DNA of 64,000 nucleotides from Aldrovandia affinis. Lineage: Eukaryota; Chordata; Actinopteri; Notacanthiformes; Halosauridae. The notes beneath the pieces were generated by a model, which was not told the origin of the DNA, made no database searches, and saw only the letters and a list, made by a program, of their open reading frames with translations. The stretch is taken from assembly GCA_029706075.1 (NCBI GenBank), contig JAINUG010000174.1, positions 1,302,001-1,366,000 of the forward strand, read 5' to 3'. This document shows, one piece after another, positions 1 through 64,000 of the stretch (positions are counted from its first letter, which is position 1; each line of letters opens with the position of its first letter). Made by a program: the position numbers and the translations under genes.

Positions 1-55
1 GTTTAAATTTCTGCTTAAAAATGGGGGTGTTCTAAAACTTTTGACCGATAGTGTA
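1..55. mobile_element. Terminal inverted repeat of a Tc1-like DNA transposon (right end only)
   Basis: The stretch from about 28 to 55 reads as the outer end of a fish Tc1-like transposon of the class whose ends say 'TTCTAAAACTTTTGACC.G.AGTGTA'. It ends in TA at 54-55, as expected for a Tc1/mariner target site. The rest of the element would lie left of the window. The family assignment comes from remembered consensus ends of fish Tc1-like elements, not from an alignment. Confidence 0.6.
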
Positions 56-59
56 CAGA

Positions 60-315
60 GATGCACACTCCACCTATAAAACAGGGAGAGAAAAGTTTAT
101 ATTCAGCGGAAGTGCAGTATGAAGAGGTGGTTCTCTTGTGGAAAATGGCCAGCGATTCTACAGTCCTGACCGAATGTGGAAGGTCATTCCACCACTGGGG
201 CGTTAGGGCACAGAGGATTCCACTTTTGTTTGTTAGCTGTTTAGTGTTTGTGTTACCATTTGTCACGTTTGTACTGCCCGGAACTTTAAACATTTTAGTA
301 AAGATTTTCATTTCT
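60..315 (-). pseudogene. LINE reverse transcriptase C-terminal remnant
   Basis: On the minus strand an open frame contains the pattern 'PQWWNDLPHSVRTVESL', followed by phenylalanine and basic residues. This resembles the segment just after the reverse transcriptase domain of L2/Rex/CR1-type LINEs (…W-N-x-L-P…S/L…F-K). The frame is short and has no catalytic region, so this is a 3' fragment. It abuts the Tc1-like end on its left. The clade is not determined. Confidence 0.45.
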
Positions 316-793
316 CATCGCATCTCTGTCTCCGCCTCATCTCTGCGCTCGGGTTCACCTAATCCCCAGCCGCCCTGTTACACAGAGTTCTGTATCTGCT
401 ATGTCACACTGCCACCAAAGTATAATTAGAATACGCATTAGCAATAAGAAAAACATCCAACGCAGCAGCAGGTAAAACACATCACTGGTTGTGAAAGAAG
501 ACATTCGACAGGGAGAAATAGCATTGAATTTGTCACCACTACGTGTTGTTCCTGTCATCGAACCTTCACACTTTTGTAATCTGGGGGACGTTAATTACCT
601 GCCCAAAAAGTATGCAGATATATGAAATAATAATCCCTAAACTTCATCTGCAGACAGTCTCAGTCTCACCGTAACTATACAGTTTTTTTTTTGCTTGCGC
701 TCATCATTAACATTCATTACATCTACCAAGGTAAATACCAAAAATAAGGACATTGTGACCTTTGAATTTTATTCATATATTCATTCCACCCAC
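316..793. other. No recognised feature
   Basis: This is mixed-composition, non-coding sequence between the LINE fragment and the hAT copy. It has a short T-run near 680 and short open frames without similarity to any family I recognise. Confidence 0.5.
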
Positions 794-1997
794 AGTCGAG
801 CCAAGTGCCTTGGCATGTCTGCATGGGGTAGCAAAGTGGGGGGCAAGAGCACAATAAGGGGGGGGCGGTTATGTATAGGATGAAATAATATTTGATATGT
901 GATTGGATACACACAGGATATGTGATTGATTTACAGCTCTGTGCAAAATGAATGGCCAGATAATGACACGTTATTATATGCCACCAACTAGTTCTATAGT
1001 CTGTAATACTTGAGAGATTTGGTGACAGTACCATATAAACACAAATTACTCTGGAATAATGATGAATAAACATGAAGAGCTTGATATGATTCAGTTAGCC
1101 TATATGAAAATATCGGTGTGTTACAGGCCTCTCAGTTGAGATTTAAAAATCTGCATGACCCTTATAGAATTCATCCAAGTTATAAACTTTATTGAAAATA
1201 TATCATTCATTTGCACATAAAAAGAATGCACTGAACTAAAAAAATGTTTTATCCTTTTGCAAATAAAAAAATATGTTCCAGTTCAAAAGAGCTGAATACG
1301 GCAGTTACCATGCTGTCCAGCAAAGTGTTTTACAAATTCATTTTGCATTCTGGGATTAAATGCTAAGTATTTCTAAATTACTCACACGCAGAGGCAGAGC
1401 TAACTAGGTAGGCACTTTCATGCCGTGTTCATAATTGTATGTTTACAACATACCGATAGCCTTGAATTTGTTTAAATGTGCGGTGAGATCAACGGCTGTG
1501 CAAACAGTTGTAATGGTCTCAATACAGCTAGCTAGCTTCACGTTAGCATCAGTAGAAGAAAGGACATGTCTGTCTCGTAGTGTTTGCTAACGTTACATAT
1601 CGTGCAAAATGTTCCATTGTGAACAAAGTTATTGTACTTATATTCACAACTAAACGTATATGGTGGCAAATGAAGGCACATTATTTCAGAGCACTTAATT
1701 AGCTAACCCACCTGTGTGCAAGCAGAAACCAAGGAGAGTGAACACTCAGAGCTGAGTGGGGAACCGAATGCCTGAGCGAGTCTGAGCGAACCGCGTTTTG
1801 TTGTTTTGAAGTTTCACGCATAGAAGTTTTGTCGTTCTATTACAATAAAATGTATAACCAAAAATGCTTTAAATACAATTTGACTAATATTTTAATCAAC
1901 AACATTGTGAGGTACATTGCAGATATATATTTTTTTTAGCTTGGAGTTGGGGTGGCAAGCTGGGTGGCAACCCGTGCCACCCATTGGCCACACCCCT
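794..1997 (+). mobile_element. Non-autonomous hAT element, copy A
   Basis: This stretch is colinear with the hAT element at 51,643-53,506. Both share the run through 'GGATGAAATAA', the block around 960-1,080, and the right end with 'GGAGTTGGGGTGGCAAGC' followed by a terminus of type TGGCCAC.CCCCT. Copy A lacks the two insertions (a TRIM and a small MITE) found in the other copy. The left end near 794 (AGTCGAGCCA) is a poor match to the terminal repeat and no 8-bp target duplication is visible, so this end is probably damaged. There is no transposase frame: open frames here are short and differ between the copies. Confidence 0.7.
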
Positions 1998-4531
1998 GGA
2001 TGAAACATTGTCCCTGTGTGTCTCTCTCTAGATTCAGGCTGGTAACAGGTGGCTAGCTTCAGTTAGCACGTCCTCACACAATGAATCAGAGATGGAGATC
2101 AGCAGTATAACTGCCTCCTTCTCCTCAGCAGCATTTAACTTGTTAATCACATTGAGGGCATGAACCATGAAATAAAACGCTTCCCTCAGAAAATTATCTG
2201 ACTCTGCTGAATACATTTCCTTTTCGGAAGAAAAAAAATGCTGTTTTTAAGGTTTATGAGAAATGCTCCCAAAAGAGTATTTTTGTGACTCGACACGAAT
2301 CACAGGACTAGAGCTATAAAGGGAATTTGATACAAAATGCATTCCTTGCATTTTTTAAAAGCATTTAAAACAAATTGAACAAGCATGACTAACAACTAAA
2401 CTAAACTGAGGTTACCTGAGGATCACATTTCAAATAAGTCACAGAAAATACAATAGCATAACGGCAGTAATGGAGGTATGCTGTGAATTTCAGTTTTTAC
2501 AATCACAGGCATTAAAGAAAGGATTGAAGCCATTGGTCTTGTGGTGAGTGAAATTGTTGGGTCTGTAGTGCAGTGTTGTAACCACTTCTCAAATTGAGCA
2601 TGTCATTCCCAAAGTCAAATTAAGATTAGGAAATATGTTTAAACCCTTTTTAATTTGTATATTCAATGAACTGTGAACAATTAATTTATAATGAAAACCA
2701 TGGCACAAAAGTTGCATGATGATTTGGAGAGGAAACTAAAATTTAGTTTAACTGTAAAGAAACTTTCACACTCTTTGCTCATGGTTATTTGCCATGCATT
2801 TTATGTGCAACGGTACGAGCTGTGAAATGAGCTAAACAAGGCCTTTCCGATACATATTGTCAATATGTCCGGGGGGAGAATCAATATGACACACTCTTCA
2901 CTGACATTTCTACCATCCATTTCTATTTCTACCATTCCCACAAGTTAAATGCAGTGTTTATTGAATGCACAATTTCCCTGGGGGAGAAACAATTTTTCTG
3001 TGATTATGTCTACCTAAAAATGTGTCAAAGCAAAATAAATGGGGGGAAAATGTGGCAAAAAAAGCACACTTCCAAGATTTGCACAGGCAGTGGGCAAGAA
3101 ATAGAACTTCCGCACACTGTTTAATACTCCGACAAAGCCTGTTAATAGAACGTTTTGACCACAGGGTGGTCTCCTTCAGGTTACCGCAGCAACGTCAGGC
3201 GTCTGTATAAATGGACTACAGGCACATAGTCATGGACATGACCCATGAGCCGCCTCAATCCCCCGTGGATTCGCACCATGTCATTTCCGCAACGTTTGGC
3301 AACTCTTGGCACCACGTCATTTGCGGTGGGCTGCAGACTGAAAAGAAGTGGCAGTTGGTTAAAACGAATCATTGTTGCAGCAAAAGGTTCAAATAAAAGA
3401 GTCAGAAAGTGAGCATGTGAACTTGTGTCATCAACAACACGATAGATGTTCCGCTATTCTTTTCTCTATACTTCTCATTCATTGAGTAAATGCTCTTAGG
3501 AAGAAAGTATTACATGGGGATGTATTATTGAATGTACCCATTTGCTATCTTCATTTCTCATGTTTCATTTTCTTAAAAGTCTACTTAACAATTTAATTAA
3601 TAGATATGCATTTTCAGTCTTCATATTATCAACATACTTCAGAATGCCTAGAGGTTATGAAGAGTTATTCTTACTCACAATTTAACCAGTTGAATTGTTC
3701 TGGTATTCTGTGAAGCGGATGAACGTCTCTCAGGTATGCACCGCGCCATCGTACATCTCTATTTTAAGTGATAGCTAGGCGGCAGGTGCTGTATATTGTA
3801 GCAACTGTCTGACGTTTTTCTTTCAAAAAGAGGAACACTCAGCTAAACTCTGGCCGAAAGCCAAAGGCCAAAGTAGGAAAACATTTATTTCATCTTTAAT
3901 AAGTATCATATGTGATTTGTGTTTCCTAAGATCCCACAATGAATTTTAAGGATATTAGTAGGGTCTTACTACAGGCCAAAGGAGTGACTAAATTGAGTCC
4001 TCTTGGATGGCATGCCAATGTGTCGGAAATGTCTTATTCCCCACCCATACAGCAATGTAATGTAGAATAAGATGGCTGTTTAAATGGCTGTTTTCCATTT
4101 TACTGCATAAGCATTTTAGCAGTCTATAGGTTCTGTGGCTTCTCTTGGTACAGCCTGACTTATCTGATTAACGCTTTATAATCCTTCAAAGAATGTGCAA
4201 TGCTGCAAAAGCCTTTCATCAGTAAGTTCAAACAAATGGCTGGCTCTTCAGCGAACACACTTCCACTTTATCATTCCATCCAGCACCCATTGTTACAGAC
4301 TAAAAATAACTTCCCAGATAGTGTAGGCAGCTCACATCCAGCACGCCTTTTTTATATTTTACTCCCACTTCTATTGTTACCAATAAATAAAAAGTGTTGT
4401 GAATTTTTTATTTTTAAAGCACGTTGAAAGAAATCAGTAGAATACAGTGAACATGAAATAAGAAATGTGTAAAAAAATAAGAAAAAAGTAAAAACATTAT
4501 TTCAAATCATATGCAACCGTGTGTCAAGCCT
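1998..4531. other. Unassigned intergenic sequence
   Basis: No gene or clear element was found. Between about 3,120 and 3,220 there is a phrase of the type 'acgttttgaccacaggg…tccttcaggt', which resembles a motif recurring in fish dispersed repeats, but it is too short to classify. Confidence 0.4.
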
Positions 4532-4542
4532 GGAAGATAATT

Positions 4543-4910
4543 GCCTCCCACGTGGTCTAGTGGTTTCAACGTCCGATGCTGGCCACGGCGGCCGGGGTTC
4601 GATTCCCCGTCGCGCCAGAGTCGGCTCTGGCTGGGAGTGCCACTGGGGCGGCAATTGGCTTCCCGCCCCAGGGAGGGGGGGAGGGAAGCCGACATAGTTT
4701 GCTGCACAAAGCAGTGGTTCTGGGGTGCCGAAATTACAGCACGACGAGTGCTGTCTCGGAGGAGGCAGCGCTTTGCCATTGTCACTGCCGGTCACAGGGC
4801 TACGGCAGCGAACTATGAGGGAGGGGATTGAACTAAGCACAGCGGGAGTAATTGGCTACCAAATTGGGGGGAAAAACGGGGAAATCGGAAAAATTCATTT
4901 GAATGAAAAT
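4543..4910 (+). mobile_element. tRNA-derived SINE, complete, with target-site duplication
   Basis: The head contains an A box (TGGTCTAGTGG, 4,553-4,563) and a B box (GGTTCGATTCC, 4,596-4,606), 43 nt apart as in tRNA genes. A GC-rich body follows, then a tail of the type 'AATTGG..ACCAAATTGGGG' that is shared with three other copies in the window. Flanking direct repeats GGAAGATAATT (4,532-4,542) and GGAAGACAATT (4,911-4,921) match at 10 of 11 positions and set the borders. Expression would be by RNA polymerase III, with mobilisation by a partner LINE. The short frames inside it are not genes. Confidence 0.85.
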
Positions 4911-4921
4911 GGAAGACAATT

Positions 4922-7900
4922 AATGTAATTTATAATCAGGTTTAGGCAATTTGATGGAGTAATTTCCAAATATTTTTGCTATTCTATAAAAAATTCAGCA
5001 CCACCACCATTTTTTAAATGAAATGTAATCTAAATCCCTAACCTTTCCAACCTGAAAGCCATTAAATAAAACATAAATGAATAAGCTTGACATAATTCAG
5101 TAATGTACGGCAAAAATAAATGCAAAATCCATATTTTTTTTACTGAATGCGCATCAGTCTCATGCAATAATGATGAAACTGAAAGTTCTTGACTCCCTGA
5201 CCGGGTGATCCCCTCCCTTTCCAGGCCATTGCCATCATGGCTGGTCGGAGGTTGCCTAGGGATGCCTAGCTCGAACTCTTCCAGGTTGTGAAATGCAGGG
5301 CGGTCTGTAACAGACAACACACTGGGGGTGGGTAGGATCACAGTGCATATCCCAGCACAAACGTCATAAAATCTAATTTCCAAAGACACGCTGAATTTGG
5401 CAGCGGCGTTCAGAATTTGCCGTTGGCACATCAACAGACTGTCAGGAAGCTCAGCTTATTTCCCAAGAGACATGCCCTCCATTTAAAATATCTGGATTTT
5501 TACTTTTTAAAACCCATTACAACCTATCCACTTTGTTCCCCTTATTGGTGCAATGTTCAGAAAGTCTACCTCAAGCGTATTTGGAAATGGTTTAGTATCA
5601 CTCAAGTTGTGATGGGCTCTGAATGCTGTGGGGATGCAACAGCAATCTCTCCTTGACATTGACAACAAGTTTAAGGAGTAAGAGTAAGGTCAATGAAACA
5701 CTGTGCGGTCGCTGGGATTGCACAGTGTTTACTTTCAAAATCCAAAAAACAACAGTCTCCTCCTGACACATTCTACCACCAATGTAGATAAAGGACAAAT
5801 ACTATTTAAACTAAACCTTGTGATTTCATACAAATCTGTTTGCTAGTTTTTATTAAGAAGATGAGTGAAAATTCTTATTCGTAAGACATATTGTTGCGCT
5901 CTTCTGCAATCTTTTTACAGCATTATACAGTTTCTCCCCAAATTAGAACACATCAGACCTTTTAAACAGACCAGTGCACTGGTGAAAAGGCAGTGTTTCA
6001 TGTGCCACAGTTTTTATTAAAATTGAGATTTTTTGAAACATTGCTCCATTCATAATGAATGGTGAAAAGTTAGCAAGTTGTTTAGCCATTGCCACTTACA
6101 TTAAATCATGCTGGAAATTGGAAACCATCGCAACACACAAAGCCATTGTTCAGAGTAATTATTTTGAGCCAAAATGGCAGCGACAAGCAGTTCCCCTGAA
6201 GCATTGTTATGAGACCCACGTTTGTCTTTCTCTCAGTCCCAACAACATTGTTTATTGATGCCGCAAACTAAACAGAGCTCAATAATATTGTTATCAGTTA
6301 GGTAGGATAGTCAGTCAGATTCCCAGAACAGTGTTACATTACTCTTCTTTTATAATAGTTCTCTGTATTTGGGTTTGTTCATGTAGCAATTGTCTACAGT
6401 GATTTGTGCCACTTGTCGGTCACTTTTGAACTTTTGAGTAAATCGTTAGTTTCAAAAAAGTATTTCATTTAATCAATCTTGTGAATTGAGCACACATCTG
6501 ATAGAATAGAATCTGATGTTTTTCCCACAGCATATATTTTCTAAAAAGCTCTGTCCAGGTTTCCACACATCGGTTGCCTAATTTGTTCTTCTCTGAACTG
6601 CAATGGGCAAGCACAAACAGCTAGTTTTCTGCCATGGAAGGCATGTTCTTGAAAACAAGGGAGGGGTGCAGGTTTGCAAATCAGTGGGCGTTGGCCTCTT
6701 AGCAGCTGTTTTGAATGCCATAGCGACTCACTTTTAACAGAAGCGTCTTCAGACGTTATCTCGGGAACACCATGAATTGATTTGGCCTTGCGAGACTACC
6801 CCGAATTAGACTTCCTGAATTCCTGAATGCGTAGACAGTAGACTATCTCTGATTCAAGGAAAAGGTTTGATTTAATCCTCAGCAGCCTGCCCAGTGCTGA
6901 GTACATTGTTTTAAGTAGACCAACGTAGTTACAGTACCATATCAGGTAACAAAGCATTGTGTGTTTGAAGACTTGTCAGTGTATATGTCAATATAATTGT
7001 TGAGGTGCTTGTACGAATTTCTTGTATTTTTCATTATTATTTTTATCTGCTTATCCTGGGACTCCCATATTACCCATTATTATGTCGTTCACCAGTAATG
7101 GTCATAATATTTACCAGTTTGAATCAGCTAGTCATCATAGTAAAAAGCTAAACACAATGATGATGTTCTATAAATACCCTCTCAATGATCTGAAAGCTGT
7201 AGGTGTGGATAATAAACATGGATCGCTGACATGACAATATCCTAATCCGCTGCTGCTTGCCATGTAAATATGAATTTACAACACAGCTAGCTGCTTAGTC
7301 ACACAGAGCTGTCAGCTCTCCTCTCTGTCTTCACAGTAATACGGTCAGTGCGCAGTCTATAGTTTGTCTGATCCTGACTTCTAAAACTATACATTCTTCC
7401 CAGCACTGTCAGCCATTCAGGAAGGGGGTGAATCTGGAAGGGTTACTATTCCTCTTTAAAATGTACACTTTACAACAGCTTCACATTTTCTCCTTTATCT
7501 CTGAGGCAAAACTCATCCAAAACAAAGGGGAAATAAACAGTTACACCAGTTATATGTTGCTTCCTGGACTGGGCCAAGAGTAGTGCCATTTAAACAGTGA
7601 TGAGAGAGCAATGCTTCCTGGACCTCATTCATCATGTGTTTTCAGTGAGTCACTGATTTTGAACCAATCACAGTTTTTCTGTGGAGCCCAAAGTATTTTT
7701 ATTGGTTCACATGTGTCAATGATTGATATCTGCTTGATAATATACTGTATGTTAGCTTCTCCTATTCAGTGTTTCATGTTGCATCACTCAACCATCACTG
7801 CCCACAAATGAAGGTTGGATACATTTTAATTTAAGGTGCTACCTAACTAAAGTTTCCCAACAAATACGGGTCACCATCAGGTCCTGTGAGATCCCATTAT

Positions 7901-8061
7901 GAGTTGTAATGCACTGGAAATATCCATTCGCTGGATACTTGGGAGACCAGCTGGAATCCACTGCTGCAGTCTGTTTAAGAGCAGTTCTCCTGTGGTAACG
8001 TTACGTTAAATTTCAACTGTGTATTAAAATCACAGTATACAGTTGACAAGCCACACAGTAA
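4922..8061. other. Unassigned intergenic sequence
   Basis: AT-rich DNA without a recognisable gene or element. Several open frames of 60-134 codons occur, none with domain features or exon-like borders that I can support. Confidence 0.4.
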
Positions 8062-8296
8062 TAGGTTGACCAGATGTCCAGAATTTTTACCCTTCGAGCC
8101 GTGTCCTGCAATGACAGATGGTGTCCTGCATTTTAAATAAAATCATTGCATAAGAAATGACATTTGCCCTCACTCAACACTATCATCAGGCAACCCCAGC
8201 ACAACACCCCCACACTCCGTTTTGACTATTTCTATCCAATCCCACAATGTCCCAAAAATCATCTTGTTTGTCCTGCATTTTGACAGAGTGAGCCCA
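8062..8296 (+). mobile_element. Degenerate hAT-like element
   Basis: It starts TAGGTTGACCAGATGTCC, close to the terminal repeat of the hAT element at 27,139 (TAGGGTGGCCAGATGTC), and contains the shared phrase GTCCTGCATTTT twice. The right end is eroded, and no 8-bp target duplication is seen. It is an old relative of the 27-kb element. Confidence 0.5.
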
Positions 8297-8388
8297 CACC
8301 ATCATTATAATAATAATGTACTTATAATTTTAACTTGATATAAATAGCCCTGCATTTGATTGTCTCTGTTTTTCTTCTGTACACAACC

Positions 8389-8560
8389 AGCAGCCATACC
8401 ACCCTGTGCCCTTCACATGTCAAACTGCTGAAGCTAAGTAGGCGTAGGCTTGGGTAATACTTGGATGGGAGATGACCAGAAGGGGACACTCTCATTTCTG
8501 GACCAAACAGGAATCCAATGTGATGCAGGAACTGTGCTGTAGATGGTGTATTCCCTTTGG
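8389..8560 (+). mobile_element. 5S rRNA-derived SINE (SINE3 type)
   Basis: From 8,392 to 8,475 the sequence follows vertebrate 5S rRNA: CCATACCACCCTG near the start, then GAAGCTAAG.AGG, then TACTTGGATGGGAGA, in the correct order. The last two blocks cover the internal RNA polymerase III control region of 5S genes. The segment between the first two blocks has diverged, and the 3' part does not follow 5S, as in SINE3-class elements. It is therefore a retroposon and not a working 5S gene. Confidence 0.75.
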
Positions 8561-8689
8561 TGAGTCAAAACATAAGAAAAACAGTAGGACATGTAGGGTT
8601 CTAGTTTGGTGAAAACGCAAATATGGAATTTGTGTCATCATGGGCTAGGTGGCACAGTCAGCGAAAATATTTGGCACATTTCAAGTTCT

Positions 8690-9090
8690 GTGTCTGATAA
8701 TTAATTTGCATTTTCGTCCATCCAGATCACCTCAACACAAACACTGCCATTATGTGCTAATTTGGCGGTGTCACGAATGCGCACATATGAACAGATTCGG
8801 CAGATGAGGGATAAATCCCTCATCACACAACACTGTTGGGTGGATGTTCTGTATTCCACCTCATTCTGAGGAAAATTGTTTAACCTGCTATTTGATATAT
8901 AGACCATATGAATAATATAGACCATTTGAAATATAGCCTGCATTCAAATAAGCACTTTAAAGTATTTATGTACAGTGTGTATGTATCCACGCACACTGGT
9001 TTTTGTTGTGTTACATATTAAACTTTCCCTACAATAAAATGGATTACATAATTGGATGCATATCACGAGGCAATATCCTAAGCGCTTGTG
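8690..9090 (-). repeat. Dispersed repeat X, copy 1
   Basis: This block is colinear with 27,020-28,085 once the hAT insertion there is removed. Shared landmarks are 'ATTATGTG.TA.TT.GG', 'ATAAATCCC.CATCA', a 'CTCTGAG/TTCTGAG..AAA' stretch, and 'CTACAATAAAATGGA' near 9,030. A minus-strand frame of 80 codons (8,701-8,943) spans it, but the second copy breaks that frame. The repeat class is unknown. The strand is only suggested by the longer frame. Confidence 0.6.
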
Positions 9091-9644
9091 AATGATGAAT
9101 GCACTTATGGACCTCCATCTTATGGCAAGTATATTAGTTTCCTACTGAGAGAAGTGATCCTGAGCCTTTCATAACTTGGCACTTGCTCTTCATCATACAA
9201 GATGAAATTGCTTTGTTCAATATGGCGTGAATGCACTGGTATTAAAGGGGGAAAAGCGGCTGATCTGATTGGCCACAATGAAACCAAACGCTCAGCACAC
9301 TCATAGGTCATTTATTGTTCTTAAACCAACCTATTTACAACTGTGCTACATGTGTGCTACCATCTCTTGTCACAAAATTACCAGAATGGAGTTGGACACA
9401 TCTTAATGCATCACCGTCCTGAATTAACGCCAGTGTCTTAACAACAAAACTAGAGCCCAAAGAGTACAGAGAAAACATGTGTAGTGCTTGTGTCACTCAG
9501 TTGGAGACCATGGTTGCAGATCAGCCCACTGTGTTTTGTGATGTTGTTAAACAGGAAATGGAGGAGCCAGAGACATCTAACCTAAGGCGAACATCATCAG
9601 ACAGCAGGTGAACATCCAGGAGCTAGAGACCTAGAAACATATTG
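9091..9644. other. Unassigned; possible LINE 5' flank
   Basis: No clear feature. The part from about 9,450 to 9,640 may belong to the LINE fragment that follows (a frame with 'SVCVTQLETM'-like text), but this is not secure. Confidence 0.3.
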
Positions 9645-9845
9645 GCGCCTATACTCTATGGCCTAGTGGGACCATTCACACCGATAAAGAGGCTGTCCTT
9701 CATGCATGGAAAAATTACTTTGCAAGCCTGTTTCAGTCAGACAGTCATAATATCTCTCTGACTAAGGATATTAGTATTGATCATGTGCATATTGACTCAA
9801 TACTAAACTGTAATGTCAGTGAATCTGAGATTCTCTGTAAAATGT
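9645..9845 (+). pseudogene. LINE ORF2 fragment between endonuclease and reverse transcriptase
   Basis: One frame reads G-T-I-H-T-D-K-E-A-V-L-H-A-W-K-N-Y-F-A-S-L-F and then continues open for about 40 residues. This is the linker pattern found before the reverse transcriptase of non-LTR retrotransposons ('…G.v.tD..e.l..W..yF..Lf'). Neither the endonuclease nor the reverse transcriptase is present, so it is an internal fragment. The clade is not assigned. Confidence 0.55.
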
Positions 9846-10657
9846 TCTGTACAATAATGTAAAATTCTGTGTCCATGTTAATTGTATTCAATTGAATGGT
9901 TTCTGGTTCATATTGGAGTTCTGTCTAGTCACCCACACATTTGTTGCATGTCCTAGCTGCCTTTCATGGCAAGAATCTTGCTGCTGTTGAGGCTACGTCT
10001 GTAATTCAGTCAGAATTGTGCAAAAGTGCTTTCCACAGAGGTAACTTGGTTCTCAGACTTGTTTATAGCAAAAGTAATGAGTTCCTATTCAACTATTGCA
10101 ACATAAGTGCTTTAGCTACTTCAGCTCAAAATACTGTGTTATTCTAGCTAGCAAGGTATGCTGAGTGAGTTGCTTGCACGTAGCTAGAGTGTGCCAGCTA
10201 ACATTGTGCTATAGGGATTTGTGCATTGTAGGTCTTTGGATGTAGCCCGAAGCCATTGCTGCTGATACAGAATTGATGTGTCTATGATGGGTATTAACCA
10301 TGTTTTTTATGCACCATATGTTTTTGAATGTAAACAGGTAACCATTGGATAATATATGACTTGCATTTCACATAAGTGACTTTATCGAGTAATTCTCCCA
10401 AAACCATTGCTTATTTTCTTCATTATTAACAATGTACAGTTCCCATGAAATATTTTAGATAAGCCTGCATTTAACTAACTACATAAACCAACGGATTGCA
10501 TATCTAATGCTTCAGCGGTGTCAAATTTGTCTGGTTTCATGATGCATGTGTACTTGGTAAGTTAACGAATAAGCTGAAAAATGGAATGAAAGCATTATGA
10601 AAGTGCAGAGAAAGCAAAATGTATGCAAAAACATTACTGCAGTAGAACGTTTCTTTA
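9846..10657. other. Unassigned intergenic sequence
   Basis: No element or gene recognised. The sequence directly before 10,658 merges into the LINE tail. Confidence 0.4.
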
Positions 10658-12270
10658 AAGAACATAAGAATACATAATGATGAGAAAGGGCCGTTCAGCC
10701 CATCTAGGCTCGTCATGTCCTAATCTAAAGAGTATCAAGTACTGCATCTAGAGTTTCTGCCCAAGTGTTTCTGCCTCTACTACCTGACCTCACAAGCTGT
10801 TCCAGGCATTGACAACTCTTTGTGTAAAAAACTTTCTAATACCTGTGCGGAATTTGCCTTTAACTAATTTCCACCTGTGGCCTCTTGCTCTTCTAACTGA
10901 ACTTCTAACTTATTTTAAAAATCTTTGGTAGTTCACTTTGTTAATCCCTTTTAGGAATTAAAAACCTCAATCAAATCACCCCTAAGTCTCCATTTGCTAA
11001 GCTTAAATAGATCAAGTGCCCTAAGTCCATCCTCATAACCAGTGCTTAATTTGTAAAATAAGAGATGCCGGGGCTCAACTCGCCTCCCCCAACCACACAC
11101 GCCCGCCGAGAGAAAAAAACTTTTCCTACCTTCCTACCTCTGTGTCGCTGCATTTCTAGTCTAATGGTAAGTGGGTGGTCGATGATATGGTCGCTGTTTT
11201 TAAAGACGCTCTTGTTGACGTGCAGATTAGATTCATTTGTGAGAAACCTCTCTGCGCTGGAAATTGCTACGGTGTTAACAGCGGTTAAGAGATTCTTCAA
11301 GGGCTGTGTAACTTGTTCTCCCGATGTCTCTGTGAACACTCTGAAAGCACAAATTGTTTCTCGGCTGTTAAGTGTGTTGTTGTCGCACTTTAGATATTTA
11401 TGAGCCCGGGGCTCTGATTCTGAGTAAGACATTTGCCGGGGCACAAAATCAGATTCTTGGCATTTGCTGATCCCCAGCTAGCACCGGCACAAATTAAGCA
11501 CTGCTCATAGCCTTTACCTTTCATACCCGGTATCAATTTAGTTGCCTTTCTTTGAACTTTTTCAAGAGCTTCTATATCTTTCTTCTAGTGTGGTGCCCAG
11601 AACTGCACAGTACTCTAAGTGAGGTCTGCCAAAGGCATTATATAACATTCATATAACCTCCTTTGATTTATACTCAATACTTTTTGTCATGTAACCCAGC
11701 ATCCTGTTGGCCTTTTTCACTGCTTAGATGCAGATAGACTTTGATGAATTACAATTCCTAAGTCTTTTTCAAATTGAACACCTACAAATTTTTCTTCTCC
11801 CATGAAATACTCCTGTCTTGTGTTTTTATTTACCACATGCATAACTTTACATTTAGCAATATTGAATGTCATCTGCCATGTATCTGCCCATTTTTGGATT
11901 TTGTTTAAATCATCTTGGATTACTTTAGTCGATTCCAAACTGTTTGCTAAACCTCCAAGTTTAGTTTCATTTGCAAATGTAACTATTTTGCTACTAAAAT
12001 CCCTATCAAGATCATTTATGTAAATAAAGAAGAGCAGAGGCCCAGCACCAATCCCTGCGGGACTCCACTGCCCACATCACCTAGGTCAGATACAACCCCA
12101 CCTACTGTGACTCCTCGTATTCACCCTTGCAGCCAATTATGAACCCACTCTGAAACAACTCCTGAAATTCCTACTGAATTCATTTGAACAATGAGCCTCT
12201 CATGCGCTACCTTGCCAAATGCTTTTTGAAAGTCCAAATATGTAATATCATAAGCCTTGTTCAGGTAAAA
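10658..12270 (-). pseudogene. CR1-like LINE, 3' part, broken and split by a MITE
   Basis: Read on the minus strand, the region encodes reverse transcriptase blocks in order: 'YLDFQKAFGKVAHERL' near 12,200, 'GSGVPQG.VLG' near 12,060, and 'QDDLNKIQKWADTWQMTFN' near 11,900. The last is typical of the CR1 group. The catalytic F-A-D-D box is F-A-N-E near 11,970, and there are stops and frame changes after the VPQG block, so the enzyme is dead. The 3' end of the element (left side) shows 'AACATAAGAATACATAA', consistent with the short repeat tail of CR1-like LINEs. A separate 464-bp element interrupts it at 11,040-11,503. The 5' part is missing. Confidence 0.85.
11040..11503. mobile_element. hAT-like MITE inserted in the CR1-like LINE
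   Basis: The ends are perfect 15-bp inverted repeats, CAGTGCTTAATTTGT (11,040-11,054) and ACAAATTAAGCACTG (11,489-11,503). They are flanked by 8-bp direct repeats CTCATAAC (11,032-11,039) and CTCATAGC (11,504-11,511), matching at 7 of 8 positions. CAGTG ends and an 8-bp duplication point to the hAT superfamily. Removing the element restores continuity of the LINE. Open frames inside it on both strands (112 and 132 codons) overlap each other, show no transposase features, and are taken as chance. Confidence 0.85.
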
Positions 12271-12469
12271 AAAAACACTTTGTATGAAAGAGTGCACAAG
12301 ACCAAGATGATGGGGATAACAGCAGCACTGATGGTATTCTGCTGCAGCGAGTGTTCTAGCTTCAACAAGCGAGCTAGCTAGCATTGACATGTAAAATGTA
12401 AAATGTAAAACATTGAACTGACATTGAACAAGACAGATCCAGAGGAACCTGTAAACGTTGGATAAGTAA

Positions 12470-13428
12470 GTTAGTGTAACGAAACGTCACCAAGGAGGGA
12501 GAAGAGGTGTGAACAATAATGCAATACCCAGGCAATCAGATTCTGATATATAAAAATATAGTTTATTACAACCAACTATACAGAAAAAGACACTACCACT
12601 TCAGTCCTGCCTGTAATGATCCCATACAAATAAGCAAATCACCAGATGAGATGTGCACAGTGAACTCTTTACAGTATTTCAATTATACCAGACACACACC
12701 ATTGTTACACAAGTTACGCAGACCGGTAGTGGCTTATTAAATTATATCCCAGCTCTGCCTCTCTATGGGCCCGTTTGATGCAGCTAGGGATAGGGACTGG
12801 CCACTGACCCCAGCCAGGGGCTAATCTTCAGCCTGACCTAAATACAGCTATATTAACTCTATAACCTAATCTAAATAGAAATGTACCATCTCAGAAGCAT
12901 ATATATATGAGTGTATAAAAACACCTAGGCTAGGAGGAAGTGGATTACATAGATTACATTTAATACTGCGTATTGGTATAGTTCTACACTGGTGCAATTA
13001 CAATATTGAATAAAAACAACATACAATATATAACTGGAGTCTACATACAATACCAAAAAAATGGCTAGATTTAAAACTAGAGAGAGGGGGAGTATGGCTC
13101 CAGGGAGAACAAGGTACACTTATATGCAAGGGATAGCCACACTCTGGAACTGTCTGTGCATCAGCGTGCAGCGGTCCCAACACAGTTCATGCGCTAACGC
13201 ACGTTTGTGCAAGTACGCATTTCTTCAGAGTGAAGATGCGAACAGTTCTTTCAAGCACCCTTTAACAAACAAGCAGCACACGTGCTGGTTTGCACGTCGG
13301 GTTTACCCGTGCACCCAACAAGAGAACAACCCGCACAATAGAACACACCTGTTTTTTTTCGTTAGTCGTTTGAACAGGTGCGTTAATTAAACTATACGTG
13401 CACGATAGACCCCGTTCATCACACTAAC
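12470..13428. mobile_element. Unclassified 959-bp element bounded by inverted repeats
   Basis: The left end reads GTTAGTGTAACGAAACG and the right end, reverse complemented, reads GTTAGTGTGATGAACGGG. The first 8 bases are identical and most of the next 9 agree. The flanks (…GATAAGTAA and AAGCTAGCC…) show no clean target duplication. No coding potential was recognised. A solo LTR reading (TGTAACG…ATCACA) was considered, but the five bases on either side (GTTAG and CTAAC) are inverted and not direct repeats, which favours a DNA element. Confidence 0.5.
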
Positions 13429-14880
13429 AAGCTAGCCACCTAACAAACAAGGAAACTAAACCAACTGAACAGGCCTTTAATTGTTTAGATTCTTACATTA
13501 AATGATTGGATTTCAGATCATATGTTATCCACTTAAAAACTACAAGCTAAGATTCGCAAACATTTAGTTAACTTTACAAAAGATTTGGACATCCAGCTTG
13601 CTACCAAACTTTTCCTGACATTTCCTGGAGCGAGTTTTGAGGGGGACTGCTCTTTTTCAAGAACAAGAGTGCAACATTAACTTAGATCTACAATGCACCA
13701 GAAGCAGCTCTGTGCCCTGTTATTAATGGCCATCGAATCCAAACTGATGCGAGAAATTGACTTTGACGACATAATGGATGGATTTCGCCATGAGGAAATC
13801 TAGGAGGAAGGCTGTGATCTAAAGGGTGAGACAATCGGTTTACTTATTTTCTCTCACATGGTTCTGGTTCACAATGAAAACAACATCTGACATTTGAATC
13901 AACGTGAAGTGCAACGCATTCTCTTATATTGATTTGGTGAAATCGCAGTGTGTGTGATACATTATTTCATTGTTGAGCCCAGTCATAACGTATAAAAAAT
14001 TTGAGCTATAAAACTATTAACTATAAAAGGAGATAGGTCACCTTATTGTTGACTTCACTTCTGATGACATTTAACGATTGAGCTGTAGGCTAGTTGTCTC
14101 TTACTGGTTTCAAGCGTGCTGTCAGAGTTGTTACTTTTGGGTGACATCAGTGTTTGGCTCCGTGATTATTTTGTGGTTGGCTGAGATCGTGTCGTATTAT
14201 TTGGGTTATTAGGTTCCTGCGGGTGTGCTGAAATTGTTGTGCTCATGGTAGGTTTGTGCCCAGGGCCGATTTCCAAAATGCGCCCTTGACTTCGTGTTAC
14301 CCATTATCACATATGCTGCAGCCGTTTGGGGTTTTAAAAATTACTAAATTAATAAATGCTGTTTTTAAACTGTGCTTGAACATATATCTTGTATTTCATA
14401 AATATTACACCTAATGCTGCAGCACAAGGGGATATGGGGTGGGAAACAATGTGGTATCAGCAATGGCTGTGCATTTTTAAACACTGGGAAAGACTGCTAT
14501 GCGAAGGAATGGTTATGTAGACGGATATTTCTATGGGCAAATGAGGTAGCTAATACAAAGAAAAGCCTCATATCATGTGAAAACATAGTTGATCTCTATT
14601 GAAATGTCATTCTTAGTCCACACAGACAGAATGTACTGTTTAAATTATTTGTATGATCTATATAGGTAGGGTTTTATTATAAGTAGAACAGCAGAAGTGC
14701 TATCAATTGATTAATAAACCTGTAAATAACAGGTTATTTGTTGTAGTAACACAAACAATGTATTCAAAACTGAAATGTATGTTTAAAAGCTTTTGTCTAG
14801 ATATACCCATAGCTCAATGTTCCGATGCAAAGTTGCACCACTTGCCATCGATATTGGTAAATGCACAAGTATACCTACCT
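13429..14880. other. Unassigned intergenic sequence
   Basis: A 37-codon open frame starts at 13,693 (MHQKQLCALLLMAIESK…), but nothing supports it as a gene. The rest has no recognised feature. Confidence 0.4.
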
Positions 14881-14888
14881 ATTGATCA

Positions 14889-15131
14889 ATGTTTCTGTAC
14901 TCATTTAATGATGGATCTCTTAAGACCGAAGCCCATGTTTTATTACGCTGTGGTCCGTTTGATGATATTAGCTCTCTGTTCATTACTTTATACAGCCGCC
15001 TTGACAACTTCCATGAAATGAATGAAAATGATATATTTTGTATTATTTCATCAGGTGTAAATTGTTTAAATGACTGTGCCAAAGCCTGCCAACAAATTCT
15101 ACAATGCAGACCATTTGTTATGAGTTCTTAA
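14889..15131 (+). pseudogene. Candidate LINE ORF2 C-terminus
   Basis: An 80-codon frame contains 'KTEAHVLLRCGPFDDISSLF' and later 'CAKACQQIL'. The layout resembles the zinc-knuckle-like C-terminus of LINE ORF2 proteins from fish ('…ET..HfL..Cp.y…R..lf' and later 'CAK..y..l'). Only the C-terminal part is present and the call rests on this pattern alone. Confidence 0.4.
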
Positions 15132-17896
15132 CCACCCCACCCCCTCCCTTAGCTTTCTAAGTGAAATCTCATAACTCCTGAGTGGCCCCCCCATATTTTT
15201 TTATTTTTTTATCTCAGTGATTCGTCATGCAATTAATAACATTTAATACTGGTTTTGTGTTGCTGTTGTGCAAGGTTGTGTATGTATGCGTATGTGTTGA
15301 ACTATGAATTTGTATTACCGAGGGGTGTCACATGAGTAAATAAAACCCATCTCTTACTTGCAAAAGCAAACTGTAGTTAGAGTCAGTCTGGGACCGCTAC
15401 AGTGTGCGCATTAGACGCAGAGGACATCGCAGGCATTCCTGCCACTACAGCATATGAATGGTTCGAAAACCACCAAAGGGCCTAGGTGTGTGACATGGGT
15501 GTTTTTGCGGCGCAATGTCTGACAGCAGATGTTGAGTTGGTGGCTCAAGGTGTGAGGAGAGGGGATGCTGAGGGACAGGGACTCTGTGTCACAGCAGAGC
15601 TAATGTTCCCATCACAGGAGGAATGCAGTGGGAAGCAGGGTGCCCCAGGGGGGCTTCACTTCTTCTGCCTGAAGTCTCACAGGAAATGGAAAACAACAAC
15701 AGTGTTTCAGCCAGGCACACAGAACATCAGGCGAGAGAGAGCTACCAGTGCACTGCTAGGATTCATCTTTTTAAATGAAAAATGTTAATTTCCGGGTTGG
15801 CTTCCCTTTCTTTCCATAATTATTTGTTTTTCTTTTAGGGAGTCGTAATAGAGTAGCAAGCTATCTGCAAAAGAACTGGGGGAAGCTTGTATTCTTAAGC
15901 TGTAATGCAACATGGGTAAAAAGGTTCAAATGAACACATTATTAAAAACATTATGTAAATGTCCACATACACATAAATGCATATAAACATACCACAAATA
16001 AAAGCTTCCCTTTCTTGAGCACGTTTTGTGGAGGACACATTTGCAATGAAGAAACCCATGGCAGCATTTACCTCACCACAGTTGAATAATAGCTGACATT
16101 TAAAATAAGCAAAAGAAATTGCTGTAATATAAAATGTGTAGTACCCACAAATATGCATGCTTTCATTTTCTCCAATGACGGGAAATGCCAGTTGGGAAGA
16201 TATTACTGTCGGGAATTGGTACAGATGAAAAGGTTAAGTAGTGCACTTTTGAATCTAAAATGTGTATATAACTAAAGAAAATATTCTACTGTGATTCACT
16301 TACTGGTTGTGCAAATAATGTGAAGGATAATTCACAGGATGATACACTGTAGGGGGAAAAGTTAAAATATTTACTCAGCGCAGATAAAGATGAAATGGCA
16401 AAATCATATTCCACAGCTTTAGGATTAGAGTTGTTGACTTGAGATAAATGAAAGTGCATCAGAAATATTACAGTGGATCAACCACTGAATGAAATCTCAA
16501 ATAAAACAAACACCAATACAAGGGCTCTGTGATGTCGAGGAGAGCCGCTTCACATGGACATGGCTACATTTCCTCGCATTTATTTTCTCGTACCAGCAAA
16601 TAAACTTCAAAAGTCCATTCCGCTAGTCAGAACTTTGACAAGGAAACCTTTGAATTGGAGTCTTTTAAACAATGTTTGGTCCTTTACCACGGAGGCTATC
16701 AGTGAATTTGTATTAGGAACAGAGTGGGAACTAGGGGAGTGGAACTACAGGCCTGTCAACATGCCACCCTGGTGATGGTTGCTTCTTCTGGCTTGGAATA
16801 CAAATGAATGATATTTTTTATTTCATTAATTGCTTCTTTGTCCATTGTTTCTTATGTCCAAACAAAAAGGAAACTTCTTATAATTGTTCATTATTGAGTT
16901 GTTTTCTGTTTGTATGGTCTCTTTTTGAAAGTAGTGCTTTGAGAGTATGCACAAAGGTTTCTGTGGCTTCTTTGCGATATGCAGCCAGTGCTTTACCACG
17001 TGAGTGTGTGTTTGCTTGGATTAAATTGCACTGTTCTTTCTTTAATGATTGCTTTGCATTACTGTGGCCGTTGCATTTAAAAACATACATTTATTATGCC
17101 GTATAGGGTTGGCAGTTCAACCATTTCCACGAAACCAAATGGCTTGATTATGTTCTATAAAAAGCGTTACACTGAAGACTCTGTTTGTGATAAAACCAGA
17201 GGCTCATATTAGCTTTCCTCCCATTAATATGTGAAATATGTTTTAATGTTCATTTCAAACAATGTTCTAAATGAGATGATTTAGAAAATACATTTACACT
17301 GACATTGTAACAAAAATAATTGTCAGTGTCAATAGCATATATAACTTCATTATAATTTTATCAACAAAACATCTATTTGATTAACTTTTAATTAACAATT
17401 AATATTTTGAAAATCTAAGTTATTAGCGTGACCGTATACAGCTCCCAAACTCTCCTGATAATTAATTTATGTTTGCCGTGATTGTGGTATTGCATCATTC
17501 TACAACCGAATCAGGCCACTCACCTGATTTTTGGCTGGGTCTGGGGGACATACAGTTCGTATGTAACATTTTCTGAATAAGAGTAAACATTGGGGGGGAA
17601 GTATGAAAACATCAAAGAGTCGGGACTTGAAAGTAATGTAATATGCTCAAATACCTTGGAGGCTGAATAAAAGTGTGGATGAAATGTCTTAAAGGTCTAC
17701 GAAGACAATTAATGAATAATAACATGCCAATTACATTAGTCAGGAATTCTATCTGTGAAATATTTAGCGCTTACATCACATCACTGACATAAATAAGTAA
17801 TTTTACTAGTGGATCCAAAGAGGTGACTGCACTATAAGACTAACTAGAAAATATGTAGCATCCTAATGTGCTGCCCAACACTATATATATATATGT
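15132..17896. other. Unassigned intergenic sequence
   Basis: AT-rich DNA with several short frames in both directions. I see no domain, RNA gene or element end here. Confidence 0.4.
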
Positions 17897-17950
17897 ACAG
17901 GTAACTGGCAAAATAAAGGTAGCACTTGAGTAAATAAGGGATCCTTTAAA
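17897..17950 (+). mobile_element. Tc1-like element, isolated left end
   Basis: It reads CAGGTAACTGGCAAAATAAA, then 'AGCACTTGAGTAAATAAGGGAT', which is the left end of the Tc1-like family also found at 26,233 and 40,830. It is preceded by TA. Sequence to the right no longer follows the family, so only the end remains or the interior has decayed. Confidence 0.6.
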
Positions 17951-20298
17951 TGGGTGTAGTACTGCAAGTGTTTATCATGGGGTGCCATGTATATGCATTG
18001 TACTGTTTTCTAGCACAAAATGAATTGGTGTTTGCTGCATTGCATATACATACATGTGTTTGGAATTGTTTATGATTATTTTAATGAATTAACTACAGGG
18101 CTCTGTTGCTAAATTAGAAAACAAGAAGGTTTTTGTTCTTGATTTTTGCACAATGATATGTTGGTTTAATGCCCATGCCCAGCATGTGAAGAGAACATGT
18201 TGACCGTGGATCAATATGGAAACCTCTTAAAACCATTTATTAACATCTACACACACACAGGTGCCTCTTAAACACCAAATGTCACTGTAAAAGACCACTG
18301 GGACTGCCCTGCTGCTCAGTCACACTCTGACTAATCATGAGAGATATTGAAGGGAGTGGATACCATTTAAATTGCTGCTGTCATCTATCTGTGATCAAAG
18401 TGAGGAGTTCAGGAGTTCAAATGATGTATTTTGTGTTTATTAAAGTTCTGACTGTTGTTTCAGGGTTCAAGTCTGTATTTCTGACTTCTCTTTGAACATG
18501 TTATTTCTGACAGTAGACCTAATGTTACGAATCTGTAAGCTTGACATTTTCTTCCAGCTGTTGGTACGCATTCATTTGCTTTCTAATTGGTGTTTGGTGC
18601 AGGGAGTTCCTTGCAAGCATTCTGATTGGCCAAGGTCAAGCATACTGATTGGCTTTTGTTTTTGCTAATTTGATTGCCCCCACTGCCAAGATTAGACCTG
18701 TAGTTTGCCTTATTCTCCTCTTCATTGAGACTCCATTTTCTATCCTGTCCCTCCAGTCCGACCGATCTTTTGTCTGATCAGTTTCTTTTTGTTGCCACTA
18801 ATGGACTGTGGTAAGATATCGATCTCCTACCTGATTCTATCACTGTGTACATCCATTTGTATACTTCTTCCTAGGTGGTGTGACCTGTAGGGAGATGGGG
18901 ACATAGCATTAAGAACAAAATCTAGAATGCGCCTTATTAAGATCTTTGTTCTAGAGAGGTTGCATAAAAAAATGTAGGTCAAGCAGTAGAAAGAAATCAA
19001 ACCATTGAAGATTAATTTCTCGCTAAACAATAAGGGAAAGCAGTTTAGCGGCTGGCACTTTAGGATTAGCTGGTAAATGTGATTTATAGACTGCCTGGAT
19101 GTAGAAGAAAGGTTTTTTTTATTGAATCTCTCACTGGAAGGATTGGATGATACTATTCTGACAGTCTGCCTTAGCATCAAAATGAAATGACCCAAGAGCA
19201 ATACTGCAGTATCTACTGTATTGTCGTGATGATATGAATGTGCAGATTGTAGGCAGGTGTCTCTTGGCAACACACATTTCATAGTGTTATCAGTATTCCT
19301 TCAAGTGTCTCTTCTCAAAGGAGAAAACGGCACCAAACAGCACCAAAACCTTGCACGGGCAATGGGAAATTGTTTGGTTATTAATCAAACATTTTGTTTG
19401 GATGTTTTGTATTTCCCCCAAATGGAAATGTATATATTTATTTTGACAATATTACTCAAGATTATTTGATTTAATTGCCTGCTGAATGCACAGGAAATAA
19501 ATGATCGCTTTAATGATGTCTTCTTTTCTATTTCTCCTTCATCATTATCAATAAGCTATGTTTGTTTGCTTCTTGGCGCTCTGGAGTTAGGAACATAGAT
19601 AAAAAATGCTGTCATTGTTTCCTCCATATTCCACCAAAGGAAATAGACATCAAACCGTACGAACATGCAGAAAAACTAAAGAAGGTGGCATCCTGATTGA
19701 AATTCCAAAATACCTGACTGTGACTGTGACTGTGACCAATGCCTGGAGCATGTAAGTAAATCTGAACAGGAAGGCGTGATGGTAAAATGGTTGAATGAAG
19801 AGGCCTGTGCTACACAAGGAAAGAAAAGAATGGACCAATACTGGAATGTTTGAAGGATGAGGGATGTCTCAATCAGGATTCTGTATTAATGCACTGCATC
19901 AGTGCCCAGAGGGGAGACGGTAGGCTTACGCTGTTCCTGACTGTTGCCAACAGGAGGCGCCATTTATTCCCTCTACATGACACTGAGGACCACCATTCAG
20001 TCAATACTCTGGCAGTTGTATAATTTATTCAATTGTGTTTGTATATTTTTGTGTTCATGTGGTATTTATTTTGAATAGTTAATTATGGAATGGATCAAAT
20101 GATATATCAGTGATAGTACAAAGGTATTCCTTAATTATTCCCTAATTCATTCATGTTAATTAGCTACACATTAGTGTGTGTTTTTTTTTTTGGTTGCATT
20201 TGTGAATGATGGCCAAATCAGTTCTAAAACAACATCCAGTTGGCCAATCATGTGGCTCCCTGCATCTCAGCAGAGTGATGTGGACGGTGGGGTGTGAG
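17951..20298. other. Unassigned intergenic sequence
   Basis: No gene or element recognised. A minus-strand frame of 151 codons at 18,827-19,282 is the longest here. It has no signal, domain or splice context that I can support. Confidence 0.4.
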
Positions 20299-20331
20299 GT
20301 GTGTGTGTGTGTGTGCGTGCGTGCGTGCGTT
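20299..20331. repeat. (GT)n then (GTGC)n microsatellite
   Basis: GT dinucleotides run directly into GTGC tetranucleotides. A second short GTGC run follows at 20,480-20,503. Confidence 0.9.
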
Positions 20332-20479
20332 TGAAGGCCTGGAGAGCTATGCCTGTAATGATGGAATTGCCTTTCCTTTCTGGGAGGCTATTCCATGTAC
20401 GGACATGTGTGTACAAATGTGTTCTGGTGACTGGGAGGGTGAGAGCATGACATGGCATGGCTGTACATAAACGGGTAGT

Positions 20480-20503
20480 GGTGCGTGCGTGCGTGCGTGC
20501 GTG
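20480..20503. repeat. (GTGC)n microsatellite
   Basis: About six GTGC/GCGT units. Together with the run 150 bp to the left it creates long Thr-His/Ala-Arg-rich open frames on the minus strand that are artefacts. Confidence 0.85.
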
Positions 20504-22598
20504 AGGGAAGCCTACCTTGAAGGTCCATGGGGCAGTGGTAGATGTGCATCTTGTACAGGAGTGGTATCAGCAGCCACTTGTTTTTTGTGTTGCAGACTAG
20601 TGTATATATAGGTTGGGGGTGCAGATGTAAATGTTGGTACTTGGTACACGATAAAACAAACAAGAAGAATGAATTAAAGACTAATGCTTGCGGAAAATAA
20701 TTAGGAATGAACAAATTAAGTTTAAGGAAAACTGCTGTAAAAGACTGCACTGTGAACTTCATTTTCAAAATTAGTTTCTGCTTCCATTTTTCAGCTCCAG
20801 CGAGAGAAAAACCTTTGTTATGCAAAATATTTAAAGTCTACCTACTGATTTACCCAATCAATCAATACTTCATGGCAAGTACAGACTTTAAAAACAATGG
20901 TTTGGTAATTTCCCATAATTTATGGAGCTGATGCGGAATGGTAATCATCAAATAATCATCACAACATGTTTTCTTGAAATATACAGACTGCATTTATGCA
21001 ACCCTAAAGAGACATGAGTGGGCGAACCTTTGAGTCTGCAGATTGGATTTTATAGGATACCGATAGTAAAATGTATATTTTTTTGTATCTAACATACAAG
21101 CCATGACAGTGTGTCACCAGAATCACTGGTTGAAACTCTCCCGGAGCAGACCATAAGCAAGCCTTTGGGCACATCATGGACTCCTATTCCCATCATACTG
21201 TATCCTAGCAGGCCACACCGCCCTGATTTTCCCATTGGTCCTACATTATTTTAAAGATTCAGCTCCATTTCCCCAAACAAAAAGCTTCATTATATAGCTG
21301 CATTAGACAAATTGCATTTAAAGTGACCATAAGAGTTGAGAAAGCCAATCAGTGTGTGTGTGTACGTTTTACCGAACATAATCCAACACACGATTATTAT
21401 TGTTATTATTATTATTATTTGTATTTCCCCCATATTTTGGATGCCATGGGGACTTCATTTATTTATTTCTCAGATGTCTTAACCAAGGGCCATTCACAGA
21501 ACATTCGAATATAAAGAGCAGAATATATTTTGCAAGTAAGCAAGTGTGACTTGATGCACGCCACCACCAAGTATGCACAGGTTTTTTTATATTCTCAAAT
21601 GCAGGAAGCGGAGTGCATAGGCGGGAACATTGTATGTTGCAGCTTTGATGTGATTAAGTGGTTTTCTGCTGCCAAACGGTGGGATATTTAGCATGACCCT
21701 CTTCTGCCAAACAAGCTTTTCTGAGGCTTTTATTCCCCCCCAGTAGAGCTCCTTGACATTTTCTAAATGCTGTGTAAAACGCCTTCTTTACGTTCAGCTC
21801 CGCTGTTCCCCTAATTAAGCAGTGTGCCTGCAGGATCAATACTTTCCAACATCAGTGCCTACTAGCCGGCACAAGTAAGCACTTGGATTAGTTGTGACTA
21901 TCTTCACAATCTGCTGAGAGGAAAGGTTGTTGGGAGCAATGTATTCAAACCAGGTGTTTCATAATTAAAAAGCCAGGTGCCGTTCGCGTCAGTCCAGCCA
22001 ATCCCTGATGGGTACATTATCATACGCACTGTAGTACAGAGAGTTTTCGTTGGGGGTGTACGAATGACCACTGCGGAAACCTGTATGGATGTGAAATTGT
22101 ACAAAATGTATGTATTCATCCAGCGTAATCGTTTTAATAAGCGATTATAAGCAATAATAATCATACTCATCCCCCCCAGCCCTCATTACACCTTGTACTG
22201 CATCATAAACTTTTTTTATCCTAATAATATTTTTCCGTCCAAAAACCTTTCAGTTTTCGGACCAGCACGTTTAAATGCTTCAATGCATCCAATAATAATG
22301 TTCTTCAATGTACTTATTTTCCACTTTTGCTATATCCAAATTATCAAGCTTCATATGGTTGTTGAATTTAGAAATATGAATATTATCCACATCAAACCAC
22401 TATAAAATTGAAACGTGAAACCCACAAGGTTTTTCACTTCCATGTTTTTGACAGAAAATTTGGTGTAGGTGGAAGTTGCCTGTGAGCGCTGATCTGAAGT
22501 CAGTTTTTGCATTGTTCTTCCTCATGGTTAAGGTTAGGGTTAGGAGGAACTGATCCCATGGCAGTGCTTAGGGACAACTTCCGGGCGCCCGGCAGCCG
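20504..22598. other. Unassigned intergenic sequence with a short (TTA)n run
   Basis: A TTA-type microsatellite lies at about 21,392-21,420. Otherwise nothing was recognised. Confidence 0.4.
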
Positions 22599-22762
22599 CT
22601 CCTCCTCTTGCGATCTTCCGCAAGAGACTCAAAACCCACCCTTTCAGACTCCACTACCACTGAATTATGTACATCTAGCCAATTGTTATCACCACTGCCT
22701 ACATGTTTAATACTTTTTGTATATGTATACTTGTTTACTTTTAAAAAATTAAAAAAAAAAAA
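22599..22762 (+). pseudogene. L2-type LINE 3' fragment with A-rich end
   Basis: The frame around 22,610-22,660 reads 'AIFRKRLKTHPFRLHY', the pattern seen at the C-terminus of fish L2/Rex-type LINE proteins ('F(K/R)..LKTHLFR'). It is followed by a short 3' region and a run of A ending near 22,762. A Tc1-like fragment begins at once to the right. Confidence 0.45.
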
Positions 22763-22990
22763 GGCGTTTGATTTCATCCTGGTGTTATGAAACCACTCTT
22801 GAATCAATTTAGTAGTGTACATAGTGGCGGTATCGTTTTGGAATATGGGAACATCATTACATCGTAATTCTAGCATGCAATAATTGGACCCAATGACTCC
22901 CACTAGATGAGGCTGCCCATACCATAACAGATTCACCACCAGTTGGGAACAGGCAATGTGGGTTGAAGGCCTTCTTTGTCTTTGTCAAAA
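22763..22990 (-). pseudogene. Tc1-like transposase, C-terminal half
   Basis: On the minus strand the frames read 'KAFNPHCLFPTGGESVMVWAAS' in shortened form (key residues N-P, P-T, G-G-S-V-M-V-W), and further on 'VPIFQNDTATMYTTKLIQEWF'-type text. These match the middle and the second catalytic region of Tc1-like transposases ('…PT.KHGGGSVMVWG…' and '…QQDND.KHT…L..W'). The expected D-N-D/D-D-N box is altered (F-Q-N-D-T) and a stop precedes it. The N-terminal half is 1 kb to the right. Confidence 0.65.
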
Positions 22991-24060
22991 TATAGATGGA
23001 TTCAAACTGACAACAAAAACAAACTGTCATTAGAACATTAAATCTCCTCCATTAAACATTCAGTTTACTCCTGTAAACGTGAGCTAGCCTGTTTACTCAG
23101 CTAGATGGCAAAATGTGTACTCAATATTTTAACACACTGCCAAAACAGAAAAGCAAAGGTACTTGGGAGTTCTCTAAACTAAACATCGTTTATCTTAGTT
23201 TACCAGACCCATTCGATATATCCTTGAGATCCAGTCATATTTTTTCAGAATCTGACAGACGTACTGGAGATAAGTTAGCTAACATAACACATCTTTGAGT
23301 AACTTACTTAGTGTGTTTATAAAGGGAGGCATTTCGAGTCTGTCGTAGTTTGGATTCCTCCAATTATTCCCACTCTAGCAAAGTTAAGAACAACTTTGAC
23401 TATAGAGTGGATGATATATGTATGGTGTATGGAGAGATCGGGGCTGACAGACACTCTACAAGCAGTATTTTGACTGGATTATAGCAGTGAAATATGGAGA
23501 GACCGAGAGTAGAACTAACACTGCATTGAATGGCAGGAGAAGTAACATTAGCTAGTTAGATATGGGTAAATCAATTGGATAGCTAATGAAGAAGGAATAG
23601 TTACACCCAGCTTTAATTTGGCAAGCTATTTGGTTGGAATACATAATGTAGCTAACGATCCTTGATCCAGCCAAATATGGCTGATTTAACTCTACTCCAT
23701 ATTAACTAGCTATATGAATGTGGCTAAATGAATGGAGAGATATGTATTGATAAGCTTATGAATGTCAGGTGAAGACTGTTCTTGTGTTCCTATATGAAAC
23801 TATTTACTGGGGGCTAATTAATGAGGAACTGACATTGGTGTATACAGCTAATTAGCTAATTGAGCCACAGTAACTGGTGGAACCAAAATACACACCTGCA
23901 TACACACTGGTACTCCAGGACAGGAATTGCCCACTCATGCTGACTTCTATACGGTGGTTAACTAGCCAGCTAAAAACAAGGACTGTGAAACCGGAAGTAC
24001 TGTGGGGTCGCAGCTGTTGCCTAGGTAATGCACAAACATTCCAGTGAAACAGTCTATTAA
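22991..24060. other. About 1.07 kb of unidentified DNA splitting a Tc1-like transposase gene
   Basis: The transposase text stops near 24,050 ('SDESSFTLSPTLG') and resumes near 22,985 ('KAFNPH'). The residues normally between these blocks are only about ten, so the kilobase between them is probably a later insertion. It is AT-rich, contains many 'TAGCTA/GCTAG' motifs, and shows no recognised ends or target duplication. Confidence 0.45.
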
Positions 24061-24490
24061 CCTATCCCAGTGTAGGAGAAAGAGTAAAAGATGACTCATC
24101 AGACCATATTACTTGCTTCTAGTTTGCTACTTGTTTTTGTGCGCATTACACCATTATACATTGTTGTGCATTGGCCTTGCTTACAAACATTTTCTGAATG
24201 GCAGCCCTACCATAAATATCAGCTTTGTGAAGCTCACAACATACAGTTTTTGTTGTGACTGGGTCAGCAATTATCCTGTTAAGTGTCCATGTATCCCTGT
24301 CAGTGAGCTTCAACTTGTGACTACTTCTCTTTCCTGATGCAGTTTTTCCATTTGTCGTATGCCATCATGATTTTAGACACTGTTCTCTTTGACACGCTAA
24401 ATAATTTTGATGTTTCTGTGACTGACGAACCTGCAACTTGGGCATCAACTATTTGACCTCTTTCAAAATCTGTTAGATTTTGCATGTTGC
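24061..24490 (-). pseudogene. Tc1-like transposase, N-terminal half
   Basis: Minus-strand frames read, in order from the right: '[17 protein letters not shown]', 'LTDRDTWTLNRIIADPV' (shifted in phase), 'TKTVCCELHKADIYGRAAIQK', and 'VIWSDESSFTLSPTLG'. These are the helix-turn-helix and first catalytic region (W-S-D-E-S) of fish Tc1-like transposases. A stop and at least one frameshift break it. It pairs with the C-terminal half at 22,763-22,990. Confidence 0.75.
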
Positions 24491-26232
24491 TTTAGAAAAT
24501 CACATATTAGAAACGTCTTTTGTAGGAGAAACATATTTGTAATTATTGTTGACCTTAATATGAAACGTGTGTAGACTCTTCTTTAATTGCAATTTAATTA
24601 CTCCACAGTATGAGTCCTTTTTCATTTGGTCTTTCCATTATTTTTTCTCCCCCCTGTACATTAAATTGTCCAAAAGGACATTAAAAGAGGATGTCTGCAG
24701 TTGTGGAGAAGAAGAAAAAAACATACTTTAAAGCAGGGCTATTCAATTGAATGCAAACTAGCATTTCTCATGCATTTAAAATGAAGGGGGGAAAAGGGAA
24801 AGCCTTTATAGCAAATACCATTTTAAATGGTTTTGTTAAATGGAGAGCGATAGGTCAGGATTGCCTGATTCCATATACACACTTCAGTTACAGATCTATT
24901 TATACGGAGAGAAAACCACATTTCTGCCTGTTAATGAATCTGAAATATTTTTAAAAGTAGTCCGTGATAGTGAGCAGCTGTGTACAGTAGGTTAAAAACT
25001 CCTAAATGAGCATGGCATTATTTTAAATATATTTTCAAAATATGCAACTGAATGTACATTTGTTCAGATTTGCTGTTTGAGTACATTTGAATAAATGAAC
25101 CAAAATCGCTATACAGAAAGCCAAAACGGAACTCCCAGCTTCAACCCGTTGACTAAAATTATGAAAGAATGGTCATTTCTATGTAATTATTTATTTATCA
25201 AGTAACTTTTCTTTTAGGAACAGCATCATTATTACTGACTTTAGCCCTACTGACTCACCGAAGCACGTATCCTCTGTATCCTTGTACAGCGGTGTGCTTT
25301 CTTTGATTTTCATGTGATTTTACACAGGGCATCCTTGCACTGCTCTAATCCCAAGCTCTCTTGCAGGGTGAGTGGACTTCAATCCACTTATTCAGCGTTA
25401 TTTGAAGTATAAATGCTAGATTCAAGGATAGCCAAGAGCACCTTATTACTGTACCTGCCATGGTGTGGGGTAACACATTCACAAATTCTTCTGATGAGAA
25501 ATACAGGTCAGCACACAGGAGAAATGGCAGTTGCTTACCATGTCAATTGCAGGGGATTAATTTAACATTGACAATTCTCTTAAATATGAATAAGCAGTGT
25601 CAGCAACAGCAGTAGGAGCTCATTCTCGACAGTCTTGCATCACTCCCGACATCTAAAAATAAACTGATTCATGTTTATCAAGAAGGAAAAATGGATGTGT
25701 CTCTAAAGCCTCACAGGGGTTGTGTCATTTGTGTGGAGTCATTGCTGTTGAATAAACTCCACAGTTGTCTTAACTTTTATCATTTGCATTATTGGCCTTA
25801 GAAGCCAGCCACAAAGTTTGAGGCTTTGAAATTCTCGCCCACAATTATCTCAGCCCCTTGACAAATAATTAAATGGAAGGTAGAGCAGAGCCTTCACGCA
25901 ATGACTCTGCCAACATTTAACCCCAAAATCAAGCTTAGGCCCTGAATTTATGTTACATTGCCTAGAAGCGGCAGCTGTTAAGCTGTTTTGTGCACTTTTC
26001 TGATTCATTAGCTGTCTGTCATGTGCAGTGCAGTTTGGCTTCCTTAGAAATTTACACCAAGATATATGTATGTGTGGCAGCCGAGCTTACAGCCAAATAA
26101 TAAAATAAAAACTAAATTGAAAGGCATTAGAGAACTTGATTCTTCAATACCCAAACCTATTATTTCCTAACTAGGGCTAGGGCTCTCTGGCCCCAGAATA
26201 CTCAAATATACAGTACATCTTTCCTTTAAAGT
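24491..26232. other. Unassigned intergenic sequence
   Basis: At 24,735 there is CAGGGCTATTCAATTGA, which resembles a hAT-type end, but no partner end was found. Otherwise nothing was recognised. Confidence 0.35.
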
Positions 26233-26846
26233 ATATACAGGTAACTGGCAAAACAAAGTAAAAAGGATTGAGGGGTACAAAGTATATTGAAAGATGTTTC
26301 TTCCACAGAGGTGTGGTTCCTGGGTTAATTAAACGGGTAACATCCCATAATGCTTAGGGTAATGTATAAAAATGCTGGGCAGGCCCAGTCGCCCACTATT
26401 TTGGCTACCATGGCTACAAGAAGAGATCTCAGTGACTTTGAAAGAGGGGTGATTGTTGGGCACGTTTGGCAGGAGAATCAGTGGCGAAGCCTGCTCAACT
26501 TGCTGATGCTTCACAAGGAACAGTGACGAAGGTGATGTTGGCATGAAAGTCTGAGGGAAAGACATCATCAATTAGGGACTGTGTTTGAAAGCGCATACTC
26601 CTCAACTGTGATGTCCGTGCATTGGTTCAAGATGCAAGGCAAAACAGACGAGCAACCCTGAATCGGTTGACTGCAAATATGAATCTAGGGCATGAGCAGG
26701 CAGTTTCATCAAGAACAGTCCATTGAGAACACAGAGAGGGATACTATGGTCAGGGATACTGTGGTCACCCTTCAGAGTTAGAGAGTAGAATCTGTGCCAA
26801 GGCACACTGAAGCTGTTCTGGCAGCTATAAAAACACTTTGGTCTCT
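26233..26846 (+). pseudogene. Tc1-like transposon, deletion derivative keeping the transposase N-terminus
   Basis: The left end ACAGGTAACTGGCAAAACAA at 26,236 is a terminal repeat of the family at 40,830. The leader phrase 'ATGTATAAAAATGCTGGGCAGGCC' follows, in part, as in intact relatives. A start at 26,410 opens 'MATRRDLSDFERGVIVGHVW', the N-terminal DNA-binding part of a Tc1-like transposase. It is then broken by stops and frameshifts. After about 26,770 the text jumps to the far 3' end ('GCCAAGG.ACACTGAAGCTGTTCTGGC'), so the catalytic core is deleted. It lacks a clear right terminal repeat. Confidence 0.8.
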
Positions 26847-27019
26847 AGTTTTAGGAGGTTGGTAGTGAAAACACACGTGGACGGTAATGTAATTGCTAGT
26901 TTCAGCTATCGCAAATTAAATATTTCTCATCTCCACCCAGTTTGGCAGCTTCATGGTTGGCTATAAAGGCATTTGTGTCAACATGGGTTGAGCAGCTCAA
27001 TGGGGGGTGTGTCAATAAA
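26847..27019. other. Short unassigned spacer
   Basis: Between the Tc1 remnant and repeat X. A minus-strand frame reads 'NHEAAKLGGDEKYLICDS', which might be a relic of a transposon gene, but the text is too short to name. Confidence 0.3.
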
Positions 27020-27138
27020 AACATTAGGCACTGTGTAAGGTTCGTGTATGATCCACCCAGACGACCTCTTAACAGAAAAACGGAATTATGTGTTAGTTGG
27101 GTGACGTTATTAATTCTTACATTAATAGGGCAGATAAA

Positions 27139-27766
27139 TAGGGTGGCCAGATGTCTCGCATTGTGCGGGACAGTCCTGCATTTTAATAAGATATTAACAT
27201 AGTGGATAGGAACGATGCTCAAACAATATTATCACCCCGTGTCAAATTTTTTTCAGATTTATCTCGATTCATTATTTTGATTGCATTTTTATTTTTTTAT
27301 TTTTTGGGGGGGTTTTTCCTTGTTTTTCCTCCCAATCCCAGTTATACCCTCTATTTCTTTCATTTTACCCTCCCCTCACAAACTCGCCGCCTACCCCCAC
27401 GGGACAAGCTAATAGCTCGAGGCAATGGTCCCCCTCCTCTGAGACTGGACTGGATGTTTACCAGGTTGCCCTACTGCTCCTTGGGAAGCTCGTGCTGGCT
27501 TTCCCTCCCCCCACCGCCTGAGGTGGAAACTCCGCCCCCAATCGGGGCTCCCAGCCAGAGCTGCATTGACAGTCGGGGTTGGAACCGCAGCTGCAATGGG
27601 CAGTTTGCATTCTGGGAGGAATGCTTTAGGCCGCTATGCCACCCGAGGCCCCTATCATTACATTTTAAATAAAGTCCAAACTTCTAGCAGGATAAAATGC
27701 GGATATGTGTCGAGCAAATTAATCCTGCTTATCCTGCATTTGGAATGTTTGAATCTGGTCACCCTA
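27139..27766. mobile_element. hAT element with perfect 8-bp target-site duplication
   Basis: The ends are TAGGGTGGCCAGAT and, reverse complemented from the right, TAGGGTGACCAGAT (13 of 14). The 8-bp direct repeat CAGATAAA occurs at 27,131-27,138 and again at 27,767-27,774, exactly outside the ends. The interior carries 'GTCCTGCATTTT' near the left and 'ATCCTGCATTTGG' near the right, as in a related remnant at 8,062. No transposase is present. A SINE occupies most of the interior (about 27,290-27,653). Confidence 0.9.
27290..27653 (-). mobile_element. tRNA-derived SINE nested in the hAT element
   Basis: Same family as 4,543-4,910, reversed. On the minus strand the head begins GGGGCCTCGGGTGGCATAGC, with an A box near 27,640 (TGGCATAGCGG) and a B box GGTTCCAACCC near 27,580. 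The tail side shows the shared 'ATAGAGGGTATAACTGGGATTGGGAGGAAAAAC'-type sequence in part. The spacing between boxes is stretched to about 55 nt. The left border in the T-rich tail is uncertain by tens of bases. Confidence 0.75.
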
Positions 27767-28085
27767 CAGATAAATCCCGCATCATACAAGACATTTTGTG
27801 AATGTTTTGCATTCACCTTACTCTGAGACAAATCATTTAATAAGCAATTATTTTAAATGTAATCTGTATTCAGATAAGCAGTTTTGCACTTGTAAGGCGT
27901 GGTTCAATGCATTTAAATGAGAGAGAGACTGTCTCTACAACCATCATATTGTATAAGATGCATGTTTTTTTGTATGTAACATGTATGTATGCACACCGGG
28001 TATTATGTTAAATATTAAATGTTCGCTACAATAAAATGGAATACAAAACTACGACAAGTGCATGCCTTAATGCACCTCCATCCTG

Positions 28086-30984
28086 GATTCGTGCGGTCTG
28101 CTCATTGTGCTTTGACAAGGACAAAGTGCCCTTTATGTTGGCATTTCCTTTATTTTGGCATGTTTATTTTGGCACACCTGTAGGTCAAGTAATATATACA
28201 CAAGTATACAAGAATACACAAAATGTATGAATAGAAATACATATATTTTAATACTTGATTTCACAAAATTACTGTCAGATTTGGGGACACCAACAGTTTC
28301 TTCTTTTCCCTTATTAGGGCTTTTGAGCTGTAATAAATGTAAATATTTCAATGGAAACCAGCGTTGTGAGCAAAATGATGTAGGACGTAATCATCCATAT
28401 TTATGGCAATGGCCTTACCTTTTATGACAGGTCTTATCAGACAGCAGTGTCAGCGAGAACACTAAGTAACAACGTTCTTGCTATAGAGGACAAAAGCATT
28501 TACGGCAGATCGGCACCTCATGGTTTACATGGAAGGTGTGTAAAAATGTAATATGTGACCTCAGGGAGGTCATCTAAAGAGTCTACATTTCTATCGAATC
28601 ACAGTGTGCATAATTCACCCCACAGTCAGCTGGGAAACAGTCACCAAAACAAAATGGTGGCCTTAAATCCAACAGTAAAAAGCACTGAATTCAATTCTAG
28701 CTACTGTACTTTTGACCCATAGGATGCTGATAAGAAAGAACAGAAATGAAACGAAAATGAATGCTTAGACAGGGACATTTCTCCAAGCATTTTTAACCCG
28801 TTCTGTAAATAGTGAGTTTTTATTTGAGTTTTTATTTTAAACACAGCATTATCGATTATACCAGGACGTGGCGCATTTAATTCCAAATGAGCTACGAAGA
28901 TGCAAGGCAGCAAGGGAAGAGATTAAAGCAAGATACATGCATATATATTTTTTTCACTCTTTCAATGTGAACGCCCACACGTGTCTGTAAGCTCACTGCT
29001 ATCTTCATCTTCTTCTGACAGCATCAGCGCGTTGTGCAGAGCCGAGCAGCACTGCACACGAAAGGACACACTGTACCGGCATACAAGTGTAAGCCCCTCT
29101 TTACAAATGATAATAATTTGACGCTCCCAAAGATCGCAACGTAGAATTACTGCATGTCTTCACAGAAATAAACCCAAGGCGTAGAAGCCCACGTAAGCCT
29201 GCCCTTTGGCATTTACACATCAACATTTCTCCAAGGACGGGGATATTTTGTTTTGGAAAGCGTTCAGCTGAGAAACTCTCTTGAAATGCTTCCTCCTCTT
29301 TAAAAGCTAGATTAAAAAACTCAGTCCAACTCAGGTCACCTTAGCTTATGTAAAGTAATGTTAGCCTCAGGCGGTACTCACTGCAACATATTTTAATATT
29401 CCAGTATTGTGTTTCTAATTATGTGGCTTGTGTGAGCAGCATAAAAATATCATTGGAACAGGGGCTCAGTCTGCAAATGTGCACTGGCCATCAGTTTTGT
29501 GGCCATAATTTTGGGCTGATTTTGTAGGTCTGCTGTGCACAGATTTTTCCTTCGCATGTCAAATTGGTATTTTTCCAATTGCCATCGTTGTTCCGTGTTT
29601 GTCTGTCGTCACGTGAAACATAACATGGCAACATAACACAATCTGAAAATTGGTTCACAAGAAGGCTTCACACTGCAGAGGGAATCACAGCAGATAAATC
29701 AAAACGATAGACAGATTTAATATATTTGTGATCACATGCAAAGGAGGTTCTATTATCATTTCAAAATCATAGTTATGTTATCATTAGAACAAGCTTCTTC
29801 ATTTACCTCATCAATTATTTTTTCTTATCTCTGTCCTTTCAATATCAATAAGAAACAACCACATTTCGCTTCACTATGTTTTCACCATTTTTTATTTTGT
29901 TTACTTTGTTTAGTTTTGTTTACACAGTCAAGTAAACCGCACACACAATGCAGTCCAGTGAATATTTACTAAAATAATAAAACCATGTATACTGTCATAT
30001 GTGAATAACACGTAATCAAAACAAAACTCCTTACTGTCAATCCTTGGTATACACTAATTCATAGCTCGTTTTGTTTAGTAGGACAATTCCTGTCAATCTC
30101 GTTTTTGAATTTTAAAACAATACACATTTGTGCAACTCAGTCAGAGTCATCCTATCACTCATATCATATGCATATACATTACACCACACCTGTAAGGTCT
30201 TTGCAGTGAATCAGCAGTTATCACACACTCAGCATCCATACAGTAGTTTTGGACAACTGCAGCATGGTGAGCATTCCCAGGTCAGTACCCCCATGCTAAT
30301 GGCTACATGGAGCTGCTACATGGAGCTACATGTCTTTGCCTTCTTTGATCCCACCTTCTCCATTCTCTTTGTTTTGATGGCAGGACTCTACATTCCTCTT
30401 CCAGTTTTATCTGAAATTGCATATTAGTGACCTGAATTATTAAAATGCTGTAACCAGGCCCTCACGATACAACCAATGCTACCCTGGGCTGAGGTGATAC
30501 TTTGATGAACAGCCTGAGCATAAGTTTACTTTGAGACTTTTTTTAATCGAGGAGGGTGCAGCAAGCATTATTGGCATGGCTATAAAAATGGGCTATTTCA
30601 TTTGGTTAAATGTCTGTAATAATGCAATCATTATTCAAATTTAGTCTCATAGCTTTGTTGTAATGTTTAAGGTATACTTAAGTGGTTTCAAATAACACAA
30701 TTAAATTAACTGTCGTAAAAGTCTCAAGGGAGCATTTGCCAAAAGCAGAACCTGAATGACTGATGTCATGGTTTTTGATACACGTTAGCAATAGCTGGTC
30801 CAAAATGCCACTTTCATGATTGCACTTATTCAGCTGTTCTTGCCAGCTTTGAGAATGTGTACAGTCCTGCTGGAGACTGGATTCCTCTTCGCCGGGGTAA
30901 CTAGATTCTCCTGACGAGGTCTATTCTTCCTTGGCAGACCCCCTTACCCTTGGCACTCACATTCGTCCAGCATGACTTCGAAAC
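28086..30984. other. Unassigned intergenic sequence
   Basis: No gene or mobile-element end was recognised in almost 2.9 kb, which makes this one of the longer stretches free of recognised repeats in the window. Confidence 0.4.
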
Positions 30985-31110
30985 TTTCTATTGAATGTAT
31001 TTGTCCATCTAAACTATACAACTTGATTTTCACTTAAGCAATTCTTACCTTGCTCAAGGGTATAATGGCAGTGCCCCAACCTGGATATTGAACCTGCGAG
31101 CCCAGTACCC
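30985..31110 (-). mobile_element. tRNA-derived SINE fragment
   Basis: On the minus strand it reads 'GCAGGTTCAATATCCAGGTTGGGGCACTGCC', in part, followed by 'CCCTTGAGCAAGG'. This order (B box, then 'CACTGCC', then 'CCTTGAGCAAGG') is typical of the common fish tRNA SINEs with L2-type tails. The A box end is missing or eroded. Confidence 0.55.
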
Positions 31111-33384
31111 ACATTTATTTGGCACAAATATAATTCAGCTCTAATTCCAATACAGTTTTTCCCAACTGAATCCTTGGTGGCAGTCACATTCCATTGAGAA
31201 ATACAGATACATTATTATTAAAAGCGAGAGCAGAATGATGTATTCAAATTACTGCCTTTTTTTACACTCCCGGAGAAGGATCTGTGGACGTACAGTACTG
31301 TGGTGTAGTAGAACAGCTGACAGGGTATGTTAAATATTCAACAAAGGCTTTAGTGCAGTTAAGGTGTAATATTTTTCAGTGTCCACCCGCACAGCAGAAA
31401 CACACCTGCAAATAAATAAGCAGGGCTGATGTGTCCCCCGGTGTCACTGGGAGTGCTTGTGACATCCTGACATGCCGAAGTCAGCCTCCAGCATTTATTA
31501 CTCCATTTCCTGAGAAAACCCAGGGGCGTGTTGGGTTATCACAAAAATCTCATTATAACATGTGGAAAACAATAATGCGCTTCACACTAGCTCCCAAATA
31601 CCAAAAAAATGGATTTAAGAATAACAGAAGCTACTGGTGTTGTGCAAGCATGTTTAGTATTTATGACAACTTTTGATTAACTTAATTGTATATTCTTTAC
31701 TCAAAAGTGAAATTTTTGGCAGTGGTGACTCGGAGGAATGCAAGCAACTGCTTGCATGAATGAAGGATGATTAGGTGAACAGGAGAGGTGGGCCAGTTTT
31801 GGAATTTGGCCAGAACACTGAGCACCCCTGTGCTTTTGACATCTCATCAATATTATTTAACATTTAATGACCCATAGTGATGGAGGACCTCTTGTTCAAA
31901 TGGCAGCACATTCTACAGCAGGGATCCCCAGATTTTCAAATAACATCTTAATGAGTGAATACATTCTCTATGGCCCACGCCTTATTCAAATATTATAATA
32001 TTATATCTAAATAACATGTACAGTAGACAGGACAGTGTGTACTTTGATTGATGTGAATGTCTATGGAAGGGGTATGATGGTTTTCACATTCATCTCGCAA
32101 CCCACATCAAACACCAGTGGGTCCCGTCTCACCAGTGGGTCCCGACCCACATCACTGAATTGGGACATTGGACTTTACTTGGTGCACTGGGAAGAATTTG
32201 AAATAATACGAAACAATACGTCTGACTTGTTCTGCGAAGCACTTTCTTGGTCTGTTATTTCATTGTATGAAAGGTGCTGTACAACGCAGGATTGTTTTTA
32301 TTATTATTATGATTATTATTATAAAAATGTGCTCTGTGGTTATAGTGCTCTTGTGCTATGCTTCTTATCCTGCATGGTCCTGGCTTTAGAAGAAGCAGCA
32401 TTTCCACTCAGCGTGACTGGCATGTAGAGCCAGCACATGCAGCTTGCTTGGCGCCTCGTTGGGGCTTGCACTCACCGGCTACAGTGAGGGGCCCACAAAA
32501 ACTGGCACAAAACTGAACCAAGAGGGGGTTTGCAAAAGTGAAGAGCACTCAAAAGACAAAGTCCTCTGAAGTGTGGCTTGCGCATTCCTGTTTCAGAGTG
32601 TTGAGACAGTTTGTTGTGCCAACTTGGTCTTGCCCCTTCACATCACTGTAGTCAGGTGTCAGCCCATCTACACGAAGGGCATGATAATATGGCTGGCCAT
32701 TAAACTTTGAAAAGTGGCAGTTTTGTGTCAAAGCCAAGCTATTTTCCCAGTGAAGCATAGTATGTGACGGTGGGAGAGGCAGGACTAGAGGGCCGCTCCC
32801 CGTATTTGGCTGCTGTCAGATGCTCTGCTGTGAACCTTGGCATGGGTGCACAGGAATGCACACCTGAGACTGATTGATAATCACCCCAGAAGTTGCTTGT
32901 TGTCAGGCCTGCTGTAAAGGTGCCTTTACAGAGGAACACAGAACAGGAACACAGCCATTTTGTGTTTTGGCTCCCCTCTCCCCTTTGTTTTAGTTACACT
33001 CCTGAAACAGTCTTCCAACCTCTGCAGCAGGACTACCTTTTAAAAGGCCTTTTTTGTGTCGTTGGTTTGCCTTTTGGCTGTCCGTTTCTTCCTTTTTCCA
33101 ATTGTGTTGTGTTTTCGGAACCCCCAAAGCAGGGGATAAAGCAGCCCTTGGCTTTTGTCTCCTTTTCTGATCCGCTCACCTCCCGGCACAGTGGCAAAGC
33201 CCATCATCATGCCATACACTCATGCCAAGGTAAATCTATTATGTGTACTACAGCACCACATTTATTTTTCTCCCAGTTTCCATTTGCTGGTTACAGTAGT
33301 TTGTGACGTGGAATAAATTTGATCTGTTCTTAAATATTTAAAAAAATATTTTTTGGTTTGAACTTCCTTTTAACATCATTCATT
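31111..33384. other. Unassigned intergenic sequence, possibly with a hAT scrap
   Basis: Around 31,918-32,152 the text 'CAGCAGGGATCCCCAGA' and later a doubled 'CACCAGTGGGTCCCG' motif resemble parts of hAT elements. A TTA-type microsatellite lies at about 32,297-32,325. The remainder is unassigned. Confidence 0.35.
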
Positions 33385-33425
33385 GTAAGTCACACCAAGT
33401 AGGGGCATCTGCTAAATGACCTAAT
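33385..33425 (+). repeat. L2-type SINE/LINE tail
   Basis: 'TTGTAAGTCAC….GCATCTGCTAAATGAC' matches the conserved 3' tail shared by fish L2-type LINEs and their SINE partners ('TGTAAGTCGCTCTGGATAAGAGCATCTGCTAAATG'). Confidence 0.55.
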
Positions 33426-33722
33426 AATAGTACTTGTAAAATCCTCCATAACTTAATTAAAAGTCATATATTTCCGAGATTAAAGGGTGTTATAATTATT
33501 AAGCATACATTATTACTGCTCTCATTTTTCACCGTGGTTCTTTGGTTGCTTACAGAGCCATGGGTTTGAGCTCCTCCACCACAGCACCGTCACATACAGT
33601 AACTGCACCAATAGAGATCACTTTTCAAGGTCAAACGCATATAAAGAGCAGTTTATTAAATCAGGCAGGCTAGAGACGTGAATGGGTGCATTCGTATGTG
33701 TTCAAGTGTGAGAGAGACTATA

Positions 33723-33724
<2 letters not shown>

Positions 33725-33782
<58 letters not shown>

Positions 33783-33792
33783 GGAGAGAGAG
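33725..33792. repeat. (TG)n(GA)n microsatellite
   Basis: About 24 uninterrupted TG units (33,725-33,772) followed by GA-rich repeats. Confidence 0.95.
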
Positions 33793-34584
33793 TACATCTG
33801 TATGTGTGTGAAGAGGGTGTGGGTCATACATTGGTGGGGGTACATTGGTTTTATTATAGGTACCATAATTGAATGTCCACTGCTTAAATTAACCATGAAA
33901 TTGATAAATCCCAGTATTGCAGAAATGTAGCCAAACATTAAGAGACACAATGGGAGACATAAGAGCAATTGTATTTGTACTGGTGACTAACGGTCATTAT
34001 ATAATACTAAGGGTCATTATAAAGTGCTTCATTTGTCATAGAGTAAATTCTCTTTCCCCATATCACATTTTGCAGATGTTCCTTTATGAAGTTATTTTCC
34101 AGGTCCGCAGCAGTATCACAGTGTCACCGTGACACAGTATCACAGAGGCGATTGTGTGCCCTTCCCTGTTCTCTCTACCGAGGTGACATCTTCTGCAGCG
34201 ATGGCCCTGTTTTGTCCGCTCACCGTGGCTCTTCATGACACGCGCCGCTCACAAGCGAAACTTCTCCCCCTCTGACTCCATTAGAGAACTCTGAACACGC
34301 TAATGTCGTTCACTAGAGCAGGCGTGCTGACAGGAGCCTTCCTGCACACTGAGGGATGAGATTCTGGGTCATTACACGCTCCCCTGTAAGAGTTAGATCA
34401 TCTCCTGTAGATTTTTCATTTTGATTCGAAGCACGCAATTGTGTCTAAGTGAATTAACATAATTATTATTAAAATAATAACTTGACGTATGTTTCTCAAA
34501 ACCCTATGTTCTTACTATGTACAACATGGATTGAATATTAATATAATGATTATATACGCATAATTATCAGGAATAAATGTATAT
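33793..34584. other. Unassigned intergenic sequence
   Basis: No element or gene recognised. Confidence 0.4.
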
Positions 34585-35105
34585 ACATAAAGTGTCTTAA
34601 TAGAGCATTGGGCCACCACAAGCCTCCACCACAGCTTCAGTGCACCTTGGTATAGATTATTCAAATGTCTGGAACTCCATTGCAGGGATGCAACACCATT
34701 CTTCCTTGAAAAATTCCATAATTTGGTGTTTTGTTAATGGTGGTGGAAAACACTGTCTCAGGCACCATTCAAGAATATCCCATAAGTGTTCAACTGGGTT
34801 GAGATGAGATGATAATTGAGAAATGACAAATGGTTTACATCCTTTTTATGCTCATCAAACCATTCAGTGACCACTTGTACCCTGTGGATGGGGGCATTGT
34901 CATCCTGGAAGAGATCACTCCCATCAGGATATAAATGCTTCACCATAGGATGAAGGTGATCACTCAGAATGGCTTTGTATTTACTGGCATTTACTTTGCC
35001 CTCTAAGGGAGAGACCTAAATCATGCCAGTAAATTGCACCCCACACCATAACAAAGCCACCAGAACCCTTAATTTACTGATGCGTTTCCTTTATTTTTGG
35101 CAGTT
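34585..35105 (-). pseudogene. Tc1-like transposon, deletion derivative keeping the transposase core
   Basis: The right end (CTTTATTTTTGGCAGTTA) is the family's terminal repeat. On the minus strand the repeat is joined almost directly to mid-transposase sequence, so the helix-turn-helix part is deleted. The coding relic runs 'MVKHLYPDGSDLFQDDNAPIH' in outline, with the D-D-N catalytic box intact, then 'TEWFDEH'. The last catalytic block (S-P-D-L-N-P-I-E in relatives) is degraded. On the left the element ends at 'ACATAAAGTGTCTTAATAGAGC' in part, just short of the second terminal repeat. Confidence 0.85.
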
Positions 35106-38100
35106 AGCTATATATATATTTATATATTTCTCGCCTGTATAAATATATTCTCCTCAGTGATAAAAAGCTGTCTGTAGACAGTCTCTCTTTCTACATCTTT
35201 CTCTGTCGGAATTTGAGTTTTGTCAACGTGGCAGCTGTCAGGGCTGCCTTTTGATAAAACATTTAAAGGTTTGAAGCATTAATGTTGCACGATGCCATCA
35301 GTGCTGGATTTGTTGGGCTACTGGCTGAATGTGCCCAGCGGTCAGTTGTTGCTGACATGTTCTGCCATGGGACAGGAAATGGGTCTGTGCAGGCAAGTTC
35401 TGTTGCATCTATGATTGGCTACATGCCGTGGACTCTCAATTACCCCTCTGTAAACATGTTCTGCTGTACTTGGAATTGAATTTTCAAAGCCACAAGCTTA
35501 GCTAATTACTTCACACAGTGTAAGATTTCTCCCAGAGCAATAACCAAGCAGCATAATCTGGAGGGGAAATCTAAAAGATTGCTCCATCATACTGCACAAT
35601 CAATACCGAATTGGATCTTCACCATGATGTTTGTTCAGACATTTGTGTGTCTGAAATTGGTAGACAAAATAGAAATTTGATAAATTCAGTAAACCATCAG
35701 ATGTGTGAAAATAAGTCTGCTCGTTTTCCTTGCTACTCCTTGCACTTTCAATTAAAACAATAAAACATTAATTAAAACAGTTAATTACACAGTTAACTGC
35801 TCTCAATTGGTTTCGTCGGTCTGAACTGGTTGCTGATTTTAAGGTGAAAACAAAAACCAACATAACCAACCATGTCCTCTTCATCACCAGTACTGGGGAA
35901 CCCAGTTCCATATAATGGGCAAACATATTCAGTACTAATAGAATTTTAAAAATGTGGGTGATCGTTGAACTTGGTAAACTGTATTTTTGAAGGAAAGAAC
36001 GAAACGTATTTAATTGTGAATAAAAGCGAAGGAATCATTTTGAATTCTGAATCCAGGGGGCAGCCATGCCCTGTGGTAAGCTAGAAGGCCAGCAGTATTT
36101 TTAATGCAATGTCACAGTTCACGGACAACTTGGTCTGTACCCTCAATAGACTGAGAATGTCGCAGAAAGGTTTATGGACACCGCTCGATTGAGTTCCCTA
36201 ATTTGAAGGGACACTTGTACTCCGAGACCCCTAACAAACCTAGGGAAATGAGAGGCGGTGAAAACATGGCTTAAAGTAGATTGCTGAATCCATGAATAAA
36301 TAAAGGTTTAAAAAAGTAATTGGGGGGAAAAAAACAGTGAGTTTGAATCTGTGGAAAGGGGTAAATGCAAAGCATAGGCAGTCATTACTCCACCCTCATT
36401 GGGCTTTGTTCCATTATCATTCTGAAGGGATGTTCTTCCCTAAACCAAGGTGAGTGTTCACAGCGGGGGTTTTTGTTTCTAAATGCTTCTCTTTACTAAC
36501 GCAAAAAACCCGAGAGTTTTGTCGGTTAACTGCTTGCGATTCATTTATTCTGGGAGTGATGCATCCCTGCTCCGCAGAGGTCACTGTCACGTGGGGACTT
36601 TGTTTCAGAGTGTGCGTTCCCTCACAAGTCACAACAATCCCAGTTTCATTTCAAAGCCCAGCCATGGGATTTTAAGCGCACAAATGCCATTACTTATCCA
36701 CACCATCCAATCTATCACAATAATAATAAAGACAAGAAGTCATGACGCAAAGTGGGTCCCTCGTTTAGATTGGAGGCGAAGGCTATGAGGGTGACATTCA
36801 GGATATCCGCAGATCGCGTCAGTGCAGGTCGTCCGCGGTGTCTTCGCTGATGTGAGAGGAGGATGGCACCGCGCGGCACAGGCTATTAGTGAACCCATTG
36901 GGTTATAGCACCACATTAAATGAATTTTACTATGTTAACTTAAAAAGGCACTTATGGCCATGTTCTTGATGGTAAAGTTATCTCTGTAAAAATGATGATA
37001 TACATTCAAGGGAAAAACACAGGGACGGACGGTCCTTGCAATGGAGTTTGATCAATGATTGGTTATGCATGTCAAACACTCTTCCACGGATAATTGTATC
37101 AAAGGGCCAGGGGATAGCGACAGGTGTAGTCTTATATTATTGGATAGAAGAGAGTTCTGCATATCATAATGAAAGCAATGTGTTCATCCTATTTTAAAAG
37201 CAATAGTACAGTACGTTTTAAAAGTCCATGGACATTTAGCATGGCTGTTTGCATAGCGGCTCTGAATGGAAACGCGTCAAAAGAGTGAAAAAGTGGTCCA
37301 GTGCAGATACGTTCAGTGCACAACTACACAGTCGTTCTTCACAATCGTTCCTTTTTCAGTTTGAAAGGTGAAGTGTGCATCATCTTTTTCACTAAATTGG
37401 GAATTGTCCTTGAAATAGCTTTGAAGAAGCAAATATTACACTGTAATATGCACTTCCTGTTTCGACTGTTTAAATTTGACACCGCAAAGGTGTCGGCCTT
37501 TCATTCTGTGCAGGTGTAAAGTTTTGCCCTTTTTAAAACCTGTTCTTTGCTATTTAACCTTAAAGGTTAGCCAAAATGCCAATTACTGCTGCAGAGGTCA
37601 GTAATGATGAGAACTAGAGCAGTGGGGGAATCAGCAATGAGTAGAGTTTTTCTAGTAGGTTTTTTTACACAGACTGCTGCAGTATTGTGTATATGGCTAG
37701 TAACTTTATGTAGAACTGGAGGGATGCAGGCATGAATCTTAGATCTATGCATCCCATATGTATAAAATATAAGAGATCCAAGATAAGGGTACGTACTAAG
37801 CAAACAAATGCTTAAATATAGAGCAATGTGATAGTATGAAAGCACAGGCATTTATTCACCTTTAATGTGACAATCTGTTCTGACTAATGTTATGTACCAT
37901 GGCATATTATTTAAAAAATGCATTATGCTCCATTAAAAATACAATGTTGATTTTTAGTCCAACATATGTTATTAAGAAGGAGGCCATGGTTGACAGATAC
38001 AATTTCCATTCAAGGCCCCTTTTCAAGCTAGCTACTCTCAGCCGGAACATAAAAATGGTGACTGCACTTCTCAGCTGTGTTACCAAACAATATTATTGCC

Positions 38101-39724
38101 CAATAACCCTGTTCTTAATAACCCTGCTGTTCTGTACTTGGTCAGGGACAAGGACAAGACTGAGTGAGTGAATGAGTCAATGAGTGAGGGTTAAAGCCCA
38201 AATGCTACAGCACTAGCCTCCTTAGTTACACATTTGCTAACACTTGTTACTGTTCAACTAACCAGCAACAATGTATTCTGTCATTGTTTGTCATGTAAAT
38301 GGTTAATGGTGCAGTTATTAATATTTTATTAAGCATTTATAACTACACCATTTTCTAAAGTGATGTAAAAGTATTGATGGAGTATGCTGTATGTAGAATG
38401 TATAGGCTACTGTCTAACACAGTCAGGTTTGTGGGGAATTCCAGCTGGTTGAAGCATGAAGCATGATTTTAACAGTAAATGTTCATTCATTTGTATCATA
38501 GAAATCTTCCATCTCACATTGTTTCAATCACTTTCTCTATTTTCTCTCTCATGCCATATTTCAAAAAAATTAAACCACATCCATATTGTATATAGCTCTG
38601 TAGCCATTAATAACCAAAATTTTAAATAGTTTCAGGTCATTATTGTAAATAAGGACATGTTCTCAGCTGGCATACCTAGTTGAATCAAGATTAAATTATT
38701 AAATTAATGAAACAATCGTTCAAGAGAAGAACTTAATTACTGCCAAACGTCTGTTTGTGTGTGTGTGGGTAGTAATGGTGCTGCTGAAATAGGTCAGTCT
38801 GAAACACACTGAGCAGGACCGACTTTTCCAAGAATTTGATATTAACAGAAAATCGTATACAGTTGTGCCAGAAGCTCTAATGGCATTTTGAAAGGTTAAG
38901 TTCCTCGGAAAGGTCAGACTCATGTAAATCCTTCCTCTCACTGCGCCGAGGAGGCCAGCAATCGAGGTGACGGATCTTACACACATTTTGATCAGAGGAG
39001 GAAAGGAGAAAGAAAACAAGATTTAGATTTGAGAGGAAAATCATTGACAAATTGTCAATATCGACACAGTGACATTGTACGCTCTCGTTAGAATGATTAT
39101 TTTTATTTTTATTTAAAATCATTTGTAGGTTTACCTTCGGTTGAATGCAGCGAAATGTCAGAAATCCACTGCTATTCGACAATTAATTTTCAAAAGGTCA
39201 AACAGCTCTGTACTGACTGCATTGCATTGCTCTTCAGTTTTGCATATTCGTATATGTTCTCATCAGAATACATCCGAGACCTCCCTCCAAGGCGTATCAT
39301 ATAGCATAAGAGCACAGAAAAATGTGCATCTGTTCCTTTCTGAAATGTCTGGGGGGGAAAAAGCATATTAAATGGATGTACCAGCACACGAATTTCAAGC
39401 ACCGCAAAAGTGCTTTTATTTTATGCGATGAGATTGCAGGCATGAGCAGACACCATTAGCTGAAGCTGCCTGTACCCACCATGTCCATTTACACCAAATA
39501 AAGGCACTTTTGAAAGCTTGAAATCAGTGTGCAGTTTATCAGTCTGTCTTTTTATATATGATGTAGCGCAACCAATTTATTATTATTATATATTCTTCTT
39601 ATTCTTATTCTTATTATTTATGGCATAAATACAGCTAATGAATACATCCCCATTTATTAAGGATGATTCATTTGACAAAAATCTACACAAACTTTGATTA
39701 ATCTTACCATATTTAAATGAACCT
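35106..39724. other. Unassigned intergenic sequence
   Basis: This is the longest stretch (4.6 kb) with no recognised mobile element. A run of GA-rich tandem text occurs near 38,160-38,190 and an AAT run near 36,720. It may hold regulatory DNA for gria3 or another gene, but nothing in the sequence alone shows this. Confidence 0.35.
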
Positions 39725-39785
39725 TTTGTAAGTTGCTCTGGATAAGAGCATCTGCTAAATGCTGTAAAAATGTCAAATAAGAATG
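39725..39785 (+). repeat. L2-type SINE/LINE tail
   Basis: 'TTTGTAAGTTGCTCTGGATA' then 'AGAGCATCTGCTAAATGCTGTAA' is a near-consensus 3' tail of fish L2-type LINE/SINE pairs. No SINE head is visible upstream. A (TTCTTA)-type simple repeat lies just to the left (39,579-39,620). Confidence 0.7.
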
Positions 39786-40829
39786 CAATGAACAGGTGAC
39801 AACTGCAGACTAATATTTTATTAGTGTAGCATGTAGGACATGCATTCAAACTGTTGATTTGACCGTTTTGTTTTTGATTGAACAATTCAAACAAATTGTT
39901 GATTTGTCAGACAAATGTATTATGCGTTCGCAGCCTTGCTCTTGTCCAACAGCACAATCAGACAATTCAAATAAAGCACGACCCTTAAATAATCATTATG
40001 CATGATCCCTGATGATGTAGTGGTGGTTACTATGGAACCATTCAGATCAGTAGAGTGATTTCGACCTTCGCGCAGTAACCTAGACCCTGATGGGAAAGTA
40101 AGTGCAGCAATATTTTCCAAGCTGGTCCCAACCTGTCCCCCGTGACACTTGGACATGACTCTTCAGTCTGGTCTTAAGCAGGTCCATCACAAGCTATTTC
40201 CCATTAGTGTCAGCATGCAACTCTTGTCTGAGCATTAACTCTGTGTGATTTCGATGACCTTAATGTGGGTGGGGTGTGCAGGGGCTGACACAATGTTGGG
40301 TTTTTTTCAGGTGGGGGGTGTTAGCGGTTCGGGGCGGTAGCGGTTCGGGGCCTGGGTGATTGGGGGATGTTTTTAGCAGACATGAGACCATAGAACCCTT
40401 CACAATAAATCAGACAATAGCATACTGAAAGGAAATGATACATCAGAGGGGCCCCTTCAGAATTGTGTTATTATCAGTGAGAACCGGTCCTTGAATAATT
40501 CTGTGGGAATATATGCACTTATCCAACCAATATATATCCCCTGGGTGTCATTACAGTGATGCTGAAATCCCAATATTCTCATTACATTTGTTCCCCTGGA
40601 AAGCCCATTCCAGTGAATAATAGAAAATCTATATATTGTGTGAGTATATTCTCTGTGTAACAATTTAAGGAAAAGTAAATGCAAGAAATGTATGTACATT
40701 TGTGGTTTATTTCATATGGCAAATATGATTATTTTAAATAAATCTCATGCATTTATAAACTGTACTACAGTGATGAAGCAATATCATATTGAACAATGTA
40801 ATATAGGCAGTTGCAGTTGCCAAACTTTA
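39786..40829. other. Unassigned; short tandem GC-rich motif
   Basis: At 40,322-40,350 the unit TAGCGGTTCGGGGC occurs twice in tandem within a G-rich stretch. Otherwise no features. Confidence 0.4.
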
Positions 40830-41123
40830 GGCAACTACCAAAATAAAGGAAACACCAACATAAAGTGTTGAACCATCGAGTGAGCATTTGTGCCCTGTGG
40901 ATGCGGGCATTGTCATCCTGGAAGAGACCACTCCCATGAGGATAGAAATACTTCACCATAGGATGAAGGTAATCACTCAGGATGGTTTTGTATTGACTGG
41001 TGTTTACCTTGCCCTCTATGGGGTTGAGTGGACCTAAACCATGCCAGGAAAATGCATCCCACACCATAACAGAGCCACAAGAACCCTTAATTTACTGAAG
41101 TGTTTCCTTTATTTTGGCAGTTG
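40830..41123 (-). pseudogene. Tc1-like miniature derivative with both terminal repeats
   Basis: The left terminal repeat is CAACTACCAAAATAAAGGAA (from 40,832) and the right one, reverse complemented, is CAACTGCCAAAATAAAGGAA (ending 41,123). The minus-strand relic between them includes 'MVWDAFSWHGLGPLNPIEGK' and 'GLFQDDNARIH', with the D-D-N box intact. The join between right repeat and coding relic ('GGGTTCTTGTGG' after 'AGTAAATTAA') is the same as in the 34.6-kb copy. A second deletion near 40,868 removes the 3' part. At 294 bp this is a MITE-like product. Confidence 0.9.
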
Positions 41124-41497
41124 TGTGTGTATATATTTCTGTGTGCATATGTATTGGTGTATATAAATATTTATATGTAGGTGTAAACCATATGGTGTGT
41201 TTAATTGTCATAGATTTGTATGTCTTCAGACTCATGCCCTATCAGACCCAAGGTACAGGATGTTTCACTGTCTCAAGCAGTAATCAGTATGTGCAGGGTG
41301 AGGTGTGAGGACCGAGGAATATCGTGAATAATTTAAAAGGAACTGCTCTCTAAGTGACGTCCACCCCATCCACCCTTCTCCTGACCAACTCCACCCACCC
41401 ATAACCCTAAGCATGTTTATCTCTCAAAGTTAGCCCACCAAGACCGTAGCAACACTCCCCTCCCTCCCAGGGCCCCATGCGGGCATTGAAAGCAGCG

Positions 41498-42199
41498 TGT
41501 TGTGGAAATTCTACTATTCAAAGGAAGCGAGACTGTGTTCTCAAAGTTCAAATAATGTTTTATTACTGTTTCGCAACAGGGGAGCAGTCTAACACTGTCG
41601 CATGAAGAATGTCAGAGTATCTCCGACGAGATAAAGGTCTTTTACATTCGAGGTGACCATCGCCCCTTGGAGTTTCACCCATTGGTCATGGTTGAAACCC
41701 CTCCTTTATTGATGGGTCCAGACACATGTTTTACCCTCCCAACATACACAATTCTTGCATACATTAGGATGGGGCGACTCTCACCTATGGCCCAGTAATA
41801 ACTTTCCATCCATGTTATTATGATTTATACAGCACAATAATGAAACTCATTCCCAAGGCGCTGACCTTGACGCTTCCTGCTCCCCAACCCAAACATCTTA
41901 ATGTTTCTCATACTTTCACAGTTGGTTGTCTCCCACTTCTAGCAATACACACTTATCTCTTCCTGACAGGATGGTATGATATGAGGACAAAATGTTTGAC
42001 CTGTTAGTGGAAGAAGAAACAACTTATTTAGTAAAACTGAAAACGGCCTGTCCCAAGGCCTAATAAAATTTTCCCTTCCAAGCGGTTGCTGCATTGTAGT
42101 TTTATTTATCTGTTAAATCCACTGCAAAGAGGCTTCATCCCCTATAGTAGGGAGACCCGGGCATACAGACCCTTTAAGGTCCGTAGTCCAGCGTGTCCA
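41498..42199 (-). mobile_element. Candidate solo LTR
   Basis: On the minus strand the last about 60 bases carry an AATAAA signal (41,553 region) and end '…GAATTTCCACAACA', a shape like the R-U5 end of an LTR. With ends at 41,498 and 42,199 the element would run TG…CA and be flanked by AGCG on both sides, but a 4-base match is weak evidence. No primer-binding site or internal region was found next to it. Confidence 0.3.
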
Positions 42200-43273
42200 A
42201 GCGCTAAATAATGGGTGGGTTTAAACTGGCAGCTCTAAATATACCTACACTTGCTCTCTGGTCTTCTTGGAGTCTGTTTATTCCAGAGCTCAATTAGGGC
42301 ATGAGAGAGAAATCCATGGTTATCTCTCCAGGGGAGGTGTTATTGCAGGATAGGCCCGCTGGAGAGCCAAGGAAGTTGGGGAAAAAGTAACATTTGTAAA
42401 GACAGAGAATGGAATCTACAGCACCTTTGCAGTTGGGGAAGGACTGTTTGAAGCAGAACTATCAAATGCACATATATGGTGAACTGGGGGAAGCTCAGAT
42501 GGTTTTATTTATGTGTGGCTCTTTTCACTTGCACTTAAATCTTAAAGGCTAACTTGGATTCTCACAGGAGATGATAAATGCTTATCTCTCTGACCCAGGA
42601 CAGGAATGATTACATTAAAGAATTTTTTTTCCTCTATCTCAAGTACTCTTTTGAATCATGTAATATCTCATTTGGTACACACAGTTCAGGGGGGCTTTTG
42701 TCTTTGCTGGATCTTGAGACATTGGTCACGGTTTTCAGTAACTCCTGAAAGACACCAGATGTGCACACTGTAGTCTGTACTGATAAACATTTCTTATTCC
42801 TCAGCCTACTCTAGCAATGTCTGAGATTTAAATCGCGTAATACAGTTTGCCGTTAACAATGGTGGAAAAACTTTGTTACTGTACTTAATTCATTTTTTCT
42901 CTGATTTATATTTTACCCAGGCATTTTTATTTACTACATCTTTTACTCTCACTCCACTACATTTTAAAGGAAATATTAACTTTTTACACAGCTACATTTT
43001 CTGTGAGATCACCCAGTACTCGTTATATTTTGGCACGTCTTGTACAAAAGCAATGCGGAATCACAGGACCCAGAAAACATAACAGCATTCAACTAACATA
43101 GCTAATAAAATTAGCTTAAATAATAGTGCACCAGTTTCTTTGGTAGGCTACAATCTGTGCCAAAGAAGATGGCAGCAAGAACTGGTTAAATGAGGTAGTG
43201 TACTTTCATCTTAAGTACAGTATGAATACTAGGACAATTCCCAGTAAGCATATCAATGATATATATGTGGATA
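42200..43273. other. Unassigned intergenic sequence
   Basis: No gene or element end recognised. Confidence 0.4.
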
Positions 43274-43790
43274 CTACTGAGTCGTCCTCAGACAGGCCTT
43301 CCACCGACATCTCCAGCCAACCCGATCCTCCTGCATCCTGCGAGCTCTCCAGTAGTTTCCACTCCCACATCTATCTTCAGCATGTCCATGTATGTTGGTG
43401 TGGGACGCCCTTGTGATCGATGTCCGCGTGCTTGTGATGGTTCCCACAGTACCAGTTTGCTGGCTGGTAGCTCGTGGTGTCTGTGGCAGTGTCAGCATCA
43501 TTCTCCTAGCTGCTATTTTGTTACTCAGCCTTGGTAGCTCTCCGTACAGATGCTTGTTGGTAACGTGCTCGTTCTGGTTGCTGTTTAGTACTGCACGCAG
43601 CATTCTGGTGCTGCACCCATCCAGAGACTTCTGCAGGGCGGGCTTCAGGGTCCAGCATTCACAGCCATATAGGAGAACGGATTCCACCGTCTCATCAAAC
43701 GACGGATGGAGTTTATATTACCTAGTCAAGGTGTCTACTGAATCGCTTCCAGTTGTTCTCATTGAGAGCGTGCTCTCTGGTGAGATATAA
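43274..43790 (-). pseudogene. RTE-like LINE, C-terminal part of ORF2
   Basis: The minus-strand frame begins in 'ETVESVLLYGCECWTLK' and continues 'SLDGCSTRMLRAVLN', 'HVTNKHLYGELPRLSNKI' and 'ARRMMLTL'. This is the thumb/C-terminal block found in RTE-type non-LTR retrotransposons ('L.YG.E.WT', 'LDG..TRMLR', 'T…LYG.LP…I..RR'). After about residue 75 the text drifts, with likely frame changes. The reverse transcriptase core is absent, so the copy is 5' truncated. Confidence 0.75.
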
Positions 43791-44302
43791 GATGGAAGGG
43801 AGTGTTTTCAGATGGGAAATCAAGCAATATTAGATCAATATTTAATATCTGAATAAAACTGACCTGATGTGGCCTCTAGAAAAAAACATATTTGAAAGAC
43901 ATTGTTGAACTATACTGTATGGCGATATGGGGATATGATATGGAAACCTGAATAATACGCTCAAATATGAACACCGTGGCAGTCAGCAATTCTCTCTCCA
44001 GTACCTTTTGCAAAATCCAGATGACATTTAGAAATACATAGGCTATACTGTACACATAATTATGGGAGCATTGGCACACTGGCTAGTTGAAATAGTCATG
44101 GACACGCTATGCTCTCTTGTAATAATTATGGCTATCTAGTTTGAAAAGAAAACGATTAACACTCTGAAAATGACGAATGGAAACTATTATTGGGAGATGG
44201 TTTTTCAGGGTAAAATGAGAGATGTGAATGCCTTTCCCCCTCATAAGTCTCCGGGTATCTCTCTGGTGTCACTACACAATAAACCCTGTCTCAGAATATA
44301 CA
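43791..44302. other. Unassigned intergenic sequence
   Basis: No element recognised. Confidence 0.4.
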
Positions 44303-44450
44303 GTGCCCCTTTAAAGTCTACACTTTGTGTTGCCTTACAGCCTGAAATGAAGACATGTTAAATCTCAATTCAGTTCTCAATTTATGAAAATTAATTAAAA
44401 ATAATAAAACAGTGTAAATCAGACGAGGAGTGTAGACTTTAAAGGGGCGC
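44303..44450. mobile_element. Short MITE-like inverted repeat
   Basis: Arms 44,303-44,324 and 44,429-44,450 are inverted copies matching at 21 of 22 positions (core CCCCTTTAAAGTCTACACT). They are separated by about 104 bp that include 'GTTGCCTTACAGCCTGAAATGAAGACA' in part, a phrase resembling fish Tc1/mariner-type non-coding ends. The left arm is preceded by TACA. At 148 bp this is a miniature DNA element or a hairpin made from one terminal repeat. Confidence 0.7.
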
Positions 44451-45051
44451 TTTGGGTGAGCTTCTGCACTAGTGCATAAGTGCAGAGGCCTTTTAAAACG
44501 GTGCCCAAGTAATCTCCTGCACACTGCAGCAACCCTCCACAAGATTATCTGTGAGAGTCTCCCTCTGTGACTCTGCTCTGCATGTTGCGCTGTGTTGGAC
44601 AGACCTGCGTTTAGGAGCCGTATGGTTGCGCAGAGGTGAGCGGGGGAAAGAGGACTCTTGGCTGAATGCCTGCCCACAGTGATGGCTCCATTAGCCTGCG
44701 CTGGGCCTCGCGTGAGAGTGGCAGGAGTCCCTCACTCTGCGCTGCTTGCCCATGACTTCTGGGGCCCCCTGCAGGGTGAACATATACAATGACGCTGGAT
44801 TCGATTCGTCAACATTTATTCTTAAATTACAATTTAACTTCAATGTGGGAGATGCACATGCAAGTACAGTTTGGTCATTTCAGTAATCACCAAAATTAAT
44901 TTTAAAACATTTCGTTTGAATTGGAAAAAAGTAACATTGACACTTAATTGAGAGTCAAACAAACAAATGCTATATTGAATCCAGGCTAGTGCAAGATGTT
45001 GTAGCCTACGTGTTCTGTCGGCTGCATGAGTAGTGAGCCGTGTTGTTTCCT
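44451..45051. other. Unassigned intergenic sequence
   Basis: GC is higher than around it at 44,450-44,780, but no gene or element could be named. Confidence 0.35.
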
Positions 45052-45206
45052 AATATAATATATGCCATTTAGCAGACGATTTTATCCAAAGCGACTTACA
45101 GTAGTGAATGCATACATTTTCAGTATATGTGGCCCCAGTGGGAATTGAACCCACAATCTAAGTGTTGCCAACGCTGTGCTCTACCAACTGAGCCACAGAG
45201 AACCAC
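45052..45206 (-). mobile_element. tRNA-derived SINE with L2-type tail, complete
   Basis: On the minus strand the head runs 'GTGGTTCTCTGTGGCTCAGT', with an A box TGGCTCAGTTGG (plus 45,184-45,195) and a B box GGTTCAATTCC (plus 45,141-45,151) exactly 44 nt apart. The tail is 'TGTAAGTCGCTTTGGATAAA…GTCTGCTAAATGGCA'. The tRNA-like part is well kept, but there is no acceptor-stem closure or terminator of a working tRNA gene, and the L2 tail marks it as a SINE. Confidence 0.85.
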
Positions 45207-45729
45207 ATTTCACGTTTCCTATTTCATTGGTCTATTCTATTCTCCATGTGCTGGGGTGGTAATGTTAACAAGAGGCTCTTTATAATGAACATATGAGTCA
45301 AGAGTGCCCCATTCCTGGAAGGATCCTCTCAAGGTTATGGTGGAACAGAAGTTAGGATTGGAAATAAGAGCCATTACGCAGAACAGGTGGCACCCCCTGC
45401 ATGGCATACTAATGCAGCAGCAGAGCATTTTAGCAGACGTTTCAAAGTACCCAAGTCCTCTGCAGAAAAATTTAGGTGCTGATTTCTTCCTGCTGCTATT
45501 CATATATATAAACGTCATATTCATGTTTCAGTTGTGTTTAAAAGCGTCCTTTGAACTTTCCAAGACTGCAGGCAGTCAGCACATGTTGTATGTGATATTA
45601 ATACTTGTCTGTGTGTTCAGAGCGAATCAACATATGTAAGTGATATGTGATATGTGACAAGATAGTGTATCTGCTTGTGTTGGCATCAACGTGTCACGCT
45701 TTTCTATTTTTATTAATCTCACCTGTTAT
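45207..45729. other. Unassigned intergenic sequence
   Basis: Open frames on both strands overlap each other (95 and 111 codons) and show no features of a gene. Confidence 0.4.
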
Positions 45730-45815
45730 TATTGTGTATTTTATGTATTGCTGTGAGTGAATGCTGTGGACAAATCAATTTCCCCTTTTGGCTCAATGAA
45801 GTATCTATCTTTCAA
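45730..45815 (+). repeat. LINE 3' end
   Basis: 'AATTTCCCCTTTTGGCTCAA' followed by 'TGAAGTATCTATCTTTC' is a decayed form of the fish LINE 3' end '…AATTTCCC…GGATCAATAAAGTATCTATCTATC'. The coding part is absent. Confidence 0.5.
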
Positions 45816-46699
45816 ATAGTATTTGCCTTGGCATTTAAAGGCATACTTACTGGTTTTTAGAGCTGTGACACAATGACATTTACAGTCTCTTCCTGCATTG
45901 CTCTACTTTTGAAATGGTGTCATGCAGATCTGGATTCAGTCTAACTACAATGGACTTTATGCTTGAGTGATGAGTCTACAGGAGTGTTGCGTTTTTTCCC
46001 TCGCATCTCATACAATGCCTCTTGCATTCTGCGACCCTGAACCATCTGAAAATACTGTGCGACAAGCATACAAACTTTTACATTTGTATCTCAAGGACAA
46101 CACATTGCAGAAGGGTTGAAATGAGACCTTCATTTCAAAAACCATTGGGCAGTTTTCCACTTTCCAGTTAACTTATACTGTATCACAAGTTTTGGGGGTT
46201 TTTCCCCCCAAAAGGCATCCTTATGCACAACTTCTGAGCAATCTTGTATCAGGTTTATTTCCCCGCTTAAAGGTATTGTGTTTGGGGTAAATTGGACACA
46301 TTTTCTCATGACTAAAAATCTGTTCAGCATGATTCATGTCACCTTTCCTATTTGGGTTAGTGAACATGTAAACAGAAAATAGCAATTTTGATGTTTTTTC
46401 ACATTCCTGTACACACTTTGTGTACCGAGGTGTTGTTCAGAGTCAATTTCACTTCAAGCTCTGTTGGTGGATTAGACTGACCAGGTTTTTTTGGGTTGTT
46501 TTGTTTTTCATTTGGAACAGTAACATACAAAATGTATACATATATTTATACACGTGCATATACATACATAAATACTCCAGTAAACTCCAAAGTTTTAACT
46601 TCACACCCCTTGATAAAGATGAGAAAAAACTATACAGGCAGTGCACTATTTTGTATGCTCAAAAAATGAGACAATTCTATTATTTTATACTAATACAAT
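45816..46699. other. Unassigned intergenic sequence
   Basis: AT-rich. Nothing recognised. Confidence 0.4.
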
Positions 46700-47050
46700 T
46701 GCTCAGAGACAAATATTTTTTTCCCCAAATACATATGTGTCACAATTATTCACAGTACTTTGTGCACCCTCCCCTTGCAAGGATGACACTACTAAGTCGT
46801 CTCCTATAGTGTTTTATGAGATTGGTGGTATCTGTGGATCTTCGGTCTGTGCTTGTGGACTGCCCTCTTCAATTCAAACTACACATTTTCAAAAGGGTTC
46901 AAGTCAAGCCACTGGGGTGGCAATAGCAAAATATTCATCTTGTGGTCATTATATTATTATATTATTATATTATTTAACCATTTGTTTGTTGATTTTGGGG
47001 GTATGTTTGGGATCATTGTCTTTAAAGATCCATTTGCTCTTTTTCCTCAG
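46700..47050 (-). mobile_element. Tc1-like non-coding region, degenerate
   Basis: Phrases in order: 'ATTCACAGTACTTTGTGCAC', 'AAAAGGGTTCAAGTCAAGCC..TGGGGTGGC', and 'TTTGGGATCATTGTCTTTAAAG'. These correspond to the 5' leader of fish Tc1-like elements read in reverse ('…TCAATACTTTGT…', '…GGGTTCAAGTC.GG..', '…GGGTCATTGTC…'). No ends or transposase could be made out. A short ATT repeat sits inside (46,949-46,976). Confidence 0.5.
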
Positions 47051-48268
47051 CAAATGCCCGACAGATTTTTAAAAACTGTTTAAAAATACCTATTGTAAAT
47101 ATACATTTAAAAAAATACATTTTAATATTTCATATTTTGGGGGGGATTTCTCACATTTCACAAATGTTATGGCCACTTGTTTATTTTATTTCTGTAAAGT
47201 TGTCACTAGCGTGTCAGGTGCCCTTTAATAATAGCCTACCTGTGGAAAGACCAATTGACCCAAACAATTATTATTATAACAAAAAGCTGCACATGATGGC
47301 ATTTTTAAAAACAGAGCAATTTAATTTAAATTAGACGAATGTCAAGTTCATTTGGTTCAATGCATTACAATTCACAAAATGAAGTGCAGGGGCAGCCATG
47401 CTTGGGAGTCACGTCAATCACATGAAATGATTGGCGTCGCATCAATGTCAGGTTTTCCCATTGAAATTAACAGAGCCGTTTCAACCAACGATAAGGCAGT
47501 TCTCATCTACACAGTGACAGTTCTGGTGAGTCAACCTCTAATTAGACAGGCCTAATAGAAGCAGATGAGAACTAGAACAAAAAGGGAAAAGAGTAGCATG
47601 TTATGAACATTATTTGCTTTAATTACTTTCTGCAGCTGAAAAAGGGAGTTATAGAATTACATTTAAAGTGTCCTACTTTCTCATTGGCTTCAATAGACAC
47701 AGAAATTGTACTAACACCTACATGCAGATGGCGCTGTAGAGCACCAGGAAGTAAATACGCATCTCCTTGTTTGCTTCAAAGCACAAAATGGGGGAAATTG
47801 TGGTCGCTTGGTCCACGATACAGGTATACTGTCTATGGATAGAACGCTGCTTACAGTTCAAGCCTCATTTTGATTCCATTATGGCTGCCAGTATGGGTAA
47901 GGTCTAGTATCTAGTCCCGACAGACATAATTTCACTTGCTGTTTTGACTTTGGTAATGTTTGTAGTCAAATCAAAATATTGATAGTATTTCCCCCCTTTA
48001 TGTCTCTACATAGAACATAAATGATCATTTTGATACATTTGAAAAGACTGCTTTTATTTCTATGGAACAGTATGTGTCCTACGATTATAAATTCCCATTA
48101 AATTCCCATAAATTCACAAAATTCCCATGGCAAGTTTCCTGCTTAGAAAATTCCCAGAATTTTGCAACCCTATGGGTGACCCAAACAAGCGGGAACTTTA
48201 CACTGCGGAAAATCGTAGAACTGTTCCGGATGGCGGAAACTCCTGTAATCTCTGTCACAAACCAACAC
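47051..48268. other. Unassigned intergenic sequence
   Basis: No element or gene recognised. Confidence 0.4.
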
Positions 48269-48272
48269 TTAA

Positions 48273-48493
48273 CCCATTAAGACCTGGAGTGACGTTTAGG
48301 TCGCATCGATTTTGCGATTAATGAAATGCGCTGTGATTCGCTGAAATAGACGTGGGGGAAATGAAGTGCACGTTGGTGTCGGCTTTTTTTTTTGAAATTT
48401 TTTCCAGAAAACCCTCAGGTTTTAAGAGGTTGTGTAGAATAATTGCTTAGGTTTTAATAGGCGTTTTTAGCAGGCATTTTAGGTCTGAATGGG
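48273..48493. mobile_element. piggyBac-type MITE
   Basis: The left flank and end read TTAA then CCCATTAAGACCTGG. The right end, reverse complemented, reads CCCATTCAGACCTAAAAT, giving 12 of 13 matches over the first 13 bases. TTAA at 48,269-48,272 and TTCA at 48,494-48,497 fit a TTAA target duplication with one mutation. A CCC start and a TTAA site are hallmarks of piggyBac elements. It is 221 bp and non-coding. Confidence 0.7.
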
Positions 48494-48795
48494 TTCAATC
48501 TCAACTTTCTCAACCGCCACCTACAAAGAGTGGAGATGTTCATGGTCAAAACTGGGAAAATAGTAAAATTCCCAAACCTATATGAAAGTCATGGTAGACT
48601 GTCAGTAGCTAACATCATAAAAATGATCCCAGGGCCTACCAGATTCACTGTCAACCATGTCCATGACTTACAATCGGCCTCACCCTGCCTGTGGTTCTCA
48701 GTGGTAAAACGTGCCAGGTGCCAGGCCTGTCCCTTTCATAATGACATCAAGACCAGCACCATATGTGTGAAATACAGAAATTGTATCTGTGAACA

Positions 48796-49107
<312 letters not shown>

Positions 49108-49639
49108 TGTCCATCATATGCAGTGTGACATAAGTAGGTGATACTTTATTACAGGTTGTGATAATCCTTTATAACTGTAAAAGACAGTCAAATGTATTTA
49201 TCTTGTTTAACATGATGGTTATTTACAAGACACGTTTTTTGGGGTAAAATATGTTTGAAAATAAATATTAAAGCAAATACTAATACATCGGTAGCAGCTT
49301 AATAATGCTATAATGACATCTAGAGTCATTTATGACACTATAATTTTAATAATTCTTATGCAATATTATTAATGGTATCAGTAATAATTATGAAATAACA
49401 CAAGTGTTATAATAATGGTTTAACATAAATATGCAATTATTGAAGTAATTGATAAGCTTAAGATTTAAATGATAGAAGGATGGGATTTTTTATACATTCA
49501 ACATTCAAAGAGCTTTCAGACTAAATGCTTTTGTACTTTTTATCAACTTTTTAATAGTTTTTATAAGTATCTATGCTTGCTCTCATAATGCAATTTACAG
49601 TTCCTTGTATTTTGTTGGCCGTTAGCCCTGATCAGTGGC
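49108..49639. other. Unassigned AT-rich sequence
   Basis: The part from 49,260 to 49,440 has many short ATAATG/CATTAT alternations, possibly from a decayed MITE. No ends were found. Confidence 0.35.
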
Positions 49640-49850
49640 GGCATTTGGGTGGTCGGCATGAACTAGCTGTGAAGCATATAAGGGTGTCTCCAGAAAGGGG
49701 GCCGGTGAGTTCCGTCTCGAAGGAGGCAGATCATCGCCGGCCTCTGAAAGTAGCTTGCGGGGGGTGGGGGGGTTAATCAAAATAAATAGAGGGTATAATT
49801 GGCTTCCAAATTGGGGAGAACAATTAGGGAAAAATCTGAAACAATATTTA
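49640..49850 (+). mobile_element. tRNA-derived SINE, 5'-truncated
   Basis: Shares the body phrase 'TCTCGAAGGAGGCAG' and the tail 'ATTGGCTTCCAAATTGGGGA' with the SINE at 4,543-4,910. The tRNA-like head is missing. Confidence 0.65.
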
Positions 49851-51314
49851 TTAGAAAAAATAAATACAATTCTGTAGTTTATTAGGGGCAGGTGATGGAC
49901 ACTAGCCTTTGGCTATAAACACTTCATGCAATGCATCTGATCCTTTTTACACTGTAACAATGCTTTTGCTATGTCACTGACAATAAATAATTACTCTTGA
50001 GTTGATTTACATTGCTGTGGTCAATTTGGCCCTGAATATAATAATGTAATTCAATTTAAACATAATAGGAGGGTTCAAAAGCATCATATACGATACAGTT
50101 CATCTTTCACAGCTCAGTCATTTTCCTGTGCTGTGAATCAGACTGTGTATGGCTCTGAAGTCAAAGCTAGCTCTGAAAGAAATGTGATTTTCCCAGAACA
50201 GCACGTTCCCTCAGGGACAACAAGGGCATTGTAGGACTTCATGAGAGAGGGCTGGCTCACGAGAGAGAGAGAGCACTGTCTCGGGTGCTGCTGTTATTAT
50301 CGGCTCACAACATCTGGACGCTTCGGATTGATGGCATCTTGCAAGTGCCCCTCAGCTCTTCACTGAAACCCTTTTGTGTTTTCATGGAAAATGTGTTGCT
50401 TTTCAGCATCGCTCTTGCATTAGGTCCAGATCCGCAATGCCAGATTCTTGCAGTTGTACTCCTGGTTAGAGGCGTGAAATAACGTGGACGGGTAACAGCA
50501 TATCATGGCTCGCGAGAGGACACAGGTCAGATGAGTTAGATTGTATTAGATTGACTGGAGTTGAACCCATGTGAAAAGCCTTTTCAGAGGCCTTTGAAAT
50601 GATACGTGCGCTTACATTTCCACGCGGATCAAGGTTTCAGGTATTAGGTACAACGCTGGAGGGTGTTCAATAAAAAATGGGCGTGTCTTATAACTCCCAG
50701 CAACACATTCTGTCTCCGATTGTGCACAGGTTTTCTGTCTGTGATGGCTAAATGAAGGATAGAAAAGTGCAGCTATTGCCCTGCTGCAATCAAATGGAGA
50801 AACAGCTGAACCTCAAAATCAGTAATTCTGTGAACTAGCTGATAACAGGTGATTGCATCATGGTGAATTCAATTTAAAGCATTCTAAGCATCGCACTCCC
50901 AGACATACAAAAAATATTGAATATGCATATCAAACCCAATGAGTGCAAGTTTGAAAATTCAGTCCATTACTTTTTCATTTAAAATAGGATTGAAGTGCAA
51001 GAAAATCCCTGTAAGGCTAATTAAATTAGATTTGTACATTGTGCTGAACCATTAAATTACTCATAATTCCCACTAAATTACAGTCATCAATGCACAATTA
51101 AACCCGGCATCCAGTAAATAGAAAACGATTTTATTTGGTTACTTGCAAATCAAATGTAATGGCAGAAACTCCACAAGCAATTAAATGCAACAGTCTTATT
51201 GAATTGTCTGGTTCAAACAAGTTAAATAATTAAGATTGGAGTTGCTGATATGTTCTCTTTGAACTACTACTGTATGCAAAGAGCAAAAAAGAAAATCCCT
51301 TTCAAAGTTTTATT
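49851..51314. other. Unassigned intergenic sequence
   Basis: No gene or element recognised. The T-rich stretch at its right end belongs to the SINE that follows. Confidence 0.4.
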
Positions 51315-51770
51315 ATTAATTACTCTTTTTTTTTTTTCTTCTTTTTTTAATGTTTCAGATTTTTTCCCTGTTTTTCTCACAATTTGGTAGCTAATTACAC
51401 CCTCTATTTGTTTCAGTTTACCCTCCCCCACAAGCCCGCCGCTCATCCTCGGAGTCAAGCCAGTTTTTCCTTACGGGGACGTCTTTCGTGCTTCTTGGCT
51501 TTCCCTCCCCCCTCCCTCTGGGGTGGTCAGCCAATCGCCGCCCCCGGTGAGGCTCTCGGCCAGAGCCGGGCTGGCTCAGCCAGGTTTTGAACCGCGGCCG
51601 CAGTGGCCAACATGCATTCGGGACAAATGCCTTTACCGCTACAGTGGCGTGGCCAGGATTTTCTGCATGTGGTGGCAAAGTGGGCATAATAAGAGCGTAA
51701 TAAGGGGCGGCAAAGTTGGCATAATAAGAGCATAATAAGAGGTGGCACCAGCCGGTGCTGTAGATGTAGA

Positions 51771-51947
51771 TGTAGCGGATGAGCTCTGGTACGTGAGCGT
51801 CCGCTACAGAATGTGTTGTCGATAACAGTGTGATTAATTGCCAGAGTTAAAGATTTGAGTCTTTAGCTCAGCGGGCTAAATCTCTTCCTTGTCGCGTGAA
51901 AATCCCTCGGTTCGAAACTTGCCGCGAGCAGAATCAACTCCGTTACA
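51771..51947 (+). repeat. 5' LTR of the TRIM
   Basis: 177 bp, TGTAGCGG…CCGTTACA. It opens with an inverted repeat (TGTAGCGGAT at 51,771-51,780 against TCCGCTACA ending about 51,808). Box A-like TAGCTCAGCGGG is at 51,864-51,875 and box B-like GGTTCGAAACT at 51,909-51,919, 45 nt apart, as in a tRNA gene. Confidence 0.88.
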
Positions 51948-51948
51948 T

Positions 51949-51966
51949 TGGTGCCGTGACTCGGAT
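51949..51966 (+). other. Primer-binding site, tRNA-His type
   Basis: TGGTGCCGTGACTCGGAT is 18 bases complementary to the 3' end of vertebrate tRNA-His (…AGTCACGGCACCA, from memory of tRNA sequences). It starts one base after the 5' LTR, the normal place for priming minus-strand DNA synthesis. Confidence 0.85.
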
Positions 51967-52016
51967 GCTACGACCGACGGTAATCGGTCGGGCCGCGGTT
52001 GCTGCCGCAGGAGTTT

Positions 52017-52028
52017 AGAGGGGGAGAA
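52017..52028 (+). other. Polypurine tract
   Basis: AGAGGGGGAGAA, twelve purines ending exactly at the 3' LTR, as needed to prime plus-strand DNA synthesis. Confidence 0.85.
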
Positions 52029-52205
52029 TGTAGCGGATGAGCTCCGGTACGTGGAGCATCCGCTACAGAAAGTGAGGTGGATAAGAGTGTGATTAGTTCA
52101 CAGAGTTAGAGACTTGAGTCTTTAGCTCAGTGGGCTAAATCGCTCTCTTGTCGCATTGAGATCCTCGGTTCGAAACTCGCTACGGGCAGAACCAACTCCG
52201 TTACA
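52029..52205 (+). repeat. 3' LTR of the TRIM
   Basis: 177 bp. The opening inverted repeat is better kept than in the 5' LTR: TGTAGCGGAT-GA-GCTCC pairs with GGAGC-ATCCGCTACA (a 15-bp stem with a 2-base bulge). Box A-like TAGCTCAGTGGG at 52,123-52,134 and box B-like GGTTCGAAACT at 52,167-52,177 are 44 nt apart. Confidence 0.88.
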
Positions 52206-52777
52206 TATAGGATGAAATAACATTGGATATGTGATCTCTGCAAAATGAATGGCCAGATAATGACATGTTATTTTATGCCACCAACTAGTTCTATAGTCTG
52301 TCAAACTTGAGAGATTTGGTGACAGTACCGTATAAACACAAATAACTCTGGAATAATGATGAATAAACATGAAGAGCTTGATATGATTCAGTTAGCCTAT
52401 ATGAAATAGCATAGGTGTGTTACAGGCCTCTCAGTTGAGATTTAAAACTCTGCATGACCCTTATAGAATTCATCCAAGTTATAAACTTTATTGAAAATGT
52501 ATCATCCATTTGCACATAAAAAGAATGCACTGAACTAAAAAACTTTTTTATCCTTTTGCAAATAAAAAAATGTGTTCCAGTTCAAAAGAGCTGAATATGG
52601 CAGTTACCATGCTGTCCAGAAAGGCATTTTACAAATTCATCCTCTTTTGCATTCTGGGATTAAATGCTAAATATTGCTAAATTATTCCCACGCAGAGGCA
52701 GAGCTAACTAGGTAGGCGGCTAACTTATTTGTAGCCACTTTAATGCCATGTTCATAATTTTATGTTTACAGCATACC

Positions 52778-52933
52778 CAGTGGCGATTTTAGGGTTTTAA
52801 AACAGGGGGTCCAATGTTCAAAAATCATTTTCTTTTAAATGTTTTTTGACATTGATTAGAAAATTGTAATATTTTCATCCCAACAGTAGGGTGTGCAAAT
52901 GCACCCCCTGCGCCCGCGGTAAAATCACCACTG
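52778..52933. mobile_element. 156-bp hAT MITE inside hAT copy B
   Basis: Ends CAGTGGCGATTTT and AAAATCACCACTG are inverted repeats (12 of 13). Flanking 8-bp direct repeats AGCATACC (52,770-52,777) and AGCATACT (52,934-52,941) match at 7 of 8 positions. Copy A reads AACATACCGATAGCC at the corresponding place (near 1,449) without insertion, which confirms the target. Confidence 0.9.
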
Positions 52934-53539
52934 AGCATACTGATAGCTTTGAATTTGCTTAAATGTGTGATGAGATCAATAAACAGGCTTTGCAAACATC
53001 AGTTGGAATGGTTGCAATACAGCTAGCCAGTTTAGCGTTAGCATTAGTAGAATAAAGGACATGTCTGTCTAGTAGAGTTTGTTAACGTTACATATGTGCA
53101 AAATGTTCCATTGTGAACAACATTATTGTACTCATTTCACAAATAAACGTATATGGTGGCAAATGAAGGCACATCATTTCAGAGCACTTAATTAGCTAAC
53201 CCACCTGTGTGCAAGCAGAAACCCAAGGAGAGTGAACACTCAGAGCTGACCGGGGAACCGTCTGCCTGAGCAAGTCTGAGCAAACAGCATTTTGCGCATA
53301 GAAGTTTTGTCGGATTCCGTGTCCTATTACGATAAAATATATAACCGAAAATACTTTAAATACAATTTGACTAATATTTGAATCAACAACATTGTGAGGC
53401 ACATCGTAGTTTTTTTTTAGCTTGGAGTTGGGGTGGCAAGCGGGTGGCAGAGTTCATTTGAAGGATGGCAGCTGCCACCCCATACCACCCATGTGGCCAC
53501 GCCCCTACCGCTACACCACCCGAGGCCCCATTAATGACT

Positions 53540-56500
53540 ATTTTGACACAAGAAGATTCTGACCCATTCCATGGTGATCATTTAATTTTCTCCCTAGTTA
53601 CTCTATGTACTCAGCCGATAGAGTGCCAATGGTAATAGAGATAATTGGTATTTACGTTAAGGCAAACACATGTGTGAGTGTAGCCGTCTCTGAGGTAGTA
53701 TCAATAGCCGTTGCACACTGCTACAATTAAGACCAATCTACTGATGAGATGAGTATGAAGTGCGGTTTCCACTACACAGGGCTAGTTCAGAATAAACTAG
53801 CAATACACTGTAGCGGTGCTAAATGTGTCCTTTGTTGGGCTGACTTTGAGTGGCGTTAAGCTGTATGAATACAGCTGCACACCACTGACCAACAATGTCA
53901 AAAGGATAGCAAAATTGTTTAATCTCAACAGGAATTGCCCCCCTAAAATAGCACCGGATCTTTCACAGCAGTCTTGACCACATTTTTGTAATAAGCAAAT
54001 GAAACGCTTAGGGCCAGACAGCTCGGTGTCCCAACGTGAAGCCAGCGTAGCGCAGAGGTACGCATTTTTAAACATTCATCTGTTTGAGGAATAAACATTG
54101 CAAGAGACAGCGGCTGGCAAGGAAAAGGTTATCACGTTTTCTTTTATGCGTCTCACATCAACAAAAGTAAGAGGCCTTGTTTCTTCACCTTCCTTTTAGA
54201 AACACTGCAAACAAAACTAATATTATATCTTCGGTTGCTTGGTTCTCTTTCTTCATATGGTGGATTGGCGATGAGTACATCATGTACAACCCTTCCATCT
54301 GGAGCAGCAGAGATAAAACACAAACTCCATGACCTAATTTGTACGATACAACGGCCTTTACCTCACAAACGTACCTACGAGATGGATTCAAATCTCCCAC
54401 ATGAAATGTAACTTGGAATAGCTATTGCATTCAGGGCAGGATTTTAATATCACCCAGGTGTGTCATTATAACAACCATATGTGCTTATGCGTGGGTTATA
54501 GTATATATAGATAGTCTGATCCAAAATATAAAGGTATATATTTAGTTTTGCTTTAACTGAGTGTCCACCCACTATCTTTGCCTTACACAGTTAATGTATA
54601 CCCACTAGTCCCAAAATCTATTTCAGAAGACAAAAAACATTTCTGTAGGTACAGATACAGTAGGTGGTTAAATTAAATACAACTATTATTGGTGAACAGA
54701 CAACATTATTCAGGGAAAATGATTTCATTTTTAGATATTGTTTCAGAGCTGGTTATTTCCACTGAAGAAATCAGGTTGAGTATCTTCATCAAAGACACAA
54801 CAGCATTACCCCAACTGGGAACTAAACCTGTTTGTCAATATAACCATATTCATTTAAAATTGTTTCAAATGTAACTGCCTGCTAACAGCTGAAACAAGCA
54901 CAAATATGTTTACACTAATCTACAATGTGCGTATGAATACATTTTGTATTCATACACACATTGTTCTATCTAAAGGAACAACTTTTCTGTGTATGCTGTG
55001 TTTTTTTTAAAGATCTTGAAAGAGCCTTATACATTTCCATACACTACAAATGTGCGCCAGACAAAATGTGTTCAGTCAAAAGTGGTTGGCATTTTGTTTT
55101 TGGAGAAGGAGGAGAGTGACTATGGCAATGGCACCGCGCAGAGCCCACGGCTGCAGTGTCTTTGCACAAAAACAACATCAAAGCCAGAACAAATAATGAC
55201 ACTTTGCCTTAAGGCCAATAGCCATTATCGTGAAAACCATTTGTCTGCCATTACTGTCTGGCAGGGACCTTTTCAGCCTAAAACTAAAACTACCCTTTTT
55301 CAAATTAAGTCCTCTTTCAGTCATAGAGTTAGAATCCAGACACCCCTCTCAATGAACTACAATAGGATATTTTTATACATGTGTGAGTTTGTGCCCACAT
55401 ATTGACACGTGTGTGTGTGTGTGAGTGTGCGTGTGTGTATAGCAGTTTTTTAGACATGATTTGACCTTCCAGGCTTGACATGGGGGTGGTTCTTATTCCC
55501 CTCTTCCTGATCCTGCGGTTGCAGGTTAGTTACAGTGATGACGAGCCCATGCAGAGAATCAATGGCCATGCCCCAGCCTCCCTCTCAGGGGACTGAATGA
55601 CATAAACGGTGGTTTGAGTGTGTTGATGTAACAGCTGACCCCTGTGATAGGGGACCCCTACTGAGGCTGATGGAATAGGACAACTGGGTCAGCTCCTAAT
55701 GGACTGGGGATATTGGCCTGCTTGGCTCTGTCACTCATGTTTGACAGGTCACAGGCAAGACTAGGTCACCCTGGAAGACCTTCAGAAGGAATGCGATCCC
55801 AAATGCTTTTTACACGGGGACGTGCGTACGCCTGTGCATCTGTGTGTGCAAGTGAGCGTGCGAGCCTGCGTGTGTGCATACATGTATGTATGCTGCAAAT
55901 ATGTCGGATGCTTGTGTATTTTTTTTTCAAAATCCTGCCTGTGCATGTTATCTATGTAACATTCCATAATTGGATCATAAATCACTTTTTGATGAAGCTT
56001 TTGATTCTGAAGTGAATGGATAAGATACTCAAATGTACAGACACCTACCTGCAATTCCAAAACCAGGCTTTCTCACACTGGCTTCATAATCCCAGTCCAC
56101 AGTTGATTGCCTCCATAAACCATTGACTCCTGCCATCCCCTTGACTTGCCAAGTATTTGCTGTCCAAGAAAAATTAGCTTTTGGTGACTTAACCTTGTTA
56201 AGTAAGGATGCAATGTATGCATATATATTATATATACATTTGGTATTCCATGTACTGTAAATTATTCAGACTACATTTCTGCCACTGCAGTCACAGAGAA
56301 GCCTATTGCAGCAGGGGTTTTAAGGTTTCAAAGCAGGGAACAGAGGCCATCTGAGCAGTCTGCAGACATAAATAAAATGCATTAAAACGTATGCATAACA
56401 TTTTAAATTGAATATAAAAAATGGTCAACTCTTCAAATGGGTAGGCAGTGGTGTCATGGCTAACGTGCAACAATTTCGTGCGAATGGTAATTTACTGAAC

Positions 56501-57397
56501 TATGCAGCACATTTAATTTAAGGAGAGCTTGTTTCGCCCACTAAGGGCCTCCGCTGTCCTTTTCTTTCCATATAGGGTCCATGATTACGAGATGGTTGAA
56601 AGCACCATGATTTTCAGTATCAATAGATGGCGTATTTCCCATTTGCAATGCAATTAAAAACTTAACTTTGGGATAGTTTCATACAGAGAGATAAATGAAG
56701 CGGTACCCCTTCGATTATTCTGCTATTTGGAGGATGTCCTCTGAAAAAGCTTCTTCAAAAACTACCAAGGTACGGGGAAACAACCCATAACTCTGGAAGA
56801 AATAGTACAGTAGGTACGACATACGCAAAATGCCGAATGCAGTAGATTACAAGTCTAAACTAATTAGGACAGCACCCTCGTACAGAGCGAATGCCAAAGG
56901 CATAGAAATCACGATTAGGCCGACTGCACATAATTGTGACTGATGGAAAGTAAAAGCTTCAACTCAGTGGGTGATATCTTGGGCCAATCACGTTATTCGA
57001 TTTAAGGAATGAATTGTAATGTCAGACAGTCTTTCTGAGGGCTGAGAATTCTTCGAAGATCGCATAAATTCTGGCTCTGATTAAAAAATGCAGTGGCCAA
57101 GGGGACTGGTGGAAATCAGTCCCTCGTTTGTTTTTCTGAAGACAATAAAATCACCTTACACATCGATATAGCCTACTAAAAACGTAACATATATATTTTA
57201 TATCATATATTTATCAGATTACGTTTATTTGGATATTATTGTATGGTTCCCTTTGGAATAGACACGATATATTTGTTGCTAAAATATACACAGCCCATGC
57301 TACATTTACAGAAACAAAACGCTTCTTTTAAGAACTCCCCTACGCAGCTATTTCAAACAATGTCCATCTCTCGCAGGCGCTTCAGCTTCGAAAACGG
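53540..57397. other. Unassigned sequence upstream of gria3
   Basis: No mobile element was recognised over 3.8 kb next to the gene, apart from short GT-rich text near 55,408-55,440. This repeat-poor block is a natural place for gria3 control regions, but no specific site is claimed. Confidence 0.35.
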
Positions 57398-57414
57398 CCA
57401 ATGGTTATTTAAAA
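57398..57414 (+). promoter_or_regulatory. Candidate gria3 core promoter motifs
   Basis: CCAAT at 57,398-57,402 is followed by a TATA-like TTATTTAAAA at 57,405-57,414. This would place a start of transcription near 57,440 and give a 5' leader of about 380 nt. The two motifs are unusually close together, and AMPA receptor promoters often lack a TATA box, so this is a weak candidate. Confidence 0.25.
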
Positions 57415-57763
57415 TCGCAGTCCACGTGAGAGCAGGGCGCTTATCGATTGCGCCTCAGTGTTGACAAACGAAGCACTTGCGCTTTGCGGTCCCAGTCTAC
57501 CGGAGCCAGGATGCGAAGAGATGCTTCTTTAATTTAACGTCAGATCAAGTTTGATCAATATCCCACCGCTGGCCCAATTGGAAGAGCCGTATTCTCAATC
57601 AGATCTGCTACTCTCTCTACCACCATCTTTGGGACAAATCCCTGCTTTTTTCCAGAGGCAGAAAATTTGCTCTGCAACCCCGCTTGCACCTCAATGAACC
57701 TAATTGGTGCGCTGTGAGAGACCATAAATCTGGAGGATTTCCTTAGCATCCACGGCTGTGTTC

Positions 57764-57799
57764 ATGGTTTCGCCTTATCAGTTTCGTTTTAGGAGTTGA
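57764..57799 (+). CDS. Upstream ORF in the gria3 leader
   Basis: ATG at 57,764 opens 11 codons (MVSPYQFRFRS) and stops at 57,797-57,799, 18 bases before the main start. If the leader extends this far, the short frame could dampen translation of the receptor. Whether it is transcribed and translated is unknown. Confidence 0.35.
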   Translation: MVSPYQFRFRS

Positions 57800-57817
57800 A
57801 TTTAAAGGTCGGAGAAA

Positions 57818-57896
57818 ATGGCACATAGCGTGGTTCTTTTCTTATTGTGGCTTTTTGGTAAAACCCTCGCAGGCTTCCCTAACCAGATAAACATAG
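57818..57896 (+). CDS. gria3: gria3 coding exon 1 (signal peptide and mature N-terminus)
   Basis: The product would be an AMPA-type ionotropic glutamate receptor subunit, a tetrameric cation channel of excitatory synapses. ATG at 57,818 sits in a strong context (GAAAATGG). The 26 whole codons give a hydrophobic leader (residues 1-19, rich in V, L, F and W, ending K-T-L-A-G) followed by FPNQINI, the start of the mature chain. FPN.I.IGG is how GRIA3 begins after its signal peptide; GRIA2 and GRIA4 differ here. The exon ends after the first base of a Gly codon (phase 1) at a good donor, ATAG|GTAAGT. It is short, hence easily missed. Whether it is the a or b fish paralogue cannot be told. Confidence 0.88.
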
Positions 57897-58597
57897 GTAA
57901 GTAGCCTACATATTTCTTCCTATAACTAATCTCACATAATCCAGCCCTCTAATAATGCATGCAGGTTGTTTGATTATGTTTTTTGGTTGGGAGTAGCGTA
58001 TGCAAGATCTTGTGGACAATACGCTGACACTGATTTTTAACTCTAGTTAAGTTGTCGTGCGATGAACTTGCTTTTGAGTGAAGAAAAGACTGCATCTGTT
58101 AGATTGCCTGGGATTTATGTTATTTCTTCAACAACTGTAACCATCGTAAATTGGGTACCATACCAGACAATAAACGATGTATATTATGAATCGCCGACGT
58201 AGAACAGATTTAGAAATCGTGTCCTGTTAGAAAATTATCTAGAATGAGAGCACAGCAAATGCGCAAAATTAGATAAGCGATTTGAGAGCTATTGTTCCGA
58301 GAGGCGATTTTCCTTTTTTAAAATATAAGATTGCAATTTTAGCACAGTGTTGGTGCAAAGTATCCACGTAGCTTTATCCTTATTCATAGACTTAATGATC
58401 AACTGTGGGTGGGCAGTGAAGTGTGGATCTTTCCGTTCAAATTCGGTCAGGGAGGCTGTTAATTGCTTGGGGTTTCATACACTCACACAGCCGCGCACAA
58501 TTTCAGAGGAATAACTACTTAAAGGGATCAAATGGGGAATTGGTCAACGGGTCGATTTCCCATTCGATTTTTAAAATTAATCCATTTTCTCTTCCAG
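57897..58597 (+). other. gria3 intron 1
   Basis: 701 bp, starting GTAAGT and ending TTTTCTCTTCCAG with a good pyrimidine tract. Phase 1. It contains no recognised repeat. Confidence 0.85.
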
Positions 58598-58756
58598 GGG
58601 GACTCTTCATGCGATCTACGGTGCAGGAGCACAGCGCTTTCAGATTCGCTGTTCAGCTGTACAACACCAATCAAAATGTGACCGAGAAACCTTTCCATCT
58701 GAATTATAATGTAGATAATCTCGAATCCTCCAACAGCTTTTCTGTCACCCATGCGT
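58598..58756 (+). CDS. gria3: gria3 coding exon 2 (start of the amino-terminal domain)
   Basis: 159 bp, in frame with exon 1, encoding residues 27-79 of the same protein. Key text is [17 protein letters not shown], then [20 protein letters not shown], then [10 protein letters not shown]. This is the first strand and helix of the extracellular amino-terminal (LIVBP-like) domain, which controls subunit assembly. The variant F-M-R-S-T-V-Q-E-H together with L-Y-N-T-N-Q-N is specific to GRIA3; GRIA2 has P-R-G-A-D-Q-E-Y here and GRIA4 I-R-N-T-D-Q-E-Y. A glycosylation sequon N-V-T is at residues 53-55. The exon ends in phase 1 at GCGT|GTGAGT, so the next codon would begin with T, fitting the Phe that follows Ala in the family. 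Confidence 0.93.
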
Positions 58757-60524
58757 GTGAGTACCCTCCTTTTCACGGACATAAGATGTAATGGCTTGTC
58801 CCTGCTTTCCTCGTCCACGGTAACATGCCCTGGCTACTCGCTCTGCTCTGCGCATTGTGGTAGAACGCATAAGTACGGCGTATAAGCACTTTATTACAAA
58901 TGGCACCATAACTCAAGACATATAGCCTCTGATGGCATTATCTGAACGCCTACCACACGGTCATGCTGTCAACGCAGATCTAATGTAACCGTCATTGGAT
59001 GTAATTAGACCGTCTAATTCCCATTCCAGAGTTGAGTAAGTTCAGCAGTGTGCTCTTAGCCAGAAGCATACATAGCCTATGTGCGGCATGCAGGCAAAGG
59101 CACAGGACATGCATGCATAAACTAGTGCCCAACGCTAAAAGGTCGGATTTAAAAGATGAAAACAATTAAACTTAATTCATTATCAATCAATTTTTATGCA
59201 CATGCATTTACAATTTAATTATGGGTATTGTTTACGAGGATACACCTAATCAATAATAATGTGAAACCTAATCGAAATGAGACTTTATTAAGTATGCATA
59301 TATGGCAGGTGAAAGGGTGCTGTAGTCATCTTTTAAATCCCTACAATACTGAGTGAGTCATGCTCTTTTTCAAGGCAAAAAATTATCATGGGATGTCGAG
59401 ATGGTATTTTTTAGGTCACAGGTCTTTTGTGGGTCATGCAATAAACGTTGCATATTATGTTATATATATTCTGCATATGTCATTGTAATGTGCTGGTGGA
59501 ATTATGTTTTTTGTTCGTCATCGTTTGTTGATTACAACTTTGATTGCATCTAAAAATCACTCAGAAGCCATTGCCTTTTCATATATATGTTGGTTGCCTT
59601 CAGAGGTTTAGAAATGAGTGACAGTGATTTGTTCATGTTTTTAGGATGTGAGAATCACACTGTGGCCAAGGTTTTTGAGATCAGATCTGTTCAATGGGGT
59701 TACATTAGAATAATCCATGGTTTCTATGCTTCATCGGTGCTCACCTGTAATGTAATCAATATTTGATTACATCATACAGTAGCGTTTTGAAATGTACTCC
59801 TCTGCAATGGAGAACGTGTGCAGAGCTCACAGTATGTATAACTAATAATACAGCACATATATATATATATTAGGAGGCTAGCCTCCTAAATACATTTTAT
59901 AGTAATTGAAGCTGAATAATGAGATGATCAACTTAAAGCAAGAACATGTCTGCACGTATATCGGTCTGTTTTCTACAATCAAAATGTATTTTAAATTCAA
60001 AACAAGTTCCCTTGGCAACAGCCTGAGTAACATGGCAGAGTGGAGTCAGAGATGTTGGCCACTTGTCTGTGTGAAAGTATAGTCTCACTGCTTATACAAC
60101 AAAGCTGTTTTCGGATTCAGTGTGGGAGATTTTCGCACAGTGCACCCAGTAATGGCAGCAGACGGTGTGTATAGAACTCGACGTTTGCGGTCTTGAGTGT
60201 CTCAAAGGAAAGGAGGCTTTTTCCCTTGGGACATTTTTTGGCACACATTCGGAATAACGTCCGTTCGCTCTGCTGCCAGTTCCATGTATTTGCAGGGGAA
60301 TTATCTCTTTTGGAAACTGATGAAAGTAAATGCGTCCTACTTCAGACTTTAACAACGTACAATTTTCTGGGACTGCGCCTGCTTTTAAGGTCTGGAATTA
60401 AGCGTGGTCATAGCGTACAGGCAGTTTGAATAGTTAAACACTATGATATTGTGTCAGACAGCGTGGTAGCTTTACTCCAACCTTATAATTCAAGGAATTG
60501 TGTAATCTTTCTTTCATCCTGCCT

Positions 60525-60707
60525 GCTGCATTGTGGTTAGAGAACTGGACTAGCATTGAAATGGTTGTAGGTCTGAATTCCAGGTGGGGGTACCTGAACT
60601 GCTTCCGTACATGCTCAGCTGTATAAATGGATGGTATTGCAAGTGTCAGTTATGTCAGTTGCCATGGATAAGTGTGTTTGCTGGGAAAATCGTAATGCAT
60701 TGTAACA
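60525..60707 (+). mobile_element. tRNA-derived SINE with L2-type tail (old)
   Basis: A box-like TGGTTAGAGAACTGG at 60,534 and B box-like GGTCTGAATTCC at 60,570, then 'CAGGTGGGG', 'CAGCTGTATAAATGGAT', and the tail 'ATGGATAAGTGTGTTTGCTGG'. The order matches the fish SINE body and L2 tail, with many changes. Confidence 0.6.
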
Positions 60708-61049
60708 TGGTACAGATTATTTATTATTAGTGTGTCAAGGAGTTTGCTATGCTTATTAACTTCACGGATCGACTGCGTTTTGTCCTCAACTAATGTACGC
60801 AAGTCTTTTTGCCGTCGTTACCCAATGGCCATCATTCATGTCAGTGACCACGGATCTTGTGATGACGCTGATGATGATGTCATCACACAAAGCTAGGGAC
60901 AGAGGCTGGTGCGAGTTCAGTCGAACACCCCTCTCCCCGTTAGTGTGCGTCACGGGCTGCAAGATGAGAAACTGTGAGGCGGTGAGGTCCAGGCCAGCCC
61001 AGGTGGCCATGTTGGGCTGGGCTGGCTCAGGCTGCGATGTGCCGCCCCC

Positions 61050-61096
61050 TGTTCTGTTCTGTTCTGTTCTGCTCTGCTCAGTTCTGCTCTGCTCTG
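61050..61096. repeat. (TTCTG/CTCTG)n pentanucleotide repeat
   Basis: Nine to ten imperfect units alternating TTCTG and CTCTG, inside gria3 intron 2. Confidence 0.85.
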
Positions 61097-62999
61097 GCAC
61101 TACAGTGCATCTCCCCCACCTCTGCAGTGTCAGCTCATTAGCACACAGATCTCACATTGCCTCGCCGCACTGTCATTGGAAAAAGGAACGAAAACATACA
61201 CCTTCACTTCCAGTACATGCACATTCATTGGGTTCTGCCAGCAAGGCAAAGGTTGTGGGGGCGGGGAGGGGGGTTGGAAGGGTGTTCACGAAAAAACTTC
61301 ACCACGCTCTCGGCTGCCTCCTAATGAGGCACTGGTGTCGATAAAAATGCAAACAATAAATAAATGAGTAAATAAATAATAGATAACGCAGTGCAATTTC
61401 ACGCACATTGGAGAAGCAAGGAAGCATGGGAAACCAGGCTTGATTTTCCGAATCTAATTAATCCAGGGGCAGACTGTTTGCAGGATCCAAGTGGTCCCCC
61501 AGGAGCCGTTGCCCCATTTCTACTCTCTCATCGGCGTGCCTCCGCGGCTCCTCCAGGAGCAGTCTTCAAGAGCGAGGAGGCCGCGTCGAACCCGCGCAGA
61601 ATGCTGACGCCGCTTTGATGATCGCGGGAAACCGAGCGTTTTCGGGAGAGAAAAAAAAGAAATTCGGTCTCTGTACCACGGAACAAATGTTCGCATTGGA
61701 AGCTGTCAGCAGCCAGCCGAGCTTTGATCGGACTTTGTGCATATCGACTCACTAAATATTCTCTCTGTGCTTCTGTCTGCTGCTGTGACAATTCTCCTGT
61801 AACAGACTAACAGTGAACTAAATTTTCGGTTAGGCACAAAACTGGAGCAATGTCACAGCAAAGTGGGTTTCGTGAAAATGTTCATTGATGGAATAGGGCT
61901 CCCTAACCACGGCTCCAAGTTTCAAGTGGGGTTTTTTTCCCCCCTTGTTCCTGAATTGGCACTCCATCTCCAAAAGCTGGTGCGATGTGGAAGGTACCAA
62001 TTACAACCGCACAATCAATTTGGAGTTCACTTTAGGAGGTTTATGTACTTGCGGATGTTACAATAGATTTCTATTCGGCAGGATGGAAATGAAAGGAGCC
62101 ACTCCACCAAAAACATGCCCTGTGAACAGCATTCACAAACCCATTGCCTGGAATGAAGTCTAATTTGGCCCACAATCAAGCCTGGGCGTCATTTCCATCG
62201 CAGCAGTGACCGTCGACTATAAAGGACAACAAAACCAGTAGAGTAACATGTGACAACATATACCTTTGCCCTGTAAAATGTTAAATAATCCCAAATAGTA
62301 TTGGGTTTCTAAATAGTGATTGCCTAAGGGTTAGCGGTTCATATGCCATCAGGTTTCTAGGCATAGTGCTGTTTAGAAACTGTGCTTTATTTTCGGTGCA
62401 ATTTGGACTGTGTTGAGACAAAAATTGGGCAAGTAACTTAACAACATTAGGCAACACCTGATTTTATGCAGCATCTGTGCTTTGGATATGAACACCAATG
62501 AAAAGCAAACTGTGTGGGCAATATCAGTAGCTGGATTAGTGCATCGCTGCGATGCCAGGAGCCTTTCATTCAAGTGAAATAAATGAACATAAATGTACCC
62601 TGCTTGTTCCCTTCAAAGCAAAATTATATATTATTATTATTTTTGCAGATATTGGAAGCGGTACAGAAACGCAATGCGCAGCATGATTGCATACCTTCAG
62701 GCGTTTGCACCCCTCATTGAGAATGTCCAAAATGGGACAGGTCACGTTGTACAATGGAGTACATTATCTCCTCGTTCTACTTAGTTGCATGCACACAGTG
62801 TGCCGAGGGGGCTTGCTGCGATTCGTACCTTTTTACAGAGTCCCCAGCGTGAGAAGTCAGCGAGCTTAGCCGCCATTTATTTAAGGCGTGAAACGACTGC
62901 GTGAAACGATGCGCTCACGTGCTAAAGAGCACAGTGCTACATTCATCAAAGGCCGGTCATCCGCAGTATAAGCATGTCTATAGTAACGGGGCGCTTCGG

Positions 63000-63205
63000 G
63001 CGGCAGCGCGGCTTGCAGCCAAAAGGACGTTGCTTCGGTCTTCAGGTGACGCGCTGCCATCGCACCCTTGAGCAGGGCGCTTCTTAGGCGCTGCTCCGGT
63101 GGAACATCCTGCCGCATAAACGGGCAGCATGTGAATGCATAAACTACGAGCATTAAGAGTGGATAAGAGCGTCTGCCAAGCTCATAAATAATGTGATGTA
63201 ACGCC
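63000..63205 (+). mobile_element. tRNA-derived SINE with L2-type tail
   Basis: Contains 'GCGGCTTGCAGCCAAAAGG', 'CTGCCATCGCACCCTTGAGC', 'CCGGTGGAACATCCTGC', and the tail 'GTGGATAAGAGCGTCTGCC'. This is the body order of common fish tRNA SINEs. It explains the GC-rich patch and the open frame at 62,881-63,219. Confidence 0.7.
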
Positions 63206-64000
63206 GTCATGGATTCCATATGTTATTACTCGTACGGCCATACACATGTCCACGCACGCACGCACACACGCATGGACTTTAATGGGTCTCCGTGGGCGAC
63301 CGTCCATGGCATTTCTGCGCTTTACCTGACCAGGGTGCATAAAGCTGATAGCATAGGAGGAGGGGTACTGTTGGGATCAGAGCCCTCTGACTCTATGCAA
63401 AGACCAACGCGGGCTGGAGTGGGCACCACGGCGAGAATGCCTAATGTGCCGTCGCTCATTAAAGCGCTCCTGCCAACGTGGCGTAAAGCTCTTTGCGCTA
63501 AGCACAAACAAGGAGACAATCTCGGAGCGTTCAGCCCCTTCCCTCATTCCGCTCCGAGACTTGGGAGTCTTCTGCATTCCTATCTGTGCTTTCTTATTCA
63601 GAATCAATATTGGTGTTCCTTTTTGAGGAGCGATAGACAGGTGTGCTCCAGAAAGACGCAATTAAATACATTTTACATTTTAAATGCAAAATTGCATATG
63701 CTGACTTTTCCATGATGTTAATGTTTTCTCTATTATGGGAGCCTTTTCATAAGGAAATGCACATTTGGCAGAGCAGAATAACGTATTCAGGAGGAATATG
63801 TATTATCCGATAAGGCGAATGATTCTCTCTCGAGGCGTAGCATGGGAATTCACAATTGACCATTTTGTTTATGCCTACCGTTTTTCTTTTGCCATTCAGA
63901 ACTGTGTAAGAATCACTGATGTGGGAAAGGGTGTGCAATTATTACAATGTGTTAAACATATCTTAATAGCACATTTCAGAAACCAGGCGCAAGCATTTCC

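Follow-up and report, generated by a model that had tools for sequence, protein, structure and literature searches.

The locus raises the question of what kind of mobile element occupies positions 51771-52205 (plus strand) of the window, i.e., the whole 64-kb stretch of DNA that we have analysed, and by which machinery such an element could be transcribed and moved. The preliminary description took it for a miniature LTR retrotransposon (TRIM) whose LTRs contain a tRNA-like RNA polymerase III (pol III) module, and knew of no description of such a tRNA-like counterpart of the plant TRIM Cassandra in a vertebrate. This counterpart has been described: TRIMs with tRNA-like LTRs were named Helenus by Kojima 2024 (PMC10886601). 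The available text of that paper lists coelacanth, sturgeon, paddlefish and many ostariophysan fishes as hosts, and reports for animal Helenus 4-bp duplications, tRNA-His among the vertebrate primers, and tandem arrays. By its layout features and its A/B boxes the window element is a Helenus, that is, an element of a published kind and ordinary as such. Overall, we consider it to be an old Helenus-type TRIM with a putative pol III start, packaging in Ty3/Gypsy particles, priming by tRNA-His and a polypurine tract, and integration with 4-bp target duplications, a reading to which we give a probability of roughly 85%.

Layout of the element and its family in the genome

The complete TRIM is 435 bp long, has the order LTR-interior-LTR and is without coding capacity. 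Its 5' LTR (51771..51947) and 3' LTR (52029..52205) are 177-bp direct repeats with TG...CA ends, and their local alignment shows 84.9% identity over 179 columns, with 25 mismatches and two gap openings. The non-coding interior between them (51948..52028, 81 bp) carries an 18-nt tRNA-His primer-binding site (PBS) that starts one base after the 5' LTR (51949..51966), and it ends with a polypurine tract of 12 bases that adjoins the 3' LTR (52017..52028). All of these features are on the plus strand, and both repeats and the polypurine tract are as the preliminary description had given them. The 5' LTR opens with a hairpin (51771..51808, plus strand), whose arms TGTAGCGGA and TCCGCTACA form a 9-bp inverted repeat (51771-51779 and 51800-51808). 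The opening hairpin is far more stable than shuffled sequences in both window LTRs (z -4.70 in the 5' LTR, where 0 of 200 shuffles were equally stable, and -5.94 in the 3' LTR). A hammerhead-type ribozyme in this hairpin was considered and rejected, as the Rfam search (E up to 5) returned three weak hits and none of them is a ribozyme. Just upstream of the element, at 51671-51740, there are two 35-bp head-to-tail copies (89%).

The preliminary description had proposed a genome search for a family with the same layout, and such a family has been found. Using the whole element as query, we have obtained at least 45 matches, some of which overlap within arrays, from 40 scored of 3505 first-look candidates in the 1.22-Gb genome; the interior gave at least 42 matches from 40 scored candidates. 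The exact 25-nt junction between LTR end and primer site occurs 143 times genome-wide, and its reversed control does not occur at all. We have read 19 copies, which were drawn from the best matches and are not a random sample; an array (L012) and a copy at a contig start (L027) were excluded. All 19 show the order LTR-interior-LTR and have GGGGGAGAA ahead of the 3' LTR, and the interior is 81 bp long in 18 of them. Exact 4-bp target duplications flank 13 of the 19 and 5-bp duplications none. The window copy is among those without an exact 4-bp duplication, together with five of the 18 others; its flanks, TAGA and TATA, agree at three of four bases, and its 15% LTR divergence could be the cause. 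The identity between the two LTRs of a copy ranges from 0.848 in the window copy, the lowest value, to 1.000 in seven of the 19, which indicates that the window copy is old and that some of its relatives are apparently recent.

The family also occurs as tandem arrays with a 258-bp period and 98% matches (TRF). The array at L012 consists of six LTRs and five interiors in alternation, with an LTR at both ends and CATG on either side, and the one at L057 consists of three LTRs and two interiors, with CGTG on either side. Two unusual arrangements were also seen: at L085:1450-1500 the 5' LTR before the primer site is apparently the opening hairpin alone, without the tRNA-like module, and at L078:867-1758 an inverted Helenus LTR lies 29 bp ahead of a three-LTR array. 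When the tRNA-like module alone was the query, 40 matches were listed, and all 30 that we have read lie inside a Helenus LTR. They comprise 18 entries from elements or arrays (some being the two LTRs of one element), 11 single LTRs and one interrupted LTR; six of the 11 single LTRs have exact duplications, and no separate SINE carrying the module was seen among the 30. That is, the dispersed family, the LTR-PBS-PPT-LTR layout, the 4-bp duplications and the single LTRs support the classification of the window element as a TRIM.

The tRNA-like module and its transcription

On the plus strand, pattern matching places the A box at 51864..51875 in the 5' LTR and at 52123..52134 in the 3' LTR, and the B box at 51909..51919 and 52167..52177, respectively. 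The start-to-start distance from A to B is 45 in the 5' LTR and 44 in the 3' LTR, which agrees with the spacing given in the preliminary description. With an A-to-B distance of 20-60 bp, the strict pattern is confined to these two LTRs within the 64 kb, and 60 first-order Markov simulations of one strand yielded no instance of it; a looser pattern (A box plus GGTTC) also matches a SINE at 45195 on the minus strand. There, the minus-strand stretch 45059-45203 is reported as tRNA-Ala (ggc) by ARAGORN and as tRNA plus UnaL2 by Rfam, and we have read it as a tRNA-derived SINE with a UnaL2-type tail, not as a tRNA gene. A tail of this type would be in keeping with a vertebrate host, probably a ray-finned fish; a COX1 search yielded a single short match that contains stops. 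Elsewhere in the window, 48736-49133 is a long (CA)n/(TG)n microsatellite with open frames of His-Thr or Val-Cys repeats.

Among 38 family LTRs, the strict A box is present in six, two of which are those of the window copy, and a relaxed form in 36, while GGTTCGA is present in 33. Within the close family the conservation is 0.947 for the A box, 0.961 for the rest and 0.986 for the B box, so the A box is no better kept there than the rest. We have also compared nine LTRs of the chimeric loci described below with five main-family LTRs, among them both LTRs of the window copy. Between these subfamilies the identity is 96.0% in the B box, 86.5% in the A box, 90.0% in the 14 columns before the A box, 88.7% after the B box, and 77.9-81.5% in the remaining three regions. 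The preliminary description had suggested folding the module with a tRNA covariance model; the Rfam tRNA model gave no hit, either for the window element at E up to 5 or, at E up to 10, for 16 other loci. In addition, the module folds no better than its shuffles (z -0.10 and -0.21). The sequence data thus bear out the earlier claim of a tRNA-like pol III module as far as the boxes go, but the A box is degenerate in most of the family LTRs, and the resemblance does not extend to a tRNA model match. For comparison, the available text of PMC10886601 states that the published Helenus modules were identified by Censor and tRNAscan-SE and that many predict no working tRNA; pol III transcription of Helenus is unproven in that text, too.

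The degenerate A box in most LTRs and the missing tRNA model match would both suit an ordinary pol II TRIM in which the A/B boxes have no present function and are left over from an ancient piece of a tRNA or SINE, and so would the lack of a T-run terminator inside the LTR. We consider this reading unlikely, since neither a poly(A) signal nor a TATA-type box, searched as A(A/T)TAAA and TATA(A/T)A, occurs in any of the 38 Helenus LTRs, and since no other stretch is as well conserved between subfamilies as the B box. The same boxes are also kept in the published families, as described in the available text of PMC10886601. In the LTRs of other families that are joined to Helenus interiors (see below), AATAAA is present in five of seven copies, 66-93 nt before the primer site.

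T-runs of four are absent from all 38 LTRs and present in one of 19 interiors, but 894 of 2000 whole-element shuffles also lacked one, so this lack is not significant. Downstream, 18 of the 19 copies have a T-run in reach, the median distance being 113 nt, which is no closer than in the two control directions (121 and 115 nt). An avoidance of pol III terminators was rejected on these two grounds. Within the 3' LTR itself we have found no pol III terminator.

Pol III transcription of the element, which we infer from the boxes, is likely on balance. The RNA would start within the 5' LTR, a short way ahead of the A box, from an internal promoter formed by the A and B boxes; it would then continue past the end of the 3' LTR as far as a T-run in the flanking DNA. 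Such a read-through RNA would hold R-U5 twice and, according to the standard reverse-transcription scheme, should be usable for first-strand transfer.

Primer site and joins with other LTR families

At 17 of 18 positions the PBS of the window element agrees with the mature tRNA-His 3' end encoded by a tRNA-His(gtg) gene in the same genome, which bears out the primer proposed in the preliminary description; the form with 18 of 18 is the end of the vertebrate tRNA-His. The genome contains 16 near-matches to the tRNA-His 3' end, 12 of them with the version of the one gene read. A matching form of the primer site is found in Helenus copies L019 and L022 and in one element of the LTR_B family introduced below. 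Such sites are clustered on C2023 (eight on the contig; 943079-951281 and 1067081-1068258), and one of the clustered sites, L127, has been read and is a tRNA-His gene.

A second tRNA-His-complementary segment, the 9-mer GGTTGCTGC, lies at 51997..52005 (plus strand). It is the longest tRNA-His complement in the window interior outside the PBS, and a length of at least 9 was reached in 43 of 5000 base shuffles. It is present in 17 of the 19 interiors and in all five diverged interiors, and neither of two LTR_B leader fragments contains it; it is possibly an extended or two-part primer contact. In two further Helenus copies, on C2056 and C2200 (L129:337-395, and L130:332-379 on the reverse strand), the tRNA-His complement after the LTR extends beyond the usual 18 nt to about 37 nt, with two and three mismatches to the single tRNA-His gene read, and is followed by a normal interior from GGTTGCTGC onwards. 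These extended primer sites are possibly a fossil of copying past the usual stop in the primer tRNA. The two could have one common origin, or they could be an ancestral long primer site that was kept.

At eight loci, we have found three other LTR families joined to a Helenus interior at the tRNA-His primer site, with a Helenus LTR after the interior in every case. The first family, LTR_B, is joined in this way ahead of the array locus L024 on C2088. Among the matches listed (40 candidates scored) LTR_B occurs at 13 places, of which one runs into a Helenus interior, four end after the PBS, and eight end no more than four bases from the LTR end. Four LTR_B pairs are 6.4-7.6 kb apart, and a 2.3-kb internal piece of one element (L089) holds RNase H and then integrase, with Ty3 as the best solved match. 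This is the gene order of Ty3/Gypsy, and as judged from its sequence the LTR_B donor is a Ty3/Gypsy element. In three of four copies its PBS is identical to the Helenus PBS for exactly 18 nt, beyond which the bases differ; in the fourth copy the identity is broken by a substitution after 12 nt. LTR_B and Helenus also have similar polypurine tracts and a common TGTAGC start. The preliminary description had suggested looking for a Gypsy-type partner with the same LTR ends; chimeric insertions with such a partner do exist and the ends are alike, but the LTRs resemble each other only at these ends. One LTR_B copy, on C224, has TATG at both sides; among the other copies we have established no matching pair. 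The TATG before LTR_B on C2088 was dropped as a target duplication, because there it is part of LTR_B.

The second family, LTR_C, runs into a Helenus interior at five places (C902, C335, C1470, C557 and C1947; 40 candidates scored); of the other LTR_C copies listed, seven end inside the PBS and the rest end within about ten bases of the LTR end. Its own PBS has about 10 nt in common with that of Helenus. On C1992 a 5' and a 3' copy of LTR_C are separated by 11.5 kb, and the start of LTR_C was set independently from this pair; the element there is flanked by only CCTG/CCAG (3/4). With the start so defined, matching 4-bp duplications are found at three of the chimeras: CTGG (C1470), TGTA (C557) and TAAG (C1947). 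The third family, LTR_D, is followed by a Helenus interior and LTR on C224 and C2489. For the C224 chimera a CACA duplication fits, though the start of LTR_D was chosen partly by it. LTR_D with a Helenus-like interior occurs at 26 places among the matches listed (40 candidates scored), and we have read the two chimeras and five others (L093 and L110-L113). The five were not counted as independent chimeras, since in all of them the interior breaks off after its first 69 nt and gives way to one common 3' end. They are copies of a repeat ending in ...GGGTCAATACGGTA or close to it (in L093 at about 20-717), apparently captured and spread by another mobile element, for which a DNA transposon would be our guess.

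Certain chimeras continue beyond a single join. A polypurine tract resembling that of the donor stands before the donor LTR on C335 and C2088, which suggests that this LTR is the donor's 3' LTR, followed by two Helenus units. On C902, what comes after the Helenus LTR is a primer site with leader as in LTR_C elements (61 bp, 91.8%), so that donor interior stands after Helenus.

These joins suggest that Gypsy and Helenus may be reverse-transcribed in common particles, where plus-strand strong-stop transfer would link their cDNAs. In the mechanism we propose, Helenus RNA would be packaged in Ty3/Gypsy particles, tRNA-His at the PBS and the polypurine tract would serve as primers, and the product would integrate with 4-bp target duplications. 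Plus-strand strong-stop DNA would comprise a complete LTR followed by 18 nt templated by the primer tRNA. In a particle holding several templates with tRNA-His as their common primer, that of one element could pair with the minus-strand PBS of another cDNA. Each transfer would add the acceptor's interior and LTR, and repeated transfers would give donor LTR-Helenus, Gypsy-Helenus-Helenus, Helenus-Gypsy and pure Helenus arrays before integration. The extended primer sites of about 37 nt fit the primer copying in this scheme. The chimeras and the 18-nt PBS common to Helenus and a Ty3/Gypsy family give indirect support to a movement of Helenus by Gypsy. As for the more specific proposal that chimeras and arrays are built within one particle by strong-stop/PBS pairing, we regard the odds as about even.

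Alternatively, the chimeras and arrays could have formed after integration, by recombination between chromosomal copies and not in reverse transcription. Chromosomal recombination normally leaves no matching duplications, and the chimeras look like pre-formed insertions, since matching 4-bp flanks are found where the ends were defined independently, at the three LTR_C chimeras named above, although these are only three of the eight. Near-identical array units (98%, TRF) can expand by unequal exchange, but both the CATG and the CGTG array are bounded by duplications. It also speaks against recombination that the sequence which LTR_B and LTR_C elements have in common with Helenus at the junction amounts to only about 10-18 nt. 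In its favour remain the 5' end on C2489 and the far 3' end on C902, which were not found, and the reference LTR_C element on C1992 with its imperfect CCTG/CCAG flanks. On balance, we think that an origin after integration is rather improbable. Least of all can the 177-bp units be a satellite or a SINE resembling LTRs, a reading that has the 258-bp tandem period on its side and that we reject as highly improbable, since an LTR-interior-LTR order is found in all 19 copies and exact 4-bp duplications in 13 of them, LTRs and interiors take turns in the array read, which has an LTR at both ends, and single LTRs have exact duplications in 6 of 11 cases.

Relation to known systems and implications

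Our literature search on Helenus retrotransposons and LTR-11_DR has returned only PMC10886601. The Helenus fish group represented by LTR-11_DR, which amounts to 5575 LTRs in zebrafish, resembles the window family in its tRNA-like LTRs (TRGCY...YGG and GGTTC), tRNA-His primer, 4-bp duplications and tandem arrays, the kinship being one by description in the available text (PMC10886601). In the same text, the Gypsy partners of animal Helenus are inferred from PBS similarity only, and a word-stem search of it finds no chimeras. Cassandra, as far as the available text goes, shares with the window family the TRIM size, the arrays and an internal pol III promoter in the LTRs, which is inferred in our case; on the other hand, its promoter derives from 5S rRNA and not from tRNA, and its terminator lies in the 5S part of the LTR (PMC7215508); in the window family no terminator was seen there.

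The closest parallel to the chimeras is found in the complex LTR insertions of Triticeae (Sabot and Schulman 2007, PMC1950507), which, according to the available text, have one duplication pair and are attributed to co-packaged RNAs, as we propose here. The switch described there takes place between R regions of similar elements, whereas here unlike LTRs meet at the PBS. In the available texts of the literature searched (PMC1950507, PMC7215508 and PMC11899658), no PBS joins between a TRIM and other families are described, and the chimeras joined at the primer site thus seem to be the new and testable part of this work. For tandem LTR arrays, the available text of PMC11899658 leaves open whether they originate by recombination or by retrotransposition.

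If the proposed mechanism holds, a TRIM would be linked to its helpers by the common tRNA primer and not by LTR similarity, and one TRIM could be served by several Gypsy families. Chimeras with one duplication pair would be physical traces of a TRIM and larger elements having been reverse-transcribed together, and the position of the junction at the PBS would offer a testable route to tandem LTR arrays.
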